Shown: one piece after another, positions 1 through 64,000 of the stretch
How positions within the stretch are numbered: position 1 is the stretch's first letter
Layout of the letters: each line of letters opens with the position of its first letter
Assembly (NCBI GenBank): GCA_002839185.1
Contig: PGXO01000001.1
Span: 62,001 to 126,000, forward strand
Length of the DNA: 64,000 bases
Reading direction: 5' to 3'
From: Synergistetes bacterium HGW-Synergistetes-1
GTDB taxonomy: Bacteria > Synergistota > Synergistia > Synergistales > Synergistaceae
Translations under genes and position numbers: made by a program
The notes under the pieces: generated by a model
What the model was told of the DNA's origin: nothing
Seen by the model: the letters and a program-made list of their open reading frames with translations, nothing else
The model's database searches: none

Positions 1-1
1 T

Positions 2-592
2 ATCTTTGCCACAGAAGGACCGGAGTCAAACTTTAAGATCACAACTAAATTTGACTGGGAGGTCGCATCATCGATGACCGGAGGCAGAAAGATACAAAGA
101 ACAGGGCACGGTTTCGACATCCATCAGCTTGTGAAAGGCAGAAAACTCATACTTGCCGGTGTTAAGATAGAAAATGCTGAGTTCGGCCTTCTTGGGCATT
201 CTGATGCTGATATTGTCCTGCATACTGTAATGGACGCAATACTCGGAGCCGCCGGCCTTCCGGATATTGGGACACTCTTTCCTGCGTCTGACGCAAAATG
301 GAAAGACGCGGACAGCAGGGAACTTCTTAATACCGTGATAAGCAAAGTTCGCTCAGAGGGATGGAATATTGACTGGGTAGATGTTACTTTACAGGCGCAG
401 TCTCCTAAGCTGGGGGACATGATACCAAACTTCATTTTAAGCGTTGTATCTTTTATTGCTGAAAATGAGAGCGAAACAAATTTCAACATGAAGATCAAGT
501 CGGGCGAAGGCTGCGGTACTGTGGGACGCAATGAATGTATGATCTGCCACGGAGTAGCAACCCTTTCAAAGTACGATTGGAATCAAGGCTGA
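2..592 (+). CDS. ispDF: Bifunctional IspD-IspF (IspDF), 3' part
   Basis: The reading frame is open from the window edge, so the ATG at 74 is probably internal. Before it lie about 24 residues (EGPESNFKITTKFDWEVA) that match the C-terminus of IspD, the CDP-ME synthase. After it comes a full IspF, 2-C-methyl-D-erythritol 2,4-cyclodiphosphate synthase, which converts CDP-ME 2-phosphate to MEcPP in the MEP isoprenoid pathway. Seen: the metal-binding GHGFDIH, the LLGHSDADIVLHT segment, and NECMICHGVATL near the end. IspDF fusions are known in several bacteria. The N-terminal cytidylyltransferase lies outside the window, so the fusion is inferred from the open frame. Confidence 0.88.
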   Translation: MFATEGPESNFKITTKFDWEVASSMTGGRKIQRTGHGFDIHQLVKGRKLILAGVKIENAEFGLLGHSDADIVLHTVMDAILGAAGLPDIGTLFPASDAKWKDADSRELLNTVISKVRSEGWNIDWVDVTLQAQSPKLGDMIPNFILSVVSFIAENESETNFNMKIKSGEGCGTVGRNECMICHGVATLSKYDWNQG

Positions 593-653
593 ACAGGTAC
601 CTGAAAAGATCTGAGATCAGCCGGAACATATATCATCAAACGGAGGCATCGAT

Positions 654-2144
654 ATGACAAAAAAGAGATCTGAAGATAAGTTCGTTGAATACAGGGGCTT
701 CACATTTGACGACGTACTGCTCGTTCCGGGATACAGCGAAGTTGTCCCTGCCCAGGTAGACGTATCTACTATGCTCACACCACAGATATCCCTTAATATA
801 CCCATTTGCAGTGCTGCAATGGATACTGTTACAGAGGGCAGGCTGGCTATAGCGCTTGCACGTGAGGGAGGGATCGGCATACTTCACAGGAACCTGCCGA
901 TCGAAAACCAGGCTGTTGAAGTTGACAAGGTCAAAAGGTCTGAATCAGGCGTCATAGTTGACCCCTTCTACCGCCATCCGGAAGATATGGTCAGGGAAGC
1001 TGTTGCGCTAATGGAGCACTATCACATCTCGGGAGTGCCCGTAGTAGACAAGGACATAAGGCTTGTTGGGATAATAACAAACAGGGACCTCAGGTTCGTC
1101 ACAAACCTTGACCAGCCAATATCCAACGTTATGACGAAAGAAAACCTGATAACAGCTCCGATGGGTACAACACTTGAAGACGCAAAGACCATTCTTATGG
1201 GTACAAAAGTAGAAAAACTGCCCATAGTTGACAAAGACGGAAAACTTAAAGGACTCATTACTATCAAGGACATCCTGAAGGCCAGAGCATTTCCTAACGC
1301 AACCAAGGATTCAAGAGGCCGTCTGCGTGTAGGAGCAGCCATCGGTGTAGGCACTGATGCTTTTGACAGGGCAGATGCCCTTGTCAAGGCCGGAGTAGAC
1401 ACAATAGTTGTCGATACAGCCCACGGACATTCAAAAATGGTTATCGACACAGTTGCCAAGCTTAGGAAATTGTATCCCGACCTGCCGCTTATCGCCGGAA
1501 ACATCGCAACCGCAGGTGCAGCAGAAGCCCTGATGGATGCAGGAGCTGACGCTGTAAAGATAGGAATAGGTCCGGGATCTATATGCACGACCAGGATCGT
1601 TGCAGGAATAGGCGTGCCGCAGGTCGCAGCTGTCATGAACGTGGCCGATGTCGTTCATAAAAGAGGCAAAATGGCCATCGCAGACGGGGGCATCAGGTAT
1701 TCGGGAGACATAGTTAAGGCCCTTGCCGCCGGTGCGGACGTTGTCATGATCGGATCCCTTTTTGCAGGCACAGAAGAAAGCCCAGGAGAAGCTGTAATAT
1801 ACAGGGGGCGCTCATTCAAGAGCTACAGAGGAATGGGTTCACTCGGAGCAATGAAGGGCGGCTGCAGCAAGGACAGATACTTCCAGGAGGGCACTACGGA
1901 AGACAAACTTGTTCCTGAAGGCATAGAGGGAATGGTCGCACACAAAGGATCGATCTCGGGAGTTGTCTATCAGATGGTTGGCGGTATCCGCTCCGGAATG
2001 GGCTACGTAGGTGCACCTGATATCCGGGCGCTTCACGAAGAATCAAGGTTTGTCCAGGTAACCGCTGCGTCAATGAAGGAAAGCCATCCTCACGACATAG
2101 TCATAACAAAAGAAGCCCCTAACTACTGGGCAGATGAAGAATGA
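654..2144 (+). CDS. guaB: Inosine-5'-monophosphate dehydrogenase
   Basis: Oxidises IMP to XMP with NAD+, the committed step of GMP synthesis, in the cytoplasm. The 496 residues match the usual bacterial length. The N-terminal barrel part is followed by a CBS pair at about residues 95-215, with HISGVPVVD and [16 protein letters not shown] repeats. The catalytic loop [11 protein letters not shown] carries the nucleophile Cys at about 311, and the flap region [11 protein letters not shown] follows. The start is chosen from GGAGG about 8 nt upstream of ATG 654. It stands 61 nt after ispDF and ends before a strong hairpin with a T run, so it is likely the last gene of its transcript. Confidence 0.97.
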
Positions 2145-2186
2145 TCGACCGATTTGATCAACAAGACAGGTAGCATAAGAATGTTT

Positions 2187-2238
2187 GAGGCAGGAGAACG
2201 TTTCTTTTGAAAGATCCTGCCTCCTTTTTTTCTTTCTT
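2187..2238 (+). terminator. Rho-independent terminator of guaB
   Basis: Arms GAGGCAGGA (2187-2195) and TCCTGCCTC (2215-2223) pair perfectly, and a T-rich tract runs to about 2238. Confidence 0.85.
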
Positions 2239-2281
2239 AATAATATTTATTATTGATATGCCGGATAAATATACTTTGTTA

Positions 2282-2287
2282 TATAAT
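2282..2287 (+). promoter_or_regulatory. Possible -10 box (TATAAT)
   Basis: A consensus TATAAT stands just after the guaB terminator. No good -35 lies at 16-18 bp. If used, its transcript would cover the SD-AUG-GCG-UGA mini-ORF at 2351. Confidence 0.3.
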
Positions 2288-2350
2288 ACTTGTCGGGCAT
2301 AATACACTTGATTCAGTATATTCTTCTAACCTTTGGAAGGAGGCAACGCG

Positions 2351-2458
2351 ATGGCGTGATTTAGAAGTTACGGGTCCATGGACTGGACCTTCCGCTTTTC
2401 GTTGTTTTTTCCAAACAGGGTGACAACAGAGGAATATCCTTTCCAGCCTTCTCACTGA
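2351..2458 (+). other. Mini-ORF AUG-GCG-UGA with SECIS-like hairpin
   Basis: A strong ribosome site GGAAGGAGG (2335-2343) sits 7 nt before ATG 2351. The third codon is TGA (2357-2359). If TGA were read as selenocysteine the frame would continue to TGA 2456-2458, giving about 35 residues that I do not recognise. A hairpin follows the TGA: GGTCCA (2373-2378), loop TGGAC, TGGACC (2384-2389). Its loop has G in second place and starts 19 nt after the TGA, close to the geometry in the peroxiredoxin at 52090. A T-rich stretch follows (2396-2410), so the hairpin could instead be a weak terminator. The yedE gene has its own better promoter downstream, which weakens the idea of a leader. Confidence 0.3.
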
Positions 2459-2478
2459 TACCTCTGACATCTCCTTAT

Positions 2479-2506
2479 TTGAACTGACAGCGAAAAAATT
2501 TATAAT
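2479..2506 (+). promoter_or_regulatory. Sigma-70 promoter of yedE
   Basis: TTGAAC (2479-2484), a 16-bp spacer, then TATAAT (2501-2506). The expected start near 2513 gives a short leader before the AAGGAGG site and ATG 2549. Confidence 0.6.
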
Positions 2507-2548
2507 AACAGCAATATCACTGGCGTTCAAAATCTAAGGAGGTCAATT

Positions 2549-3631
2549 ATGAATCGTTTGTTAATGTCAAAAAACGGTCCTGCGCTGGCAGGAACGATAA
2601 TTGGTGTCATTGCGGCTTTGCTTGTCAAATTCGGCAACCCCGGAAACATGGGTGTCTGTGTTGCCTGTTTCACACGTGATGTGGCAGGTGCTCTGGGACT
2701 TCACCGTGCAGGTGTTGTCCAGTACCTGCGCCCCGAGCTTGCCGGGTTTATTCTGGGATCTTTCGTATCAGCACTTTTGTACCGTGAATATCGCCCAAGG
2801 GGAGGTTCTTCCCCGATGATCCGTTTTGGCCTGGGTTTCTTCGCCATGGTAGGTGCACTGGTTTTCCTGGGGTGTCCCTGGCGCGCATATCTCAGGCTTG
2901 CGGGAGGCGATTATAACGCTTTTGCAGGAATTGCCGGACTCGCAACGGGAATTGCGATTGGCGTAATCTTCCTTTACAGAGGGTTCAGTCTCGGTGCCGC
3001 ACGACCTAATCCTAAAGCTTCCGGGTATTTCATGCCCCTGCTGGCAATAGCTCTTCTTGCACTTCTTATCATTAAGCCTCTCTTTGGAGCAGAGGGTACA
3101 GGACCGATATTTTTCTCTGAAAAAGGTCCCGGATCGATGCACGCGCCCTTAATAATAGCCCTTGCAGCAGGACTCCTTGTCGGATGGCTTGCTCAAAGAA
3201 GCCGCTTCTGCACAGTCGGAGCGATACGCGATCTTATAATGCTTAAGGACACTCACCTTTTCAAAGGTATCGTATGCTTTATCGTCGCAGCTTTCCTTAC
3301 GAACTTGTCCCTTGGGCTCTTCAAACCCGGATTTGAAGGGCAGCCTGTCGCTCACACCATGCACCTGTGGAATTTTCTTGGAATGGCACTTTCCGGACTT
3401 GCCTTCACATTAGCCGGAGGCTGCCCGGGGCGCATGTTCATAATGTCTGGCGAAGGTGATTCCGACGCAGGTGTATTCATAATGGGAATGCTTCTTGGCG
3501 CAGCTTTTGCTCATAATTTCAGCCTTGCAAGTTCGGGTGCCGGAGTTGGAGCATACGGCATCCCCGCAACTATTGCCGGACTTGTTTTCTGTCTTGCCGT
3601 AGGCACTTTATTTATGAACAGGGTAGATTAG
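2549..3631 (+). CDS. yedE: YedE-type selenium metabolism membrane protein
   Basis: A 360-residue polytopic inner-membrane protein of the YeeE/YedE family, with about nine to ten hydrophobic segments. It carries the family's conserved cysteines: GVCVACFTRD (near 30-40), LGCPWR, RSRFCTVGAIRD and AGGCPGRMF. The selenium branch of this family co-occurs with selenocysteine and selenouridine genes and is proposed to move a selenium compound; transport has not been shown here. The start ATG follows TAAGGAGG at good spacing. A TusA-like gene follows after 13 nt, the usual pairing. The selenium assignment is supported by the selenocysteine peroxiredoxin elsewhere in this window. Confidence 0.9.
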   Translation: MNRLLMSKNGPALAGTIIGVIAALLVKFGNPGNMGVCVACFTRDVAGALGLHRAGVVQYLRPELAGFILGSFVSALLYREYRPRGGSSPMIRFGLGFFAMVGALVFLGCPWRAYLRLAGGDYNAFAGIAGLATGIAIGVIFLYRGFSLGAARPNPKASGYFMPLLAIALLALLIIKPLFGAEGTGPIFFSEKGPGSMHAPLIIALAAGLLVGWLAQRSRFCTVGAIRDLIMLKDTHLFKGIVCFIVAAFLTNLSLGLFKPGFEGQPVAHTMHLWNFLGMALSGLAFTLAGGCPGRMFIMSGEGDSDAGVFIMGMLLGAAFAHNFSLASSGAGVGAYGIPATIAGLVFCLAVGTLFMNRVD

Positions 3632-3644
3632 GAGGCCTGAAACC

Positions 3645-3860
3645 ATGGAGACAAAAACAGTGGATGCACGCGGACTATCATGCCCGCAGCCTATAGTGGA
3701 AACTAAAAAAGTACTCGACAAGCTCAGCGGAGGAAGGGTAGAGGTCCTTGTAGACACAGTGACCTCAAGGGAAAATGTCCTGAGGTTCGGCAGAAATGCC
3801 GGATGGCAGGGGTCCTTTGAAGAATCAGAGGGTTCTTTTAAGGTCATTCTTGAGAAATAA
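3645..3860 (+). CDS. TusA/SirA-like sulfur (selenium) carrier
   Basis: A 71-residue TusA-fold protein. The signature SCPQP places the reactive cysteine at residue 13, within VDARGLSCPQPIVETKKVL. TusA proteins carry sulfur as a persulfide. Those paired with YedE are linked to selenium handling and are often annotated YedF, but YedF normally has an extra DsrE-like domain, which is absent here. The gene is 13 nt behind yedE and has GGAGG before its ATG, so the two are probably co-transcribed. The selenium role is inferred from that pairing. Confidence 0.88.
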   Translation: METKTVDARGLSCPQPIVETKKVLDKLSGGRVEVLVDTVTSRENVLRFGRNAGWQGSFEESEGSFKVILEK

Positions 3861-3868
3861 ACAATAAA

Positions 3869-3928
3869 GGAGCGCTTCCCTCACACGGAAAATATCAGAA
3901 GTTTCAAACGCTGAGAGGGAAGTGCTCC
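3869..3928 (+). repeat. Hairpin containing a tRNA-Val-like fragment
   Basis: Positions 3872-3908 resemble the anticodon-arm to T-arm part of the tRNA-Val gene about 110 bp downstream. They share CGCTTCC, ACACGGAA, TCAGAAGTT and CAA, but have CAC where the true tRNA has the GAC anticodon. The left edge GGAGCGCTTCCCTC (3869-3882) pairs with GAGGGAAGTGCTCC (3915-3928) with one G-T pair, forming a 14-bp stem. No T run follows on the plus strand. It is a decayed partial duplicate, perhaps now a transcript-end hairpin for tusA. Confidence 0.55.
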
Positions 3929-3944
3929 AAAACCTGATAAACTA

Positions 3945-3973
3945 TTGACAGGACGTACATTAGCTAGTAAAAT
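3945..3973 (+). promoter_or_regulatory. Promoter of tRNA-Val
   Basis: TTGACA (3945-3950), a 17-bp spacer, then TAAAAT (3968-3973), ending 11 bp before the mature tRNA 5' end. Confidence 0.75.
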
Positions 3974-3984
3974 CTCATCTCGTT

Positions 3985-4059
3985 GGGCGATTAGTTCAGA
4001 GGTAGAACGCTTCCTTGACACGGAAGAGGTCAGAAGTTCAATTCTTCTATCGCCCACCA
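3985..4059 (+). tRNA. tRNA-Val (GAC)
   Basis: Acceptor GGGCGAT pairs with ATCGCCC. The anticodon stem CTTCC/GGAAG encloses loop TTGACAC, giving anticodon GAC. The T loop is TTCAATT, and CCA is encoded (4057-4059). Confidence 0.95.
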
Positions 4060-4075
4060 TATTGGTAATAAAAAA

Positions 4076-4100
4076 GACGGGCAAAAGCCCGTCTTTTTTT
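4076..4100 (+). terminator. Terminator after tRNA-Val
   Basis: GACGGGC, loop AAAA, GCCCGTC, then seven T (4094-4100). Confidence 0.9.
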
Positions 4101-4155
4101 GCTGAGCAATGGCTGAGCAATGGCTGAGCAGTTGCTGAGCGAGAGCTGAACGGTT
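4101..4155 (+). repeat. Five 11-bp tandem repeats
   Basis: Consecutive units are GCTGAGCAATG (twice), GCTGAGCAGTT, GCTGAGCGAGA and GCTGAACGGTT, decaying rightwards. The 11-bp period is close to one helical turn. They abut the tRNA-Val terminator at the left edge of the defence island. Function unknown. Confidence 0.7.
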
Positions 4156-4279
4156 GTAAAAGCAGGCGGAGACTGCATCCGCCAGGGAATTAGCGTCCTT
4201 CGGACGCTGGGGAATTTGCTCGCCTCGCATCGCGGAGAATCCAATCTTAAAGCCTTGATCTACGTCGCCTCTGAGAGCT

Positions 4280-4329
4280 TCCAGACCGGTTCCTGTTGGA
4301 CCGGAGTTCGAATCTCCGCGTCTCCACCA
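4280..4329 (+). other. tRNA/tmRNA-like 3' end (T arm, acceptor, CCA)
   Basis: A T arm CGGAG-TTCGAAT-CTCCG (4302-4318) is followed by acceptor strand CGTCTCC, A, CCA (4319-4329). The GGAC just before the T stem resembles tmRNA. A possible 5' partner GGAGAC sits at 4168-4173, but the enclosed 162 nt is too long for a tRNA and too short for a tmRNA. I see no complete molecule. It looks like the 3' end of a tRNA-like gene left at an integration boundary. Confidence 0.45.
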
Positions 4330-4503
4330 ACAACTCAAATAGACCCCAAAGGCCGCGGGGGTTCAAAATCCCCGTCGTCCCCGGACGCCTCTTAACGGGG
4401 ACCCAGTGGCTTGTGGTTTAGGTTTTAAACATTCAGTAATAGCAAGGATTTAGAGACACTGGATCTCCGATTTAAGCATTCGGAGACGACGAAGATTGTG
4501 GTT
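4330..4503. other. Gene-free stretch with a second tRNA-like T arm
   Basis: A degenerate T arm, GGGGG-TTCAAAA-TCCCC (4357-4373), is followed by GTCGTCC without CCA. Nothing else is recognisable up to the end of the minus-strand gene at 4504. Confidence 0.35.
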
Positions 4504-5007
4504 CTAACGACCACTCTTGTTTAGCGTATAAAGTTTATTCACTAATACTTTTTTAACTGCTTCTGCTAGTTTCAGAAAATATGACGTGTCTAAATCAACT
4601 GAAAGAATATCAAAATGACGACTGATGGTAAGAAAACCATTCTCCATAGGATATTCTTTCAGTCTCCGCGTAGGGTTCTTCTTGTATTCAGAATGGGCAA
4701 TTGCTTTATTCCTTAAATCTATGATCATTTTATGAAAAGCAATAGCTTCTTCTCCAATCATATCTTTTATTTCTCTTTGCTCATTTTTCCCAAATTTTGG
4801 GGTGCCTGTTGCGAACTCATCTTCTGAGTTACCAGAGAACGGCCTTGAGTAAGAGATTATTGCAGCAACAAGAAGGGCAGAGCGAACCTCAAAATCGCTT
4901 GAATTTACGGGGATCTCATTAAGGCGTATTAAGTACTTAATAGCCTGGTCTAGATCTTTAATCGATATACTAGTGCGATTGAACTGTCTTTCTAACTGTA
5001 CATTCAT
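4504..5007 (-). CDS. HEPN-like protein, putative toxin/effector
   Basis: A 167-residue, mostly helical protein that I cannot place in a named family. Residues 99-105 read RNKAIAH, which fits the RX4-6H motif with a polar residue after Arg that marks HEPN-domain RNases. It lies 29 nt behind the AbiEi-like gene on the same strand, with GAGGTAAG before its start, so it is probably co-transcribed as the second gene. In AbiE systems this place is held by the AbiEii nucleotidyltransferase; no such fold is visible here. RNase or toxin activity is inferred from the motif and context. It could also be a plain HEPN scaffold protein. Confidence 0.55.
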   Translation of the reverse strand: MNVQLERQFNRTSISIKDLDQAIKYLIRLNEIPVNSSDFEVRSALLVAAIISYSRPFSGNSEDEFATGTPKFGKNEQREIKDMIGEEAIAFHKMIIDLRNKAIAHSEYKKNPTRRLKEYPMENGFLTISRHFDILSVDLDTSYFLKLAEAVKKVLVNKLYTLNKSGR

Positions 5008-5036
5008 AAAACTTACCTCACAAATGGGGTGGGTAA

Positions 5037-5672
5037 TTACAGGAGTAACTCCATGTAACTTCTGATCAGCTTGGACACTCCAAAAGTTTCCGACATTTTC
5101 ATAAGTGTGTACAGGTCCTTATCCTTCCTTAGAACGTAACGTTTGACCGCATCGGTGACAACGGCGATGTCCATCCGGTTCCTGCTTCGGATACAGTCAC
5201 AGATCGTTCTCTCCAGTCCGTAGACGATGACAGTATGCCCGAACATCGTTGTCAATTTTGTAACTCCGAGATCATGCAGCTCCCTCGCGACGGAAAAAAC
5301 CGTAAACCCTTCTTTCCGAAGCTGGGCAATGTTGTATCCTGCAGGCACTGTAACTGTATAGGAAAGGGGATCTCTGTCCGTAAGGTCATGCAGAAATAAG
5401 GCTGTCTCATGTGAGTAAATGATTTTCGGGCGTCTCAACTGGGCAATGAACATCTTATCGGCCAACTCGTCTGGGAGGATATATACACCGAATGCAGCAC
5501 GCTCCAGTTCTCCTGACTTTACCAACAGGCGGAGACGTTCGTTTGATACTCCTGCTTCATTTGCTTCAGCAGTTGTGACAGTTCCTTCCTTTTGCATCAG
5601 GAGCGTTTTCAGTCTTTCCGGGATAGGCAAATCGATCGCCTCCAATTTGATTTTAATGCTAGGATTGTACAT
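5037..5672 (-). CDS. AbiEi-like antitoxin/transcriptional regulator
   Basis: A 211-residue protein of the AbiEi antitoxin type. An N-terminal winged helix (about residues 18-75: MQKEGTVTTAEANEAGVSN then RLRLLVKSGELERAAFGVY) is followed by the C-terminal AbiEi region with HETALFLHDLTDR and the VYGLERTICDCIRSRN segment. AbiEi proteins bind inverted repeats to autorepress their operon and counter a partner toxin. It is the first gene of a two-gene minus-strand unit with the HEPN-like protein, divergent from the hsd operon. Family call is confident; antitoxin action on this partner is inference. Confidence 0.75.
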   Translation of the reverse strand: MYNPSIKIKLEAIDLPIPERLKTLLMQKEGTVTTAEANEAGVSNERLRLLVKSGELERAAFGVYILPDELADKMFIAQLRRPKIIYSHETALFLHDLTDRDPLSYTVTVPAGYNIAQLRKEGFTVFSVARELHDLGVTKLTTMFGHTVIVYGLERTICDCIRSRNRMDIAVVTDAVKRYVLRKDKDLYTLMKMSETFGVSKLIRSYMELLL

Positions 5673-6005
5673 GAAACTAGCATAAAAACCAATAGTGTTG
5701 AACTTTCACGCTGCAAATAACTTCGAAACAAGCATAAAAATCAAGCATGCAGGAGAGCTGAATATAAAAGATGATCATTATTAAACATTGTTATTATTTT
5801 TTTAGATTTATGATACGATTAAGCATAATTTATGAAGACAATATTTTTGATGCTGTTACTTGCCATTTCACTACATGTTACAAACTGCCAATCGATAAAA
5901 CTTAAAAGAAAAATTTGCAGAGGCTGTTATAAGCGGTTCTGCATCCAATACAGACATTTAGAAAAACAAAAAAATTATAGAATAGATTCCGAGAGGAAGC
6001 AGAAA
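5673..6005. other. Divergent intergenic region, AbiEi/hsdM
   Basis: An AT-rich stretch between the two divergent units. TTGTTA (5788) and TATGAT (5809) with 15 bp between them could serve hsdM. The hsdM frame is open back to 5832, but the upstream residues are hydrophobic and unlike HsdM, so I treat them as untranslated. Confidence 0.35.
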
Positions 6006-7574
6006 ATGGCTGACAACAGAAAAGAACAGGAACGGGCTGAGCTACACCGCACAATATGGAGCATTGCCAACGACCTCAGAGGCAGCGTAGATGGATGGGA
6101 CTTCAAACAATATGTTCTTGGAATGCTTTTTTACAGATACATATCGGAAAACCTTACCGACTACATCAACCGCGGCGAACATGAGACCGGAAATACCGGT
6201 TTTAATTACACAGAAATTTCGGACAATGAAGCGGAGGACGCCCGTGCGGATCTGGTGCAGACTAAAGGCTTTTTTATCCTGCCAAGCGAGCTTTTCCAAA
6301 ATCTAAGAAAAAGAGCGTCAGCAGATGAAAATCTCAACGAAACAATGGAGAAAGTATTCCGCAATATTGAAAGTTCCGCCCAGGGAAGCCCCAGCGAAGA
6401 CGACTTTAAAGGCCTGTTCGATGATATAGACGTAAACAGCAACAAACTTGGGGGCACAGTAGCCAAGCGCAATGAAAAGATCGTCAAGCTCATGATTGGC
6501 GTGGGTGAGATGAAGCTGGGTGATTACAGAGACAACACTATCGATGCTTTTGGCGATGCCTATGAATTCCTTATGGGAATGTACGCTTCCAACGCAGGCA
6601 AAAGCGGCGGCGAATATTATACGCCGCAGGAAGTAAGCGAACTTTTGACACGAATTGCCCTTGTGGGAAAAACTGAGGTAAACAAGGTCTATGACCCGGC
6701 ATGCGGTTCAGGTTCCCTGCTTCTAAAATTTGCCAAAATTCTTGGCAAGGAAAATGTCAGACAGGGTTTCTACGGGCAAGAGATCAACATTACAACATAT
6801 AACCTCTGCAGGATCAACATGTTCCTGCATGATATTGACTTCGACAAGTTTGACATTGGGCTTGGAGATACCTTGACCGACCCTCTGCACTGGGATGATG
6901 AGCCCTTTGAGGCCATTGTCTCTAACCCGCCATATTCAATAAGATGGGATGGAGATGCAAATCCTCTGCTGATAAATGATCCTAGATTTTCTCCTGCAGG
7001 GGTGCTGGCACCGAAATCAAAGGCTGATCTGGCATTTATAATGCACAGTCTGGCATGGCTCGCCACCAGCGGAACTGCGGCTATCGTATGCTTCCCCGGC
7101 ATAATGTACAGGGGGGGAGCAGAGCAAAAGATCCGCAAGTACCTGATAGACAACAATTACGTGGACTGTGTGATACAGCTGCCGGGCAATCTGTTTTTCG
7201 GCACCAGTATTGCCACCTGCATCATGGTACTGAAGAAGGCTAAGTCCGAAAACAGTACTCTCTTTATCGATGCCTCCAAAGAGTGCGTCAAGGTCACCAA
7301 CAGCAACAAGCTGACGCAGGAGAATATCGGGACGATACTTGATCTCTACACAAAAAGGGCTGAAAGCGACCACATCGCAGTATTGGTTCCCAATAAGGAT
7401 ATTGCCGCACAGGATTACAACCTTTCCGTTTCCACGTACGTAGAACAGAAGGATACACGTGAAGTGATAAACATTACTAAGCTCAATGCAGATATCGAGG
7501 AGATAGTGGCGAGAGAGCAGACCTTGCGTGATGAGATTAATAAAATCATCGCAGAAATAGAGGTGGGTGCATGA
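6006..7574 (+). CDS. hsdM: Type I restriction-modification N6-adenine methyltransferase
   Basis: The 522-residue modification subunit transfers a methyl group from S-adenosylmethionine to adenine N6 in the HsdM2S complex. The N-terminal helical domain (ELHRTIWSIANDLRG, then YVLGMLFYRYISENL) is typical. Motif I DPACGSGSLL lies near residue 230 and catalytic NPPY near 307. I chose ATG 6006 because GAGAGGAAG precedes it and family similarity begins there; the longer frame from 5832 adds an unrelated leader. Its stop overlaps the start of rhuM by 4 nt, placing it first in a tightly coupled operon. Confidence 0.95.
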   Translation: MADNRKEQERAELHRTIWSIANDLRGSVDGWDFKQYVLGMLFYRYISENLTDYINRGEHETGNTGFNYTEISDNEAEDARADLVQTKGFFILPSELFQNLRKRASADENLNETMEKVFRNIESSAQGSPSEDDFKGLFDDIDVNSNKLGGTVAKRNEKIVKLMIGVGEMKLGDYRDNTIDAFGDAYEFLMGMYASNAGKSGGEYYTPQEVSELLTRIALVGKTEVNKVYDPACGSGSLLLKFAKILGKENVRQGFYGQEINITTYNLCRINMFLHDIDFDKFDIGLGDTLTDPLHWDDEPFEAIVSNPPYSIRWDGDANPLLINDPRFSPAGVLAPKSKADLAFIMHSLAWLATSGTAAIVCFPGIMYRGGAEQKIRKYLIDNNYVDCVIQLPGNLFFGTSIATCIMVLKKAKSENSTLFIDASKECVKVTNSNKLTQENIGTILDLYTKRAESDHIAVLVPNKDIAAQDYNLSVSTYVEQKDTREVINITKLNADIEEIVAREQTLRDEINKIIAEIEVGA

Positions 7575-8596
7575 ACAGGGAATTTCAGTTTCTGGTTTAC
7601 CGTTCTGCAAACGAAGATGTATCGATAAACGCTATCATAAAAGATGAGACTGTCTGGCTGACACAAAAAGGAATGGCAGAATTATTTGGTGTCCAAACAC
7701 CTGCAATCAGTAAGCACTTGAAGAATATATTCGATAAAGGTGAACTGGATGAAGCAGTGGTAGTTTCCAAAATGGAAATAACCACTCCTCATGGAGCGAT
7801 ACCAGATAAAACTCAGACCCAAAATGCTCAGTTTTACAGCCTTGACGCAATTATCTCTGTTGGCTATCGTGTGAATTCAATAAGAGCAACCCATTTCCGT
7901 ATTTGGGCTACCGGAGTACTGAAAGAGTATATGACAAAAGGATTTGCTCTCGATGACGAACGTCTGAAACAAGGCAAAACAGCCTTTGGAAAAGACTATT
8001 TCAGAGAACTCTTAGAGCGCGTTCGTTCCATCCGTGCCAGCGAACGCAGGATCTGGCAGCAGATCACAGATATATTCGCAGAGTGCAGTATCGACTATAA
8101 GAAAAACTCTCAAGTAACACTGGACTTCTACGCCATGGTGCAAAATAAGTTCCACTATGCAATCACAGGACAAACCGCTGCAGAAATCGTTTATTCCAGG
8201 GCCGACTGCAATCAGGAGAACATGGGACTGACTACATGGAAACATGCACCTGAAGGCCGCATTCTGAAATCGGATGTCATGGTTGCAAAGAACTATTTGA
8301 ACGAAAAGCAGATTCGGCAGCTGGAAAGGACCGTTGCCGGCTATTTTGACTACATAGAAGATCTGATCGAACGGGAAAACACCTTTACGATGGAAGAATT
8401 TTCCGCGAGTATCAATGAATTTCTATCCTTCAGGAAATATGAGATCCTGAAAGATAAAGGGACTGTTTCTAAGCAGCTTGCTGTCGCAAAAGCGGAGAAA
8501 GAATACGAGTCATTCAACAAGACCCAAAAGATCCTTTCCGATTTTGACAAGGAAGTTAAGCGACTCTTGGAGAAGAGGGACGAAACGGATGAGTAA
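7571..8596 (+). CDS. rhuM: RhuM family protein within the hsd operon
   Basis: A 341-residue protein of the RhuM 'virulence' family. The N-terminal region has KDETVWLTQKGMAELFGVQ followed by ISKHLKNIFDKGEL, typical of its DNA-binding-like domain. The middle part has KGFALDDERLKQG. A charged helical C-terminus follows, ending in LLEKRDETDE. Biochemical function is unknown. RhuM genes are often found inside type I restriction operons and other defence loci, as here. It overlaps hsdM by 4 nt and hsdS by 8 nt, so translation is coupled to both. A role in specificity or control of the restriction complex is possible but not shown. Confidence 0.9.
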   Translation: MNREFQFLVYRSANEDVSINAIIKDETVWLTQKGMAELFGVQTPAISKHLKNIFDKGELDEAVVVSKMEITTPHGAIPDKTQTQNAQFYSLDAIISVGYRVNSIRATHFRIWATGVLKEYMTKGFALDDERLKQGKTAFGKDYFRELLERVRSIRASERRIWQQITDIFAECSIDYKKNSQVTLDFYAMVQNKFHYAITGQTAAEIVYSRADCNQENMGLTTWKHAPEGRILKSDVMVAKNYLNEKQIRQLERTVAGYFDYIEDLIERENTFTMEEFSASINEFLSFRKYEILKDKGTVSKQLAVAKAEKEYESFNKTQKILSDFDKEVKRLLEKRDETDE

Positions 8597-9761
8597 ATTG
8601 GAAGAACTGATCAATGAGCTTTGTCCAGATGGAGTGGAGTACAAAACCCTTGGAGATATAGCCACAGATATTTATCGTGGCTCAGGCATTACAAGAGATC
8701 AAGTTACACAAACAGGGACTCCCTGTGTACGTTATGGTGAAATTTATACAACATATGGTATTTGGTTTGAAAAATGTCTTTCGTTCACTAACGAAGATAC
8801 TATAACCAACAAGAAGTATTTTGAATATGGTGACATTCTGTTTGCCATTACTGGTGAAAGTGTCGAAGAAATAGCGAAATCATGTGTGTATGTTGGAGCG
8901 GATAAATGTTTGGCGGGGGGCGACATCGTTGTCCTCAAGCATAATCAAGATCCTAAATATCTTTCTTATGTACTATCGACAACGGATGCACAGAAACAGA
9001 AGAGCAAAGGTAAAGTTAAGAGCAAGGTAGTACACTCAAGCGTTCCGGCAATTAGTACAATCTTGATCCCTCTCCCGCCGCTGCCAGTTCAGTGTGAAAT
9101 TGTCCGGATACTGGACAATTTCACGGAGCTTACAGCGGAGCTTACAGCGGAGCTTACAGCCAGAAAAAAGCAGTATGAGTATTATAAAAAGTCGCTTTTA
9201 TCTCAACCTATTACTATTTTTGTAACAAAATTGGAAGAAGTGGCTACTCTTAAAACGGGAAGTAAGCCAAAAGAGATTTTTGCAGAAAAAGATAAGTTCG
9301 AATATATCAATGCAGGCACTACAAATTCAGGGTATGCAAGAGCTTTCAATTGTGAGGGAGATACTGTTACAACACCGTCCCGTGGACAAGGAGGCATAGG
9401 CTTTGTTGGATATCAAAAGAATTCATTTTGGCTTGGTCCCCTATGCTACCGGATTAAAAGCAAGAACACTGATGTATTGTTGAATCGCTATCTTTACCAC
9501 TATTTATCTTGCTTTAACGATAAAATATTACAGTATAAAAACGAAGGTGGTACGCCATCAGTAAATGCATCAGATTTAGCAAACATTAGCATTGATATTC
9601 CTTCGATTGATGAACAAAAGCTAGTTATCGCCATTCTCGACCGCTTCGACACGCTCTGCAATGATTTGACGAGCGGTCTGCCTGCCGAAATCGAAGCTCG
9701 GCGCAAGCAATATGAATATTACAGGGACCGGATTTTGACGTTCAAGGAGAAGGTCGCATGA
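8589..9761 (+). CDS. hsdS: Type I restriction specificity subunit
   Basis: A 390-residue DNA-recognition subunit with two target-recognition domains, each followed by a conserved helical spacer. The first spacer is near 165-200 (LPPLPVQCEIVRILDNF then the TAEL repeats and ARKKQYEYYK). The second is near 350-385 (IDEQKLVIAILDRFDTL then EIEARRKQYEYYRD). The central spacer has three 12-bp units encoding TAEL-type repeats, as in EcoR124, where copy number sets the gap between half-sites. The start ATG 8589 lies inside the rhuM end; a longer frame from 8478 only reads rhuM out of frame. The stop overlaps hsdR in ATGA. Confidence 0.95.
   Translation: MSKLEELINELCPDGVEYKTLGDIATDIYRGSGITRDQVTQTGTPCVRYGEIYTTYGIWFEKCLSFTNEDTITNKKYFEYGDILFAITGESVEEIAKSCVYVGADKCLAGGDIVVLKHNQDPKYLSYVLSTTDAQKQKSKGKVKSKVVHSSVPAISTILIPLPPLPVQCEIVRILDNFTELTAELTAELTARKKQYEYYKKSLLSQPITIFVTKLEEVATLKTGSKPKEIFAEKDKFEYINAGTTNSGYARAFNCEGDTVTTPSRGQGGIGFVGYQKNSFWLGPLCYRIKSKNTDVLLNRYLYHYLSCFNDKILQYKNEGGTPSVNASDLANISIDIPSIDEQKLVIAILDRFDTLCNDLTSGLPAEIEARRKQYEYYRDRILTFKEKVA
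9126..9161 (+). repeat. Three 12-bp repeats in hsdS (TAEL spacer)
   Basis: GAGCTTACAGCG occurs twice in tandem, followed by GAGCTTACAGCC, in frame and encoding E-L-T-A units. In-frame gain or loss by slippage would change the DNA spacing recognised by the enzyme. Confidence 0.92.
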
Positions 9762-12700
9762 GTCTATTCAATATCGTTGCGGAAACGGCGGAATATACTG
9801 TAGTTTCAGAGTATAAGCCCGAAAGCAGGGTAGCAGCGGCTTATCAGGGGGAGGCTGCTCTCGAGCGCGAGTTTATTTGCCTGCTCGAGGCTCAGGGATA
9901 TGAATACCTGAGTTTTAATAATGAAGCCGCCCTGATATCGAACCTCAGAAAGCAGTTGGAGCTCCTCAACGGCTATGACTTCTCCGATGCTGAATGGAGA
10001 AGGTTTTTCTCGGAGTGCATCGCCAGAAGCAACGAAGGTATTATAGAAAAGACCCGCAAGATACAGGAGGATCACGTGCAGATCCTGCACCGTGATGACG
10101 GTTCGACAAAGAACATTTACCTGATAGACAAAAAAAACATCCATAACAACAAGCTGCAGGTAATAAACCAGTACGAAGAATCAGAGGGAGCACACGACAG
10201 TAGGTATGACGTTACTATCCTTGTAAACGGTCTTCCACTTGTCCACACAGAACTGAAACGCAGGGGAGTCGCCATCAGGGAAGCCTTTAACCAGATCAAG
10301 CGCTACCAGCGGGAAAGCTTCTGGGCGTCAAGCGGTCTTTATGAGTATATACAAATATTTATTATCTCAAACGGCACACATACCAAATATTACTCAAATA
10401 CAACACGTTCAAGCCATATAAAGGAATCAGGCAGTGCAGACAGCAGCAAGAGCAGCAAGAAGACCAGCAACAGCTTTGAGTTCACTTCATACTGGGCGGA
10501 TGGAAACAACAAAACCATTGCAGACCTGACCGACTTTACCAAGACATTTATGGCCAGGCATGCGCTGCTGAACATACTCACAAAATACTGTGTATTTACT
10601 TCTGAAAACCTCCTGCTCGTCATGCGTCCCTATCAGATAGTAGCGACAGAGCGGATATTATCGCGGATAGAAATATCAAATAACTACAAAAAAAACGGCA
10701 CAATTGAAGCAGGCGGGTATATCTGGCACACTACTGGCAGCGGCAAGACTCTAACCTCTTTTAAAACTGCCCAGATCGCCTCAGTTTTACCTTATGTCGA
10801 CAAGGTGCTGTTTGTTGTTGATCGTAAGGACCTCGACTACCAGACGATGAAAGAATACGATAAGTTCCAGAAGGGCGCCGCAAACAGCAATACATCAACA
10901 AAAATACTGCAAAAACAGCTTGAGGACTCCTCTTCGCATATCATAATCACCACCATCCAGAAGCTCGATGTCTTCGTATCCAGGAACAAAGAGCAGGATG
11001 TTTTCAGGAAGCATGTTGTCATTATCTTTGACGAATGTCATCGTTCCCAGTTTGGAGACATGCACAATAAAATCGTAAAATCTTTCAGGAATTACCATCT
11101 GTTCGGTTTTACCGGGACACCGATCTTCGCAGCCAATGCCGGAAACGGAGGAAATCCGCTTTTAAGAACTACGCCTCAGGCCTTTGGCGACAAACTGCAT
11201 ACCTACACGATAGTGGATGCCATTAACGATCAGAATGTCCTGCCCTTCCGCATCGACTACATCAATACAGTAAAGATGAAGGAAAACGTTAAGGATAAAA
11301 AAGTGTCGTCGATAGACAGGGAAAACGCCATGGCCGACCCTGTAAGGATACGTGACGTTGTTTCCTATATTATCGATCACTTTGACCAGAAGACCAAACG
11401 AAACAGCTTCTATTCTCTTCAGGGACAGCGCGTATCAGGTTTCAACTCCATTCTGGCAGTAAGCTCGATCCCTGTGGCGAAAAAATATTACACAGAACTC
11501 AAGAAGCAGCTCGCAGAGCGCGGACGCAAGCTCAATATCGCCACCATCTTCAGCTACAGCGCAAATGAAGCTGACCCCGAGGACGTATTCCCGGATGAGG
11601 GGTTTGATACTGACAGCCTGGATCAGTCCTCCCGAGACTTTCTGGAATCTGCGATACAGGATTATAATGTCGATTTCAAGGTAAATTTTGACACATCCTC
11701 ACAAAAATTTGAGAATTATTATAAAGACCTCTCTCTACGAATCAAACGGCGCGAGGTGGACCTTTTGGTCGTTGTCAATATGTTCCTGACCGGTTTTGAC
11801 GCGACGACCCTTAACACCCTTTGGGTGGACAAAAACCTCAGGCAGCATGGACTAATACAGGCCTTTTCCCGTACCAACCGCATACTGAACTCTGTCAAGA
11901 CTTTCGGTAATATTGTCTGTTTCCGTGATCTACAGGAAGAGACAGATAAAGCCATAGCCCTTTTTGGAGACAAGGATGCCAAAGGGCTTGTCCTGCTTAA
12001 AGGCTACGAGGCCTACTATTACGGTTTTGATGAAGAAGGTAAACATCAGCCGGGCTATGCTGAGCTTATTGCAGAGTTGAGCCAGACATTCCCGCTGGGA
12101 CAGGCGATTAACGGGGAACAGAACCAGAAGGAATTTATCCGATTGTTAGGGGCTATCCTCCGGCTTAAGAATATCTTGGTGTCATTTGATCAATTCCACA
12201 GCAACGAGATCCTTTCGAACCGACAGTTTCAGGATTATCAGAGCCTATATATCGACCTTTATCAGGAGTTCACAAAAGATAAGAACGCAGATAAAGAAAA
12301 GATCAACGATGATATTATTTTTGAAATTGAGCTGATCCGGCAGGTCGAAATAAACATCGACTACATCCTTATGCTCGTCGCAAAGTTCCATGAATCGAAC
12401 TGTGAAGACAAGAGCATCCTCGTTTCGATAGACAAGGCCATCGGCTCCAGCTTCCAGCTGCGGAGCAAGAAAAAGCTGATCGAAGATTTCATCGAGACCG
12501 TCAATGCTTCCACTTTGGTGGAGGAGGACTGGCGAAGATATGTCCATGAGCAGAAAGAAGCAGATCTTGCAGCCCTGATCAGCGAAGAAATGCTTAAGCA
12601 GGAAGAGACGAAAAAATTCATTGATAACTCTTTCCGCGACGGTGCGCTGAAGACGACAGGCACAGACATCGACAAAATCATGCCGCCGGTTTCAAGGTTC

Positions 12701-12784
12701 AGTGGTGGAAAGAGAGCTGCAAAGAAGCAGACCATCATCGACAAGCTGATGGAATTCTTTGAAAAATATCTTGGGCTGGTGTAG
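9758..12784 (+). CDS. hsdR: Type I restriction endonuclease motor subunit
   Basis: A 1008-residue ATP-dependent translocase and nuclease. The N-terminal PD-(D/E)XK nuclease is visible as VTILVNGLPLVHTELKRRG near residue 150-170 (D and ELK). The helicase domain has Walker A TTGSGKT near 325 and FDECHRSQFG near 423, then VNMFLTGFD and QAFSRTNR (motifs V/VI). A helical C-terminal region would contact the methyltransferase. It is full length with no break, so the R-M system looks intact. It overlaps hsdS by 4 nt and converges on the EAL protein only 11 nt away. Confidence 0.96.
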   Translation: MSLFNIVAETAEYTVVSEYKPESRVAAAYQGEAALEREFICLLEAQGYEYLSFNNEAALISNLRKQLELLNGYDFSDAEWRRFFSECIARSNEGIIEKTRKIQEDHVQILHRDDGSTKNIYLIDKKNIHNNKLQVINQYEESEGAHDSRYDVTILVNGLPLVHTELKRRGVAIREAFNQIKRYQRESFWASSGLYEYIQIFIISNGTHTKYYSNTTRSSHIKESGSADSSKSSKKTSNSFEFTSYWADGNNKTIADLTDFTKTFMARHALLNILTKYCVFTSENLLLVMRPYQIVATERILSRIEISNNYKKNGTIEAGGYIWHTTGSGKTLTSFKTAQIASVLPYVDKVLFVVDRKDLDYQTMKEYDKFQKGAANSNTSTKILQKQLEDSSSHIIITTIQKLDVFVSRNKEQDVFRKHVVIIFDECHRSQFGDMHNKIVKSFRNYHLFGFTGTPIFAANAGNGGNPLLRTTPQAFGDKLHTYTIVDAINDQNVLPFRIDYINTVKMKENVKDKKVSSIDRENAMADPVRIRDVVSYIIDHFDQKTKRNSFYSLQGQRVSGFNSILAVSSIPVAKKYYTELKKQLAERGRKLNIATIFSYSANEADPEDVFPDEGFDTDSLDQSSRDFLESAIQDYNVDFKVNFDTSSQKFENYYKDLSLRIKRREVDLLVVVNMFLTGFDATTLNTLWVDKNLRQHGLIQAFSRTNRILNSVKTFGNIVCFRDLQEETDKAIALFGDKDAKGLVLLKGYEAYYYGFDEEGKHQPGYAELIAELSQTFPLGQAINGEQNQKEFIRLLGAILRLKNILVSFDQFHSNEILSNRQFQDYQSLYIDLYQEFTKDKNADKEKINDDIIFEIELIRQVEINIDYILMLVAKFHESNCEDKSILVSIDKAIGSSFQLRSKKKLIEDFIETVNASTLVEEDWRRYVHEQKEADLAALISEEMLKQEETKKFIDNSFRDGALKTTGTDIDKIMPPVSRFSGGKRAAKKQTIIDKLMEFFEKYLGLV

Positions 12785-12795
12785 ACATTCAGACT

Positions 12796-14592
12796 TTAAA
12801 TAAACGTTGAAACGTATTTTTCTGTTTTTACAAGCTTCTTGGACTTACTATCCTTTGCCTTCTTCTTAAGGGAGGCAAGTTCCTCCGTCAGTTCAAACCT
12901 ATCTGTAAAATTACGGCCGTTATTGTTGATCGCGACAACCGTAATGGTCATCAACGGAAACTCTTCGATCTCTCCCTTTCTGTTGCAGGTAATGATAAAT
13001 CCGCGCTCTACAGCCGCCTGATCGTAAAGGGCCAGGACCTCATGCTCGAAATCGTTTATAAGGTCATGAAAAAAGGATTCGTCTGTATGGTCACTTAATA
13101 TGACAAGGAAGTCGTCTCCGCCTATGTGTCCAAGAAATTCGCTCTCAGGCAAGGCTGACGAAAGCTTATCAGCAAGGAGCTTTATCACCAGATCGCCCTT
13201 TTCAAACCCATAAACATCATTGTATGCCTTAAAGTTGTCGATATCGATGTAAGCCACACTGTACCTATCCTGGCAAGATATAGCCCGGTCAAGCTTCCTC
13301 TCTATGATCTGGTTTCCGGGAAGGCCGGTTAAAGGATTCTGATTTTTTGCTGTTGATACTTCCAGTTCAGTTGTCTTCAGAAGCAGTTCTTTTACAGTAA
13401 CGACGCCAGAGTACTTGCCTTCTTCAGTGATAACAATGAAATCATATATTTTATCGTTTGGCCTCGACATCGAGGTGGAAGATACTGTACTGACAGGAGT
13501 TTCGTGGTCCGCGGAAAGGAAATCCCGGTCCATGATCTCATATACCGGTCTTCTTGCGTTGAGAGTGAAGCCGTATTGACCGCTCAGCTTTATCGCCAGT
13601 TTTTCACGCGATATTATTCCGACAGGATAACCATCTTCAACCACACATACTCCAAAACGACCCTGGTCAAGCCTGAACATATCATAAACATTCGATATGA
13701 GCTCGTTCGGTGAGACAGTTTCGGCATAGGTCGAAAGATTCTTGATATAAAGACTGGAAACGGTATTCTGCATAATATGGTTCTTCTTCAGGTTAATAGT
13801 TCTGAGAGTCTGCAGAACGTCATGTTCGATTTCCCGTATCTGAGCGTCCGGTCTCTGTATAATGTATCCTTGGCCATATGGCACGTCGAGGCTGACCAGT
13901 GTGTCCATTTCCTCATATGTTTCTATCCCTTCGGCTATAAGAGAAACATTGGATTCTTTTGAGAATTCCACCATGCCTTTTACAAGAGCATATTTCATCC
14001 TGTCTGAATTTATATTGCGGATCAGTTTCATATCAAGCTTGAGATAGTTCGGCCGGACATCACTGATAAGATTGAGACCGGAATATCCTGCACCTCCGTC
14101 ATCTATGGCTATTTTGAAATTCTGGCTTTTATAGTTGTTGATCGTTGCAAGGAAGCCTCTTAGATCCATAATCACGTTTCTTTCGGTGATCTCAAAAATG
14201 ACATTTTCCGATGCGATATCGTGTTGTGCAAGGAAGGATTTCGTGAAACCCTTTTTGTATGTTTCGTAATTTATTATGTTGGGGTTTACGTTTATAAAGA
14301 GTTTTTTACTGTAGGGAGGTATCATGAATTCGAACGCAGCCTCCAGGGCCTTTTTTCTGCAGAGCATTTCAAGCTCCCACAGCCGGTTGTACTTTTCAGC
14401 AGCAAGAAAAAGCATCTCCGGATCTTTTATTTCACTTTCACACGTTACCCTGCTCAGTGCTTCATGCCCGAGGATATCGCCGTCTCTCAGTGATATTATT
14501 GGTTGAAAAACTGTCCTTATCTCTTCGTTTTTTATGATGTAGTCAAGCGAATTTTTCAGCTCATCTGTTATTTCGGCACAGTTCGTTGTCAA
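12796..14592 (-). CDS. EAL-CBS-GGDEF cyclic-di-GMP protein
   Basis: A 598-residue soluble protein. The N-terminal EAL domain (about 25-265) keeps key residues: GHEALSR, EITERN, AIDDGGAGYSG, LKLDMKLI and AEGIET. This suggests c-di-GMP phosphodiesterase activity. A CBS pair (about 285-410, GYPVGIISREKLA and GKYSGVVTVKELL) may bind a nucleotide. The C-terminal GGDEF domain (about 420-560) has IDIDNFKAYND and GGDDF in place of GGDEF/GGEEF, so synthesis is possible but unsure. No membrane segment is seen. The start is the first Met of the frame; the family architecture is known from other bacteria. Confidence 0.9.
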   Translation of the reverse strand: MTTNCAEITDELKNSLDYIIKNEEIRTVFQPIISLRDGDILGHEALSRVTCESEIKDPEMLFLAAEKYNRLWELEMLCRKKALEAAFEFMIPPYSKKLFINVNPNIINYETYKKGFTKSFLAQHDIASENVIFEITERNVIMDLRGFLATINNYKSQNFKIAIDDGGAGYSGLNLISDVRPNYLKLDMKLIRNINSDRMKYALVKGMVEFSKESNVSLIAEGIETYEEMDTLVSLDVPYGQGYIIQRPDAQIREIEHDVLQTLRTINLKKNHIMQNTVSSLYIKNLSTYAETVSPNELISNVYDMFRLDQGRFGVCVVEDGYPVGIISREKLAIKLSGQYGFTLNARRPVYEIMDRDFLSADHETPVSTVSSTSMSRPNDKIYDFIVITEEGKYSGVVTVKELLLKTTELEVSTAKNQNPLTGLPGNQIIERKLDRAISCQDRYSVAYIDIDNFKAYNDVYGFEKGDLVIKLLADKLSSALPESEFLGHIGGDDFLVILSDHTDESFFHDLINDFEHEVLALYDQAAVERGFIITCNRKGEIEEFPLMTITVVAINNNGRNFTDRFELTEELASLKKKAKDSKSKKLVKTEKYVSTFI

Positions 14593-14952
14593 TCGATTTT
14601 CCCACCCTGCTCTCTATAATGTTGATGTAAGTCTATCAAAACGATGTTTATAAAATATATACGTTTCGTAAAAGCTGAGTAAATTATTAGAAACGTTGTT
14701 AATGACATCCACGTGATCAGCCTGTTTGTCGGACCTTTTCGAAGGGGTCAGCCATACCTTCCGGTCAAGGCTAAACTCTTACCACTGTGCGAAGCGGAAG
14801 TTTTTCGGTCTTGCGAATGTCAGCATGAGCAGCTGAAGTGCACACATATTCCTCTTGCTTTTATCACTTTCTATCGCCTCCTTGTAAATCCTGCGAAGTA
14901 GATCAATATCGGCAAAGGCGGGCAAAACAAGCACCGTACTTTGCAGTAGACA

Positions 14953-14980
14953 CACTGCGACTTGTGCACTGCGACTTGTG
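14953..14980 (+). promoter_or_regulatory. Tandem 14-bp repeat upstream of the pst promoter
   Basis: CACTGCGACTTGTG occurs twice without a gap (14953-14966, 14967-14980), ending 2 bp before the -35 box. This is where an activator such as PhoB binds, but the sequence does not match the enterobacterial Pho box. Confidence 0.5.
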
Positions 14981-14982
14981 CC

Positions 14983-15011
14983 TTGACAAAAACAACTCTT
15001 GGTGTGATATT
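14983..15011 (+). promoter_or_regulatory. Candidate pst promoter
   Basis: TTGACA (14983-14988), 17 bp, then GATATT (15006-15011) preceded by TG, an extended -10. Confidence 0.5.
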
Positions 15012-15332
15012 AATAAACCTGTAATGATTATAGATTTTCCCGGAAGGCGGTGGCGTACTGTGGCATACACATGATCTGTTTCCTATAAAATAATGCACGG
15101 GATGCGTTACCAATTTGCTGCACATTCAGCCTCCGGGTCAGCTGCCTTTTTCTCCTTTACAAGGCAGTAAACTTCCAAACTCATAATTCCCCAAAAAGCT
15201 GATTCACTGCCGCGGATTACTGACAAAGTACTTCCGGAGCCCTTTTGTGGCTTCAGGAGTATTTTCGTGCATATGTGTGATCTGCCTGTATCCCCATAAT
15301 TTAACTAAAAAATAAGGAGATGTAACTGAACT

Positions 15333-16166
15333 ATGAAAAAAATGATCGTTTCAATGGCACTGACGATAATGCTGATAGCAGCCTCCTCTGCAATAGCGGC
15401 ACCCCTTGATGCCTTTAAAGGCCAGAAAGGTAATCTTGACATCGCCGGAGGAACTGCCCACATACCTGTAATGAAGGAAGCGGCAAAAAGGATCATGTCT
15501 GTTAACCCGGACATTCGCATAACTGTTGCCGGGGGAGGTTCGGGAGTTGGAGTCAAACAGGTCGGTGAAGGGCTTGTGACGATAGGGAACACCGGACGCG
15601 CCTTAAAGGAAGATGAGATATCAAAGTATGGACTGGTCTCCTTTGCCTTTGCTATTGACGGCGTGGCCGTCGTAATTAATCCCGGCAACAAGATTGATTC
15701 CCTGACAAGCCGGCAGGTCATTGATATTTATGCCGGAAAAATAAAAGACTGGAAAGAACTTGGCGGCGAACCGGGGGCGATCAATGTCTTTGGACGGGAA
15801 GACGGAAGCGGTACAAGGGAAGTTTTCACCGAGAAAGCGATAAATAAGGGAGAGCTTGCTCCTTCTGTAAACGTAGTCAGTTCCAACGGAGCCATGAAGA
15901 CTGCTGTTGCACAGGACAAACGTGCGATCGGGTATGTCGGGATCGGACACATTGATAAATCAGTGAAAGCTCCTAAATTTGACGGAACTGTACCAACCCA
16001 GGAAAACGCCGCTAACGGCAAATACAAAGTGACCCGCAACCTTTACATGAACACCAAGGGCGAGCCCCAGGGACTTACGAAACTCTTTATCGACTACATA
16101 TTCAGTCCTGAAGGCACCGAGATAACAAAAGACAGCGGATACATACCGCTGCCGGCAAAGAAGTAA
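15333..16166 (+). CDS. pstS: Phosphate-binding protein PstS
   Basis: A 277-residue periplasmic phosphate receptor for the PstSCAB importer. A signal peptide is clear: MKKMIVSMALTIMLIAASS to about AIA. The fold signature AGGGSGVGVKQVGEG and VFGREDGSGTREVF are the phosphate-contacting loops of the PBP-like family. AAGGAGATG stands before the ATG. It is 54 nt ahead of pstC. No lipobox cysteine follows the signal, so it is likely soluble or held by another means. Confidence 0.93.
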   Translation: MKKMIVSMALTIMLIAASSAIAAPLDAFKGQKGNLDIAGGTAHIPVMKEAAKRIMSVNPDIRITVAGGGSGVGVKQVGEGLVTIGNTGRALKEDEISKYGLVSFAFAIDGVAVVINPGNKIDSLTSRQVIDIYAGKIKDWKELGGEPGAINVFGREDGSGTREVFTEKAINKGELAPSVNVVSSNGAMKTAVAQDKRAIGYVGIGHIDKSVKAPKFDGTVPTQENAANGKYKVTRNLYMNTKGEPQGLTKLFIDYIFSPEGTEITKDSGYIPLPAKK

Positions 16167-16219
16167 AGTGTGAGTGGGGGGAGAGTATCCTCTCCTCCCA
16201 ACAAAATCAGGATAGACAA

Positions 16220-17059
16220 TTGAACGAAAATAAAAACATTCCTCTTTGGTTAAAAGCATCGGCTGTATATGTCTCTTCTCTCATGTCAGCCCTTTTTGTC
16301 TTTATTACTGTTTGCGCTCTAGATGGATTGTTCAAGAGCGGTCCTTCACTGTTCGGTTCTGTATGGGATCCTGAAGGAGGACAATTCGGGATCATGCCAA
16401 TGATCTGGGCAAGCGGACTTCTTTCCGTTTCATCACTGGTCATTGGTTGGGCATTTTCAGTCGGATGCTGTTGTTTTATTCATGGTTATGGACCCAAATG
16501 GACAGCAAGGTTATTGGCCAGGATATTGAGGATCATGACGGCAATACCAACGGTTGTTTATGGTTTCGCATCTGTTTTCCTGCTTGTCCCACTCATCAGA
16601 AACGGCCTTGGAGGCTCAGGGTTTTCCTGGCTGACAGCCTCCATTGTGCTAAGCCTTCTTATAATGCCTACTATGGTGCTTTCGATGGACAGCGCCTTCC
16701 GGACTATAGAATCTGAGACCAGGCTGACATCGGCAGCACTTGGATTCACCAGGGAACAAAACATCGCGATGGTCGTCCTTCCTGCTTCCAGACAGTGGAT
16801 ATTGTCTTCAGCACTTCTCGGTTTCGGCCGGGCTGCAGGTGACACCCTCATTCCAACTATGCTTGCAGGAAATGCGGTTCAGTACGCAAATACGCCGCTG
16901 GACGCAATGAGGACCCTTACGGCCCACATCGGGCTCGTCCTCTCTTCCGATGTTGGGGGAACGGCATATCTTTCGCTTTTTGTAGCAGGCGGGATACTGC
17001 TGTTTGTCAGCATTTCTGCCAACATACTGTTCCGTCTGCTGAGTAGGAAGTCACTATGA
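16220..17059 (+). CDS. pstC: Phosphate ABC transporter permease PstC
   Basis: A 279-residue inner-membrane permease with about six hydrophobic segments. The EAA-type loop lies near residues 165-200 (ESETRLTSAALGFTREQNI and the following LGFGRAAGDT), which contacts PstB. The start is TTG at 16220, preceded by AGGA; no ATG is better placed. It overlaps pstA by 4 nt. Confidence 0.92.
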   Translation: MNENKNIPLWLKASAVYVSSLMSALFVFITVCALDGLFKSGPSLFGSVWDPEGGQFGIMPMIWASGLLSVSSLVIGWAFSVGCCCFIHGYGPKWTARLLARILRIMTAIPTVVYGFASVFLLVPLIRNGLGGSGFSWLTASIVLSLLIMPTMVLSMDSAFRTIESETRLTSAALGFTREQNIAMVVLPASRQWILSSALLGFGRAAGDTLIPTMLAGNAVQYANTPLDAMRTLTAHIGLVLSSDVGGTAYLSLFVAGGILLFVSISANILFRLLSRKSL

Positions 17060-17931
17060 TGAGGGTAAAACTGCTGCGGTTTCTTGCCTTTATATCTGCA
17101 TTCTTTGTCATTGGTTCTTTTATGATGCTGATTGGATTTCTTTTCTACCACGGTACGCCTGTTCTTGACGCAGGGCTCTTCTTCGGGGAGACAGATCCAA
17201 TCGATGCGATAATCGGCGCGCGCCCTGTCTGGGACGGTATATGGCCGGCTTTTGCCGGAACTTTGTATCTTATAGCCCTGACAATGGCTGTTTCACTTAT
17301 TCCCGGGATAGGGTGCGGAATATACCTTGCCCGCTACGCAAAGGGGAAAAAGAAAGAGATGCTTTCTATGGCAGTGGATCTTTTGGCCAGCGTCCCTTCT
17401 ATTGTTATGGGGCTTTTTGGGTTTGTGCTGATCCTCTTACTCAGACGAACTTTTGCACCTGACGCGACCACATGCATCAGTCTTGCGGCATTCTGTCTTG
17501 CTTTGCTTGTGATGCCTGCACTTGTCGTAACCACACGGACATCAATAGAGAGCCTGCCGGAGTCTCTTGTAATTACAGGAACAGCACTTGGATTTACGGA
17601 ACATCAGCTGCTTCGGCATATTCTGATCCCGGCGGCCGGCAGGGGGATACTTGGCGGGATCATGCTTGCGATGGGACGGGCCGCTGAAGATACGGCAGTT
17701 ATCATGCTCACTGGAGTGGTCGTAAATTCCGGACTGCCTGCCGGACTCGGTTCCAAGTTCGAAGCTTTGCCTTTCCTTATTTTCTATACTGCCGCTCAAT
17801 ATGTAGACCAGAATGAACTCCTTAGAGGATTTGGAGCTGCAATGGTCCTCCTCGTCCTTTCTGCAGGACTCCTTTATGCTGCATCAAAACTTCAACGAAC
17901 GATGGAAAAACGCTGGAAAGGAGCAAAATAA
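17056..17931 (+). CDS. pstA: Phosphate ABC transporter permease PstA
   Basis: A 291-residue permease, partner of PstC. An N-terminal membrane segment is followed by a periplasmic loop with GARPVWDGIWPAFAGTLYL. The coupling loop carries PESLVITGTALGFTEHQ and MGRAAEDTAVIM. It starts 4 nt inside pstC and shares one base with pstB (ATAATGG), so the four genes form a single translationally coupled unit. Confidence 0.92.
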   Translation: MMRVKLLRFLAFISAFFVIGSFMMLIGFLFYHGTPVLDAGLFFGETDPIDAIIGARPVWDGIWPAFAGTLYLIALTMAVSLIPGIGCGIYLARYAKGKKKEMLSMAVDLLASVPSIVMGLFGFVLILLLRRTFAPDATTCISLAAFCLALLVMPALVVTTRTSIESLPESLVITGTALGFTEHQLLRHILIPAAGRGILGGIMLAMGRAAEDTAVIMLTGVVVNSGLPAGLGSKFEALPFLIFYTAAQYVDQNELLRGFGAAMVLLVLSAGLLYAASKLQRTMEKRWKGAK

Positions 17932-18689
17932 TGGATCTTTGCGCGGAAATACAAAATTTATCAGTATCATTTCACGGCAGAAAAGCTGTCACCGAAATAA
18001 ATGCTAGCTTGCCGTCAGAAGGCATAACCGTTCTTATCGGCCGCTCCGGTTCCGGGAAGACAACATTTTTAAGGGCTTTGAACAGGCTCAATGAAACTTT
18101 TGACGGATACGAAGGATCCGGGAGCATACGTTTGTTTCTGGGAGGCCAAATGAAGAACATATATTCTTCAGGCACATTGACCCCGACTGAGTTGCGGAGA
18201 AAAGTAGGGATGGTCTTTCAGACACCTAATCCTCTTCCGCTGAGCATACGAAGGAACATTATGCTGCCGTTGGAGCTCATGTTGGGATCAGGGAAATCCG
18301 TTGCTGAAGAAAAAATGGAAACGGCGCTAAAAACAACAGGTTTGTGGAATGAAGTCAGAGACAGGCTTGACACACCTGCTAACCGGTTATCCGGGGGACA
18401 GCAGCAAAGACTCTGTCTTGCAAGGGCTCTGGCTCTTGAACCCGAGATGCTGCTACTTGATGAACCCACCGCCTCACTGGATAAGAGGTCTTCGGAACTG
18501 ATCGAGGACCATCTTCTCTCCCTGAAAAACAGATATTCCATAGTGATGGTATCTCACAGCGTAAGACAGGCGGTAAAGCTTGGAAGCTATTTTGTATTGC
18601 TTAAAAATGGCACTGCAGCAGCTTCGTTCTCAAAAGAGGAGTTCCCGGAAGGTAAAGAGGCGGAGAAAGCAATGACCGACCTTCTTTAA
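17931..18689 (+). CDS. pstB: Phosphate ABC transporter ATPase PstB
   Basis: A 252-residue cytoplasmic ATPase that powers PstSCA. Walker A is GRSGSGKTT (near residue 33-41), the Q-loop is MVFQTPNPLP, the signature is LSGGQQQR, and Walker B is MLLLDEPTASLD. The switch His is in MVSHSVRQA. This is slightly divergent from typical PstB. No phoU follows it, unlike many pst operons; the next gene is unrelated. Confidence 0.92.
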   Translation: MDLCAEIQNLSVSFHGRKAVTEINASLPSEGITVLIGRSGSGKTTFLRALNRLNETFDGYEGSGSIRLFLGGQMKNIYSSGTLTPTELRRKVGMVFQTPNPLPLSIRRNIMLPLELMLGSGKSVAEEKMETALKTTGLWNEVRDRLDTPANRLSGGQQQRLCLARALALEPEMLLLDEPTASLDKRSSELIEDHLLSLKNRYSIVMVSHSVRQAVKLGSYFVLLKNGTAAASFSKEEFPEGKEAEKAMTDLL

Positions 18690-18751
18690 CTGCTTTCTGA
18701 CAGTCTGCATGAAATAAATTTCAAGATCACATTTTTTTAAGGGGATACGAA

Positions 18752-19903
18752 ATGCACGAGATCGGACCAATCTTTGAAGTGATGAGAGAAGAAGTTGCAA
18801 TGGGACCTGTCCGTATAAAGGAGATAAGCGAGAAAGGCATTCCTATAATAGGAACGTATTGTACTTTCACACCATGGGAGCTGATCAATGCAGCCGGCGG
18901 AGTTCCGGTCTCTCTGTGCAGTACAAGCGAGAAACCGATTGGAGAGGCAGAGAAACACCTTCCAAGGAACCTTTGTCCGCTCATCAAGTCCAGTTATGGG
19001 TATGCACTTACAGATACATGTCCTTACTTTCATTTTTGTGACATGGTTCTTGGTGAAACAACCTGCGATGGCAAAAAAAAGATGTATGAATATCTGGGAG
19101 AAATAAAAGATACTTATGTAATGCAGCTGCCGCAAACAGTGAACGGTATCAACAGTATGAAATTGTGGAAAGATGAGATACTCCTCCTGAAAAAATTTCT
19201 TGAATCAAAATTTAAGGTGGAAATCACCAACGAAAAGCTTTCTGCATCTATAAAACTGCGCAATAAGATCCACAGTGCGATGATGGAATTTTACAGCCTT
19301 GCCTCTCTACCATCGCCGGTCCTTACGGGCAAAGAGATCATGCTGGGATCTGATTACCTTAAGTTTTCCTTTGATTACGAAAAAACAATAACAATTATAA
19401 GAGATCTGACTGTGAAGCTTAAAGAAAATCATGCTTCCGGAGAAAGACGGATCGATCCTTTTGCGAAACGTATCCTAATAACCGGATGTCCAATGGGGAA
19501 GTCGCTTGAAAAGGTCGTAGACGCTATCGAATCGAAGGAAACCGACGGAGTAGTAGTCGGATATGAAAACTGCGGCAACCTTAAATGTTCTTCATGTCTT
19601 GTGGACGAAAAATCAGCCCCAATAGACGCTATCGCAGAAAAGTACCTCAACATTCCCTGTTCTGTGATGTCACCCAACACAAAAAGGCTTGAACTCATCA
19701 AAAAATACGCAAAGGAATACAGGGTTGACGGTGTAATCGATGTCATTCTCCAGGCATGCCACACGTACTCTGTTGAAAGCCATTCCGTCCGCGAATACCT
19801 AAATAAATCGGGCATCCCGTATATGTCTGTAGAAACCGACTATTCTCAGGGCGACACAGGTCAGCTTGCCACAAGGTTTGGCGCCTTCATAGAGATGCTC
19901 TGA
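18752..19903 (+). CDS. Double-cubane-cluster reductase subunit (HgdB/YjiM-like)
   Basis: A 383-residue protein of the 2-hydroxyacyl-CoA dehydratase D-component/BcrC family, the same length as E. coli YjiM. Cysteine-rich segments include [40 protein letters not shown] and the later [12 protein letters not shown]. These fit proteins that bind a double-cubane [8Fe-9S] cluster and reduce small substrates using electrons from a dedicated ATPase. The physiological substrate is unknown. It is directly coupled to the activator gene (TGATG overlap). No dehydratase alpha subunit or CoA-transferase is nearby, which favours a stand-alone DCCP over a true 2-hydroxyacyl-CoA dehydratase. Confidence 0.85.
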
Positions 19904-20715
19904 TGTATACCGCCGGAATAGACATCGGGTCTTCAAACATAAAAGCCGCCCTCTGGGATGGATTCTCTTTTGAAGTATGGAGCCAGCCTACAGGATGGGA
20001 AATCAGCGAGACATCGGAGACTGTAATTCAAGTCCTGTTAGACAGATCTTCCCTGAAAATGGAGGATCTGCATCAAGTTGTTGCTACCGGTTACGGAAGG
20101 AAGATGTGCCGTTTTGCCGGAAGATCTGTAACTGAGATAACCTGTCACGCTGCGGGAGCCTTTCATTTGGTAAAGGGAGCGGAGACGGTGCTGGATATTG
20201 GCGGACAGGACGTTAAGGTAATAACGCTTGATCACGACGGTAAAGTTACGGATTTTTTGATGAACGACAAGTGTGCCGCCGGAACAGGACGATTTATCAG
20301 TAATATGGCAGTTCTGTTGGGCTATGACCTTAAGGATTTTTCCGATATACCTCCGGAAACTGAGATCCAGACAATATCAAGCATGTGTACAGTCTTTGCC
20401 GAGTCAGAGGTGATAAGCCTACTGTCAAAGGGTGTGCCAAAAGAAAGTATTGCCCTTGGTCTTCTTGATTCAATTGCGTCAAGAGCCGCAGGAATGGTCC
20501 TTCGCATTGCAGACAGAGGACCTGTGGTACTTACAGGCGGACCTGCTCTGAATAGAAAACTTGGATCACTTATATCGAAGCACCTTGGCCGGCCTGTGCT
20601 CACATCGCAACTGGCACAGTTCTCCGGTGCGATCGGTGCTGCACTGATAGCAGCGAAAGAACAGATGGACGTGTCAAAGAAGGGGGGCGGTCCTATGATC
20701 ATAATGGGATTTTGA
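19903..20715 (+). CDS. ATP-dependent activator of the double-cubane reductase (HgdC/YjiL-like)
   Basis: A 270-residue ASKHA-fold ATPase of the BadF/BadG/HgdC family. It uses ATP hydrolysis to push electrons from a [4Fe-4S] cluster into its partner. Seen: IDIGSSNIKAA (phosphate-1), VLDIGGQDVKVI (phosphate-2), and the cluster cysteines in NDKCAAGTGRF and SSMCTVFAESEV. The adenosine loop is VVLTGGPALN. The ATG overlaps the stop of the previous gene. The two make a complete electron-activation pair. Confidence 0.92.
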   Translation: MYTAGIDIGSSNIKAALWDGFSFEVWSQPTGWEISETSETVIQVLLDRSSLKMEDLHQVVATGYGRKMCRFAGRSVTEITCHAAGAFHLVKGAETVLDIGGQDVKVITLDHDGKVTDFLMNDKCAAGTGRFISNMAVLLGYDLKDFSDIPPETEIQTISSMCTVFAESEVISLLSKGVPKESIALGLLDSIASRAAGMVLRIADRGPVVLTGGPALNRKLGSLISKHLGRPVLTSQLAQFSGAIGAALIAAKEQMDVSKKGGGPMIIMGF

Positions 20716-20717
20716 CA

Positions 20718-20782
20718 GAGTGAAAGGATTCTTACACACGTCGTGCGTATAACCGTCGGGCATCCCATCAGCTCTTTCACTC
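20718..20782 (+). repeat. Inverted repeat after the reductase pair
   Basis: GAGTGAAAG (20718-20726) and CTTTCACTC (20774-20782) are perfect complements around a 47-nt loop. There is no T run, so it is at best a weak transcript end. Confidence 0.35.
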
Positions 20783-20924
20783 AGACTGAGTATTGAAAAT
20801 ATTTATATGGTCAGAGGGGAAGACAAAGGAATTTGTCTGTTAAGTATCCCTTAAAGCATTTAAATAGCTGCGCTGTTTTTTTGTTTGCCTGCAACCTGAT
20901 GAAATAAAATAAGGAGTGAATGTT

Positions 20925-21881
20925 TTGAACAAGAGAAGATTTTCAGTAATGGTTCTTGCAGTATCACTTATGGTCACATTATTCGCACTTCCGTCAATGG
21001 CCCAGGAATACGTAAACATAGGTACGGGACCGACCGGGGGAACATATTATCCTGTAGGTTCAGGTATAGCAAAAATCTGGAGCGACAACATACCGGACCT
21101 CAAGGCTTCAGCACAGGCCAGCGGGGGCACCCGCAACAACATCCAGCTTATGGAAGTGGGCGATGCGGAAGTTATTTTTGCTGACGGTCTATACTATGAC
21201 GCATACAACGGATTGGCCAGTTATAAAGATCAGCCTAAAAAATTTATGCGGGCGCTCGTTCCTCTTTATCCCGAGGCAGTACATATAGTCGTGCTTAAGG
21301 GAAGCGGAATAAAAAAAATCGAAGATCTTAAAGGAAAAAGGGTGTCTGTAGGAGCTGTTGGCGGAAGTGTATCTATGACATCGGAAACCCTTTTTAAACA
21401 CGCAGGGCTTGATCCGGCTAAAGACATGAAACTTGAATATCTTGGACATGCTGAGTCTGTTTCAGCTTTTATGGACAAACATATTGACGCCGCTGTGACC
21501 GTAGGAGCTATAGGTATCGCAAGCGTTGTAGAACCCATGACCCTTGGCATTGTTGAGTTAATTGACATATCCGACGATCTGGTTGGAAAAATGATCAAGA
21601 CCACGCCATATTTTGCAAAGATGACAATACCCGCGGGAAGCTACAAGGGTCAGGAAAAAGATGTTAAAACCTTCAGCAGTCCTAACATCCTTGCAGCTCA
21701 TGAGAAGGTCAGCAACGAAGCAGCATATATGATGACCAAAACACTTTTCGAGAATAAAAAAGACCTGGTAGTAATCAGCGCAAGGATGGCCGCCATGGAT
21801 GCGGCAAAGATAAAGGATATTAGGATCCCCCTCCACCCCGGAGCAGCGAAATACTATAAAGAGATAGGAATCATAAAGTAA
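20925..21881 (+). CDS. TAXI-family TRAP transporter solute receptor
   Basis: A 318-residue periplasmic receptor. A signal peptide ends at about SMAQE. The mature N-terminus carries VNIGTGPTGGTYYPVG, the family signature. KGKRVSVGAVGGSVS and EYLGHAESV follow. TAXI receptors usually bind glutamate or other organic acids for a fused DctQM permease. No permease gene is near. I chose the TTG at 20925, 8 nt after AAGGAG; the in-frame GTG at 20916 overlaps that ribosome site. It is followed by a strong terminator, so it forms a one-gene unit. Confidence 0.9.
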   Translation: MNKRRFSVMVLAVSLMVTLFALPSMAQEYVNIGTGPTGGTYYPVGSGIAKIWSDNIPDLKASAQASGGTRNNIQLMEVGDAEVIFADGLYYDAYNGLASYKDQPKKFMRALVPLYPEAVHIVVLKGSGIKKIEDLKGKRVSVGAVGGSVSMTSETLFKHAGLDPAKDMKLEYLGHAESVSAFMDKHIDAAVTVGAIGIASVVEPMTLGIVELIDISDDLVGKMIKTTPYFAKMTIPAGSYKGQEKDVKTFSSPNILAAHEKVSNEAAYMMTKTLFENKKDLVVISARMAAMDAAKIKDIRIPLHPGAAKYYKEIGIIK

Positions 21882-21924
21882 TTACAAAACCTTTTCAAGG
21901 ATACCAGTGGTTATATCTGCTGTA

Positions 21925-21967
21925 AAACTACAGGGCTTGGATTTGTCCAAGCCCTGTAGTTTTTATT
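21925..21967 (+). terminator. Terminator of the TAXI receptor gene
   Basis: A 16-bp perfect stem AAACTACAGGGCTTGG/CCAAGCCCTGTAGTTT with a 6-nt loop and a T run. Confidence 0.92.
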
Positions 21968-22084
21968 ATCCCTCAAGCTTATCCGCCCGCCACTGGGCAA
22001 ACACGGCTCTTTGCTTCATAAAGATCTAGGGCGGGTACTGGGGCCTTCCATCTGCCGTAATTGCATCAAGAAAAGTCAGCACAA

Positions 22085-22114
22085 CGATAATTGCCTCTAT
22101 TAGAGTAATTATCG
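22085..22114. promoter_or_regulatory. Dyad, possible operator
   Basis: CGATAATT (22085-22092) and AATTATCG (22107-22114) are perfect complements 14 bp apart, about 85 bp before the HEXXH membrane protein gene. Confidence 0.4.
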
Positions 22115-22198
22115 CCTGTTGTTTGACTGAACTGGTTCGTGAGCTTTATCATTGTAATGCCTCAACAGCCGGTATCATTCAGGGGAGGGAATGCCGTG

Positions 22199-22930
22199 AT
22201 GAATGGTGAGCGCATTAAAGAAACTTCCGTGTATGTGTTTATCGTAATAGTTACATTCATCGTTCTCCAGTCAACGGTCGTCGTTATGCACGAATTCACG
22301 CACAGTACTGTAGCATGGTTCTTTGGAGATATTATGAGTCCTCGCAACATAATCTGGGGTAATTTCTTAACTATGACAGGCTGGGATGAAGGAGTTCATT
22401 ATCACAGTCTGTTCCCGTCAGCAAACAACATAACTGAAGCGATCATAGGAGCCGGCCCTCTGCTTGTTCACAGTATCATTGTCGCTTTTGGCCTTTGGTT
22501 TCTCCAAACAGGATTTATGAAAGGCAAAAAGATGCTTTTCCACGTTCTGTACTGGTTTACAGTGGCTAATTTTATGGAACTGATAGCTTATATAACGATG
22601 AGGTCATTCGCCACAGGAGGAGATACGGGACATCTCAGCCGGGGGCTGGGGCTTTCCCCGTGGATGATCTTTATTGTAGGGAATACAATTATCATTTTCG
22701 GATTATATGTCCTCTTCAAAAATGTATTGCCTCTAAAATATTACCTGTTTGCGAAAGAGAACGTTTTGACCAAGTGGGCGATCCTCCTTATCACCTCCTT
22801 CTGCCTTTTTTTATGGGGGAGCGGATTGCGTGTCGTTCTGTACATATACCCCGATCCCCAGTGGATGTTTGGGCTGATCGGCTTTGCCGCGTTCATCAGC
22901 GTCCTGTTTATTTTCAAACCCGCGCGATAA
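22199..22930 (+). CDS. Membrane protein with HEXXH motif (putative metalloprotease)
   Basis: A 243-residue protein with about six hydrophobic segments. VVMHEFTHS near residue 34-40 places a zinc-type HEXXH motif inside the first membrane span, as in site-2-protease-like families. I do not see a clear second metal ligand motif, so protease activity is a guess. ATG 22199 follows GGGGAGGG; the frame also has GTG 22196 and an upstream open part from 22139. Its neighbours are unrelated single genes. Confidence 0.7.
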   Translation: MNGERIKETSVYVFIVIVTFIVLQSTVVVMHEFTHSTVAWFFGDIMSPRNIIWGNFLTMTGWDEGVHYHSLFPSANNITEAIIGAGPLLVHSIIVAFGLWFLQTGFMKGKKMLFHVLYWFTVANFMELIAYITMRSFATGGDTGHLSRGLGLSPWMIFIVGNTIIIFGLYVLFKNVLPLKYYLFAKENVLTKWAILLITSFCLFLWGSGLRVVLYIYPDPQWMFGLIGFAAFISVLFIFKPAR

Positions 22931-23257
22931 AGTTAACTTAAGCACATTTCATTCTTAAGGTTATTATTAAAGTAATCACCCTTTTCTTTCTTTTCACAAT
23001 GGTTTCGATTCCGAGACTGAAAGCTATCTTTTTTCGGAAAGAATATAAAATTGCTTATAGACGATTTAGAAGTTAACCAGTTAAAATATTGATGCCAGAA
23101 TCTCAGAAACATGATCAACTGGTCATAATAATTTAGTCGCAATGTGTTTTTTTAAAAAATCTTTAAGTACTAAACTGAAAAGCTATAAAAAAGCGCATTG
23201 TCTTCAGACATTAATTATTTTCACAAGAGTGCAGCTGAAAAGAAAGAGGAGCCCTTT
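22931..23257. other. AT-rich intergenic region
   Basis: I see no gene, clear terminator or consensus promoter here. The frame of the next gene is open back to 23198, but the ribosome site favours ATG 23258. Confidence 0.5.
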
Positions 23258-26053
23258 ATGACAGCAGATAACAATGAGACTAAGGACCCATCTTCCAATA
23301 TTGGGATGGATACGAAGAAAGCAAAGATAAATTCGACCTTACTCACTCTGATAGTTATATCTATCATTGCTCTTCATCTGCGTTTTGCCTGGAACAGATA
23401 CAACGATATTGCCTCCTCTGAAGCAGTCATGCTTGCACAATCGATGGAGTCACTTCTTCATCCCGAGCATATAACAGAACTGTCCGGAACTAAAGAAGAC
23501 CTGAATAAACCTGCATATGTTATGACACAGCTTAGCCTGAAAAGGCTTGTTGAGACAAATAATCCAATCCGCTTCGCTTACATTTTTGGTGAACGAAACG
23601 GAAGTATGATATTTCTAATAGATTCAGAATCACCTGATTCACCGGACTACTCGCCGCCCGGACAGATATATGAAGAAGCCAGTGATACGGACTGGCTGCC
23701 TTTCAAGACCGGCAAAACAGTTCTTACTGAACCGACAACTGACAGATGGGGGACATGGATCAGCGCTCTTGTACCAATAAAAGACACGTCTGACGGGAGA
23801 GTCATTGCCGTCCTCGGGCTCGATTATTCAGCGTCTGAGTGGAATTCACGAGTATGGGAACGTATGGTCCCGGATGTTGTGATCATTATGACCCTTCTTA
23901 TGCTTTTCATTGCGTTGCTTCGCACCTGGAGACAGAATTCTACTCTTAAAGAACTCAGCAAGAAGATGGCATTTAATGAGGCTCTCTATCGAAGCGTCTT
24001 CGAACAGGCTCCAATAGGCATCGCAATTGCTGATAAAAACAGGTATGTATCACAGTCAGAATATGGACAGATGAATGCAAATCCTATGTTCGAACAGATC
24101 ACAGGCTGGACGAGCAACGAGTTGTTGAAAATTAATTGGGAAGATATCACTTATCCCGAAGACCTCAAACTTAATATTGAAAAATATGAACAATTCAAAG
24201 AGAGAAAAACCAACGGCTACACCATCGAAAAACGTTTTATTAGGCCAGACGGATCAACAGTTTGGACAAATATGAAGATATCTCCTTTGTTGGGCAATCC
24301 TGACATGGGTGCTTTTCACTTGTGCCTCCTTGAGGACATCTCTGCACGCAAAGCAGCGGAGGAGTCGCTCAAAGAAAGCGAAAGAAGCAAATCCGTGCTT
24401 CTTTCACACCTTCCCGGAATGGCATACAGGTGCAACTATGACCGCGACTGGACCATGAAATATATTTCTGACGGCTGCACTGAATTGACAGGATACGCTC
24501 CGGAAAACCTTTTGAATAACAGAGATCTCTCTTTCAACGATATCATCACACCAGAATACCGTGAACCTCTCTGTATCGAATGGGAGCTTACCCTTGCTGA
24601 GAGGCTGTCATTTAAACATGAATACGAGATCATAACAGCTGAAGGAAAACGAAAATGGGTCCTTGAGCTTGCAGAAGGCATATTTGATGATAATGGTGAA
24701 GTAGAGGCTCTTGAAGGAATTATCATAGACATCTCCGACAGAAAAGAAGTCGAAAATATACTCAGATATAATAATGAACATGACAGATGGACCGGACTAT
24801 TCAACAGATATTATCTGGAAAATCTCCTCGACAGGGATACCAAAGAGCTAACTGAAGAGAAAAAAGCCCTGATTGGAATAGATTTGAGTGCTGCTCAATC
24901 AATTACTACCGCATTTGGATTCCATTACACTCAGGAATTGATCACAAGGACAGCAGGTGTGATCAGTAAATACTGCACGGACAAACGCCTGTTATTCTAT
25001 ACATACGAGAATCGATTTGTTTTCTACCTAAAAGGTTATAAAAACAGAGACGATTTGATTGTGTTTGCAGAAACTCTTGCAAACACACTGGAATCTTTAC
25101 TTTCGGCTGAAAGGATCAGCGGCAGGCTAGGTATCGTTGAAATAGACTATGACAATAGGCTTGAAGCAGATGAACTCTTGAAAAGACTTCTGATAGCATC
25201 TGAAAAAGCAAAGATCATTCACGAGAAAGATTTTAGCGCCTGTTTTTACGACACTGAAATGGAAAATGAAATAATCCGCGAACAGGATATAAAGCGTGAA
25301 CTTGCCCAAATCGCTGTGTCTGAAAATAATGAAGTATTATTCCTTCAGTATCAGCCTATCGTTGACCTCAAATCAAACAAGATCAGCGGTTTCGAGGCTT
25401 TGGCCAGATTGAAAAGTGAAAAGTTAGGTTGTGTTCCTCCCCTTGAATTTATTCCTATAGCAGAGAAGACAAAACTCATTGTCCCAATTGGCCGAATCGT
25501 TTTTATGCAGTCCTTCCGTTTCCTTAACAGGCTCAAGGAAATCGGATACAGCAACATCGACGTTTCTGTCAATGTATCTGCTATTCAGGTGCTGGCGAAT
25601 AATTTCACTGTTGATTTGCTTAATATGATAAATGAGATGCACGTTAATCCAGAAAATATTATTATTGAGATCACCGAGTCGGTATTTTCTTCAAATTATG
25701 AGGATATTAACAAAATACTTGGCGAGTTGAGAAACTCGGGGATCAAGATCGCAATAGACGACTTTGGAACCGGATATTCATCTCTTGCAAGAGAACAGGA
25801 GTTGAATGTCGACTGTCTTAAGATCGACAAATATTTTATTGACAAGCTCCTGGAACTGCATCCTGACAATGCAATAACCGCTGAAGTAATATCTATGGCG
25901 CACAAGATGGGCCATTGGGTAATAGCAGAGGGCGTAGAACATGAAATACAAAAAGAATATCTGGCTAACAACGGGTGTGACAGTTTCCAGGGGTATCTCT
26001 TTGCAAGACCGCTTGATGAGAATACGGCGTTAGAAATGATCAAAAAACAGTAA
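23258..26053 (+). CDS. Membrane PAS-PAS-(degenerate GGDEF)-EAL phosphodiesterase
   Basis: About 931 residues. A first membrane segment (STLLTLIVISIIALHLRFAW) and a second (VVIIMTLLMLFIALL, near residue 210-230) bracket a periplasmic sensor region. Two PAS domains follow (about 240-370 and 380-510). The GGDEF-like domain begins NNEHDRWTGLFNRYY, but the GGDEF motif is replaced by YENRFVFY, so it is inactive as a cyclase. The EAL domain is canonical: FEALARL, EITES, DDFGTGYSSL, KIDKYFID, AEGVE. It should degrade c-di-GMP in response to an external signal. GAGGAG before ATG 23258 fixes the start. Confidence 0.92.
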   Translation: MTADNNETKDPSSNIGMDTKKAKINSTLLTLIVISIIALHLRFAWNRYNDIASSEAVMLAQSMESLLHPEHITELSGTKEDLNKPAYVMTQLSLKRLVETNNPIRFAYIFGERNGSMIFLIDSESPDSPDYSPPGQIYEEASDTDWLPFKTGKTVLTEPTTDRWGTWISALVPIKDTSDGRVIAVLGLDYSASEWNSRVWERMVPDVVIIMTLLMLFIALLRTWRQNSTLKELSKKMAFNEALYRSVFEQAPIGIAIADKNRYVSQSEYGQMNANPMFEQITGWTSNELLKINWEDITYPEDLKLNIEKYEQFKERKTNGYTIEKRFIRPDGSTVWTNMKISPLLGNPDMGAFHLCLLEDISARKAAEESLKESERSKSVLLSHLPGMAYRCNYDRDWTMKYISDGCTELTGYAPENLLNNRDLSFNDIITPEYREPLCIEWELTLAERLSFKHEYEIITAEGKRKWVLELAEGIFDDNGEVEALEGIIIDISDRKEVENILRYNNEHDRWTGLFNRYYLENLLDRDTKELTEEKKALIGIDLSAAQSITTAFGFHYTQELITRTAGVISKYCTDKRLLFYTYENRFVFYLKGYKNRDDLIVFAETLANTLESLLSAERISGRLGIVEIDYDNRLEADELLKRLLIASEKAKIIHEKDFSACFYDTEMENEIIREQDIKRELAQIAVSENNEVLFLQYQPIVDLKSNKISGFEALARLKSEKLGCVPPLEFIPIAEKTKLIVPIGRIVFMQSFRFLNRLKEIGYSNIDVSVNVSAIQVLANNFTVDLLNMINEMHVNPENIIIEITESVFSSNYEDINKILGELRNSGIKIAIDDFGTGYSSLAREQELNVDCLKIDKYFIDKLLELHPDNAITAEVISMAHKMGHWVIAEGVEHEIQKEYLANNGCDSFQGYLFARPLDENTALEMIKKQ

Positions 26054-26093
26054 AACAATAACCGCGGTACCAAACTTTTTGCACAAAGAATAG

Positions 26094-26122
26094 GGTCTCT
26101 CTGAACAAGGAGAGACCTTTTT
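26094..26122 (+). terminator. Terminator of the PAS-EAL gene
   Basis: GGTCTCTC pairs with GAGAGACC (26110-26117), followed by TTTTT. Confidence 0.88.
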
Positions 26123-26314
26123 CGTTTCTATATGAAATGTTCCTTCTGTTGTTTGAGTAATGAACTTGTACAATTTACCGTGGCACACTTTAAGAGTTTT
26201 GCATTTAATATTGATTAAGCTATGATATTATATCTATAGATGTTTTTACTATACGATAATTATGGTGAATCCGATATACAGCTTTTAAATAATAAGAACA
26301 AGGAGGTTAATGTT

Positions 26315-26536
26315 ATGAAGGTACCGTTCTGTACATGTGTTGACCATGAATGCCGCTGCAACCCCGTAAACCATCCGCATGGATGCACGCCGTGTATTGC
26401 AAAATGCCTGGTGGAAAATGAGATACCTGTATGCTTCTACCGTAAAATTGAGCCGAACATGGACAGGAAACAGGACTATACCTTTAAAGGGTTTGCTAAT
26501 TTTGTCATTGACCATGAAAAAGGAAAATTAGATTAA
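26315..26536 (+). CDS. Small cysteine-rich protein (DUF6485-like)
   Basis: A 73-residue protein with nine cysteines packed in the first 50 residues: FCTCVDHECRCN, then GCTPCIAKCLVENEIPVCFYRKI. The CxC, CxxC and final IPxCFY pattern resembles DUF6485 proteins of anaerobes, probably a zinc- or iron-binding fold. ATG 26315 follows AAGGAGG; the frame from 26240 only adds non-conserved residues. Single gene ending in a strong hairpin. Confidence 0.7.
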   Translation: MKVPFCTCVDHECRCNPVNHPHGCTPCIAKCLVENEIPVCFYRKIEPNMDRKQDYTFKGFANFVIDHEKGKLD

Positions 26537-26555
26537 ATAGTTTTATTCTTTTTCC

Positions 26556-26598
26556 TAAAGCAAAGACCGCCGTTGTGAGACCGGCGGCCTTTGCTTTA
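26556..26598. terminator. Bidirectional terminator
   Basis: A 17-nt arm TAAAGCAAAGACCGCCG pairs with CGGCGGCCTTTGCTTTA around a 9-nt loop, with one mismatch. It serves both the small cysteine-rich gene and the minus-strand dodecin gene. Confidence 0.85.
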
Positions 26599-26623
26599 GA
26601 TATTTGATAAATATTTATTGCCC

Positions 26624-26827
26624 TTAGCCCTTTACGACAAAGGAGATCTTTGCATTGACGCGGTACTTCGTGATTTTGTCTCCCTCAACTATCGCCTGCA
26701 TATGTTTAATGTAGACGTTTTCGATATTGTGGACCGTCTTCGCAGCTTCTGTTACAGCTGCCTGTGCCGCTGCCTCCCAGCTCTCGCTCGATTCAGCAAG
26801 AACTTCGATTATCTTTACAATAGCCAT
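26624..26827 (-). CDS. Dodecin
   Basis: A 67-residue dodecin: IIEVLAESSESWEAAAQAAV, then AAKTVHNIENVYIKHMQAIV and KYRVNAKISFVVKG. Dodecins form hollow 12-mers that store flavins and protect against their photoreactions. The start at 26827 is chosen because AAAGGAGAG lies 6 nt upstream; the longer frame overlaps that site. It lies downstream of the DUF4332 gene on the same strand. Confidence 0.93.
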   Translation of the reverse strand: MAIVKIIEVLAESSESWEAAAQAAVTEAAKTVHNIENVYIKHMQAIVEGDKITKYRVNAKISFVVKG

Positions 26828-26903
26828 GATCATCTCTCCTTTCATCTTAGAAAAACTCTCAGTGATCACTGCTTACTTCACCTGAGCTGACCGTTTTCGG
26901 AGA

Positions 26904-27308
26904 TCAGTACTTGATCACTTTCGGCAATTTGCCTGCCTGATCAATCCAGTCTCCTGCCTGCCTAGTTGTGGGAACCCTTCTGACAAGTTTCATCGCCTGG
27001 TTTACTTCAGCCATTTTCGCAACAAGGTTATTGGTTTTTCTCTTTGCAAGTTCAGGAACTGTATCAACACCGGCGGCTTCAAGAAGTTCGGCATATTCAC
27101 TGCCAACACCCTTGATGCGGAATAGATCTGCATGGTTTGCCCATTTCAATATCAGTTTCTCTGCTATTCCCGACTTTTCAGCAAGCTTTGTCCTGCCTCT
27201 TTTGGAGGAACATTCTTCCAACAGCTTTTCTATTGAAGTTACGCCTGCCTCATTTAATTTTTCTTCGTATGAACCGCCAATGCCTTCAATTATGTTTAAT
27301 TTCGCCAA
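26904..27308 (-). CDS. DUF4332 helix-hairpin-helix protein
   Basis: A 134-residue soluble protein built of helix-hairpin-helix units: LNIIEGIGGSYEEKLNEAGV near the start, and LFRIKGVGSEYAELLEAAGV near the middle, each with a GIG/GVG turn. This matches DUF4332, whose role is unknown but whose motif suggests nucleic acid binding. GGAGG is visible just before the start on the minus strand. The gene sits among small stress-type genes. Confidence 0.85.
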   Translation of the reverse strand: MAKLNIIEGIGGSYEEKLNEAGVTSIEKLLEECSSKRGRTKLAEKSGIAEKLILKWANHADLFRIKGVGSEYAELLEAAGVDTVPELAKRKTNNLVAKMAEVNQAMKLVRRVPTTRQAGDWIDQAGKLPKVIKY

Positions 27309-27532
27309 TAAGTACCACCTCCCCGCAATATCGTGCTACTGTTTGTAATATTTCACACAGTTATTATATCATCTCTCTGTCATAATAAATCGATATATAT
27401 CTGCGATAGAGTAGATCCAGTCAGATCGATCTCATAATGCGTTACCCTTGAGAGGATCAAACTGGATCAACTGCATTTTATTCTTGCATTTTAATACTGC
27501 ATGCTGTTCTGAAAGAATTTTGATTAAAAATT

Positions 27533-27718
27533 TCATACATCCTTTTTAACTATCCTGCTTGCTGCATTCAATGATTTAGGCACTTTATCGGACTTGTTGC
27601 CTGTTACCCGGTCTATCAAAGCTATACATTTCAACGTCTGTTCAAAGACCGTTGTAAGTACTTCCTCGTTTTCCTTCATTTCATCTTTTATCTGTCTGTA
27701 TAATGTATTCTCACTCAT
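27533..27718 (-). CDS. Hypothetical 61-residue protein
   Basis: A short charged helical protein (SENTLYRQIKDEMKENEEVL, then KCIALIDRVTGNKSDKVPK). Not recognised. It stands about 24 nt behind the small membrane protein gene on the same strand. Its ribosome site is weak, so it may depend on coupled translation. The start could be the TTG two codons earlier. Confidence 0.5.
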   Translation of the reverse strand: MSENTLYRQIKDEMKENEEVLTTVFEQTLKCIALIDRVTGNKSDKVPKSLNAASRIVKKDV

Positions 27719-27742
27719 GGCCAAATACCCAATTGTTTCGAC

Positions 27743-27964
27743 TTACTGCTTGCGGGTCTCAAGAAAGAGGATTCCGCTGCCAAGAGCTATCATGCCAACG
27801 CCTGCCCACATCGGAATATTAACCTTCTTTTTTTCTTCTACTGATATTTGAAGCGGACCGATTTTCGCGGACTCAGTATCCTTTGTGTATGTGAATCCGT
27901 TGTTTGCCAATGAAAATATCCCGCCCAATATCAGAACAATTGCTGCAATTTTTATAAAACTCAT
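27743..27964 (-). CDS. Small two-span membrane protein (DUF3185-like)
   Basis: A 73-residue protein with two membrane segments (IKIAAIVLILGGIFSLA and MWAGVGMIALGSGILFL) around a short polar loop (YTKDTESAKIGPLQISVEEKKK). It resembles the small DUF3185 membrane proteins often found beside stress genes. The start at 27964 has AAGGAGAG upstream. Function unknown. Confidence 0.65.
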   Translation of the reverse strand: MSFIKIAAIVLILGGIFSLANNGFTYTKDTESAKIGPLQISVEEKKKVNIPMWAGVGMIALGSGILFLETRKQ

Positions 27965-28104
27965 TTGTTGATCTCTCCTTTCGATCATGTGGCCTGCCGT
28001 AAGCCACTATGACCTGCTGCTTTCAATACTGAGACAGATATTTCGTATTTCCTTTTACATTGCGTACATTGTTGAGAGTAATTGGGCACTGATCCAAAGT
28101 TTTC

Positions 28105-28254
28105 CTATAGGACTCGTCGTCCCTGAATTAAACGGATCAATAGCACGACCACTGCTATTACAAACAGAATGTGTATAAAACCACCCATTGTGTTTGATGT
28201 TACAATTCCCAAAAGCCACAAAATTAACATTATTATTGCTACTGTGCTTAGCAT
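28105..28254 (-). CDS. Lmo0937-family small membrane protein (DUF5670-like)
   Basis: A 49-residue protein, shorter than usual gene-calling limits. It reads MLSTVAIIMLILWLLGIVT, then a short NTMGGFIH loop, a second membrane span (LFVIAVVVLLI) and RLIQGRRVL. This is the pattern of the Lmo0937 family of stress-associated membrane peptides. AAGGGGTG stands before the ATG on the minus strand. A competing frame at 28055-28264 lacks any family likeness. Confidence 0.8.
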   Translation of the reverse strand: MLSTVAIIMLILWLLGIVTSNTMGGFIHILFVIAVVVLLIRLIQGRRVL

Positions 28255-28323
28255 TTAAATTCACCCCTTACTATCTTGATGTTTTGCCCGAAGGCAAAAC
28301 ATCACAACTTCTGCAAGATCCAT

Positions 28324-29019
28324 TTAGTCTGTTGACTTGAGTGACAGTTTGTTAAGTGCAGCCAGTAACGGTTTAACAGAATTGCTGGTGGCACGTTTCT
28401 TCAGGATAGTTCTGGAATTATATTTTGAACCCCAGAAGGAAGTATTTGCCGCTTCGTCCGTGCTCATTACAGAACCTCCGAGAGATAGCCCCGCAAAGAG
28501 TCCCTTGCTGATCGAATAGCTGTATATGGAAGCTTTAAGGTTGACATCAGTACCTGCTCCTGCGCTTCGTCCAACAGGTCCGGCGGCAATATCAACATTG
28601 GCGCCAAGTTTGACGGTATCTCCATAAAAATGCTTCATACCTGCTTCGTTTGTAATGACCAGCAACAGAGCTGTCGACTGGACTCCGATCTGGAGTCCGT
28701 AAGAAGCTCCTGTAATATTCATGAAACTAGGTCCGTACCAACGGTTAGTAGCAGGATTATGCCTAAGGACAAGACCCTCTCCGTATGAACCTCCTACACC
28801 TATTGCAGCCTTGTAAAAATTAGGAATAATTACCACTCCGTAAGACTTTTTTACAAGGTACGCCATTGTCTCGACATCTTCCTGAGCAGATATTTCCTGA
28901 ACGGAATTTGTAGATGATGTGATCCGTTCTTGGGGCGTCAACGCAAAGGCTGCCGAAGGAACTGAAATCATGGCGGCTACAATTAACACCGCTATTGAAC
29001 TTAAAAATGTATTTTTCAT
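28324..29019 (-). CDS. Secreted SYLF-domain (YSC84-type) lipid-binding protein
   Basis: 231 residues with a clear signal peptide (MKNTFLSSIAVLIVAAM to about AFA). The SYLF domain follows: KKSYGVVIIPNFYKAAIGVG, GEGLVLRH, GASYGLQIGVQSTALLLVI and SAGAGTDVNLKASIYSYS. SYLF proteins bind lipids. AAAAGGAGA precedes the start. It is periplasmic or outer-membrane associated by its signal, and belongs to the same run of stress-type genes. Confidence 0.88.
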   Translation of the reverse strand: MKNTFLSSIAVLIVAAMISVPSAAFALTPQERITSSTNSVQEISAQEDVETMAYLVKKSYGVVIIPNFYKAAIGVGGSYGEGLVLRHNPATNRWYGPSFMNITGASYGLQIGVQSTALLLVITNEAGMKHFYGDTVKLGANVDIAAGPVGRSAGAGTDVNLKASIYSYSISKGLFAGLSLGGSVMSTDEAANTSFWGSKYNSRTILKKRATSNSVKPLLAALNKLSLKSTD

Positions 29020-29232
29020 AGTATTGTTCTCCTTTTAATGTTTCTCAATTTTTAATGTCAACTTAATTTACTGCAGGCTTCTATGTGTATCAGATCTCAA
29101 GATAAACAAACCAGTTGTACACAATTGAATGGGCTAAAATATTACAATTTCAAAGATTTGTATCGGTCGAAATCAAATGGCCGATACAAATCGAACTGCC
29201 GCTAACTGCAGCAAATTTGTACAGCTATGTCC

Positions 29233-29628
29233 TTACTGGGCCCATCTTGCGCTGACAGCAGTGAAAGAACCGCTGGCTGATACGTCTAACCTTTCCCAAC
29301 GACCAAATATTCGGCTCATCCAGTCAATATGCCCCGTGAATCGGAGTGATCCGTCTGTTGACGTAAACTGCAAGGTACCGTCAGGCTGGCATGTACCCCT
29401 ATACTCAAGATATACGTCTCGCTCAGTAGATCTTCCGTTACCCGTGATAATCCCGTCAGGCTGAATATTCAAGGCAAACCATCCATAATCAAACTCGCCT
29501 AAAAATGTTCCGTTGTAGTCTCCTGCATTTTTAGTGTCAGCCTGCGCTACCGCAGAGAACATACAAACAGTCAGTAAAACAACGCAAGTAATTGCAATCT
29601 TTATTCCTGATCTTTTATTAATTACCAT
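29233..29628 (-). CDS. Hypothetical secreted protein
   Basis: 131 residues. A signal peptide (MVINKRSGIKIAITCVVLL to about VAQA) leads a beta-rich domain with DYNGTFLGEFDYGWFALNIQ and FTGHIDWMSRIFGRWERL. I do not recognise the family; it resembles small lipocalin/META-type secreted domains only in composition. GGAGGA before the ATG at 29628 sets the start; the track-like longer start at 29646 would lack a site. Confidence 0.65.
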   Translation of the reverse strand: MVINKRSGIKIAITCVVLLTVCMFSAVAQADTKNAGDYNGTFLGEFDYGWFALNIQPDGIITGNGRSTERDVYLEYRGTCQPDGTLQFTSTDGSLRFTGHIDWMSRIFGRWERLDVSASGSFTAVSARWAQ

Positions 29629-29646
29629 AATTATTCCTCCATTCAA

Positions 29647-30053
29647 AATGGGAACAAAAGCTCCCTCTGTTTATCAAAAAACGTGCAAATCCAGAAAACA
29701 GGTTAATAGAAAGTAAGCGCACTGATAACGCAATAAATTAGAATTCAACGAATATTATTTTTTTGCGTATCAATTTTGTTTTTGGAAATATTATTTTAAT
29801 TCGATCATGTGTTCTGATTTCAGAAAATCAATTTTTATTATATATAAAATTGATTTTTAAGTTCAGATAACTAAGTCAAATTAACAAATTTTCCAAAATC
29901 GGATTTTCTCCTCTGTGTGTATTATACCACATTTCCGAAAATTCTGAATCTTATTTATATTTTATTAAATTTAATTAATTTTATGCTATAATATAAACAT
30001 TAGTTAGCTGAACTTTTAAAGGTCGGCTGAATGAAAGGTTAGGTGGATAAATC
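29647..30053. other. AT-rich intergenic region with a palindromic hairpin and promoter
   Basis: AAAATCAATTTT (29824-29835) and AAAATTGATTTT (29846-29857) are exact complements 10 bp apart. An extended -10, TGCTATAAT (29984-29992), likely drives the CsbD-like gene. Confidence 0.55.
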
Positions 30054-30254
30054 ATGAACGAAGATATTCTCAAAGGAAAATGGCACGAGATCCAGGGAGA
30101 CGTCAAAAAGACATGGGGAAAACTTACGGATGATGATGTGATGGTGATCAACGGAGAAAGTGAAAAACTTCTTGGTTTCCTTCAGACAAAGTATGGCTAC
30201 GAAAAAGATAAGGCTCAAAAAGAGTACGACGATTTTATCAACAGACACAAGTAG
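30054..30254 (+). CDS. CsbD family stress protein
   Basis: A 66-residue CsbD-like protein: MNEDILKGKWHEIQGDVKK, then TWGKLTDDDVMVINGESEKL and GYEKDKAQKEYDDF. The family is induced by general stress in many bacteria; its molecular role is unknown. An extended -10 box (29984-29992) and the downstream terminator show a single-gene unit. Confidence 0.93.
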   Translation: MNEDILKGKWHEIQGDVKKTWGKLTDDDVMVINGESEKLLGFLQTKYGYEKDKAQKEYDDFINRHK

Positions 30255-30310
30255 CATATCTTTGATCGTATGATGATGATGCAGATATTAAATGATACCC
30301 AGTCTGCAGA

Positions 30311-30350
30311 AAAAATCCCGGGCATGATAAAACGCACCCGGGATTTTTTT
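30311..30350 (+). terminator. Terminator of the CsbD gene
   Basis: AAAAATCCCGGG and CCCGGGATTTTT (30337-30348) pair fully around a 14-nt loop, with the T run. Confidence 0.88.
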
Positions 30351-30479
30351 ATGATCACATGTAAATCTTTTTCATTAGCCATCCTCATACTTGCAGACGG
30401 TCATTCTGCAATTTTTATATAAAACTATCTTATAATTTTCATAGCAATCTTTAAAACATTGGATCGGGAGGTGAATTTT

Positions 30480-30668
30480 ATGCCGGTAATCAAAGTAGAA
30501 TGCGCAGCCATGAATGTTGAGACAAAAGAGAAACTGATCAAGTCTTTAACGCAGACTGCCAGCAGCATTATGGGAATTCCTGAAGCAGCTTACATAGTAC
30601 TTCTTAACGAAATGAGCAAAGACAATATCGGAGTTGGCGGAGAGATGCTTTCAAAGAAACAGCGCTAA
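30480..30668 (+). CDS. 4-Oxalocrotonate tautomerase family enzyme
   Basis: A 62-residue tautomerase. Pro follows the initiator Met (MPVIKVECAAM), which after Met removal is the catalytic N-terminal proline. The fold pattern (KEKLIKSLTQTASSIMGIP, then YIVLLNEMSKDNIGVGGEML) fits the DmpI/4-OT family. GGGAGGTG lies before ATG 30480. The natural substrate cannot be told from sequence. Confidence 0.88.
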   Translation: MPVIKVECAAMNVETKEKLIKSLTQTASSIMGIPEAAYIVLLNEMSKDNIGVGGEMLSKKQR

Positions 30669-30709
30669 CAAATTCTTTCTTCTAAAAAAAAGAAAATTAG
30701 ACTAAATTT

Positions 30710-30741
30710 GGGACATCCCTGATCTTCCGGGTGTCCCTTTT
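30710..30741 (+). terminator. Terminator of the tautomerase gene
   Basis: GGGACA...TGTCCC with inner CCC/GGG pairs, then TTTT. Confidence 0.75.
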
Positions 30742-30838
30742 ACTAGATGGAGTGTGTTTTTTTAGATTTTTGGATCAACTATTTATTGCTTTATGGTAGT
30801 AAAATATCATATATATTAAGATGGGAGGTCAATATTCA

Positions 30839-32569
30839 ATGAAAAAACTTTGTTTTTTAATACTGTTTATTCTTTTTACAATGATCACGGTACCCGCTTT
30901 CTCCTGTACAACAACTATAGCCGGAAAGGACGCAACGATCGACGGATCTGTAATGGTATCGCATTCTGATGACGGATTACATGATGCCAGCCTTGTCTAT
31001 GTTCCTGCTATGGACCATGCTTCCGGTTCAATGCGGCCAGTCTTTTATTCACACGAATCTATAGGATTCAAGCCTGAGTGGGGTGGAACACAGACCCACA
31101 GGCTCATTACAAAAGGCAGGGCGCCTGCGTATGACAAGAAGGGACTTCCTGTAAGTATTCCGCTTGGGTTTATTCCCCAGGTCGCTCATACTTATGCCTA
31201 TTTCGATTCGAACTATGGGATCATGAACGAACATCAGCTAACGATAGGTGAGTGCACAGACAAAGCAAAAATACATCCGGAACCCGAACCCGGGAAGAGG
31301 ATATTTTATTCATCTGAACTATCAAGGGTTGCTTTGGAAAGAACAAAGACTGCCCGGGAAGCTGTAATGCTTATGGGAGAAATGATCGACAAGTATGGTT
31401 ATTACGGAACCGGTGAAACCTTGCTTGTCGGTGATCCATACGAAGGCTGGGTAATGGAGATGGCTGGTTACGATATGAATGGAACCGGGGGAGTCTGGGT
31501 CGCCCAGCGCGTCCCAGACGAAAAGATATTTGTAGCCGCCAACCAGTTCCGTATTAGGGAGATCGACCCCAAAAACAGGGATTTGATCTTTTCAAAAAAT
31601 ATATTCGAGATAGCTGAGCAGAAGGGATGGTGGAAACCATCTGAAGGCCCCCTTGATTTTACAAAGGTCTACGGCGATGGAGAGTTTCATCATCCTTATT
31701 ATTCATTGCGAAGAGTATGGAGGGTAATGTCCCTGCTTGCTCCGTCGATGAATTTTTCACCATGGGTCAAGGATGGCTTGACAAAAGATTACCCATTTGC
31801 AGTCAAACCGGATAAAAAAGTTTCTGTAGAGGATATAGCTTCTATCCACAGAGACAACTATGAAGGTACTGAATTTGATCTGACAGTAGGTCTTGCAGCA
31901 GGGCCTTTCGGAAATCCCACAAGGTACGAGGGAAATGCGGAATCAGTTGCTGATACTGAGGGAAAGCTCACATCATTGGTCGGAGAATTTGAAAGACCTC
32001 TGGATATCTACCGCTGCGTATATTCTTATGTTGTCCAGTCCAGAAGCTGGCTGCCTGATACAATAGGAGGTCTTCTCTGGTACGGTCCGGACAGGCCGTC
32101 TACAAATGTGCTTATGCCGTTTTACTCAGGTGCAACAAACCTTCCAAAACAAATACAGCAGGCAAATATTCTTGATCTCAGCCGGGACAGTGTCTGGTCC
32201 GCGTTTAATTTTGTCGCAAATTTCTGCACCATAAAATATTCCTACATGATCAAGGATATAAGGGAAGAAAGGGCGAGATTAGAGAATACTGTATTCAATC
32301 TTCAGAGCCTTATTGAGGCAAATGCACTTGCACTTTGTAAGAACGGAAAAACAGATGAGGCGAAGAAAATGCTTACTAATTATAGTGAGAAGAATACGGC
32401 AGAAGTCCTTAATGCCTGGCACATGCTCGCAGAAAATCTTTACGTCAAATACAACGACGGTTATCTGAACACTGAAGAAGAGGTCGGACAGCCCCTCTTT
32501 TATCCATCCTGGTGGCTAAAAGAGGTAGGTTATGAAAAGGGTCCGACAAGTTATCAAAAAAAGAATTGA
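30839..32569 (+). CDS. C69 (U34) family dipeptidase
   Basis: A 576-residue secreted Ntn-hydrolase of peptidase family C69, which cleaves dipeptides. A signal peptide (MKKLCFLILFILFTMITVPA) ends just before SCTTTIAGKDATIDGS, where Cys is the N-terminal nucleophile exposed by processing. VMVSHSDDG and NEHQLTIGECT follow, as in the family. GGGAGGT lies 10 nt before ATG 30839; the frame from 30821 has none. The location suggests a periplasmic peptide-feeding role in an amino-acid fermenter. A strong terminator follows. Confidence 0.9.
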   Translation: MKKLCFLILFILFTMITVPAFSCTTTIAGKDATIDGSVMVSHSDDGLHDASLVYVPAMDHASGSMRPVFYSHESIGFKPEWGGTQTHRLITKGRAPAYDKKGLPVSIPLGFIPQVAHTYAYFDSNYGIMNEHQLTIGECTDKAKIHPEPEPGKRIFYSSELSRVALERTKTAREAVMLMGEMIDKYGYYGTGETLLVGDPYEGWVMEMAGYDMNGTGGVWVAQRVPDEKIFVAANQFRIREIDPKNRDLIFSKNIFEIAEQKGWWKPSEGPLDFTKVYGDGEFHHPYYSLRRVWRVMSLLAPSMNFSPWVKDGLTKDYPFAVKPDKKVSVEDIASIHRDNYEGTEFDLTVGLAAGPFGNPTRYEGNAESVADTEGKLTSLVGEFERPLDIYRCVYSYVVQSRSWLPDTIGGLLWYGPDRPSTNVLMPFYSGATNLPKQIQQANILDLSRDSVWSAFNFVANFCTIKYSYMIKDIREERARLENTVFNLQSLIEANALALCKNGKTDEAKKMLTNYSEKNTAEVLNAWHMLAENLYVKYNDGYLNTEEEVGQPLFYPSWWLKEVGYEKGPTSYQKKN

Positions 32570-32610
32570 TCATTCCCCTGTTACTCATCTAATTTTGTTG
32601 ACTGCAGGCT

Positions 32611-32650
32611 GCCGCAGATCCCATATTTATATGGTCTGCGGCAATATTTT
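32611..32650 (+). terminator. Terminator of the dipeptidase gene
   Basis: GCCGCAGA (32611-32618) pairs with TCTGCGGC (32635-32642), with inner CCATAT/ATATGG, followed by a T-rich tract. Confidence 0.85.
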
Positions 32651-32798
32651 TATCGTCTCATAATTTTCACGTTTTAGGACATTAAAGATCACAAAATGAG
32701 CATAATTTTAAGATTAGCTCACTTTATGTTATACTTACTTAGATATTTACCAAATTTAGAGGGAGATGAGCGCATTAATTAAAGGAGGAAAAAGATAA

Positions 32799-33488
32799 AT
32801 GACTAGCTCTAACATCAAACCATTCAAATTTATGGAATCAGCGGTATTGCCCCTTGCCACGGGCATAAGGGCGCAAACTCTTCGTGAGCTTCATTCAGGC
32901 CTTACAGAGGTCCCGGACAGCTCGATCTACTTTCATTTCTGGGGACGTATGGTGAGGCCCCACATTTCAGAGTCTGAATTCAACAATGACTTCGCATCAT
33001 GGGTCAACAGCAGCCTTAGGGATTTCATGCTGGCAGAGGCATTGGGCGGAATAAACCCAGTCAAATTCCAAAATTTAGACAACATAAGAGCCGTGATTTT
33101 GAATATTCTCGAAAAGCGGCTCGAAAATGAAGATTTTCTCAGTTGGAAAAAGTCAGACCGGGACTTTCACTTCATTGCCTGTAAAAAACTTATGTTTGAA
33201 ACAGGAAGGGAGACATCAGCGTTGGATGATTTTCCTGCTGCTGTCAAACATACCAGCAGGGAGAGCTTTTTCTATCACTTTATCGACGGAAGAAGAAGAT
33301 CCTCTGATTGCAAGGATGATTTCACGATCTGGCTTGAGCAGTTTTCTGACGAAACGGCAGATTTAAGAAAGAAATTAAAGAATGTCGATTCATACCTCTT
33401 CTCCCTCACTGAACTCCAGCGCCAGATCTTCTCGATCTTTGACGACTGGCAGAACAGCAAAGGAGGTAAATGTTCATGTCCGAAATGA
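32799..33488 (+). CDS. DUF5752 protein, first gene of the trehalose operon
   Basis: A 229-residue soluble protein. Two similar halves are visible: FHFWGRMVRPHISESEFNND in the first and FYHFIDGRRRSSDCKDDF in the second, each followed by a WV/WL segment. This matches DUF5752 proteins, which recur beside trehalose synthases; their function is not known. AAAGGAGG precedes the ATG. It overlaps the next gene by about 13 nt, so a role with TreT (for example control or scaffolding) is an inference from context. Confidence 0.75.
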   Translation: MTSSNIKPFKFMESAVLPLATGIRAQTLRELHSGLTEVPDSSIYFHFWGRMVRPHISESEFNNDFASWVNSSLRDFMLAEALGGINPVKFQNLDNIRAVILNILEKRLENEDFLSWKKSDRDFHFIACKKLMFETGRETSALDDFPAAVKHTSRESFFYHFIDGRRRSSDCKDDFTIWLEQFSDETADLRKKLKNVDSYLFSLTELQRQIFSIFDDWQNSKGGKCSCPK

Positions 33489-34714
33489 TAGATAGATATG
33501 CAGAAATTATCGGCGAGGCTGCTATGGACAGCCTGGTAAATATTGCAGCAAGGCTCAAAGACAGAAAAATCGTACATGTGAATTCTACCCGTGCAGGCGG
33601 GGGAGTCGCTGAGATCCTTTCATCGATGGTGCCCCTGTCTAAGGAGCTTGGCCTTGATGTCTCCTGGGAGGTCATTGAAGGGGACGAGTCTTTCTTCAAC
33701 TGCACAAAGATGCTGCATAACACTCTTCAGGGGATGCCCGGCACGCTTTCTGGGCGGCAGATGGATATCTATGCAGAGACAAACGCAAGAAACGCAGAAA
33801 GACTGAAGGATGCTCTTCAGGATGCAGATTACGTATTTATACATGATCCGCAGCCGGCAGCGCTTATCAAGAGCTTCCCGCAGAGGAAGGGCAAATGGAT
33901 ATGGAGATGCCATATAGACGTCAGCGCACCAAACAAATGGGTCTGGCAATTTATCAAAAATCAAGTCTCCGGATACGATGCCTCTATCTTTTCATTGCCG
34001 GATTTTGCACAGAAACTGCCCCATCCTCAATTTCTGATAACGCCGAGCATAGATCCTCTGGCCGAGAAAAATATCCCTCTTGAGAGATCAGAAGTGGAGA
34101 AGACATATGAAGAATTAGGGGTACCGATGGATAAACCAATAATTCTTCAGGTATCAAGATTTGATAAATTCAAGGATCCTCTTGGTGTGATCGAGAGTTA
34201 CAGAATTATCAAGGAACATGTGGATGTCAGGCTTGTGCTGGCAGGCGGAGAAGCTGACGATGACCCTGAGGCTTCAGAAATATTGAACGAGGTCAGGGCA
34301 GCCGTTGATGGAGACGAAGATATTTCTGTGTTACTGCTGCCTTCAGATTCTCATCGAGAGATAAATGCTCTCCAGACCGGGGCAGATGTTGTTATGCAGA
34401 AATCTTTGAAGGAAGGCTTCGGACTGACTGTAACAGAAGCAATGTGGAAGAAGAAAGCTGTCATAGGCGGCAATGTTGGGGGAATAAGGCTTCAGGTGAT
34501 CAACCGATTCAACGGGTTTAGGGTAAGGACTCCTGAGGGTGCCGCAATAAGGACACGTTATCTGCTGTCCCATCCATGGAAAATGGAAAAAATGGGAAGG
34601 AACGCAAGGGAATACGTGCTTGAAAATTTCCTTATAACCGGCCATCTCAGAAGATACATGACTTTGCTGATATCGCTGGAAGCGCAGGGGGGAACGTGGG
34701 AAAGATGGGTATAG
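33476..34714 (+). CDS. treT: Trehalose glycosyltransferring synthase (TreT-like, GT4)
   Basis: A 412-residue GT4 enzyme. The N-terminal Rossmann half shows VHVNSTRAGGGVAEILSSMV, typical of TreT and related trehalose synthases. The C-terminal half has ILQVSRFDKFKDPLGVIESY and the donor-site EGFGLTVTEAMW. TreT joins glucose from NDP-glucose to free glucose, making trehalose reversibly. ATG 33476 is 9 nt after AGGAGG; ATG 33470 is too close to it. It overlaps DUF5752 upstream and otsB downstream. Confidence 0.85.
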   Translation: MSEMIDRYAEIIGEAAMDSLVNIAARLKDRKIVHVNSTRAGGGVAEILSSMVPLSKELGLDVSWEVIEGDESFFNCTKMLHNTLQGMPGTLSGRQMDIYAETNARNAERLKDALQDADYVFIHDPQPAALIKSFPQRKGKWIWRCHIDVSAPNKWVWQFIKNQVSGYDASIFSLPDFAQKLPHPQFLITPSIDPLAEKNIPLERSEVEKTYEELGVPMDKPIILQVSRFDKFKDPLGVIESYRIIKEHVDVRLVLAGGEADDDPEASEILNEVRAAVDGDEDISVLLLPSDSHREINALQTGADVVMQKSLKEGFGLTVTEAMWKKKAVIGGNVGGIRLQVINRFNGFRVRTPEGAAIRTRYLLSHPWKMEKMGRNAREYVLENFLITGHLRRYMTLLISLEAQGGTWERWV

Positions 34715-35511
34715 CTCCAACCCGGTTGGAACCCGGAGAATATAGCTCGTTTTTTTCCTCGTATAAGAAAGCATCTCCTTTGCTTGTGAGTGATTATGAC
34801 GGGACTCTGGCGCCTTTTGCAAGAGAAAGAGAGAAGGCCTTCCTTACGCCAAAGACCAGGTCTCTTCTAAAGTCAATAAGCGAAGCCGGGGGAGAGGTAA
34901 TTATTGTTTCCGGCAGGAAACCTGAAGAAATATATGATTTTATAGAGCTTCCCTTCGAAATATGGGGCTGCCACGGTATGGAAAGAATAGATAAATATGG
35001 CAGATCCACAAGGGGATACATACCTGAAGAAGATCTTAAAAAGCTGGACGACTTTTCATCACAGCTTGATTATTTTCCCCGTGGATCAGTTGAAAAAAAA
35101 CCTTCAGGGATAGCACTTCATTGGAGAGAGAGGGCAGAAATCTTCGATATGTACATGGAGGTCTCCGGCAAACTGCTCTTTGAAGCCTCTGCGCACTCTT
35201 TAAAGGTGATGCCCTTCAATGGCGGGGTTGAGTTTATGCTGCCCTATTTTTCCAAAGGAACCGCTCTCTCTGATATCAGTATTATTTATCAGAACGCCAG
35301 CCCTTTGTGTTATCTGGGAGATGATACCACAGACGAAGACGCATTTAGGGAAATCAGAAATATAAAGTCAGGTGTGGGGGTACTGGTTTCGAATGGTGAA
35401 AAAGAGAGCGCTGCAAAAGTGTATATATCCAGGAAAGATGTTGATAGTTTCCTTGATTTCTGGCTCAATGAACTAACGCCAAAAGGAGGGAGCGGACATG
35501 TCAGAAAATAA
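34696..35511 (+). CDS. otsB: Trehalose-6-phosphate phosphatase
   Basis: A 271-residue HAD-superfamily phosphatase that converts trehalose 6-phosphate to trehalose. The HAD nucleophile motif is SDYDGTLAPF, motif II is IIVSGRKPEE, a lysine lies in the YFSKGTALSD region, and the acidic motif is YLGDDTTDEDAF. The start lies inside the end of treT (19-nt overlap), and the gene overlaps otsA by 14 nt, so the operon is tightly coupled. Confidence 0.93.
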   Translation: MGKMGIAPTRLEPGEYSSFFSSYKKASPLLVSDYDGTLAPFAREREKAFLTPKTRSLLKSISEAGGEVIIVSGRKPEEIYDFIELPFEIWGCHGMERIDKYGRSTRGYIPEEDLKKLDDFSSQLDYFPRGSVEKKPSGIALHWRERAEIFDMYMEVSGKLLFEASAHSLKVMPFNGGVEFMLPYFSKGTALSDISIIYQNASPLCYLGDDTTDEDAFREIRNIKSGVGVLVSNGEKESAAKVYISRKDVDSFLDFWLNELTPKGGSGHVRK

Positions 35512-37015
35512 AGGACGGTTTTTGGTAGTATCGAACAGGCTGCCCGTTACCCTTGCCTGCAAAGAGAAAAAATGGGAAGCAAAATCTTCCTCCGGAGGAC
35601 TTGTCAACGCACTTAACCCTGTCCTCAAAAACAGGGGCGGTTTCTGGATTGGCTGGCCCGGGGCATTCGATAACCTTAAGATCTCTACGATGAAGGAGAT
35701 TTTGGGTCCACTCTCTAAAAAATCCGGCTATAGGTTTTTGCCCATTCTGTTGACAAAAGAGGACATAGAAACCTTTTACAACGGTTTTTCAAATTCCATT
35801 CTATGGCCCCTTTTCCATGATTTTCAGTCACGCTGCAACTTCTTGCCGGCATATTGGGATGGTTATATTGCCGCGAATGAAAAATTTGCAAAGGTCGTTC
35901 TTGGACACTCTTCAGAAAATGATTTCATATGGGTGAATGACTATCAGTTAATTCCGCTGGGATCTATGCTGCTGGAGAAAAATCCAGAATTAAATTCCTC
36001 TTTCTTTCTTCATATACCTTTTCCAAGCGTGGATGTTTTTATGAAACTCCCTTGGCGGAAAGAAATACTTCACCAACTAACATGTTACTCGCTTGTCTGT
36101 TTTCAGACATTGAGAGACAGAAGAAACTTTATTGACTGCATAAGGACCTTTTATCCTAAGGCTGTGATCTACGGCAGAGGACATGTTGTCAAGGTAAATA
36201 TCGGCGACAGAGCCTTTCTTACGGGCAGTTTACCTATAAGCATAGACTATAAATATTATTCTTCACTTAGCAGTGCCTCCAATGTAGCAAATAGAGCAAG
36301 GCAAATCAGAGAAGAGATATACGCAGAAAAGATCATCGTTGGGGTTGACCGCCTGGATTACTCAAAGGGGATACCGGAGAAGCTCAGGGGGTTTGAGAAA
36401 TGCCTTGCCTCCTATCCCGATATCAGGGAGAGGATCACTCTATACCAGCTTGTAGTTCCAAGCAGGGACACCATTTCTGAGTATAAAGAGCTGAAACATG
36501 AAATTGAACTTCTTATCAGCGAGATAAACGGAAGATATTCCACAACGAGGTGGACCCCTATAATATGGCGCCACGGCACTCTTCCGGAATCAGAACTCTA
36601 TGCGATATACAGGGCTTCAGATATCGCTCTTGTTACATCTCTTAAAGACGGAATGAATCTTGTTTGCAAAGAGTACTGTGCAAGTAAAGGGAAAGAGAGT
36701 GGTGTCCTTATTCTGAGTGAGTTCGCTGGGGCCGCATTACAGCTTTCCAGGGGAGCCCTGTTGGTCAACCCATTCGACGTAAATGACATTTCTGATTCCA
36801 TCTATCGTGCTTTTTCGATGGATGAGCATGAGAAAAAAATAAGGATGAGGTCGATGAGGGAATCTATAAGAAGGCAGGATGTATTCTGGTGGGTCGAAAA
36901 CTTCTTAAGGGCTGCAACAGGCAAGAAGCTTGAAGATTATCCTGAACAGGATCTCCCTTCGCTTTGGCCCGGGCTATTTGCCATAAGCAAAAAATATTAT
37001 AAGGGCGCGGTCTAA
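35498..37015 (+). CDS. otsA: Trehalose-6-phosphate synthase
   Basis: A 505-residue GT20 enzyme that makes trehalose 6-phosphate from NDP-glucose and glucose 6-phosphate. Seen: VVSNRLPVTL at the start, SSGGLVNAL, WVNDYQLIPLGSML, HIPFPSVDVF, GVDRLDYSKGIPEKL and the donor-site LVTSLKDGMNLVCKEY. It is the last gene of DUF5752-treT-otsB-otsA. A hairpin overlapping its stop codon ends the operon. Confidence 0.95.
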   Translation: MSENKGRFLVVSNRLPVTLACKEKKWEAKSSSGGLVNALNPVLKNRGGFWIGWPGAFDNLKISTMKEILGPLSKKSGYRFLPILLTKEDIETFYNGFSNSILWPLFHDFQSRCNFLPAYWDGYIAANEKFAKVVLGHSSENDFIWVNDYQLIPLGSMLLEKNPELNSSFFLHIPFPSVDVFMKLPWRKEILHQLTCYSLVCFQTLRDRRNFIDCIRTFYPKAVIYGRGHVVKVNIGDRAFLTGSLPISIDYKYYSSLSSASNVANRARQIREEIYAEKIIVGVDRLDYSKGIPEKLRGFEKCLASYPDIRERITLYQLVVPSRDTISEYKELKHEIELLISEINGRYSTTRWTPIIWRHGTLPESELYAIYRASDIALVTSLKDGMNLVCKEYCASKGKESGVLILSEFAGAALQLSRGALLVNPFDVNDISDSIYRAFSMDEHEKKIRMRSMRESIRRQDVFWWVENFLRAATGKKLEDYPEQDLPSLWPGLFAISKKYYKGAV

Positions 37016-37034
37016 AAGACCACGCCGGTTTTAA
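37004..37034 (+). terminator. Terminator of the trehalose operon
   Basis: GGCGCGGTCT and AGACCACGCC (37017-37026) form a stem with one C/A mismatch that includes the otsA stop; a short TTTT follows. Confidence 0.7.
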
Positions 37035-37062
37035 ATGGCTGATATTTTTGCCTGAAACAATT

Positions 37063-37320
37063 TTAGGACAGATTTACCAGTTTTGCCTTTACGCCTGAAA
37101 CGGCATTCAGCTTCTTGTTGAGCCCTTCCGCAACTTCTTCTCCGCAAGCCAGCTGGAGGATAAGTATACCTGACGGTGAGCAGGTTTTGTCATCAGCCTG
37201 GTCATGGAGGCCGAGCCTGGTCCTTATGGAGCATCCATATTCAGTAAGGATCTTTTGGACTTCGACTGCTGCTGTATCCCTCTGTTCAACTCTTACAGCC
37301 ATGATCTGGAAACAATTCAT
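37063..37320 (-). CDS. TM1266-like ACT-fold regulator
   Basis: An 85-residue protein: NCFQIMAVRVEQRDTAAVEVQ, ILTEYGCSIRTRLGLHD, then ILILQLACGEEVAEGLNKKL and GVKAKLVNL. The length and pattern match the small iron-only hydrogenase regulator family TM1266 (ACT/NikR-C fold). No hydrogenase gene is nearby, so the regulated target is unknown. The start at 37320 has AGGAGGT upstream on the minus strand. It converges on otsA. Confidence 0.7.
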   Translation of the reverse strand: MNCFQIMAVRVEQRDTAAVEVQKILTEYGCSIRTRLGLHDQADDKTCSPSGILILQLACGEEVAEGLNKKLNAVSGVKAKLVNLS

Positions 37321-37506
37321 CCTTATTACCTCCTGATGTGCCATATTTTTCTATTGCGGGGTACACAGTTTATAATATCAGAAATAAGGTTGCTCTGTCT
37401 GCGCACAAAAAGTACCAGAATTGAGAAAAATCGCTCAAAAGGCATCTGCTCCGAATTTTCCCGTCTGCGGGGTGATAAAACGCCATTTTTACAGAGCTCA
37501 AATGAC

Positions 37507-37534
37507 TTGACAGCGCCGGTGTATTAGTTATAAT
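37507..37534 (+). promoter_or_regulatory. Promoter of the Arg-His-Lys-Lys tRNA cluster
   Basis: TTGACA (37507-37512), 16 bp, TATAAT (37529-37534), about 35 bp before tRNA-Arg. Confidence 0.85.
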
Positions 37535-37569
37535 GTCTCTCGTGCTTCGGCAGAGGCAGTGTCGGGCGT

Positions 37570-37646
37570 GCGTCTGTAGCTCAGCTGGATAGAGCAACTG
37601 CCTTCTAAGCAGTAGGCCGGGGGTTCGAGTCCCTTCAGACGCGCCA
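37570..37646 (+). tRNA. tRNA-Arg (TCT)
   Basis: Acceptor GCGTCTG/CAGACGC, anticodon loop CTTCTAA (TCT), T loop TTCGAGT, encoded CCA. Confidence 0.95.
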
Positions 37647-37674
37647 TTACTTGAAAAAATTATATCGTTTACAC

Positions 37675-37752
37675 GGTGAGCATAGCTCAATTGGTTAGAG
37701 CACTGGACTGTGGCTCCAGAGGTTGCGGGTTCAATTCCCGTTGCTCACCCCA
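37675..37752 (+). tRNA. tRNA-His (GTG)
   Basis: The extra G at position -1 (37675) pairs with C73. Acceptor GTGAGCA/TGCTCAC, anticodon GTG within ACTGTGGC, encoded CCA. Confidence 0.95.
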
Positions 37753-37764
37753 CTTTTTTGGTTT

Positions 37765-37840
37765 GGATCGTTAGCTCAACTGGCAGAGCACCTGACTCTT
37801 AATCAGGGGGTTACAGGTTCGATTCCTGTACGATCCACCA
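37765..37840 (+). tRNA. tRNA-Lys (CTT), copy 1
   Basis: Acceptor GGATCGT/ACGATCC, anticodon loop CTCTTAA (CTT), T loop TTCGATT, encoded CCA. Confidence 0.95.
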
Positions 37841-37885
37841 TTTTTTTGTCTTTATCATCCTGCTTTCCCCCGCACTTTTTAGCGT

Positions 37886-37961
37886 GGATCGTTAGCTCAA
37901 CTGGCAGAGCACCTGACTCTTAATCAGGGGGTTACAGGTTCGATTCCTGTACGATCCACCA
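37886..37961 (+). tRNA. tRNA-Lys (CTT), copy 2
   Basis: Identical over its 76 bases to the copy 121 bp upstream. Confidence 0.95.
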
Positions 37962-38119
37962 AATACAAATATATCTTTCAAAAATTCCCGTTTATTCAGC
38001 CCTAGTAACCCTGTCATTGCCTGTATAATATTTTTGGTGCTTATATACACCATTTGCCTTTTTGTTCCGAATATTAGCATGTATGTTCTCATGCTGCTTC
38101 CGGGGAGGTCTTTGTCTTG

Positions 38120-38410
38120 ATGGACATCAAAGTTGGAGAGAACCGCTTTTATATCGGTGAGAGCGAGAAAGATCCGCTTGCTGAAATAGTTTTTTGCTTC
38201 AAAAAAAGTGACATCATTGTTATTGAGCGTACCTTTGTATCAGAAGAGCTTAGAGGGCAGAACATCGCAGGTCAACTGCTTCAAAGGGTCGTAGAGAAAG
38301 CACGCGAAGAGAGACTTAAGATCATTCCAGAATGCACCTATGCTCAAAAGGTGATGAACAGGGGAGAGGACTATAAGGACGTTTTATATAATGAAGGTAC
38401 TCAAAATTAG
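38120..38410 (+). CDS. YidJ-type GNAT-like acetyltransferase
   Basis: A 96-residue protein of the short GNAT (YidJ/Gcn5-like) family: IVIERTFVSEELRGQNIAGQ then VVEKAREERLKIIPECTYAQ. The loop RGQNIAGQ is the acetyl-CoA pyrophosphate loop. Targets are unknown. GGGGAGG lies 11 nt before ATG 38120; TTG 38117 is an equal alternative. Single gene between tRNA genes. Confidence 0.8.
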   Translation: MDIKVGENRFYIGESEKDPLAEIVFCFKKSDIIVIERTFVSEELRGQNIAGQLLQRVVEKAREERLKIIPECTYAQKVMNRGEDYKDVLYNEGTQN

Positions 38411-38480
38411 GATCAATATCCATTTTTGAGGTAAGTACACTGTTTCAAAACCAACTTTAATAATATAAAGACAGCTCTTT

Positions 38481-38509
38481 CTTGCACTTTAAATAAAAGC
38501 AAGGTAAAA
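38481..38509 (+). promoter_or_regulatory. Promoter of tRNA-Leu
   Basis: TTGCAC (38481-38486), 17 bp, TAAAAT (38504-38509). Confidence 0.65.
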
Positions 38510-38536
38510 TCTACCCTGTTCTGATTTCAGGCGAAT

Positions 38537-38620
38537 GCGAGAGTGGCGGAATTGGTAGACGCGCGGGACTTAGGATCCCGTGTCCCAGACGTAGGGGTTC
38601 AAATCCCCTCTCTCGCACCA
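38537..38620 (+). tRNA. tRNA-Leu (TAG)
   Basis: Class II tRNA with acceptor GCGAGAG/CTCTCGC, anticodon TAG in CTTAGGA, a long variable arm and encoded CCA. Confidence 0.95.
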
Positions 38621-38847
38621 AACCATTTTAAGCAGATGTAGATATACCCAATGAAGTAATCTGCTTCCTTCCAATAAACCACTAAATTCAATATTGCCCA
38701 AATAATACAGTGTTCTCAGGTCAATATTACTGAGATGATTTTGTATTTGTCCCTTTAACGGCCGGTCTGCCTATATAATTTACTTAGCAGGACTTTCCTG
38801 GATAAGAAAAGACAGAACCCAAAATTGACGGCAGGGGAGGGCAAATT

Positions 38848-39777
38848 ATGGAAGACGACAAGCGAAGCCTTATATACGCTGCTGCCATGCTTCATTCCTT
38901 AATTACCGGCCTATCCTATTTGTTTTCAAAGATGGGACTGAATCTTAGCAACCCATGGGATCTGCTGGCTTACAGATTTACTGCTTCATTTCTGGCTATC
39001 TTGATCCCGGTCCTATTCAAATGGATCAGACTGGACCTCAGCAAAGAAAAAATAAAGAGCATACTGCCTCTGGCTATCTTCTATCCCTTGTCATTCTTTG
39101 CTTTTCAGACCTTTGGGCTGCAGTATATGACTTCCTCTGAATCAGGTATCCTTCTCGCTATGATCCCTGTCTTCACGTTGATCCTGGCTTCATATTTACT
39201 GAAAGAAAAGACAACTCTGCTGCAGAAGATGTCAATAGTCCTCTCGGTACTGGGTGTCATATACATCATACTTAACAAAGGTTCCACTGTCGGATTCACA
39301 AACATGAAGGGGATAGTGCTTCTTATTTTGTCTGCCTTGTCTTTCTCCGGTTACAGCATTGTTGCGAGAAAACTGACAAGGAATTTCTCTGTGACAGAAA
39401 TGAGCTGTATTATGATAATCATCAGCTTTTTATGCTTCAATGCAATGTCTGTAACAAATCACCTTTTAAAGGGCACTCTGAGCAGTTTTTTTGCACCATT
39501 GAAAGACTACAGGTTTATTATTTCAGCACTGTACCTGGGCGTGCTCTCTTCACTGGTCACATCTTTATTGACCAACTACATCCTCTCCAGGATCGAGGCG
39601 TCCAAGATGTGTGTCTTTACAAACTTAAGCACAGTTATATCAATAACGGCAGGCGTCGTCTTCCTGAATGAAAAAATATATTATTACCATATAATTGGCT
39701 CTATATGCATCATATTAGGAGTGATAGGCACCAACTGCCTTGGGAATAGAAATAAAAACTACTGCTGCAAGGACTGA
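38848..39777 (+). CDS. EamA (DMT) family transporter
   Basis: A 309-residue membrane protein with ten predicted spans in two EamA repeats. The first repeat has ITGLSYLFSKMGLNLSNPWD and QYMTSSESGILLAMIPVFT; the second has SFSGYSIVARKL and LLTNYILSRIEASKMCVFTN. The DMT family exports amino acids, nucleobases or other metabolites; the substrate is not readable here. GGGGAGGG precedes the ATG. A single gene. Confidence 0.9.
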   Translation: MEDDKRSLIYAAAMLHSLITGLSYLFSKMGLNLSNPWDLLAYRFTASFLAILIPVLFKWIRLDLSKEKIKSILPLAIFYPLSFFAFQTFGLQYMTSSESGILLAMIPVFTLILASYLLKEKTTLLQKMSIVLSVLGVIYIILNKGSTVGFTNMKGIVLLILSALSFSGYSIVARKLTRNFSVTEMSCIMIIISFLCFNAMSVTNHLLKGTLSSFFAPLKDYRFIISALYLGVLSSLVTSLLTNYILSRIEASKMCVFTNLSTVISITAGVVFLNEKIYYYHIIGSICIILGVIGTNCLGNRNKNYCCKD

Positions 39778-39954
39778 ATCACCTGACTCTATTTTCTCCA
39801 ATATAATTTCTGCTGCATCATTGCTGCACACTATCTTACCTTACAATATACTCATATCTTCTACATTAGATTAGCTTTGCCTTGACAAATAATTCACAGA
39901 AGGGTATTTTATCAGGCATTGAAACTGCGATATCACTTTTCAGGGGGATGTATC

Positions 39955-41067
39955 ATGGACACTTTTATGACTGATCTACTAACTTCATTCGCCGTTGTCA
40001 TAAACGGCATACCACAGGGACTTCTTGCGCTAAGCTTCGGATTCGCCGCCTTCCCGACAAGCATTGCCTTCCTCATCGGAGCTGCCGGATCACTGGCGTT
40101 CAATTCAGTGGCCACAATTTCTTTTCAGGCAGAAACGATCACCCTGGCCGGAAGAATGGGTCGGAATATCAAAGAAAGACTGAGCATTGTTTTCTGGGGA
40201 GCTCTCTTTTTATTCGTTCCCTCAGTACTGGGTCTGAATGAGACCATAGTTGCCTTTATTGGCCCGACGATCGTAAATTCTATGATGGCAGGCGTAGGTA
40301 TTATGCTTGCGTATGTAGCTATGGAGCTATTCAGCTCAGAGAAGATATCGGGAACGATTTCTATGATAACTGGTATAGCAGTATGGTTTATGACCCTTGA
40401 CCTAGCAAAGACGATCATCATCTCTGTACTTGTTTCCACGATCGTCTACAACATACTGATGAAAATGGGAAAGGTCGAACCTCATAGTCTTGTAATGGAC
40501 AAGAACAGAGAAAGGTTCACGTTCGGCAACATTGAATGGAAGATATGGGAAAACCCCATGCTTATCGTTCACGCTCTTGCCCTTGCATGTCTCAACATAG
40601 GAGCAAACATAAGCTTTGGAAAGATCACCGGCAGCATTGCAGGTGTGGATTCAAATATTGACCACCTTGCAATATACTCATCCCTTGCAGACATGGGTTC
40701 TTCCTTCTTCGGAGGCGGCCCTGTCGAAGCAATAATATCCGGAACTGCAACAGCGCCGAATCCACTGAGATCTTCAGTGATCATGATGCTCATCATGGCA
40801 GCCATACTGCTTTTCAAACTGCTTCCTACAATCGGCAAATATGTCCACAGTGCTTCGATAGCAGGATTCCTCTTCGTTCTTGGAACATTTGTGACCTTTG
40901 CTTCCAACATACAGGGAGCAATAGCTACAGTGCCCGCGGCCAACGGACCGTTTGGATTTTCTCCCTGGGGCATGGTCATCGGTGCTACAGTACTTGTTTC
41001 AGCCAAATGGAACCCATTCTTTGGACTTCTCGCGGGAGTCCTGATCAAAATGATATTCTCACTTTAG
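39955..41067 (+). CDS. Purine/nucleobase permease (NCS2-like)
   Basis: About 370 residues with ten or more membrane spans, including LTSFAVVINGIPQGLLALS, GGGPVEAIISGTATAPNPLR and FLFVLGTFVTFASNIQGA. It resembles solute carriers of the NCS2/xanthine-uracil group. ATG 39955 follows CAGGGGG; the frame from 39919 adds a non-membrane tail. It runs 9 nt ahead of a phosphoribosyltransferase gene, which supports a purine-base role. I see no purine riboswitch in the leader. Confidence 0.75.
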   Translation: MDTFMTDLLTSFAVVINGIPQGLLALSFGFAAFPTSIAFLIGAAGSLAFNSVATISFQAETITLAGRMGRNIKERLSIVFWGALFLFVPSVLGLNETIVAFIGPTIVNSMMAGVGIMLAYVAMELFSSEKISGTISMITGIAVWFMTLDLAKTIIISVLVSTIVYNILMKMGKVEPHSLVMDKNRERFTFGNIEWKIWENPMLIVHALALACLNIGANISFGKITGSIAGVDSNIDHLAIYSSLADMGSSFFGGGPVEAIISGTATAPNPLRSSVIMMLIMAAILLFKLLPTIGKYVHSASIAGFLFVLGTFVTFASNIQGAIATVPAANGPFGFSPWGMVIGATVLVSAKWNPFFGLLAGVLIKMIFSL

Positions 41068-41076
41068 GAGAGAGCT

Positions 41077-41625
41077 ATGAACGAACATTACGAACTAAAG
41101 ATCTGCGGTCTTACAAGAAGCCTCAAAAAAGTCCAAGTTGCCCCAAATCTTGTGATAGCATCTTTTGTCATGCTGGGTGACACACAGATGATAGAAAAAA
41201 GCGCTGACGCCCTCTTCAATAAGATGAAGGAGATCAAAGAGATAGACATGCTTGTATGCCCTGAAGCCAAAGGTATCCCGCTTACACATGCGCTGGCTGT
41301 TCGCCTGGGTGTCGACTATGTAGTCGCCAGAAAATCGATCAAGGGATACATGGAAAACCCGATAACTTCTGAAGTCAGATCCATAACGACAAATGAAAAA
41401 CAGATCATCGTAATTGATGAGACAGATGCAGCAAAACTGGATGGAAAGCGAGTCTGCGTAGTGGATGACGTTGTTTCCACCGGCGGTTCCCTCCGCTCAG
41501 TTGAAGATGTTCTTGCAAAGACAGGATGCACTGTCATTTGCAAGGTTGCCGTGCTGCTTGAAGAGGGAGGATACAGCGGAGAGGATCTGATCTATCTTCA
41601 GAAACTCCCGGTCTTTCCAGTTTAA
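41077..41625 (+). CDS. Adenine-type phosphoribosyltransferase
   Basis: A 182-residue type I phosphoribosyltransferase. The PRPP loop is VCVVDDVVSTGGSLRS, and VCPEAKGIPLTHALAVRLG is the start-side nucleobase region of APRT/xanthine PRTs. It joins a free purine base to PRPP. It is probably co-transcribed with the permease, forming a base-salvage pair (import, then trapping as nucleotide). The exact base preference is not certain. Confidence 0.85.
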   Translation: MNEHYELKICGLTRSLKKVQVAPNLVIASFVMLGDTQMIEKSADALFNKMKEIKEIDMLVCPEAKGIPLTHALAVRLGVDYVVARKSIKGYMENPITSEVRSITTNEKQIIVIDETDAAKLDGKRVCVVDDVVSTGGSLRSVEDVLAKTGCTVICKVAVLLEEGGYSGEDLIYLQKLPVFPV

Positions 41626-41647
41626 AAAATATTTTCCAACCTATCAC

Positions 41648-41681
41648 AAAGGCGCCGCGTTGCTCAAAGCGGCGCCTTTTT
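41648..41681 (+). terminator. Terminator of the purine salvage pair
   Basis: AAAGGCGCCGC pairs with GCGGCGCCTTT around a 10-nt loop, followed by T residues. Confidence 0.88.
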
Positions 41682-41754
41682 ACGTTCGTGCCTTGGTCAG
41701 TGATGTTTGTTATGCTATTATTAAACACGCAACTACAATGCGGAGGAGAAACAA

Positions 41755-42390
41755 ATGACGAAAAAGTTTTTTAGCGTGCTGACACTGGCCATACTTGCCA
41801 TGTTGCTCTCTTTCCAGAGCGCCCATGCAATGACCACGATTGAGTTTTACCGGCTCGCGAGAAAACAGAAGCATATCCAGCCTTTCGCTGTAACTGTCCA
41901 GAGCGCCTGTGAAACGGCTTATTGGTCAAGTGAACTGTGGGAACTTGGTTATAACGGTGCAGGAATCAAGGTTTCATCAGAGTGGCTCAATGCAGGAAAA
42001 CCATATATTACCAAGAATAGCGTTGAGAGCAGGAACGGTGTTTATGGTAATGAGGCTTCCAAATTTAGAAAATACAGATCGCCGGGTGAGTTTCTGAAGG
42101 ATTATGAAAAAAAGATCCGACAGGACTATCCAAGATGCGCCAGAAACCACGACAATATATGGGGATATTTCGCAGGGCTTTATGACGGAAGAATTGGTAA
42201 ATGGGCGACTGACCACAAATATTACGAAAAACTGACTGTTAAGGCAATAAAACTTGCACCTGAAATCTACAGCTCCAAATGGAAACACAAACTTATAAAA
42301 GATTTTAAAGTCGCTGCAAGAAGAAATTCTCTTGAGAACTGGCAGAAGGACATTATTCGCAGCGAGCTAAAAAAAGCCAACGTACTGTAG
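41755..42390 (+). CDS. Secreted glucosaminidase-domain peptidoglycan hydrolase
   Basis: A 211-residue protein with a signal peptide (MTKKFFSVLTLAILAMLLS to about AHA). The GH73-like domain shows FAVTVQSACETAYWSSELWE, where Glu is the likely catalytic acid, then NGAGIKVSSEW, YRSPGEFLKDY and YFAGLYDGRIGKWATD. It should cut the glucosamine bond of peptidoglycan. GGAGGAG precedes the ATG. It forms a unit by itself before acpS. Confidence 0.85.
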   Translation: MTKKFFSVLTLAILAMLLSFQSAHAMTTIEFYRLARKQKHIQPFAVTVQSACETAYWSSELWELGYNGAGIKVSSEWLNAGKPYITKNSVESRNGVYGNEASKFRKYRSPGEFLKDYEKKIRQDYPRCARNHDNIWGYFAGLYDGRIGKWATDHKYYEKLTVKAIKLAPEIYSSKWKHKLIKDFKVAARRNSLENWQKDIIRSELKKANVL

Positions 42391-42449
42391 AAAGACTTTT
42401 CCCCAGATACTGTTATCAAAATCTGAAATAAATAAAGCAGGTGTATAAG

Positions 42450-42821
42450 ATGATACGCGGGATTGGAATAGACGTATGTGATATCTCCCGAATGCGTAAA
42501 GCTGTTTCCAAAGAAGGATTTTGCAAGCGTGTCTTTTCCAAAGAGGAGATAGCTTATGCGGAATCAAACGCGGATCCGGCTGCTCATTACGCCTCAGCAT
42601 TCGCTGCGCGCGAGGCCTTATCCAAAGCAACCGGATGGGGAATAGCCGGACTTGGCATTAATTCCTGTTCGATAGAACGAACTGCGTCCGGACCAAGGTT
42701 TATATTTGACGAAAACACACTTTCAAAGTTCTCAAATGAGGGTATAGACAATATTTTCCTTTCGATCTCGCATGAAGCGGGGATCGCTGTTGCAGTAGTT
42801 ATCCTGGAGAAAAACCAATGA
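42450..42821 (+). CDS. acpS: Holo-[acyl-carrier-protein] synthase
   Basis: A 123-residue enzyme that moves 4'-phosphopantetheine from CoA to acyl carrier protein. GIGIDVCDISRM carries the metal Asp, FAAREALSKATG the Glu, and ISHEAGIAVAVVI the C-terminal strand. ATG 42450 is favoured over an upstream GTG. Its stop overlaps the start of nnr (ATGA), and the pair is a common arrangement. Confidence 0.93.
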   Translation: MIRGIGIDVCDISRMRKAVSKEGFCKRVFSKEEIAYAESNADPAAHYASAFAAREALSKATGWGIAGLGINSCSIERTASGPRFIFDENTLSKFSNEGIDNIFLSISHEAGIAVAVVILEKNQ

Positions 42822-44350
42822 TGAGGTACTATTTTCCTGAAGACATCAGACAGGCAGATACTCTTGCAATAAAGAATTATGGCAAGGCTTCGCTCGAACT
42901 TATGGAAAACGCAGGAACTAACGCTGCCAGTGAGACATTAAAGAGGTGTCCGGATTCACAAAGTTTCCTTATTTTTGCAGGTCCGGGAAACAACGGCGGT
43001 GACGGCTTCGTAGCAGCAAGGTTTTTTTTGAAAAAAGGACTGAAGGTGACAATGATATTGTCATCTGACTTAGAGACATACAAGGGCGATGCCAAAATAA
43101 ACCTTGAGGCCCTTATCAATTTAAATGATCCAAACTGCACGATAAAATACTCCAAAAATCTTACAGACAGAGAGATCAGCAAAGAGGCAAACGATGCTGA
43201 CTGCCTGATCGATTCACTTCTCGGAACTGGATCCAAAGGCGCCCCCAGGGGAGAAGTTGAACGTCTTATAAGGCACTCTAACAGCAATAGGGCAGTTGTA
43301 GCCTTTGATATTCCAAGTGGCATAGACCCTTTATCTGGCAATATTTATGATCCTTGCGTCAAGGCTGATCTTACGGTCACCTTCCTTGCAGCAAAAAGAG
43401 GGATGTGTTTTTTCCCGGCGTATGATATGTGCGGAACAGTTGTGGTCGCTGACATCGGTATATCTCCTGACAAGGTCCTTGATGACAATAAGAGTATCCT
43501 ATCATTCGGGAGGGAAGACATTCCAAAACTGCTACCTAAGATCCCAAAAGACATACATAAGGGTAAAAAGGGAGGCTTGCTGGTAGTCGGAGGAAGCATC
43601 AACTACAGGGGAGCGCCTTTGCTTGCCGGTCTTGGTGCCTTGCGTTCTGGTGCGGGCCTGATCGTCCTTGCTATTCCTGATTTCATGGTAGACAGTGCAT
43701 CTCTCTTCCTGCCCGAAGCCATTTTCGTACCGCTGAGGACAAGGGGAGATGCTGTGTTGCCTGAGAGCCTTGCGGAAGCTATAGCACCGTGGGAAAAGAG
43801 ATGCGATGCGGCTGCTGTTGGTCCGGGTCTGGGAAGGAATGAAGGTTCCGGATCTATAATTGACTGGTTCTGGAACAAATGGGAAAAGCCGCTCCTTGTT
43901 GACGGAGATGGACTGCACTTTTTTTCTTTTGATAAATACAAGCCTGCTTTCAGAGCCAATGCTGTTATAACTCCTCACGTCGGTGAAGCCGCAAATTTGC
44001 TTGGAGCAACACCGGAAGATATTAACAATGACAGGATCGGTGCTGCGGTTTCAATGTCGTGTGCAGCCGGAACAATACTGCTGAAGGGCATGGATACTGT
44101 TGTATATTCAAAAGGAAAGAGCATAACGATCATTAAGGGAGGTTCCCCATCTCTTGCTGTACCGGGATCAGGAGATGTGCTCAGCGGCTCTGTGGGCGCA
44201 TTGATGGCATGCGGGATGCCGATATACGATGCTGTGGTAACAGGAGCTGCCGCACATGCCGCTGCGGGGTCATTTATTGAGAAAAGATCAGGGATCCGAG
44301 GAACACTGGCGAGAGAGATAGCAGATGCACTGCCTTTCACACTCAACTAG
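42818..44350 (+). CDS. nnr: Bifunctional NAD(P)H-hydrate repair enzyme
   Basis: A 510-residue two-domain repair enzyme. The N-terminal epimerase (YjeF_N, about 1-215) has GPGNNGGDGFVAAR and FDIPSGIDPLSG. The C-terminal ADP/ATP-dependent dehydratase (about 235-500) has GGLLVVGGSINYRGAPLLAG, AVGPGLGRNEG and LAVPGSGDVLSGSVGALMA. Together they restore hydrated NADH and NADPH. It overlaps acpS by 4 nt and tsaE by 26 nt. Confidence 0.95.
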   Translation: MMRYYFPEDIRQADTLAIKNYGKASLELMENAGTNAASETLKRCPDSQSFLIFAGPGNNGGDGFVAARFFLKKGLKVTMILSSDLETYKGDAKINLEALINLNDPNCTIKYSKNLTDREISKEANDADCLIDSLLGTGSKGAPRGEVERLIRHSNSNRAVVAFDIPSGIDPLSGNIYDPCVKADLTVTFLAAKRGMCFFPAYDMCGTVVVADIGISPDKVLDDNKSILSFGREDIPKLLPKIPKDIHKGKKGGLLVVGGSINYRGAPLLAGLGALRSGAGLIVLAIPDFMVDSASLFLPEAIFVPLRTRGDAVLPESLAEAIAPWEKRCDAAAVGPGLGRNEGSGSIIDWFWNKWEKPLLVDGDGLHFFSFDKYKPAFRANAVITPHVGEAANLLGATPEDINNDRIGAAVSMSCAAGTILLKGMDTVVYSKGKSITIIKGGSPSLAVPGSGDVLSGSVGALMACGMPIYDAVVTGAAAHAAAGSFIEKRSGIRGTLAREIADALPFTLN

Positions 44351-44876
44351 AAAACTGCAAATAGTTACCTTTTCTGAAGATGAGACATGCTCCTTTGGAA
44401 TGTCTATAGGAAAACATTCTTTCCCCGGGCTTACTATACTTTTGCATGGCGGACTAGGCATGGGGAAGACCCTTCTTACACAGGGAATAGGCAAAGCTCT
44501 GGGCTGCGGGAAGATAAAGAGCCCTACTTTCATACTCATCGCGGAACATGAAGGGGAGATCCCCCTGATACACGCTGACCTCTACAGGCTGGATTCACAT
44601 GTTGAGGCAGATGCGCTTGATTTCGAAAATTACATCGATAACGGCTGCGTTCTTGTGGTGGAGTGGGCTGAAAGATGGCACACACCACCTTTAAAAGATA
44701 CTATTGACATCGTGATAAACCAATACGGCGATGATGATAATTCAAGGGTCATCACGGTAAGGGCCTTGGGAAAAACTGCGGAAGATCTGCTGGTAGGTCT
44801 TTCGGACGATATCCTGGGATCGGCCTGCGAAAAAGAGGGGAATTATGAAGGTACTGGGAATAGACTGCACAACTAA
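44325..44876 (+). CDS. tsaE: tRNA t6A biosynthesis ATPase TsaE
   Basis: A 183-residue P-loop protein. Walker A is LHGGLGMGKTLLTQG, and LIHADLYRLDSHVEAD and VLVVEWAERW are the TsaE-specific segments. It partners with TsaB and TsaD to make threonylcarbamoyladenosine at tRNA position 37. The C-terminus is a little longer than usual. It overlaps nnr and tsaB; a shorter start at 44400 is possible. Confidence 0.92.
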   Translation: MHCLSHSTRKLQIVTFSEDETCSFGMSIGKHSFPGLTILLHGGLGMGKTLLTQGIGKALGCGKIKSPTFILIAEHEGEIPLIHADLYRLDSHVEADALDFENYIDNGCVLVVEWAERWHTPPLKDTIDIVINQYGDDDNSRVITVRALGKTAEDLLVGLSDDILGSACEKEGNYEGTGNRLHN

Positions 44877-45510
44877 ATTCACAAACATCGGGATCGCCTC
44901 TGAAGGAGCCCTCCTTTCCGAAATAAGCCTTGAACTCGGACGGCAGCAATCTTCGCGCCTTCCGCTTATTGTAGAAGAGATGCTTACTGATCTTTCAATT
45001 GATATTTCAGAGCTGGATCTTATCGCAGCGGCAAATGGCCCGGGGTATTACACCGGTATCAGGACGGGAATCGCATATTCCGCAGCACTTGCTAAAGCGC
45101 TTGGAATAAGGATACTCCCGGTATCCTCACTTGATGTCTTCGTCCACGATCTAAGGACTATGGGGATCCCTCTGGCTCCGGTTATAAAAGCCAGACAGAA
45201 CTGCATTTACTGCGCTCTCTATTTTTCTGATGGAAGTGAACTAAAGCCATTTGTATACCCAAAGTTTTGCACTGCTGCAGAATTTGCTGATTTCCTTTGC
45301 CTTTACCCTGATGCCATGCTGGTAGGCAAAGACGTGAACTTATTCAATGAATTTTCAGCCTTGCCTAACAATGTTTTGCCAAGAACTGTCGGAAGACCGG
45401 GTCAAACTGCATTGATGGGAGAATATTACAAAGAACTTTCAATTTCACCTGATACGATACAGGGTGCCTATCTTCGTGAACCGGATATAGGTCCAACTTC
45501 ATATTTATGA
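44845..45510 (+). CDS. tsaB: tRNA t6A biosynthesis protein TsaB
   Basis: A 221-residue ASKHA-fold protein, partner of TsaD in t6A synthesis. The signature is VLGIDCTTKFTNIGI, then LIAAANGPGYYTGIRTGIA and the IKARQNCIYCALY segment. The start overlaps tsaE by 32 nt. It is the last gene of the acpS-nnr-tsaE-tsaB operon. Confidence 0.92.
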   Translation: MKVLGIDCTTKFTNIGIASEGALLSEISLELGRQQSSRLPLIVEEMLTDLSIDISELDLIAAANGPGYYTGIRTGIAYSAALAKALGIRILPVSSLDVFVHDLRTMGIPLAPVIKARQNCIYCALYFSDGSELKPFVYPKFCTAAEFADFLCLYPDAMLVGKDVNLFNEFSALPNNVLPRTVGRPGQTALMGEYYKELSISPDTIQGAYLREPDIGPTSYL

Positions 45511-45547
45511 GCACTATTGTCAGAATATAAAGAATTTAATCTTTTCC

Positions 45548-45576
45548 TTGAATAAATGTGAAATGTTTGTCATAAT
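45548..45576 (+). promoter_or_regulatory. Promoter of the oxoacid:ferredoxin oxidoreductase operon
   Basis: TTGAAT (45548-45553), 17 bp, CATAAT (45571-45576). Confidence 0.55.
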
Positions 45577-45655
45577 ACCCAAGGTTATGCCAATCGATAC
45601 TATTAATGGTTGACAAACAAATACTGATTAGATGCGGGGAAGGAAGGTGGGTTTT

Positions 45656-45856
45656 TTGGCGAAGAAGTTCGACATCGATGTCTTTAACAAATGGTGCAAA
45701 GGATGTGGTCTCTGTATCGCTATATGCCCTAAGAAAGTTCTTGAACTAAACGAACAGGTTAAGTCTGTGCCTGTACGTCCTGACGATTGCATTGGCTGCC
45801 ACCAGTGCGATAACGTCTGCCCTGATATGGCAATAACAGTTAAGGAGCGTGACTAA
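45656..45856 (+). CDS. korD: 2-Oxoacid:ferredoxin oxidoreductase, ferredoxin subunit (delta)
   Basis: A 66-residue protein with two [4Fe-4S] clusters: WCKGCGLCIAICPKK and DDCIGCHQCDNVCPD. It passes electrons from the catalytic subunits to free ferredoxin. The start is TTG 45656: the only ATG, at 45632, itself lies in the ribosome site GGGGAAGGAAGG. It is first of four genes and ends 2 nt before korA. Confidence 0.92.
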   Translation: MAKKFDIDVFNKWCKGCGLCIAICPKKVLELNEQVKSVPVRPDDCIGCHQCDNVCPDMAITVKERD

Positions 45857-45858
45857 AT

Positions 45859-46989
45859 ATGGCTCAGGTTGAATTCTGGCAGGGCAATAAAGCTATCGCC
45901 ATGGGTGCAATTGCCGCCGGATGCAGATTTTTTGGCGGTTATCCGATAACCCCTTCAACAGAGATCATGGAAGTTATGTCTGAAGAGCTTCCGGTACTAG
46001 GCGGGAAGTTCGTTCAGATGGAAGATGAGATCGGCGGTATCGCAGCAACAATAGGCGCTTCAATAGCCGGACTTAAATCTATGACAGGAAGCTCAGGCCC
46101 TGGTATTTCACTGAAGCAGGAGCTGCTGGGCTATGCATATATAGCAGAAATTCCTATGGTCCTTGCTGACGTACAGCGCGGAGGTCCCTCGACAGGTCTT
46201 CCCACAAAAGTTTCACAGGCCGACGTAATGCAGGCCAAGTGGGGAACACACGGTGACCATGGAACGATAGCCTATGCCCCCTCTTCGATCCAGGAATGCT
46301 ATGAGATCACAGTTAAAGCTTTCAATATGGCGGAGCGTTTCCGTCAGCCGGTCCTTGTAATGGCTGACGAGATCATCGGCCACATGCGCGAAAAGATCGT
46401 CATCCCCGAACCCGGCTCATTTGAGATCGTAAACCGCAAAAAGCCGACCGTATGCCCGGAAGAATTTATTCCCTACAAGGCAGACGATGACGATGTCCCT
46501 CCGATGGCTGCATTCGGTGACGGATATCGCTGGCATGTTACAGGTCTTACCAGTAACGACTGGGGATTCCCGACAAACGAAGCTGACGAGATCGACAAGA
46601 AGGCAAACCGCATAATCCGCAAGGTAGACCGTTTCCGTGACGACATCGTGGAATTCAAGGAAGAGAGCATGGATGACGCAGAAGTCGTAGTAGTTTCCTA
46701 CGGCAGCGTTTCACGCTCAGCACTCCGTGCGATCCGCGAACTTCGTCTTGAGGGCGTCAAAGTTGGACATTTCCGTCCTATTACACTCTGGCCCTTCCCT
46801 GACAAAGAGATCGCAGAGCTCTCAAAGAGAGTTAAACATATAATCGTACCCGAACTCAACGCTGGACAGATGGTGAACGAAGTAGAGAGAGCAGTCGCAG
46901 GCAGATGCGAAGTACATCGCAAGAACCTCATCAACGGCGAACTTTACAAACCAGATCAGATCATGTCCTTCATCAAGGAGGTGGCGTAA
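45859..46989 (+). CDS. korA: 2-Oxoacid:ferredoxin oxidoreductase subunit alpha
   Basis: A 376-residue subunit that, with the beta subunit, oxidatively decarboxylates a 2-oxoacid (probably 2-oxoglutarate) to acyl-CoA with reduced ferredoxin. The N-terminal pyrimidine domain has GNKAIAMGAIAAGCRFFGGY and PITPSTEIMEVM. GSSGPGISLKQELLGYA follows, and a C-terminal part with VVVSYGSVSRSALRAI is the transketolase-C-like domain. The substrate choice rests on family resemblance. Confidence 0.93.
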   Translation: MAQVEFWQGNKAIAMGAIAAGCRFFGGYPITPSTEIMEVMSEELPVLGGKFVQMEDEIGGIAATIGASIAGLKSMTGSSGPGISLKQELLGYAYIAEIPMVLADVQRGGPSTGLPTKVSQADVMQAKWGTHGDHGTIAYAPSSIQECYEITVKAFNMAERFRQPVLVMADEIIGHMREKIVIPEPGSFEIVNRKKPTVCPEEFIPYKADDDDVPPMAAFGDGYRWHVTGLTSNDWGFPTNEADEIDKKANRIIRKVDRFRDDIVEFKEESMDDAEVVVVSYGSVSRSALRAIRELRLEGVKVGHFRPITLWPFPDKEIAELSKRVKHIIVPELNAGQMVNEVERAVAGRCEVHRKNLINGELYKPDQIMSFIKEVA

Positions 46990-46991
46990 TT

Positions 46992-47819
46992 ATGCCCCGC
47001 GAAGATGTAAAAAAACTCCTACGTTCCAAATTTATGCCACACATCTGGTGCCCCGGATGCGGACATGGAATAATCATGCACGCAATACTCCGCGCCCTTG
47101 CAGACCTTAAGATCCCCCAGGATCAAATATGCATTTCTTCAGGTATCGGATGCTCTAGCCGTATGCCCGGATACATCGACGCATGCACACTCCACACGGC
47201 GCACGGACGTTCGCTCGCCTTTGCGACAGGAGTTAAGATGGCAAATCCCGCTCTCACCATCGTCAACGTAATGGGAGACGGTGACGGAACCGCTATCGGA
47301 GGAAACCACTTTATCCACGCATGCCGCCGCAACATAGGCATCACTGCTGTAGTAATGAACAACAATATCTACGGTATGACCGGCGGACAGGCTTCCCCGA
47401 CAACACCTGAAGGCGCATTTGCATCAACAGCTCCTTACGGTGCAATCGACCCGACATTCGACATCTGCAAACTGGCTGAAGGCGCAGGAGCCACATTCGT
47501 TGCACGTGCAACAGTTGCTCAGCCCGCAATGTGCGAGCAGATACTCAAAAAGGCCATCCTGCACCAGAAGAAGGGTTTTGCAGTAGTCGAACTCGTCTCT
47601 TTCTGCCACACTCAATTTGGCCGTAAGAACAAGCGCAGCCGTCCGATGGACAATATCAATTACCTTAAAGACAACTCTGTCATGAAGGCCAAGGCCGACA
47701 CAATGACTGCTGAAGAACTTAAGGGCAAGATCATTATTGGCGAATTCGTCAATATTGAAGATGCCCGTGAATACACTAAGCGCTACGATGAAATCATCGC
47801 CCGCGCTCAGAAGGCATAG
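46992..47819 (+). CDS. korB: 2-Oxoacid:ferredoxin oxidoreductase subunit beta
   Basis: A 275-residue thiamine diphosphate subunit. WCPGCGHGIIMHAILRAL is the cluster/ThDP region near the start; the ThDP motif GDGDGTAIGGNHFIH and the NNNIYGMTGGQ segment follow. ATG 46992 is preceded by AGGAGGTG; a longer frame from 46905 only reads the end of korA in another frame. The gap to korA is 2 nt. Confidence 0.94.
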   Translation: MPREDVKKLLRSKFMPHIWCPGCGHGIIMHAILRALADLKIPQDQICISSGIGCSSRMPGYIDACTLHTAHGRSLAFATGVKMANPALTIVNVMGDGDGTAIGGNHFIHACRRNIGITAVVMNNNIYGMTGGQASPTTPEGAFASTAPYGAIDPTFDICKLAEGAGATFVARATVAQPAMCEQILKKAILHQKKGFAVVELVSFCHTQFGRKNKRSRPMDNINYLKDNSVMKAKADTMTAEELKGKIIIGEFVNIEDAREYTKRYDEIIARAQKA

Positions 47820-47832
47820 GGGGTAACGGATC

Positions 47833-48402
47833 ATGAGCGAACGTTTTGAAATTCGCGTTGCTGGATCCGGCGGACAGGGAGTCATCCTCGCCGCAGTGAT
47901 CCTGGGTGAGGCTGCCGCACTTAATACAGAGGGCCTCAATTCTGTTCAGAGTCAGGCATACGGCCCAGAAGCCCGCGGTGGAGCTTCTAAGTCAGAAGTC
48001 GTATATGACCGCGCTGAGATAGACTACCCGAAGGCAGCACATCCCAACCTTCAGGTCATCCTTACTCAGAAGGCATGTGACCAGTACAGCCACGACACAG
48101 CAAAGGGCGCAACCGTCATCCTTGACGATTTCTTTGTAACAGAGCCCCCCAAGCTTGATGCCGATGTATACCTTCTCCCAATAGTAAGAACAGCAAGAGA
48201 GAAGCTCGGCCGTGAGCTCGTAGTCAACATGGTGGCACTTGGCACAGCTGCGAAGGTCCTTGAAGTTAAGAACCTGACAAAGCCCGAAGCGATCAAAAAA
48301 GCTATTCTTGCAAGAGTCCCCAAGGGCACAGAAGAACTCAACGAAAAGGCCTTTGAATACGGATATCAAATGATGGACGAGGCAATGGCTGCAAGGAAGT
48401 AG
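47833..48402 (+). CDS. korC: 2-Oxoacid:ferredoxin oxidoreductase subunit gamma
   Basis: A 189-residue subunit of the gamma type: EIRVAGSGGQGVILAAVIL, then QAYGPEARGGASKSEVV, both conserved. It completes the delta-alpha-beta-gamma order. GGGGG/TAACGG upstream and the 13-nt gap suit an operon. A terminator follows, so the four genes are one transcript. Confidence 0.92.
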   Translation: MSERFEIRVAGSGGQGVILAAVILGEAAALNTEGLNSVQSQAYGPEARGGASKSEVVYDRAEIDYPKAAHPNLQVILTQKACDQYSHDTAKGATVILDDFFVTEPPKLDADVYLLPIVRTAREKLGRELVVNMVALGTAAKVLEVKNLTKPEAIKKAILARVPKGTEELNEKAFEYGYQMMDEAMAARK

Positions 48403-48428
48403 AAGCAATCTGATATAATCTGTCAGAG

Positions 48429-48460
48429 GGGGCGGGGAGATTTCCCTGCCCCTTTTTCTA
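48429..48460 (+). terminator. Terminator of the kor operon
   Basis: GGGGCGGGGA and TCCCTGCCCC (48443-48452) with a 4-nt loop and TTTTT. Confidence 0.9.
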
Positions 48461-48483
48461 TACGGCCTTTTTGGAGGGAGAAC

Positions 48484-49860
48484 ATGCTTCAGGGAGAAAT
48501 AAAGAAGTTTAAAATTACAGATATAAACAACGAAGGGGAGGGCATAGTCAGGCTCGGGGATGAACGCTTCGTTGTCTTTGTTCCCGATGCGCTTCCTGAA
48601 GAAGAGGTCACATGCCGTATAGTCCAGGCAAAGAAGAATTACGCGACGGCAAAAGTCATCGAGAGGCATAATGACTCATCGATAAGAATAAAGCCGCTTT
48701 GCCCGGTTTACGGAAAGTGCGGAGGATGTCAGCTCCAGCACATAGATTACACGTCACAGCTCAAGCTTAAGACAAAAACTGTCTTCGACGCTATCAAAAG
48801 GATCGGGGGAGTACCGGATCCTTCAATTAATAATTGCATTCCCTCGCCATCCCAGTGGGGCTACAGAAACAAGGCCTCCCTACCGGTACAGAGTGATCGC
48901 AGGGAAAAGTTTCTTGCCGGCTTCTATAAAAACCGAAGCCACGATATTGTTCCGTTTACAGGCTGTCCTGTCCTGCTTCCAAAACTGGAATCAAACGTAA
49001 TCTCACTTATCAAGGACTTGAAAGAGGCGGGGCTTGAGGGATGGAACGATAAGAGTAACCATCTTATGGGTTTTATAAGACACCTGGTGTTTCGGACTGC
49101 AAAATTTACAGATCACAGCTTATGCGGAGTTGTTGCGGGCAGATCTGCTGACAGGGATGAGGCGCGGCAGCTTAAAAATATAGCTGCCGGACATTCAGAT
49201 GATCTCAGGGGCATGGTCTTCAACAAAAACTTCTCAAAAGGCAACTTCATCTGGGGAGATGAGTTCTCTTCCATCTATGGCGAGACAGTTATGCAGGAAG
49301 TGCTTGGAAAGTACAGATTCAACTTCGAAATATCCTCCTTCTTCCAGATCAATTCAGAGCAGGCTCATGCGCTTTACAAATACGCTTCAACGATGGCGGC
49401 AGGGGGATCTCCCAAAAATATCCTTGAACTGTATTCCGGAGCCGGAACTCTGACTGCATTCCTCTCTGATAAAGCAAAACACGTAACAGCAGTGGAGGAG
49501 TGGCCCCAGGCTTCGAAATACCTCAAGATCAACGCGGAACTCAACGGACTTGACAACATCACGGGACATTCCGGGTCAGCCGAAGATATTTCAGAGGCTC
49601 TTTCAGACGAAAAATTCGATACCGTGGTGCTTGATCCTCCAAGGACAGGATGCGATCCCAGAGTAATTGCCTCAATAATAAAGATATCACCGCAAAAAAT
49701 AGTCTACGTCTCATGCGGCCCCGCAACACTGGCCCGTGATATAAAGAGCCTGATATCAAACGGCTACGCTATCAAAACCATCCAGCCTTTCGACATGTTC
49801 CCCCAAACAGGACATGTGGAGACGGTCGTATTGATGTCACGTACATCTGGGGATAAGTAA
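48484..49860 (+). CDS. rlmD: 23S rRNA (uracil-C5) methyltransferase, RlmD/RumA family
   Basis: A 458-residue enzyme that methylates a uracil C5 of 23S rRNA. It has an N-terminal TRAM domain (KKFKITDINNEGEGIVRLGD), the [4Fe-4S] cysteines CPVYGKCGGCQLQH, SAM motif LELYSGAGTLTAFL, and the catalytic VYVSCGPATLARDI with nucleophilic Cys. The catalytic base pattern VLDPPRTGC is seen. The exact uracil (747 or 1939) cannot be decided from sequence alone. Confidence 0.9.
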   Translation: MLQGEIKKFKITDINNEGEGIVRLGDERFVVFVPDALPEEEVTCRIVQAKKNYATAKVIERHNDSSIRIKPLCPVYGKCGGCQLQHIDYTSQLKLKTKTVFDAIKRIGGVPDPSINNCIPSPSQWGYRNKASLPVQSDRREKFLAGFYKNRSHDIVPFTGCPVLLPKLESNVISLIKDLKEAGLEGWNDKSNHLMGFIRHLVFRTAKFTDHSLCGVVAGRSADRDEARQLKNIAAGHSDDLRGMVFNKNFSKGNFIWGDEFSSIYGETVMQEVLGKYRFNFEISSFFQINSEQAHALYKYASTMAAGGSPKNILELYSGAGTLTAFLSDKAKHVTAVEEWPQASKYLKINAELNGLDNITGHSGSAEDISEALSDEKFDTVVLDPPRTGCDPRVIASIIKISPQKIVYVSCGPATLARDIKSLISNGYAIKTIQPFDMFPQTGHVETVVLMSRTSGDK

Positions 49861-49905
49861 AAGCATCAAACACTATATATTGTGATTTTGCAACTCTAAA
49901 AGCAA

Positions 49906-49919
49906 ATAATAGCCTACTT
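49906..49919 (+). repeat. 14-bp direct repeat, left copy
   Basis: ATAATAGCCTACTT, repeated exactly at 51577-51590. The pair frames the broken recombinase and the flavodoxin-like gene, and could be an integration core or a transposition footprint. Confidence 0.55.
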
Positions 49920-49974
49920 AGCATTCGCGCTACAACCTTTATAATTAGGCTATATTTGAACAAAGAGTGAAAAG

Positions 49975-50906
49975 ATGGATTCAAAGATTTGGTATATCAC
50001 AGCAAAGAATGACCGATTGGAAAAGAACGTCGGAATCTATTGTAGAGTGAGCACAAGTGAAAGAGATCAATTAAATAGTTTATCTGCACAGATATCAACA
50101 TTAACGAGAGCAATTTCACACGTGAGCCAATGGAAACTTAGCGATACATATCATTGATATGCATCAGATAAAGGAGATTCACCGCGCCGAGAATTTGAAC
50201 GTATGATTCAGGAATGTGAGGCCCACCGCATTTCTGTTATCCTGACAAAGAGCATCAGTAGATTTGGGCGGGATACGGTTGATACATTAACTGCTTTAAA
50301 TAGAATGAAAGTTGCAGGTGTGCGAGTGATTTTTGAAGAGGAAAACATCGCTACGGATGATGTTGACAGTAATCTTCTGATTTCTGTAATGGAATCTGTT
50401 GCACAATCCGAGAATGAAAGCAGAAGCGAAAATATTCGTATGGGTCTTTCCTTCCGAGCAGCTAATGGAACTTCTGGTTTATATAAGCGAAGGTGTAAGG
50501 ATATGCCAAGAATGAAGATGGCGAGCTTATCATTAATGAAGAGCAGGCCAAGGTAGTACGTTATATATTCCGCTGGTACCTTGATGGGGCGAGTGTTTTG
50601 GGTATCATTAAGAAACTGTCTGAAGCCGGGGTTCCCTCTCCTTCAGGGAAAGAAAAATGGAATAAACGAGCCAAAGAAACGATGCTCGCAAATGAAAAAT
50701 ATACTGGTACAGTTACACTCTTGGACTCAGCAACACAGGAATATCAATACCAAATGAAAGAGTTCCATCCTCCGATAATAACAGAAAGTGAATTTAGGGT
50801 GGTGCAGGAAGAAAGAGCCAAAAGGAGTAACGTTGTGACGGACGATGACTGGACTCATCGAAGTAGAAAAAAATATAGTTCAAAGGAAAAAAGAATATCT
50901 AACTAG
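49975..50906 (+). pseudogene. Serine recombinase, broken
   Basis: The N-terminus VGIYCRVSTSERDQLNSLSAQ has the catalytic serine of the resolvase/invertase family. The frame then meets an in-frame TGA at 50158-50160 between DTYH and YASDKGD, continues in the same frame through SRFGRDTVDTLTALNRMK, and is lost near 50497 by a missing base. The C-terminal recombinase domain resumes in the next frame at about 50500 and runs to 50906 (INEEQAKVVRYIFRWYLDGA). Two lesions make function very unlikely. A typical intact protein would be longer (about 500 residues), so the C-terminus may also be short. Confidence 0.85.
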
Positions 50907-50915
50907 GAGATAAAG

Positions 50916-51548
50916 ATGAAAACAATTGTTTTAAATGCCAGTCCACGAAAAAATTGGAACACAGCTCAATTGCTCAAGTCTGCAATGGCGGGCGCAGAAT
51001 CTACTGGAGCAGAGGTTGAATATATTAATTTGTATGACTTGATTTTTACAGGCTGCAGAAGCTGTATGCTTTGTAAAAGAAAAGATGTGAAGCGGTGTCA
51101 CTGCTACTGGAAAGATGACATTTCACCTGTAATAGATAAGGTTTTTTCGTCAGATACACTTCTGATTGGAACACCAATCTATCTGGGCAGGCCGACTAGT
51201 CAATATTTTGCTTTCTTAGAACGATTGCATTTTTGTGCTCTGTCCTACGATGACTACAGTAACTATTTTAAAGGAAAAGTCAATGTCGGAATGTTTTTGA
51301 CAATGAATGCTACGAAAGAGTTCTATGAAAAATTGTATAAGGAACAATTTGAAACATATGCAAATGAACTAAAGGCTTTAAATGGAGAGGTTTGCCTATA
51401 TCCGGTTTATAACACTCTTCAGGTGAAAGACTATTCAGAATTTGATATGAGCAGTTTTAACGAGGAAGAAAAGAAAAGCGTTCATGAAATGTACTTTCCG
51501 ACAGATTTGGAAGGTGCATATAAACTGGGAGCTCGATTAAGTCAATAA
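50916..51548 (+). CDS. Flavodoxin-fold NAD(P)H-dependent FMN reductase family protein
   Basis: A 210-residue protein of the NADPH-dependent FMN reductase group. The N-terminal flavin loop is VLNASPRKNWNTAQL, and a cysteine patch CRSCMLCKRKDVKRCHC follows, as in iron-sulfur flavoproteins. GTPIYLGRPTSQYFAFLERL is the second flavin loop. It stands 9 nt after the broken recombinase and before the right copy of the 14-bp repeat, so it may have arrived with the element. Substrate unknown. Confidence 0.85.
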   Translation: MKTIVLNASPRKNWNTAQLLKSAMAGAESTGAEVEYINLYDLIFTGCRSCMLCKRKDVKRCHCYWKDDISPVIDKVFSSDTLLIGTPIYLGRPTSQYFAFLERLHFCALSYDDYSNYFKGKVNVGMFLTMNATKEFYEKLYKEQFETYANELKALNGEVCLYPVYNTLQVKDYSEFDMSSFNEEEKKSVHEMYFPTDLEGAYKLGARLSQ

Positions 51549-52089
51549 TTTTCAATTGATAAAGCATGTAATGGATATAATAGCCTACTTTTGCGAGACG
51601 GTGAATTAGATAATAATTTTTTCACATACTCTAAAATACCAGTAAAATCAATACTTTTAAGCATTTGTAGACTTGTTTCCGAAAAAGCCTGAGTTTCACA
51701 CGTTGAGACAGTGCTTACGATGGCAAGGTCGTAAAAATCAGATACGGAGCAGAGATGTCAATTATCAATAATAACCTTTTACAAAAATTTGCTTAGTAAA
51801 TATTTGCTCATTCAAGTACGATCCAAAAGCTCTGACACCCCCAACAGCTTTTTTCAAAATCAGCGGCCTATCAAATTGTGAAAATAACATTAAAAATAAA
51901 GAGGCCGCTTTCTTATCTGGCAATTTCCAGATATATTGTTATAATGCTAAATGATATACATTTTAAATAACGAAATAATTTTGCCAATTTGCAGGAAGCA
52001 ACAAGTTGGATACCAGAGGTATAAGCTGTGCATTTACAGTCCAAGCCTCGCATCAGGAAATTATATAAAAATATATAGGGGGTAAGAAA
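51549..52089. other. 540-bp intergenic region before the Sec peroxiredoxin
   Basis: Contains the right copy of the 14-bp repeat, and a pair of complementary arms, AGCGGCCT near 51864 and AGGCCGCT near 51902. A short open stretch (about 51668-51770, ending QGRKNQIRSRDVNYQ) resembles nothing I know. Confidence 0.45.
51577..51590 (+). repeat. 14-bp direct repeat, right copy
   Basis: ATAATAGCCTACTT, identical to 49906-49919. Confidence 0.55.
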
Positions 52090-52701
52090 ATGATCAAAGT
52101 AGGAAGCAAAGCACCGACATTTACTGCGTCTGCATTTCATCAGGGAAAGTTTACAAAAGTGGATCTGGCTGATTATGCCGGTAAATGGGTAATGCTATGT
52201 TTTTATCCGGGTGACTTCACATTTGTCTGAGGCACGGAAGTTTCAGCAGTTGCTGAAAAATTTAGCGAATTTGAAAAGTTAGGCGTCACAGTCCTGTCCA
52301 TTTCTGTTGATTCACCGTTTGTCCATAAGATATGGAATGATCATGAACTGTCGAAAATGATCAATAAGGATATTCCTTTCCCCATGCTTTCGGACCAAGG
52401 CGGTAAAATCGGCACAATGTACGGTGTTTACAATGAAGAAGCTGGCACTGAAACAAGGGGCCGCTTCATCATTGACCCTGATGGGGTTATTCAGGCATTT
52501 GAAGTGCTTACTCCGCCTGTCGGCAGAAACGTAAGTGAAGCTTTGCGTCAGATCAAGGCGTACCAGCTTGTTCGTGAGACCAAGGGCAAGAATGTAACGC
52601 CCAGTGGCTGGCAGCCGGGTAAAAAGGTTCTCACCCCCGGAATCGGCCTGGTAGGCAATATCTGGAAAGAGTGGAGTGTCAAAGAAGCCTTTGATGACTA
52701 A
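52090..52701 (+). CDS. prxU: Selenocysteine-containing peroxiredoxin (PrxU type)
   Basis: A 203-residue peroxiredoxin of the 2-Cys/Prx1-AhpC fold, read through an in-frame TGA at 52228-52230. The TGA falls at residue 47, inside YPGDFTFV-U-GTE, the exact place of the peroxidatic Cys in PxxxTxxC; the arginine later in the fold is in ETRGRFIIDPDG. The resolving Cys of AhpC (VCPxxW) is replaced (VTPSGWQPG), so this looks like a one-catalytic-residue enzyme. The only other Cys is at 37. The frame on both sides of the TGA is continuous and conserved. GGGGGT precedes ATG 52090. Ordinary calling would start at 52357 and lose the active site. Confidence 0.9.
52228..52258 (+). promoter_or_regulatory. 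SECIS-like hairpin after the Sec UGA
   Basis: Right after TGA 52228-52230, TTTCAGC (52241-52247) and GCTGAAA (52252-52258) form a perfect 7-bp stem with loop AGTT. G stands second in the loop, and the loop begins 17 nt after the TGA, as expected of a bacterial SECIS read by SelB. Confidence 0.78.
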
Positions 52702-52718
52702 GCAATAAAAATAACTTG

Positions 52719-52745
52719 GGACGGGCGCGAGCCTGTCCTTTTTTT
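52719..52745 (+). terminator. Terminator of prxU
   Basis: GGACGGGC and GCCTGTCC pair with a GCGA loop, then seven T. Confidence 0.9.
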
Positions 52746-52866
52746 ATGCTTTTATTTACAACCCGAGAGTCATTTCCTCTATAATAATTTCATATGGGAC
52801 ACGCGAAAACGCTAACCACGATTCCAATAGCAGAATAATTTATATTACCGAAGGGTGGATCAGACA

Positions 52867-53706
52867 ATGGAACGAAAAATTAAAAATATGGCAACAGGAT
52901 TCAGAACTCGGGACGGAGCCGGAGTAGACCTTGTCAGAGTTTTGGGACACGATACCGTAGAAGAATTCGACCCGATCCTTATGCTTGATTCATTTGACAG
53001 CACTGATCCCGATCAATATACAGCGGGGTTCCCCATGCATCCGCACAGGGGAATAGAGACTATAACTTATGTCTATCGTGGACAGATCACCCACAGGGAC
53101 AGCTTGGGTAATGAAGATACTATCGCCCAGGGAGAGGTCCAATGGATGACAGCAGGATCCGGAATTTTGCATGAGGAAAAACTGCCTGCATCCGAGAGAT
53201 TGCTTGGAGTCCAGTTGTGGCTTAATATGCCGGCAAAAAACAAAATGTCAGCTCCCGCATACAACAGTATCAAGAATTCTCAAATTCAAGAAATTATGTT
53301 GGATAATGGAAATTTAAGACTTCTTGCAGGTGAATATGAGGACACAAAAGGGTACGCAAGCAAATATCTCCCGTTGGACTTTTATGATCTGCATCTTGAT
53401 ACCAATGCCTCAGATGTAATAAATACTGATAGGGAACGTTCCGTAATGATATTTACACTTTCAGGGAATGCGTACATAGGGGGAGAACTTGTCAGGGAAA
53501 AGACGGCAGTAAAACTTACACCCGGCGACTATGTTGAGATAATGGCAACAGATAAAAATGCCCAGGTCCTGTTTGTCAGTTCGACATTCCTGAATGAACC
53601 TGTTGCCTGGGGAGGACCAATAGTAATGAACACTAAGGAAGAATTGAGCAAAGCATTTGAGGAATTGAAAAATGGAACTTTTTTGCAAAAGGTCATCTCC
53701 TATTAA
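52867..53706 (+). CDS. Pirin family protein
   Basis: A 279-residue bicupin of the pirin family. The N-terminal metal-binding cupin shows PMHPHRGIETITYVYRGQI then HRDSLGNEDTIAQGEVQWM and GILHEEKLP, giving the usual His/His/His/Glu set. The C-terminal half ends with an oxidised-quercetin-type fold region. Some pirins are quercetinases; others bind regulators. The start is ATG 52867 with AAGGGTGG upstream, not the GTG at 52855. It is next to prxU, with a terminator between them. Confidence 0.9.
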   Translation: MERKIKNMATGFRTRDGAGVDLVRVLGHDTVEEFDPILMLDSFDSTDPDQYTAGFPMHPHRGIETITYVYRGQITHRDSLGNEDTIAQGEVQWMTAGSGILHEEKLPASERLLGVQLWLNMPAKNKMSAPAYNSIKNSQIQEIMLDNGNLRLLAGEYEDTKGYASKYLPLDFYDLHLDTNASDVINTDRERSVMIFTLSGNAYIGGELVREKTAVKLTPGDYVEIMATDKNAQVLFVSSTFLNEPVAWGGPIVMNTKEELSKAFEELKNGTFLQKVISY

Positions 53707-53754
53707 CATCAATATTTATACTTGAATTTGATCAATCACAGAGGAGGAATTCTG

Positions 53755-54144
53755 ATGTCAAGAAAAGCTTTCACAGCAAAAGATGGAGTCACTGTAGGGC
53801 CCTATTCTCATGCAGTAGAATCAGGGGAATTTGTCTTTCTGTCGGGACAGACACCCGTTGATCCATCAACAGGGAAAATGGTGGAAGGCGATATTGCCGC
53901 TCAGACAAAGCAGTGCTTTAAAAACCTTTTCAGCGTTTTGGAGTGTGCCGGATTAACGTCAGATGATGTAGTAAAGGTCAATGTGTTTTTAACAAGCATG
54001 AGTTATTTCCAGGAGATGAACTCCGTATACGCAGAGCATTTTTCTGCCCCTTATCCTGCAAGAACTACGGTCGCAGTAGTCGAACTGCCTCTTGGCGCGT
54101 CTATAGAAATTGAATTGACAGCAAGAAAACAGAAAGCCCGGTAA
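53755..54144 (+). CDS. ridA: RidA family 2-iminoacid deaminase
   Basis: A 129-residue RidA/YER057c protein that speeds release of ammonia from reactive enamines and imines made by pyridoxal-phosphate enzymes. Seen: FVFLSGQTPVDPSTGKMVEG, NLFSVLECAGLTSDDVVKVN, and the substrate Arg in PARTTVAVVELPLGASIEIE. GAGGAGG precedes ATG 53755. It runs 1 nt ahead of the VOC gene. A decayed copy of its 3' end lies near 55340. Confidence 0.92.
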   Translation: MSRKAFTAKDGVTVGPYSHAVESGEFVFLSGQTPVDPSTGKMVEGDIAAQTKQCFKNLFSVLECAGLTSDDVVKVNVFLTSMSYFQEMNSVYAEHFSAPYPARTTVAVVELPLGASIEIELTARKQKAR

Positions 54145-54145
54145 C

Positions 54146-54592
54146 ATGACTCGCTACGTACACACCAATATCATAGCCAAAGATGCTGAAAAGCTGATAG
54201 CTTTTTATAAGAAAGTATTCGGCTGCAGAAGCATAGGTGAAAAAAGAGATCTTACGGGTGCATGGCTTGATAAAGTCACCGGACTTGAAAATGCCCATAT
54301 CATCGGGGAACATCTGGTTCTGCCTGGATATGACGAGGACCATCCAACACTGGAAATTTTCTCCTACGACAGCATGGAAGGCGAACTTACCCATAAGATC
54401 AACCAGTACGGTATCGCACACCTCGCTTTTGAAGTGGACAGTGTAGTTGATACTCTTGATAAACTGCTTCAGAACGGAGGCAGTATGGTTGGCGAAATCG
54501 TTAACGCTGATTATCCGAACGGACGCAAAGCAACCTTTATCTATGCGGCTGACATTGAGGGAAACATAATTGAACTTCAAAGCTGGAGCTGA
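54146..54592 (+). CDS. VOC-fold (glyoxalase I-like) protein
   Basis: A 148-residue vicinal-oxygen-chelate protein. The first half is TNIIAKDAEKLIAFYKKVFG, then EHLVLPGYDEDHPTLEIFSY; the second half has GIAHLAFEVDSVVDTLDKLL and FIYAADIEGNIIELQSW with the metal Glu. This suits lactoylglutathione-lyase-like or dioxygenase folds, but the substrate is not readable. The ATG is 1 nt behind ridA, so the two are coupled. Confidence 0.85.
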   Translation: MTRYVHTNIIAKDAEKLIAFYKKVFGCRSIGEKRDLTGAWLDKVTGLENAHIIGEHLVLPGYDEDHPTLEIFSYDSMEGELTHKINQYGIAHLAFEVDSVVDTLDKLLQNGGSMVGEIVNADYPNGRKATFIYAADIEGNIIELQSWS

Positions 54593-54666
54593 AATATATC
54601 CTGACTATAAGTAATGCTAAAAGATGCTAATGCAATCTATACAACAGCTGGCTTGGGGTATCTTGA

Positions 54667-54774
54667 GCGACTGCTGAAGTTTCCGTTTGTGATATGTCTG
54701 ATGTTGATGAATACTATAGTAATTTGGGGTACAGACGTGAAGGATCTGTATTCGAAGTGATGGACCCCGATTAA
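54667..54774 (+). pseudogene. Acetyltransferase-like gene remnant
   Basis: An open stretch without a start reads ATAEVSVCDMSDVDEYYSNL then GYRREGSVFEVMDPD to a stop. The YY-NLGYRREG pattern fits the end of GNAT acetyltransferases. Upstream in frame is TGA (54664-54666) and nothing recognisable, so only a 3' end survives. Confidence 0.5.
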
Positions 54775-54796
54775 AATTGAAAGTGGTGGCCTGTTA

Positions 54797-55216
54797 ATGG
54801 CACAAAAAATACCATCGGAGTGTGAGCTAAAGTCATTGATAGGAGCAAATAGGTTCAAGGCTTGGACTGAGCTGTGTACCATGATCGATACGCGGTATGA
54901 AATGGACCGAACGTGGGGCAGCGGAGGAAAGGCATGGCATTATGAGTACAAATACCGCCGCGGGGGAAAGACCCTTTGTGCTCTATATGCAAAGCCTGAC
55001 GTCAGCGCTCTGATGATGATCTTCGGAAAAGAGGAAAGAGATAAGATCGAAGCCGGGAAGGAAAATTTTTCGAAGAGAGTCATGCAGGTCTATGACGACG
55101 CAAAGACTTATCATGACGGCAAATGGGTCATGTTTGAATTTGAGGACTCATCGATCTTTGAAGATCTGCTGAAACTCTTGGGAATCAAGAGGAAACCGAA
55201 CAGGAAGTTGACATGA
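54797..55216 (+). CDS. DUF3788 family protein
   Basis: A 139-residue soluble protein: EMDRTWGSGGKAWHYEYKYR, GGKTLCALYAKPDVSALMMIFG, then EDSSIFEDLLKLLGIKRKP. This matches DUF3788, a family common in anaerobes without known activity. The ATG at 54797 follows a GGTGGCC stretch. It lies between two decayed sequences. Confidence 0.85.
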   Translation: MAQKIPSECELKSLIGANRFKAWTELCTMIDTRYEMDRTWGSGGKAWHYEYKYRRGGKTLCALYAKPDVSALMMIFGKEERDKIEAGKENFSKRVMQVYDDAKTYHDGKWVMFEFEDSSIFEDLLKLLGIKRKPNRKLT

Positions 55217-55326
55217 ACTTAATCAGGACCAGCCTTATAGGAAGAAAAATTAGGATCTTGAAAATGAGTACAAAGCTATGGGTCTGTTTTTGAATTTTCA
55301 CACCGCAGTAACAGTGGCAAATTGTA

Positions 55327-55462
55327 CGAAAAATTTTTCCTTATCCCGCATGAACTATTGTCGGAATGGTCGAATTTCCTCTTGGCGCTTCGATAGAAAT
55401 AGAATTATCGGCAAGAAAAGATACAGCACGGTAACATTACCCTGTACGTTTACACTAGATCA
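55327..55462 (+). pseudogene. Decayed copy of the ridA-VOC junction
   Basis: Positions 55361-55434 encode VGMVEFPLGASIEIELSARK then DTAR and a stop, closely like the end of RidA at 54071-54144. The TAACAT junction and the following VOC start are also echoed but carry indels and a stop. It is a 3' fragment of a former second ridA-VOC copy. Confidence 0.75.
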
Positions 55463-55517
55463 ACAAAAGTCAATCTAAGGCATACAGAAGATCTTGACCG
55501 AGACTGATTATTAGATT

Positions 55518-55536
55518 TATAATATGACTCAAGTCA
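55518..55536 (+). promoter_or_regulatory. TetR promoter with operator
   Basis: TATAAT (55518-55523) is followed directly by the palindrome TGACTCAAGTCA (55525-55536), placing the operator over the transcription start for autorepression. Confidence 0.65.
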
Positions 55537-55546
55537 AATAATTGGA

Positions 55547-56173
55547 GTGTATAATATGGCCCGACCGCCACAAGATCCACAAATTAGAATAAATGAGATT
55601 TTAGATGCTGCAGAGGCACTGTTTTATGAGCGTGGTTATCAGCCTACGCTGATAAGTGATATCGTAAAAAAAATCGGGGTGGCTCAAGGCACATTCTATT
55701 ACTATTTTTCTTCCAAGGAAGAACTTGTTGAGGCTCTCATCAATAGACATTTATCGAAATTTCGGACAGCTATTGATGCGGTAGCAAACTCTACAGTCAT
55801 TTCTCTGCCTCGAAAAATCGAGTTAATGGCAAATATTTTGCCTGCTACAATTCAGGGAAAACAAGGATTATTATTGGAATTCCTTTACAATGATCAATAT
55901 CTTCATCTTATGGATAAAGTATTTCGACAGGCAAAAAAATTACTTGCTCCATATTTATTAAGTGTTATTAAAGAAGGACAAAGAAAGCAAATTTTCTCCG
56001 TCCCTCATCCCAAAGCCGTTTCTAACTCAATCATGTCCATTATTCAATGCTATGTTGAAGCCATATATGAAAAAGAGGCGGCTGATATTTTAGAATACCA
56101 AAAAAAGTTTGCAAAGCGGCTTATTGAAAATGCACTGGGATTGCCCGAAGGGGAGTTACATATACCGGTGTAG
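55547..56173 (+). CDS. TetR family regulator
   Basis: A 208-residue repressor. The HTH is NEILDAAEALFYERGYQPTL then ISDIVKKIGVAQGTFYYYFS, with the usual KEELVEAL following. The C-terminal ligand domain is family-divergent. The palindrome TGACT-N2-AGTCA lies in its own promoter and again before the next gene, so the probable regulon is visible. The start could also be the ATG two codons downstream (55556). It is 126 nt ahead of the glycosyltransferase fusion. The ligand is unknown. Confidence 0.9.
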   Translation: MYNMARPPQDPQIRINEILDAAEALFYERGYQPTLISDIVKKIGVAQGTFYYYFSSKEELVEALINRHLSKFRTAIDAVANSTVISLPRKIELMANILPATIQGKQGLLLEFLYNDQYLHLMDKVFRQAKKLLAPYLLSVIKEGQRKQIFSVPHPKAVSNSIMSIIQCYVEAIYEKEAADILEYQKKFAKRLIENALGLPEGELHIPV

Positions 56174-56229
56174 TTCGACGAGATCATATTAAGCTCAACA
56201 ATGTATGAGCATCTTTTAATCTAATTAAT

Positions 56230-56241
56230 TGACTTGAGTCA
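56230..56241 (+). promoter_or_regulatory. TetR operator before the glycosyltransferase fusion
   Basis: TGACTTGAGTCA is the reverse complement of the palindrome in the TetR promoter. It overlaps TTGACT (56229-56234), a -35-like box, so binding would block transcription. Confidence 0.65.
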
Positions 56242-56299
56242 AAATAATCAAACCATTCATAACTTTAAAAAATTTTTTTACATCAGAAGGAATAAAAAT

Positions 56300-58765
56300 A
56301 TGAAAATTATTATATTCTACTCTTCAATTGGACAGGGACACATTAGCGCCGCTTGTTCGATCGAGAAAGAAATTCTAAAAAAGGATCCTTGCGCCATAAT
56401 TTTGCAAAAAGATATTCGTGAATTTATGGACCCGATAGCAAGAATGCTTAATGAAAAACTTTATTGGTTTGTCGCCCAGAACTTACCTTATTTGTTTGAT
56501 AATTTGTTTCAGTCCATGCAAAAACGGGGAAAGTGTGTAGGTTCAATAACTTGCTTGCCAAGCGAATATTCAGAACAAAGAGTGCATGAATACCTTTTAG
56601 AGGAAGCCCCTGATGCTGTTTTTGCAACACACTACGGTGCAGCCCAAGTACTGGGCAATTTAAGAGAAAAAGCCCTGATGCCAAACATCAAGATCGGTTG
56701 GCTTCATACCGATTATTTTGTCGGGTACTTTCCCCGTATATCCAAAATGATCGATCGAACTTTTTTAGCGCATCCTGCACTAAAAACAAGCTGGCTGGAA
56801 TCAGGCGTGTTCTCTGATTTGGTTGAGACTTCCGGCATGCCGGTAAATGTTAAAGACACTGATTCAGATGTTTCAAAAGAATGCTTAAGCAAAATTGGAT
56901 TTCAAACATCAATCAAAACAATTGTGCTTGCCAGCGGAAAGGAGGGAATAGGAGATTTTCCTGGAATTATCATAAGCTTGGCTAATGCAACAGAGCAACC
57001 GCTGCAAATTATAGCTGTTTGTGGCCGTAATAAAAAACAATTCGAAGCATTGCACCAAATTGAGCAACAGATGCCTAAACATGTTAAATTGGAAATCATG
57101 GGATTTATCCCGCAGGCTGACTTGGTTTCGTTCGTTAGTGCATCTGACTTGTTTATAACCAAGGCAGGAGGGTTAGCTCCGTCAGAAGCTTTTGTATTGG
57201 GGAAACCAACGATATTATTGAGTGTGATCAGCGGGCACGAAAAAGAAAATGCAGAATTCTTCGCGAGACTCGGGCTAGCTGAAATAAATTCTGCAGTGGA
57301 GGAAATTGGCAGCCAGACACAATTACTTCTTAAGGATGCGGCAAAACAGACTTCCATGCTGAAAGCACAGCGAGTATTCCGAGAAAACATGAATATTAGT
57401 AAGATAGCGGATTTCCTTCTAAATCCGAAAATTGTGCCGCGGAGCTTAAGTCCGAAATTTGGTTTGGAAAATGGAGATTCAGCACGCAACATTGGAAGTG
57501 CGCTGGCACAGTTGGAAAACGACGTGCCTGTTGATTTGGAAATCTTGCTTTCCTACTCTTCGTCAAAAGAAAATGAGCACATTGCCACGGAAAACCCATT
57601 TGGGCATATTGCAATTCGGATCGGTGATACCGTATATAGCTCCAACCATCATGCAGATCGGGCAAAAGAAACACTTTTGCTCCAGCATATGAACGTGAAG
57701 AATTATTTATTCGGTGTTTATCCTGCATCGGGCAATCAAGAACATACAAGTACATATGGGATGGCATATGGCCGCGATACTTTGGGATTACGTGTTAAAG
57801 GAGTTCCCCGGGAAGCTATTCAAAGGATGGATGCAGAGGCGGCAAAGATTGAGGAAGAATTCAGCATGGGAGAGTGTAAGTATGATGCAAAAAAATCAAA
57901 TTGTGCGGATTATGCTGAAAGAATTCTGGAGGCAAGTGGATATTATGTGGGACAACTTCATGAGTTAAACTTTTTTTATACTATGCCGCTGGATGTTTTT
58001 GAAAAAGCACGTGAAACTTTTCAAGCTGTTCCCGGTTTCTGCACCGAATTGGTAGCATATAGACGATTGACAAGTTCTCAATCACCTTACCGCTTCTCGC
58101 GGTTTCCACTTTCCCTGGGCCAGCCTGTAAGGTCATTTGCGCATATTATAAACAATAATGCGATCGATCGTCTTGAATCAGAAGTTAAGGCACAACTGAC
58201 CGGATATTATGGCGATGACCGTATTTTTTTTGAAGAACTGAGCCCCAGCTGGAGGAGTGTGGCGCTTAATAATTTTAATCGTCCGCAAAGACGAACAATG
58301 AAAGTCGGAAACGTTCTTGTTTTAGAAGCTCGTCGATTGTTCAAGCAAAAGAAAATCTTTTATATTATAAATTATAAAAAAATAAGGGAGCAACAGGTTA
58401 AGCGTGAAGCTAGCCATTTGCTTAACAATTGCTATGATACGGTCAGAATAACGCTTGAGCATGTGGAAAGAATACTCGGTGCCGCGAATACTAAAAAACA
58501 GCGCGCGGCATTTGTAAGGCTTACACGGGAATATGGTGAATCTAGTCGCTGGAAACATGCACCCGCTGAGGTAACTAATTTCATTAAAAAAATATCTGAG
58601 TTTTATCAAATTCTCGAGCAAGACTGTCAAGATAGAGACTTGAAAAATCTAATTCTTGAGATAAAGACGATATCAAGGAACCTGGAAAATCGTGTAAAAC
58701 GTTTATTTGGGATTGATTCTAGTGATTTGTCAGTAAAAAGTTCCAAGAATCAACTGAAGCGATAA
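56300..58765 (+). CDS. MGDG-synthase-like glycosyltransferase fused to permuted NlpC/P60-like domain
   Basis: An 821-residue protein. The N-terminal GT28-type half (about 1-385) begins MKIIIFYSSIGQGHISAACS, as in monogalactosyldiacylglycerol synthases. It has TKAGGLAPSEAFVLGKPTIL as donor-site loop and IGWLHTDYFVGYFP. The C-terminal half has NPFGHIAIRIGDTVYSSNHH then KSNCADYAERILEASGY. This His-before-Cys order fits circularly permuted NlpC/P60 (LRAT/YiiX-like) enzymes. A third, helical C-terminal part has no recognised domain. A lipid glycosylation plus acyl or amide chemistry role is inferred. ATG 56300 has GAAGGA upstream. Confidence 0.75.
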   Translation: MKIIIFYSSIGQGHISAACSIEKEILKKDPCAIILQKDIREFMDPIARMLNEKLYWFVAQNLPYLFDNLFQSMQKRGKCVGSITCLPSEYSEQRVHEYLLEEAPDAVFATHYGAAQVLGNLREKALMPNIKIGWLHTDYFVGYFPRISKMIDRTFLAHPALKTSWLESGVFSDLVETSGMPVNVKDTDSDVSKECLSKIGFQTSIKTIVLASGKEGIGDFPGIIISLANATEQPLQIIAVCGRNKKQFEALHQIEQQMPKHVKLEIMGFIPQADLVSFVSASDLFITKAGGLAPSEAFVLGKPTILLSVISGHEKENAEFFARLGLAEINSAVEEIGSQTQLLLKDAAKQTSMLKAQRVFRENMNISKIADFLLNPKIVPRSLSPKFGLENGDSARNIGSALAQLENDVPVDLEILLSYSSSKENEHIATENPFGHIAIRIGDTVYSSNHHADRAKETLLLQHMNVKNYLFGVYPASGNQEHTSTYGMAYGRDTLGLRVKGVPREAIQRMDAEAAKIEEEFSMGECKYDAKKSNCADYAERILEASGYYVGQLHELNFFYTMPLDVFEKARETFQAVPGFCTELVAYRRLTSSQSPYRFSRFPLSLGQPVRSFAHIINNNAIDRLESEVKAQLTGYYGDDRIFFEELSPSWRSVALNNFNRPQRRTMKVGNVLVLEARRLFKQKKIFYIINYKKIREQQVKREASHLLNNCYDTVRITLEHVERILGAANTKKQRAAFVRLTREYGESSRWKHAPAEVTNFIKKISEFYQILEQDCQDRDLKNLILEIKTISRNLENRVKRLFGIDSSDLSVKSSKNQLKR

Positions 58766-59302
58766 GTCTAGATTGTGGATTGGCTGGCATTGCCGGAAGA
58801 GAAACATGTTACAGAATTTTACATGTACTTTCTTGTATTTTTGGAATGCCTGTCTCATAAGAAATCGAACTCCTTTCTGCTGGAGTCTTTGGTAAATCAC
58901 AGAAACTTAAGCTTCACAAGGCGATCTTGCCGCCGGCATAAGGTTACTATTAGAAGATAAAATATTTTATATCAGATCAATTCGAGGTCTTATAATTCAT
59001 CAAAGCAAGGCGGGGACAGTCTACAGTACTTAAATAGTTTATCAGTACAGACTTGCTTGCAAAACATTACTTTTCTTTCTCTTTATACCCAAAAGTGCTG
59101 TACAACTCTCATTTAATGTGATAATCTTTGCAAATTTTAAGGGGCAATAATTTATGCACCCCAAAAATTTATATTTTTGGAGCGCATTTCATCCTCTCTT
59201 AGTCATCATGCATGAAGAGGATAAACTTTGTACGAAGACGATAAAAGACAGCCAATAATTTATCAGTTGCCTTATTTGCATAGGAAAGTGAGGTTAAGAT
59301 CG
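58766..59302. other. 537-bp intergenic region before dapA
   Basis: No gene seen. GGGGCA...TGCACCCC near 59141-59162 and TCCTCT/AGAGGA near 59193-59220 are short hairpins. An extended -10 TGTGATAAT (59118-59126) may start dapA transcription. No lysine riboswitch pattern is recognised. Confidence 0.45.
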
Positions 59303-60193
59303 ATGTCAAAGAAAATAATTTTCACCGGGATCGCTACGGCGCTTATTACGCCTTTTAAAGGACAGGGGATTGACTTCGATAAATTTGGCCGTCTGATCGA
59401 CTGGCAGATAGAAGAAGGCATCGACGCCCTTTTAGTATGTGGCACAACAGGAGAATGCTCAACAATGTCGGATCAGGAGCATAGGAGTGTCATTGAGTTT
59501 GCTGTCGACCGTGTCAACGGCAGGGTGCCTCTGATAGCAGGGTCCGGAAGCAACGATACAGCCTATGCCATTTCACTGACTCACTTTGCCGGCGAGGTCG
59601 GAGCTGACGCATCCCTTTCGGTGACCCCTTATTACAACAAGACAACACAGAAGGGGATTGTCCGTCACTTCAGCGCAATTGCTGACGCAAGCTCCATTCC
59701 TCTCATTGTTTACAACGTACCATCAAGGACCGGAACCGCGATCGAACCGGAGACATATGCTGAGCTTGCTAAACATGAGCGTATCGTTGCAATAAAGGAA
59801 GCAAACAGCAATATAGACAAGATCGTAGATACAATGTCCAGGCTAAAAGGCGGGCTGACACTCTATTCCGGAAATGACGGAGAGATAGTGCCTCTGATGG
59901 CAGTTGGAGCAATGGGCTGCATATCTGTCCTTTCCAATATCCTTCCGGCACAGACGGGGGAGATATGCAAGAAGTTCTTTGCCGGTGACATAAAGGGAGC
60001 CGCAGCCCTACAGTTCCGTTACCGGCCTCTCATAGACGCGATCTTCAGCGAAGTCAACCCTATACCTGTCAAGGCAGCTATGACGGCTATGGGATTCTGC
60101 GAACCTGATATCCGCATGCCTCTTACGGAAATGGACGAGGTCAAGTTCAATAGAATGATAGATCTCATGAGAGCAGAGGGGATATCAGCATGA
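59303..60193 (+). CDS. dapA: 4-Hydroxy-tetrahydrodipicolinate synthase
   Basis: A 296-residue TIM-barrel aldolase that condenses pyruvate with aspartate semialdehyde. Seen: GTTGECSTMSDQEH, the catalytic Tyr region VYNVPSRTG and the Schiff-base Lys in VAIKEANSNI (about residue 163). ATG 59303 is used because the frame from 59228 adds residues unlike the family and AGGTTAAG precedes it. It overlaps dapB (ATGA). Confidence 0.95.
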   Translation: MSKKIIFTGIATALITPFKGQGIDFDKFGRLIDWQIEEGIDALLVCGTTGECSTMSDQEHRSVIEFAVDRVNGRVPLIAGSGSNDTAYAISLTHFAGEVGADASLSVTPYYNKTTQKGIVRHFSAIADASSIPLIVYNVPSRTGTAIEPETYAELAKHERIVAIKEANSNIDKIVDTMSRLKGGLTLYSGNDGEIVPLMAVGAMGCISVLSNILPAQTGEICKKFFAGDIKGAAALQFRYRPLIDAIFSEVNPIPVKAAMTAMGFCEPDIRMPLTEMDEVKFNRMIDLMRAEGISA

Positions 60194-60933
60194 TGAGGGT
60201 AATTGTAAACGGATCAAACGGAAGGATGGGCAGCGAGATCGTGTCCATGATACAAAAAGAGTCTGCAGACCTTGACGCCACACTTGCGGCGGCAGTTGAT
60301 GTAACAGGAAGCTGCCAGGGCGTTTTCTCCTCATTGGCAGAATACACCGGCCCTGCAGACGTTATTATTGATTTTACATTTCACACGACTGCTGAAGCAT
60401 TGACTGAATATGCCATCACCCGCTGTTTGCCACTGGTCATAGCAACGACCGGACACACGCAGGAAGAGCTTGCAGTTATCCGAAAAGCTGCATTAAAGAT
60501 CCCATTGTTCCAGACATCCAACATGTCCATCGGCGTGGCGATGCTGGTTGAATTTGCAAAAAAAGCGGCAAGTGTTTTTCCTAAAGCAGATATTGAGATA
60601 GTCGAAAAACATCACAACCGCAAGAAGGATGCCCCCAGCGGCACGGCCATGACAATCGCCGACGCGCTCACATCCGTCAGACCCGGTGCTGTCATCAAAT
60701 GCGGCCGCAGCGGCTTTGAGACGAGAAACCCTGACGATATAACCATACACTCTCTGCGTATGGGTGATATCGTCGGAGATCATGAAGTCTACATAACCAC
60801 AGATTCACAACAGCTTGTTTTAAGACACGAGGCATTCAGCCGTACTCTCTTTGCAGAGGGAGCTATCTGCGCAGCAAAGTTCCTGCAGGGAAAACCTGCA
60901 GGATATTACAGAATGGAGGACATGATAAGATGA
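60190..60933 (+). CDS. dapB: 4-Hydroxy-tetrahydrodipicolinate reductase
   Basis: A 247-residue reductase. The nucleotide loop is VNGSNGRMGSEIV, the active-site His region is EKHHNRKKDAPSGTA, and EAFSRTLFAEGAI is near the end. It reduces the DapA product with NAD(P)H. It overlaps both dapA and ddh by 4 nt, so the three enzymes are made together. Confidence 0.96.
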   Translation: MMRVIVNGSNGRMGSEIVSMIQKESADLDATLAAAVDVTGSCQGVFSSLAEYTGPADVIIDFTFHTTAEALTEYAITRCLPLVIATTGHTQEELAVIRKAALKIPLFQTSNMSIGVAMLVEFAKKAASVFPKADIEIVEKHHNRKKDAPSGTAMTIADALTSVRPGAVIKCGRSGFETRNPDDITIHSLRMGDIVGDHEVYITTDSQQLVLRHEAFSRTLFAEGAICAAKFLQGKPAGYYRMEDMIR

Positions 60934-61922
60934 CAGAACCAATTCGCGTAGCTATCGCAGGTTACGGCAACCTTGGCAAGGGCACCGAATCAGCCATCAT
61001 GCAAAATGAGGACATGGAGCTGGTCGCAGTAGTCACTCGGAGAGACCCTTCCTCACTTAAACTCATGACAGAAAACGCGGCTGTCATAGCTATGTCCGAT
61101 ATAGAGACGCTTAAGGACAGGATCGATGTAATGATAATATGCTGCGGGAGCGCAACTGACCTGCCTGAGATGTCACCAAAACTTGCCGGCATGTTCAATA
61201 TAATAGACAGCTTCGATACCCATCAGAACATACCGAAGTATTTCGAGGCAGTTGACAATTCTGCCAAAGCAGGAGGACATATTGCTCTCATCTCCGCTGG
61301 ATGGGATCCGGGATATTTTTCCCTTATGCGTCTTTACGCCCTTTCTGTGCTGCCTGAGGGGCACGGATACACCTTCTGGGGACCCGGGGTAAGCCAGGGA
61401 CACTCAGATGCGATCCGCAGGATCCCCGGAGTGGTCAGTGCGACCCAATATACCGTCCCGGTGGAATGCAATGTCGAGGCAGTCCGTAATGGAGAATGTC
61501 CCAGCCTGACAGCGCGCGAAAAACATACAAGAGAATGTTATGTAGTGGTGGAAGAAGGCGCAGACAAAGACAGCATAGAAAAAAAGATTAAAAACATGCC
61601 AAACTATTTTGCCGATTACGACACCACCGTGACATTCATCTCAACTGAAGAGATGCAGTCAGAACACTGCACACTTCCTCACGGAGGGTTTGTGATCCGG
61701 ACCGGCCGGACAGGAGTCAACAGAGAGAATAAACATACCATAGAGTTCCGACTGGCGCTGGAATCAAACCCTGAATTCACTTCCAGCTTCCTGGTCGCAT
61801 GTGCCAGAGCGGTACACAGGCTTAGCAGCAGGGGTGAGATCGGATGCCGCACAGTCTTTGACCTTCCTCCGGCATTATTGTCTCCGCTTTCCCCGGAGCA
61901 GCTCAGATCTACCATACTTTAA
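60930..61922 (+). CDS. ddh: meso-Diaminopimelate dehydrogenase
   Basis: A 330-residue NADPH-dependent enzyme that aminates tetrahydrodipicolinate to meso-DAP in one step, the short branch of lysine and peptidoglycan synthesis. Seen: VAIAGYGNLGKGTESAI at the start, AGWDPGYFSLMRLYA, GPGVSQGHSDAIRRIPGV. Together with dapA and dapB it gives a complete route from aspartate semialdehyde to meso-DAP. Confidence 0.95.
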   Translation: MTEPIRVAIAGYGNLGKGTESAIMQNEDMELVAVVTRRDPSSLKLMTENAAVIAMSDIETLKDRIDVMIICCGSATDLPEMSPKLAGMFNIIDSFDTHQNIPKYFEAVDNSAKAGGHIALISAGWDPGYFSLMRLYALSVLPEGHGYTFWGPGVSQGHSDAIRRIPGVVSATQYTVPVECNVEAVRNGECPSLTAREKHTRECYVVVEEGADKDSIEKKIKNMPNYFADYDTTVTFISTEEMQSEHCTLPHGGFVIRTGRTGVNRENKHTIEFRLALESNPEFTSSFLVACARAVHRLSSRGEIGCRTVFDLPPALLSPLSPEQLRSTIL

Positions 61923-61987
61923 CCGGAGGCCCTGCTTGATAAATTGATTTAAAAGCGACAGCCTCAGCATCAATATGAATGATCGTT

Positions 61988-62037
61988 AAATAAGACCGCC
62001 GGCAAGTCTTTATGACAAGAGACCGGGGGTCTTATTT
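61988..62037 (+). terminator. Terminator-like hairpin after ddh
   Basis: AAATAAGACC (61988-61997) and GGTCTTATTT (62028-62037) are exact complements across a 30-nt loop. Confidence 0.55.
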
Positions 62038-62149
62038 ATCTGCCTAAAACTAGCTTTATGCTGCTGGAAATTTGTAATTCTTGATACTGTGAGTTAACAT
62101 CTAGATAGTAAGCGAACCTATCCAAGATACATAATGGGGGGAAATATAA

Positions 62150-62797
62150 ATGAATATAATTGCCTTCAATGGAAGCCCCAGAAAGAGCTGGAACACCGCC
62201 ACGCTTTTAAACAAAGCCCTCGAGGGCGCGACTTCTGCGGGAGCAGAGACCGAACTGATCCATCTTTATGACTTGATCATCAGAGAAGAAAGAAAAGATG
62301 ACTACCTGAGCGTCTATAGAGTCGTAAAGGCTGCATTCGGAGGCACGGAGTACACAAGCGGAGATGAACAGGATCTCGTGGTCAGACTCAGAGGCAGCAG
62401 CTCTTTTTTACCGGAACTCTCCATTGTTGCTGAGTTTAACGGAGAGACCATAGGACACATAATGTTCACAGAGGCTGTGATCAGAGAAGGTGATAAAAAT
62501 CATCAGACTTTGACCCTCGGCCCCGTCTCAGTATTGCCTGAATATCAGAAAAAGGGCATAGGAAGCAGGCTGATAGAGGAGGGGCATGATGCGGCCCGAC
62601 GCCTTGGATACAGATCAGCCCTGCTTGTCGGCCATCCGGAATATTATCCCCGTTTCGGATACAGGCCAGCTGAAGTTTTTGGGATCAAGACCTACCTTGA
62701 ACTCCCTTCTCGTGTCTTCATGGCTTGTGAACTGATCAAGAACGGCCTTGAAGGTGTCTCAGGAACAGTCAATTTTGCCCCTGAATTCAACCTGTGA
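62150..62797 (+). CDS. Chimeric protein: FMN-reductase start fused to GNAT acetyltransferase
   Basis: A 215-residue protein. Residues 1-40 (IIAFNGSPRKSWNTATLLNK, then SAGAETELIHLYDLI) closely match the beginning of FMN-reductase proteins such as the one at 50916, including the flavin loop. At about residue 41 it switches to a full GNAT acetyltransferase (EERKDDYLSVYRVVKAAFGG, then GPVSVLPEYQKKGIGSRLIE). The rest of the flavin protein is missing, so an in-frame deletion is likely. The GNAT half looks complete. GGGGGG precedes the ATG. Function of the flavin loop here is doubtful. Confidence 0.8.
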   Translation: MNIIAFNGSPRKSWNTATLLNKALEGATSAGAETELIHLYDLIIREERKDDYLSVYRVVKAAFGGTEYTSGDEQDLVVRLRGSSSFLPELSIVAEFNGETIGHIMFTEAVIREGDKNHQTLTLGPVSVLPEYQKKGIGSRLIEEGHDAARRLGYRSALLVGHPEYYPRFGYRPAEVFGIKTYLELPSRVFMACELIKNGLEGVSGTVNFAPEFNL

Positions 62798-62917
62798 CCT
62801 CTCTTTTATATTTTTCCTTTTTCTTTCCTCAGAGGCGTGACATTGTCACAGACGTAAAACACCCTTGATGAAATAATGCGTCATAAGAAGTAATTTATCA
62901 AAGGGGGAAATTTATAA

Positions 62918-64000
62918 ATGAAGAAGACAGATCTGCTGGTAATTGGCGGAAGCGCAGGCGGCATCCTGAGCGCAACTATGGCACGTAAGGCATACGGCGA
63001 TATCAACATCACAGTTATCAGGGATACAGACGCTGTAATGGTGCCCTGCGGTATCCCATACATTTACGGTACTCTTCACTGCACAAGCAAAAATGTCATC
63101 CCTGACAAGATGCTGGCAGACGCCAAAATCAACCTTGTAGTTGAGACAGTTGTGAAGATAGATAAGGACAACAAAACAGTAACCACAAAAAATAATGACA
63201 CGTACGGTTATAAGAAACTTGTTATCGCAACAGGCTCACTTCCCATCATCCCTACATTTATTCCTGGACATGAACTCGAAAATGTATTTCCGATTTACAA
63301 GAACCAGGATTATCTGAACACTATCCTGGAGAAGCTGGAGACAGTAGATAATGTTGCTGTTATCGGCGGCGGATTCATAGGAGTGGAGTTTGCTGAACAG
63401 ATAAGCATGACAGGTAAAAAGGTGACTTTAGTAGAAATGGCTGACGCATGTCTCTGGCAGGCCTTTGACAAGAGTTATACGGATGACATAGAGATGATGA
63501 TGAAGGAAAAAGGCATCAATGTCCTCACCAATACAAAAGTCAAAAAAATAATCGGTGATAAAAAGGCCGAAGCGATTGAACTTGATAACGGTGACAAGAT
63601 CCCTGTGGAACTAGTAATTCTTGGACTTGGGGTAAGACCAAACGGCCTGCTTGCGAAAGAAGCGGGGCTTGATGTCAACGCGAAGGGCGCGATCATCGTT
63701 GACCAGTACACCAGAACCAGCGACCCCGACATTTTTGCTGTAGGAGACTGTGCTGAGAAGAAGTGTTTCTTCACAAACAAGGATGTTCCAGTCCTTCTAG
63801 CTTCAACTGCGGCAATGGAAGCAAAGATCGCAGGAAGCAATGCATTCCAGCTCAGGCTTATCAGAGCCAACAAAGGTACGATCAGCGCGTTTTCTACGCA
63901 GATCTTCGGCAAGACATTCGCCGCTGCCGGATTGACAGAGGCGAGGGCCAGACAGGAAGGCTTTACGATCAATCTCGGAGAGTTCACGACAATGGACCGT
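62918..64000 (+). CDS. CoA-disulfide reductase/NADH oxidase-like flavoprotein, 5' part
   Basis: The first 361 residues of a pyridine-nucleotide disulfide oxidoreductase; it runs past the window edge. FAD loop LLVIGGSAGGILSATMAR, then AVMVPCGIPYIYG with the active Cys near residue 45 as in CoA-disulfide reductases and NADH oxidases. The NAD(P)H loop is VAVIGGGFIGVEFAEQ and the FAD-closing motif is DIFAVGDCAE. A single redox Cys rather than CXXXXC argues against glutathione-reductase types. GGGGGAAA precedes the ATG. The 3' end and any rhodanese fusion are not visible. Confidence 0.9.
   Translation, partial: MKKTDLLVIGGSAGGILSATMARKAYGDINITVIRDTDAVMVPCGIPYIYGTLHCTSKNVIPDKMLADAKINLVVETVVKIDKDNKTVTTKNNDTYGYKKLVIATGSLPIIPTFIPGHELENVFPIYKNQDYLNTILEKLETVDNVAVIGGGFIGVEFAEQISMTGKKVTLVEMADACLWQAFDKSYTDDIEMMMKEKGINVLTNTKVKKIIGDKKAEAIELDNGDKIPVELVILGLGVRPNGLLAKEAGLDVNAKGAIIVDQYTRTSDPDIFAVGDCAEKKCFFTNKDVPVLLASTAAMEAKIAGSNAFQLRLIRANKGTISAFSTQIFGKTFAAAGLTEARARQEGFTINLGEFTTMDR

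Follow-up and report, generated by a model that had tools for sequence, protein, structure and literature searches.

A TetR-family regulator gene (55556-56173, + strand, 205 aa from its ATG) is followed in the window, by which we mean the whole 64,000-nucleotide stretch of DNA analysed, by a GT28/MGDG-synthase-like glycosyltransferase gene (56300-58765, + strand, 821 aa), and the same palindrome stands upstream of each gene. The locus therefore raises the question of whether this palindrome is the operator through which the regulator controls both itself and the enzyme. Our comparisons of related sequences lead us to answer, with good confidence, that the palindrome would be the operator of the TetR encoded between its two copies, with autorepression, repression of the enzyme gene and release by a ligand. 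This layout of a repressor and one enzyme is ordinary TetR logic applied to an unusual enzyme.

The palindrome pair and its frequency

The twin 12-mers of the original prediction are exact matches in the window: site 1, TGACTCAAGTCA, at 55525-55536, and site 2, TGACTTGAGTCA, at 56230-56241, which are 705 bp apart, site 2 being 58 bases 5' of the enzyme ATG. Site 1 had been placed right at the TetR start; it does lie 5' of tetR, but it ends before the likely ATG (55556), with 19 bases between. An alternative GTG start at 55547 is unlikely, because stop codons follow it directly in one of the related loci considered below (L036). The description of the second site as the reverse complement of the first is exact, but the motif is palindromic, so only the central CA or TG dinucleotide changes with orientation. 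In L036, the centre of site 2 is TA, and the orientation of the two sites therefore means little.

The pairing of site 1 with site 2 exceeds chance. A 5+2+5 palindrome common to both intergenic stretches was obtained in 18 of 20,000 dinucleotide shuffles, and, among the 81 perfect 5+2+5 palindromes of the window, a half-site was shared within less than 1 kb only by the site 1/site 2 pair and by an A/T-rich AAAAT trio. The motif alone is about as frequent as expected by chance, since its own genome (2.17 Mb) contains three exact TGACTNNAGTCA sites, with about two expected from 4^10, and its looser forms are mildly enriched at most. Within the window, the 12-mer with up to two mismatches was found seven times versus 5.8 expected, without enrichment, and TGACTNNAGTCA with up to one mismatch was found five times versus 2.05 expected, a mild enrichment or none, with 7 of 100 shuffles reaching five. 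The genome search for the motif, which the original prediction had proposed, placed the third exact site inside a long coding frame that we take to be mfd-like, and allowing one mismatch gave 42 places (the three exact sites included) versus 68 for a reversed control pattern. A wider regulon was considered and dropped, the near-matches being fewer than those of the control. Given this lack of genome-wide enrichment, regulation looks local, in agreement with the small self-contained unit that had been proposed.

An extended site-2 pattern was found in two of 185 phylum genomes, once in each and at the cassette itself; as this pattern was derived from the same sites, the result shows only the absence of further copies. 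Among the genomes of the genus, the window's own and a second one (G001) each have two exact TGACTYRAGTCA sites and a third (G003) has one; the other five genomes, several of which are incomplete, have none. The G003 occurrence, TGACTTAAGTCA at locus L087 (G003:C46:18564-18575), lies 5' of an unrelated ORF that, by its look, we assume to be HtrA-like. The G003 assembly (79% complete) yielded no TetR match at E 1e-15 and one general TetR match at 3.6e-6. This site is likely to be due to chance, because the base counts predict about 0.4 occurrences in 1.5 Mb. A palindrome located 5' of an ORF in a genome without a close relative of the TetR would nevertheless suit binding by another regulator of the cell rather than by the neighbouring TetR. 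We consider this unlikely, since one of the only three exact sites of the own genome is in coding DNA, near-matches are not enriched, and the exact motif is missing from most of the genus, incomplete assemblies included.

Conservation of the sites and of the regulator

A scan of genome contigs, which detects close relatives only, retrieved three related loci: L034, L035 and L036, the last on a contig of Synergistaceae bacterium UBA6101. L036 contains the G001 locus (L005), with no difference over 3615 bases, and the two were counted once. The enzymes of L034, L036 and L035 are 97%, 81% and 78% identical, respectively, to that of the window over the alignment (73% for L035 in its best BLAST segment). 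Both sites stand at the same places in all four loci found to carry the tetR-enzyme pair, the window included, and 80 of the 80 half-site letters are kept over the eight sites, with 10 of 10 at site 2 in each locus. The sole change within a site, at position 56236 in L036, falls in the unconstrained centre. The palindrome was thus present before the orthologues in the three other loci, an outcome on which the original prediction had staked its case in advance.

The surrounding DNA is more variable. At the other intergenic positions 5' of tetR, 37 of 99 differ from the window in L035 and 47 of 101 in L036; 5' of the enzyme gene, the corresponding numbers are 33 of 114 and 12 of 114. Divergence therefore ranges from 29 to 47% in both stretches of L035 and on the tetR side of L036, and is 10.5% on the enzyme side of L036, which makes this locus weakly informative on the conservation of site 2. 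For comparison, 21-26% of the four-fold sites of tetR differ from the window in L035 and L036. L034 differs at only 4 of 104 and 4 of 113 intergenic positions and, its enzyme being so close to that of the window, adds little weight; the conservation sample thus consists of the window and three loci, with L034 counting for little. So few loci, one of them with nearly identical intergenic DNA, are what a pair of chance palindromes kept through recent common descent would require, but such an origin is extremely improbable in view of the shuffles described above and of the unchanged half-sites of L035 and L036, around which the DNA has diverged.

The regulator itself has a TetR_N helix-turn-helix well over the Pfam cut-off (PF00440, E 3e-19, 69 bits versus 24). 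Its predicted structure, with nine helices, is an all-helical two-domain fold (mean pLDDT 66.9, pTM 0.57), and the 50 structural matches listed, which include SlmA, EthR, MtrR and QacR, had Z values of 13.3-14.7 and rmsd values of 3.5-5.0 over 176-194 residues. This comparison of a predicted model identifies the general TetR fold only, and is silent on operator choice. The best two NCBIfam matches, ScbR and RefZ, are both confined to the first ~90 residues and fall short of the equivalog cut-offs (54.5 versus 150 bits and 44.7 versus 180 bits, respectively). TetR identities in the three other loci are 88, 93 and over 99%, and the recognition helix is invariant in all four loci, as expected if the operator and its reader had been kept together. 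These features, with the sites in place in each locus, point to candidate operators of the adjacent TetR, as originally proposed.

The exact site is absent in all 28 loci of more distant TetR homologues (L006-L033), and in L006, L007 and L008 it is absent even at one mismatch. No glycosyltransferase was seen adjoining the TetR gene in L006-L009 or in L011, as judged by eye from partly printed frames. A search of viral contigs found no orthologues, and all 466 TetR-matching plasmid records fell below 60% identity.

Promoter arrangement and possible mode of action

Upstream of tetR, a promoter-like element, P1 (TTGACC, 18 bp, TATAAT; 55494-55523, + strand), matches 11 of the 12 positions of the sigma-70 consensus. 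Promoter-like sites are not in excess across the whole region (five versus 4.1 in shuffles), and the layout of P1, TTGAC(C/T/A) with a spacing of 17-18 bp followed by TATAAT, is found in all four loci. In L035 and L036, no BLAST homology to the window is seen before about 55508-55515; the -35 element has therefore persisted through replacement or drift of the DNA further upstream. The operator begins one base past the -10 box, 7 bases beyond its first base in each of the four loci; site 1 thereby overlaps the promoter region of the TetR gene itself, lies over the expected transcription start and is part of the longest invariant intergenic run of the four loci compared (55518-55542). Because site 1 follows the -10 element of a near-consensus sigma-70 promoter so closely in every locus, it is best read as a site of autorepression by the adjacent TetR, and a palindrome centred on the expected start is the arrangement of a putatively self-repressing TetR.

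In the available excerpts of Ahn et al. 2012 (PMC3511530), TetR regulators are documented as habitually repressing neighbouring genes by way of palindromes. As for TetR/tetA and the autoregulated TetR-family repressors presented in those excerpts, the cassette combines one TetR gene with two palindromic candidate operators, which would control its own promoter and that of the target. Unlike in TetR/tetA as described there, the target is located 3' on the same strand rather than divergently, the sites are separated by 705 bp with tetR between them, and the target is an enzyme rather than a pump.

The situation at site 2 is less clear-cut. A -35-like element had been proposed there, and this part of the original prediction did not hold: hexamer pairs reach 8 of 12 at most in the four loci, the best pairs differ by locus, and in L035 the TTGACT of site 2 reads ATGACT. 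Directly 3' of site 2, an invariant run, AATAATCA (56243-56250), is present in all four loci and may hold a -10 element, AATAAT (56243-56248, + strand), of a promoter belonging to the enzyme gene. A weak promoter and a roadblock to readthrough would each fit this layout. In a narrower form of the preferred reading, and one compatible with it, site 1 would be autoregulatory and site 2 an internal roadblock in a tetR-enzyme transcript from P1, the enzyme gene having no promoter of its own. We regard this form as a tentative possibility. It would suit a strong and conserved P1 beside an unconvincing enzyme promoter, and two genes on the same strand with a gap of 126 bp, in which the only terminator-like hairpin 3' of tetR is weak (five pairs, 56193-56210, + strand) and no better than shuffles (one found versus 0.9 expected). 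The recurrence of AATAATCA after site 2 in every locus, resembling a -10 element, argues against it.

On the preferred reading of two operators, a TetR dimer at site 1, just past the -10 element and over its own transcription start, would block RNA polymerase at the strong P1 and repress its own gene. A second dimer at site 2 would keep RNA polymerase out of the glycosyltransferase gene, by acting on a weak promoter with AATAAT as its -10 element or by halting readthrough from P1. As is usual in the TetR family, a small molecule would then free both sites, such that repressor and enzyme would rise together. The enzyme gene is probably under the control of site 2, and the repression part of the earlier interpretation is likely to be right. 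The sequences themselves show the two sites, their conservation, the geometry of P1 and the absence of a wider set of sites; the binding of TetR to the sites, repression, the existence of a ligand and the mode of action at site 2 are what we infer.

The two copies might instead form an RNA hairpin or mark the ends of a mobile element, as a five-pair RNA stem is possible at site 2 and the cassette is accessory and located in rearranged DNA (see below). Both variants appear very unlikely. A transcript from the expected start at site 1 would contain only half of the palindrome, and the stability of intergenic RNA folding is not above that of shuffles (z -0.46). As mobile ends, the copies would flank tetR alone, the only frame of at least 80 aa listed between them, leaving the enzyme gene outside.

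The enzyme and the distribution of the cassette

The putative target has two domains over their Pfam cut-offs, PF06925 at aa 14-182 (36.4 bits versus 25) and PF04101 at aa 231-356 (32.9 bits versus 22), followed by a C-terminal extension of ~430 residues. Its sequence matches in the PDB are 9wde and 4wyi. It resembles, and shares these GT28/MGDG-synthase domains with, the processive diacylglycerol glucosyltransferase PRK13609 and chloroplast MGDG synthase 1. However, the cassette enzyme is far below the NCBIfam equivalog cut-off for PRK13609 (diglucosyl diacylglycerol synthase, presumably of the UgtP/YpfP type; 125.5 versus 500 bits), and it differs from both in its extra C-terminal part of ~430 residues. 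As the own genome also encodes the glycosyltransferase part as a stand-alone homologue (C2:36545-37477, 26% identical), the cassette enzyme is probably an accessory copy. Regulation of an enzyme of this type has a parallel in HexSDF/HexRK of Clostridioides difficile, in which the regulated gene, hexS, encodes a predicted MGDG synthase for a membrane glycolipid; unlike the cassette, that system consists of a three-gene operon under two-component control, and the available excerpts do not mention a TetR regulator (PMC10128005). Among the matches listed from open PMC papers for the terms used, none named this tetR-glycosyltransferase pair; a set of operator strings matched no paper, and the one paper matching both the 12-mer and 'tetr' is on zebrafish.

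The C-terminal part may include a permuted papain-like (LRAT-like) region at aa 432-542 (57593-57925, + strand), with GHIAIRIGD and NCADY stretches in the His-before-Cys order and with His436 and Cys535 invariant in all four loci. The corresponding Pfam match, PF04970, is sub-threshold and limited to the L036 orthologue (E 0.072, 13.8 bits versus 24.3), and was not listed in the Pfam scans of the window, L035 or the distant L039 proteins. Permuted NlpC/P60 enzymes have the same His-before-Cys order, and the active site of one such enzyme contained a fatty acid, according to the available excerpts of PMC3142127; the cassette enzyme shares this order but, unlike them, reaches no family model cut-off. 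An LRAT-like/permuted NlpC/P60 identity is a lead only. In the window protein, neither residues 385-660 nor residues 385-821 matched a Pfam family at E 10, and for the C-terminal half the PDB profile search reached E 0.38 at best, NCBIfam gave sub-threshold matches only, and the AlphaFold model (mean pLDDT 33) was useless for fold. Two sub-threshold Pfam matches of residues 661-821 to viral families and a sub-threshold Csm2 match of the L035 enzyme (E 0.008) were taken as chance. Lnb_N (PF13387) was found in none of 120 phylum genomes, the own genome included. The tail of the enzyme (window 58280-58762) looks dispensable, since the protein ends near residue 715 in L036 and the tail is gapped in L035.

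Both tetR and the enzyme gene are present in only two of the 185 phylum genomes, the window's own and G001, and in two of the eight genomes of the genus, several of the others being incomplete. The enzyme alone matched 67 of the 185 genomes at E 1e-15, and, besides these two, only the G050 enzyme matches over most of the length (54% identity), the remaining matches extending to about residue 400 only. The G050 assembly has no TetR match at E 1e-3, and its enzyme gene runs off the contig, the upstream DNA with the site region being missing. In G007, a dapA-like gene has no adjoining cassette and homology to the window starts at 59037, 3' of the enzyme gene, and in L035 a different gene lies directly 3' of the cassette. 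The cassette is therefore accessory, and we infer that it may have been transferred or lost more than once.

The locus thus supplies an uncharacterised Synergistota TetR with a candidate operator that is both specific and conserved, and ties it to one rare glycolipid-type enzyme whose C-terminal half is unassigned. Owing to this tie, both can be tested in a heterologous reporter, and an inducer could reveal the substrate of the enzyme. A bolder model would make the two genes a mobile envelope cassette: a lipid-sensing TetR, with two operators separated by its own gene, would set separate repressor and enzyme levels, a bifunctional enzyme would add sugars to a membrane lipid and also add (or remove) acyl groups, and site 2 would be a promoterless internal roadblock opened by the lipid product or substrate; taken as a whole, this model is decidedly unlikely.

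Several minor observations concern the surroundings of the cassette. The contigs of L035 (JAHFZE010000286.1) and L034 (JAGPMA010000077.1) are labelled as Methanomethylovorans sp., an archaeon, and as Oscillospiraceae, respectively, and we suspect that both are mis-binned Synergistota. A stretch 5' of tetR in the window (about 55339-55440) resembles 54049-54150, at the 3' end of the gene at 53722-54144, which we assume to be RidA-like; the L034 copy of this stretch is 83% identical to 54049-54150 over 102 bases, and rearrangement appears to have left this gene fragment behind. Similarly, the stretch 53415-53520 of another gene, presumably pirin-like, recurs 3' of the enzyme gene in L036. The ORFs at 50203-50906, which we take to be broken pieces of a site-specific recombinase, are possibly a relict mobile element 5 kb 5' of the cassette.

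Follow-up and report, generated by a model that had tools for sequence, protein, structure and literature searches.

A predicted bifunctional lipid enzyme uniting a GT28 glycosyltransferase with an Lnb-like His-Cys domain in Synergistetes and on Polaromonas plasmids

The window, a 64,000-nucleotide stretch of a Synergistetes genome, carries an open reading frame that runs from an ATG at 56300 to a stop at 58765 without internal stop codons (Table 1); a TTG 66 bases 5' of this ATG is an alternative start. The encoded protein begins with a GT28/MGDG-synthase-type glycosyltransferase, continues with a domain (approximately residues 388-600) in which a His motif precedes a Cys motif, and ends in a basic, probably helical, poorly conserved tail. 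The initial annotation had placed both motif-bearing halves in one polypeptide, as the frame bears out. Each half is of a known enzyme kind, and their fusion is a new combination. Upstream of the adjoining TetR-family regulator gene, a promoter-like TTGACC-18-TATAAT element lies at 55494-55523, a consensus match only.

Table 1. Positions of the fused gene, its predicted parts, and the adjacent regulator in the window
Feature	Coordinates	Strand	Basis
TetR-family regulator directly upstream of fused gene	55547..56173	+	PF00440, E 3e-19; synteny
Whole fused protein, 821 aa	56300..58765	+	Open frame and full-length homologues
GT28/MGDG-synthase-type glycosyltransferase domain, residues 1-380	56300..57439	+	Pfam, NCBIfam, PDB, residue conservation
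His-then-Cys domain, residues 388-600, DUF4105/Lnb_N-like (permuted NlpC/P60 class)	57461..58099	+	Profile comparison, homologue alignment
Predicted catalytic His436 (FGHIAIR)	57605..57607	+	Invariant in 7 sequences; aligned to FGHTAxR His of DUF4105
Predicted nucleophile Cys535 (NCAD)	57902..57904	+	Invariant in 7 sequences; aligned to NC of DUF4105
Conserved YRFSRFPLSLGQP linker region, residues 588-640	58061..58219	+	Six sequences agree in 21 of 53 columns
Basic, probably helical C-terminal tail, residues 641-821	58220..58762	+	Variable, 3 invariant columns; composition

The N-terminal half is matched by two Pfam models above their curated cut-offs, PF06925 (MGDG_synth; E 7e-9, 36.4 bits, cut-off 25) and PF04101 (E 8e-8, 32.9 bits, cut-off 22), and by solved UgtP-type and MGD1 chains (PDB 9wde and 4wyi; E 9e-18 and 2e-14), to which its C-terminal motifs align. 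The NCBIfam model for diglucosyl-diacylglycerol synthase also matches (E 2e-36), at 125 bits and so far under its 500-bit equivalog cut-off. This half retains G-x-GH with H14, D138, TKAGG, E296, and GHEKEN. The GxGH, KAGG, E, and GxExxN residues, which we take to be the nucleotide-sugar and catalytic motif residues of GT28/MGDG-synthase-type enzymes, are invariant across all homologues covering them. Its initial description as a glycolipid-type, MGDG-synthase-like glycosyltransferase therefore stands. The likeness to UgtP and MGDG synthase comprises both Pfam domains and the conserved motif residues; however, the fused half is only ~22-28% identical to the GT28 proteins compared and forms a separate, long-branched clade, and UgtP and MGD1 lack the ~440-residue C-terminal extension of the fused protein.

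Beyond residue 380, a Pfam search matched no model and a PDB sequence search gave nothing above chance; weak PDB matches to designed proteins, covering the strand-helix part only, were taken as chance. The two motifs that had drawn attention to this region are present, FGHIAIRIGD at residues 434-443 and NCADYA at residues 534-539, in the His-before-Cys order of the permuted NlpC/P60 superfamily. H436 and N534-C535-A536 are kept in all seven aligned sequences (six fused and one stand-alone homologue from Cupriavidus); the fused six also share D537 and H482, which the Cupriavidus homologue lacks. AlphaFold models, built from the window sequence with or without one near-identical sequence, were of low confidence (pLDDT 41 and 35), and in both a helix starts at N534-C535. 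Such models, and the lack of any member with demonstrated activity, would fit a middle domain that has lost catalysis and serves as a lipid-binding or regulatory module, or one that is a peptidase or amidase acting on a protein. We regard this as quite unlikely, as H436 and NCA stay unchanged between the window's phylum and Betaproteobacteria, and also in the stand-alone homologue (33% identity); conservation over such a distance suggests that catalysis has been kept.

To place the middle domain among permuted NlpC/P60 clades, we searched plasmid records for DUF4105, LRAT, and YiiX proteins, with self-made probe sequences as the starting point for DUF4105 and LRAT; membership was confirmed by Pfam for two of the DUF4105 proteins (PF13387, Lnb_N) and for one LRAT protein. 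Against DUF4105, hhalign gave a score of 38.5 (E 2.2e-4) with the His and Cys in register, which none of 150 column shuffles of the query reached (mean 14.8, standard deviation 2.65, maximum 25.4). A second DUF4105 alignment, of six of the same proteins and overlapping the first, gave E 3.2e-4. The hhalign probability of this match, from shallow alignments, was just 39-45%, and the score fell to 21.9 when FGHIAIR was masked, so this motif provides a large part of the signal. LRAT (PF04970) and YiiX/C92 scored 17.6 and 18.8, within the shuffled range (values that 11 and 5 of the 150 shuffles reached), and were excluded as the nearest clade. The second domain is thus still best read as permuted NlpC/P60 type, now through its DUF4105 match, and the LRAT/YiiX likeness proposed in the initial annotation is not upheld. 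An hmmscan search with hits accepted up to E 10 matched PF13387 itself to neither the middle domain nor its relatives, and a search of the window's genome with this model also gave no match; viral contigs scanned with two DUF4105 proteins to deepen the alignment yielded no relative. Overall, the profile comparison supports a predicted placement nearest to DUF4105/Lnb_N, the Lnb clade of these enzymes.

Lnb of Bacteroides (DUF4105, PF13387) shares with the fused protein the order and register of the FGHxAxR and NC motifs (profile match E 2e-4). Unlike Lnb, the fused protein has no PF13387 hmmscan match, no signal peptide, and no Lnb membrane domain (PF25221), and it has a GT28 fusion. The His-before-Cys order is also common to Tox-Act1, TseH, LRAT, and YiiX, members of a superfamily of lipid acyl enzymes; the profile comparison, which left out Tox-Act1 and TseH, found no significant match to the LRAT and YiiX sets. 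In the permuted NlpC/P60 tree, DUF4105, which is the Bacteroides lipoprotein N-acyltransferase Lnb, is sister to Tox-Act1, a phospholipase that needs its His and Cys and has phosphatidylglycerol and phosphatidylethanolamine as substrates (PMC12994826). Recognition of the Lnb acyltransferase is recent, dating from 2024 according to work cited in PMC12994826. With a phospholipase as sister clade, and with a patatin acyl hydrolase encoded directly after the fused gene in Polaromonas (see below), the middle domain might be a phospholipase or deacylase that provides the glycosyltransferase with its lipid acceptor or trims this acceptor, without acyl transfer to the sugar product. This seems unlikely to us, as DUF4105 itself is the acyltransferase and a free phospholipase in the cytoplasm would presumably endanger the cell.

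The stretch after the His-Cys domain is, as first noted, unassigned: it is basic (42 K+R against 25 D+E in residues 601-821), probably helical, poorly conserved, and without a Pfam model. A Pfam match of the tail to herpesvirus UL17 (E 0.02-0.15), well below cut-off, was taken as chance. The frame of the fused gene in a genome of the same genus (G001) ends early, within the tail. No hydrophobic segment of the window protein exceeds 1.35 (19-residue Kyte-Doolittle mean), and the Lnb-type periplasmic layout of signal peptide and membrane domain is not matched. Near its N-terminus the Polaromonas copy, unlike the window protein, carries a single hydrophobic helix that peaks at residue 15; RQRSRAR comes next, and under the positive-inside rule this order would leave both halves of the enzyme cytoplasmic. 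Lnb and Tox-Act1 work in the periplasm. The GT28 partner implies a cytoplasmic location, unlike that of these two enzymes, and this counts against the explanation we favor.

The C-terminal half is present in 3 of 188 genomes of the window's phylum: its own, G001 (81% identical), and a member of another family, G051 (53-54%). Another copy, 97% identical, is carried by a contig of a metagenome-assembled genome (MAG) labelled Oscillospiraceae (L022, JAGPMA010000077.1); this contig is probably misbinned. Among 398 sampled genomes of that MAG's group, the matches were the MAG itself and one weak match to the tail region. The contig is 5.9 kb long and 95% identical to window 54895-60797, and the MAG sits in a larger, different group. 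A tblastn search of plasmids found full-length 42% homologues on conjugative plasmids of Polaromonas naphthalenivorans CJ2 and Polaromonas sp. JS666 (WP_007182749.1 and WP_011486383.1), identical in layout over the full architecture and annotated as UDP-GlcNAc--LPS transferase only. Full-length homologues thus have 97, 81, 53, 42, and 42% identity. Because the same architecture occurs on plasmids of two Polaromonas strains, the fusion is real; an assembly artefact was ruled out, as several genomes in two phyla carry it. Two Cupriavidus megaplasmids encode the middle domain as a stand-alone protein with a signal-peptide-like, hydrophobic start (1.98 at residue 5). Phage genomes searched with the C-terminal half alone gave no match, and viral contigs scanned with an alignment of this half contained no relative.

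In a tree that also includes 18 GT28 proteins from the window's phylum, five fused glycosyltransferase halves form one group (support 100/100), split from those 18 by a long branch. Compared with Polaromonas, the glycosyltransferase half is 50% identical, the middle domain 47%, and the tail 18%; near-equal conservation of both halves, in one fused clade, is as expected if the halves work together. Third-position GC (GC3) is 0.31 in the window TetR gene and 0.36 in the fused gene, against 0.42-0.56 in the other genes measured. In G051 the fused gene adjoins a tyrosine integrase gene (L053:5809-7008; assigned by reading its sequence), and in another genome, G007, the dap-operon flank is present and the TetR-glycosyltransferase block is unmatched within the 6 kb examined. 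Together, the single clade, low GC3, integrase neighbour, and flank without the block point to horizontal acquisition of the fused gene.

The TetR gene is kept beside the fused gene in G001 and on L022. The window and Polaromonas TetR proteins are 27% identical, mainly around the DNA-binding part, and TetR was rejected as a conserved partner across phyla. Two further differences were seen near the locus. G001 (L054) has a 106-base remnant of a pirin-like gene (window 53415-53520) between the fused gene and dapA. An open reading frame at window 62150-62797 looks chimeric, a flavoprotein-like start of ~42 residues leading into a GNAT acetyltransferase (names by sequence reading); in G001 its first 129 bases alone match, and the alignment resumes at 62866.

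On the Polaromonas plasmids the fused gene is sixth in an apparent operon, after genes for TetR, a hypothetical protein, DUF883, DUF6781, and UbiB, and before those for patatin, a polyprenyl synthetase, and an RND pump; the window gene lacks this cluster. Three consecutive genes there (L025:6832-8867) are phasin-like, DUF883/apolipoprotein-like, and DUF6781, the phasin and apolipoprotein matches being weak. The DUF6781-UbiB pair recurs on alphaproteobacterial plasmids (L056, L057, L058), and in Rhodobacter sp. CZR27 it adjoins four dynamin-family genes; no fused gene is annotated in these alphaproteobacterial stretches. UbiB was looked for in the window's genome and is absent, so the Polaromonas partners are not obligatory. 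The grouping of polyprenyl synthetase, UbiB, and RND efflux genes in one Polaromonas cluster could mean that the acceptor is a polyprenyl or other hydrophobic compound in a tailoring and export pathway, the product leaving through the Polaromonas RND pump. We think this improbable: no such partner adjoins the fused gene in the window, and the glycosyltransferase half is most like diacylglycerol glycosyltransferases.

The explanation we favor, at a probability of about 0.5, is a membrane-associated enzyme with two activities, located at the cytoplasmic face, that would glycosylate a lipid and, by way of an acyl-cysteine intermediate, move or remove an acyl chain. The GT28 half would use a nucleotide-sugar to glycosylate a lipid acceptor, for example diacylglycerol. 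The middle half, DUF4105/Lnb-like, would work as a thiol acyltransferase or as an acyl hydrolase: H436 would activate C535, and C535 would be loaded, as a thioester, with an acyl chain taken from a phospholipid or glycolipid. This chain would then pass to the sugar product (or to water), yielding an acylated or remodelled glycolipid, and the basic helical tail probably anchors the protein to the membrane. The domain content, the conserved residues, and the one fused clade across phyla are observations; from them we infer the circularly permuted papain-like fold, the activity, the substrate, and the direction of acyl transfer.

Several lines of evidence support such a two-step lipid enzyme: the GT28 family matches with key residues retained, the DUF4105/Lnb_N match with His and Cys in register, and the lipid-related Polaromonas neighbours (patatin, UbiB, and polyprenyl synthetase). 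The acyl chemistry is supported by permuted NlpC/P60 enzymes (Lnb, LRAT, and Tox-Act1), which act on lipid acyl groups. Against it stand the low-pLDDT models, a DUF4105 score leaning on FGHIAIR with a modest hhalign probability, and Polaromonas neighbours that do not travel with the fused gene (a 27% identical TetR, no UbiB). We conclude that the gene encodes a genuine fusion, a predicted double enzyme, and that the fused protein probably builds a modified membrane lipid. The open-licence literature searched held no union of these two halves and no characterised example, in agreement with the initial annotation.

A bolder version, which we hold only tentatively, is a self-contained two-step glycolipid synthase, spread between phyla by mobile DNA, whose cytoplasmic Lnb-type half would acylate its own sugar lipid to give an undescribed lipid class. 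To our knowledge, all Lnb-type chemistry described to date takes place outside the cytoplasm, on lipoproteins or, in the case of the related Tox-Act1, on phospholipids. A fusion to a glycolipid glycosyltransferase would extend this chemistry to glycolipids and to the cytoplasmic side of the membrane. The lipid product may be sought in named strains through the Polaromonas cluster, where the annotation of the gene goes no further than a generic LPS glycosyltransferase.
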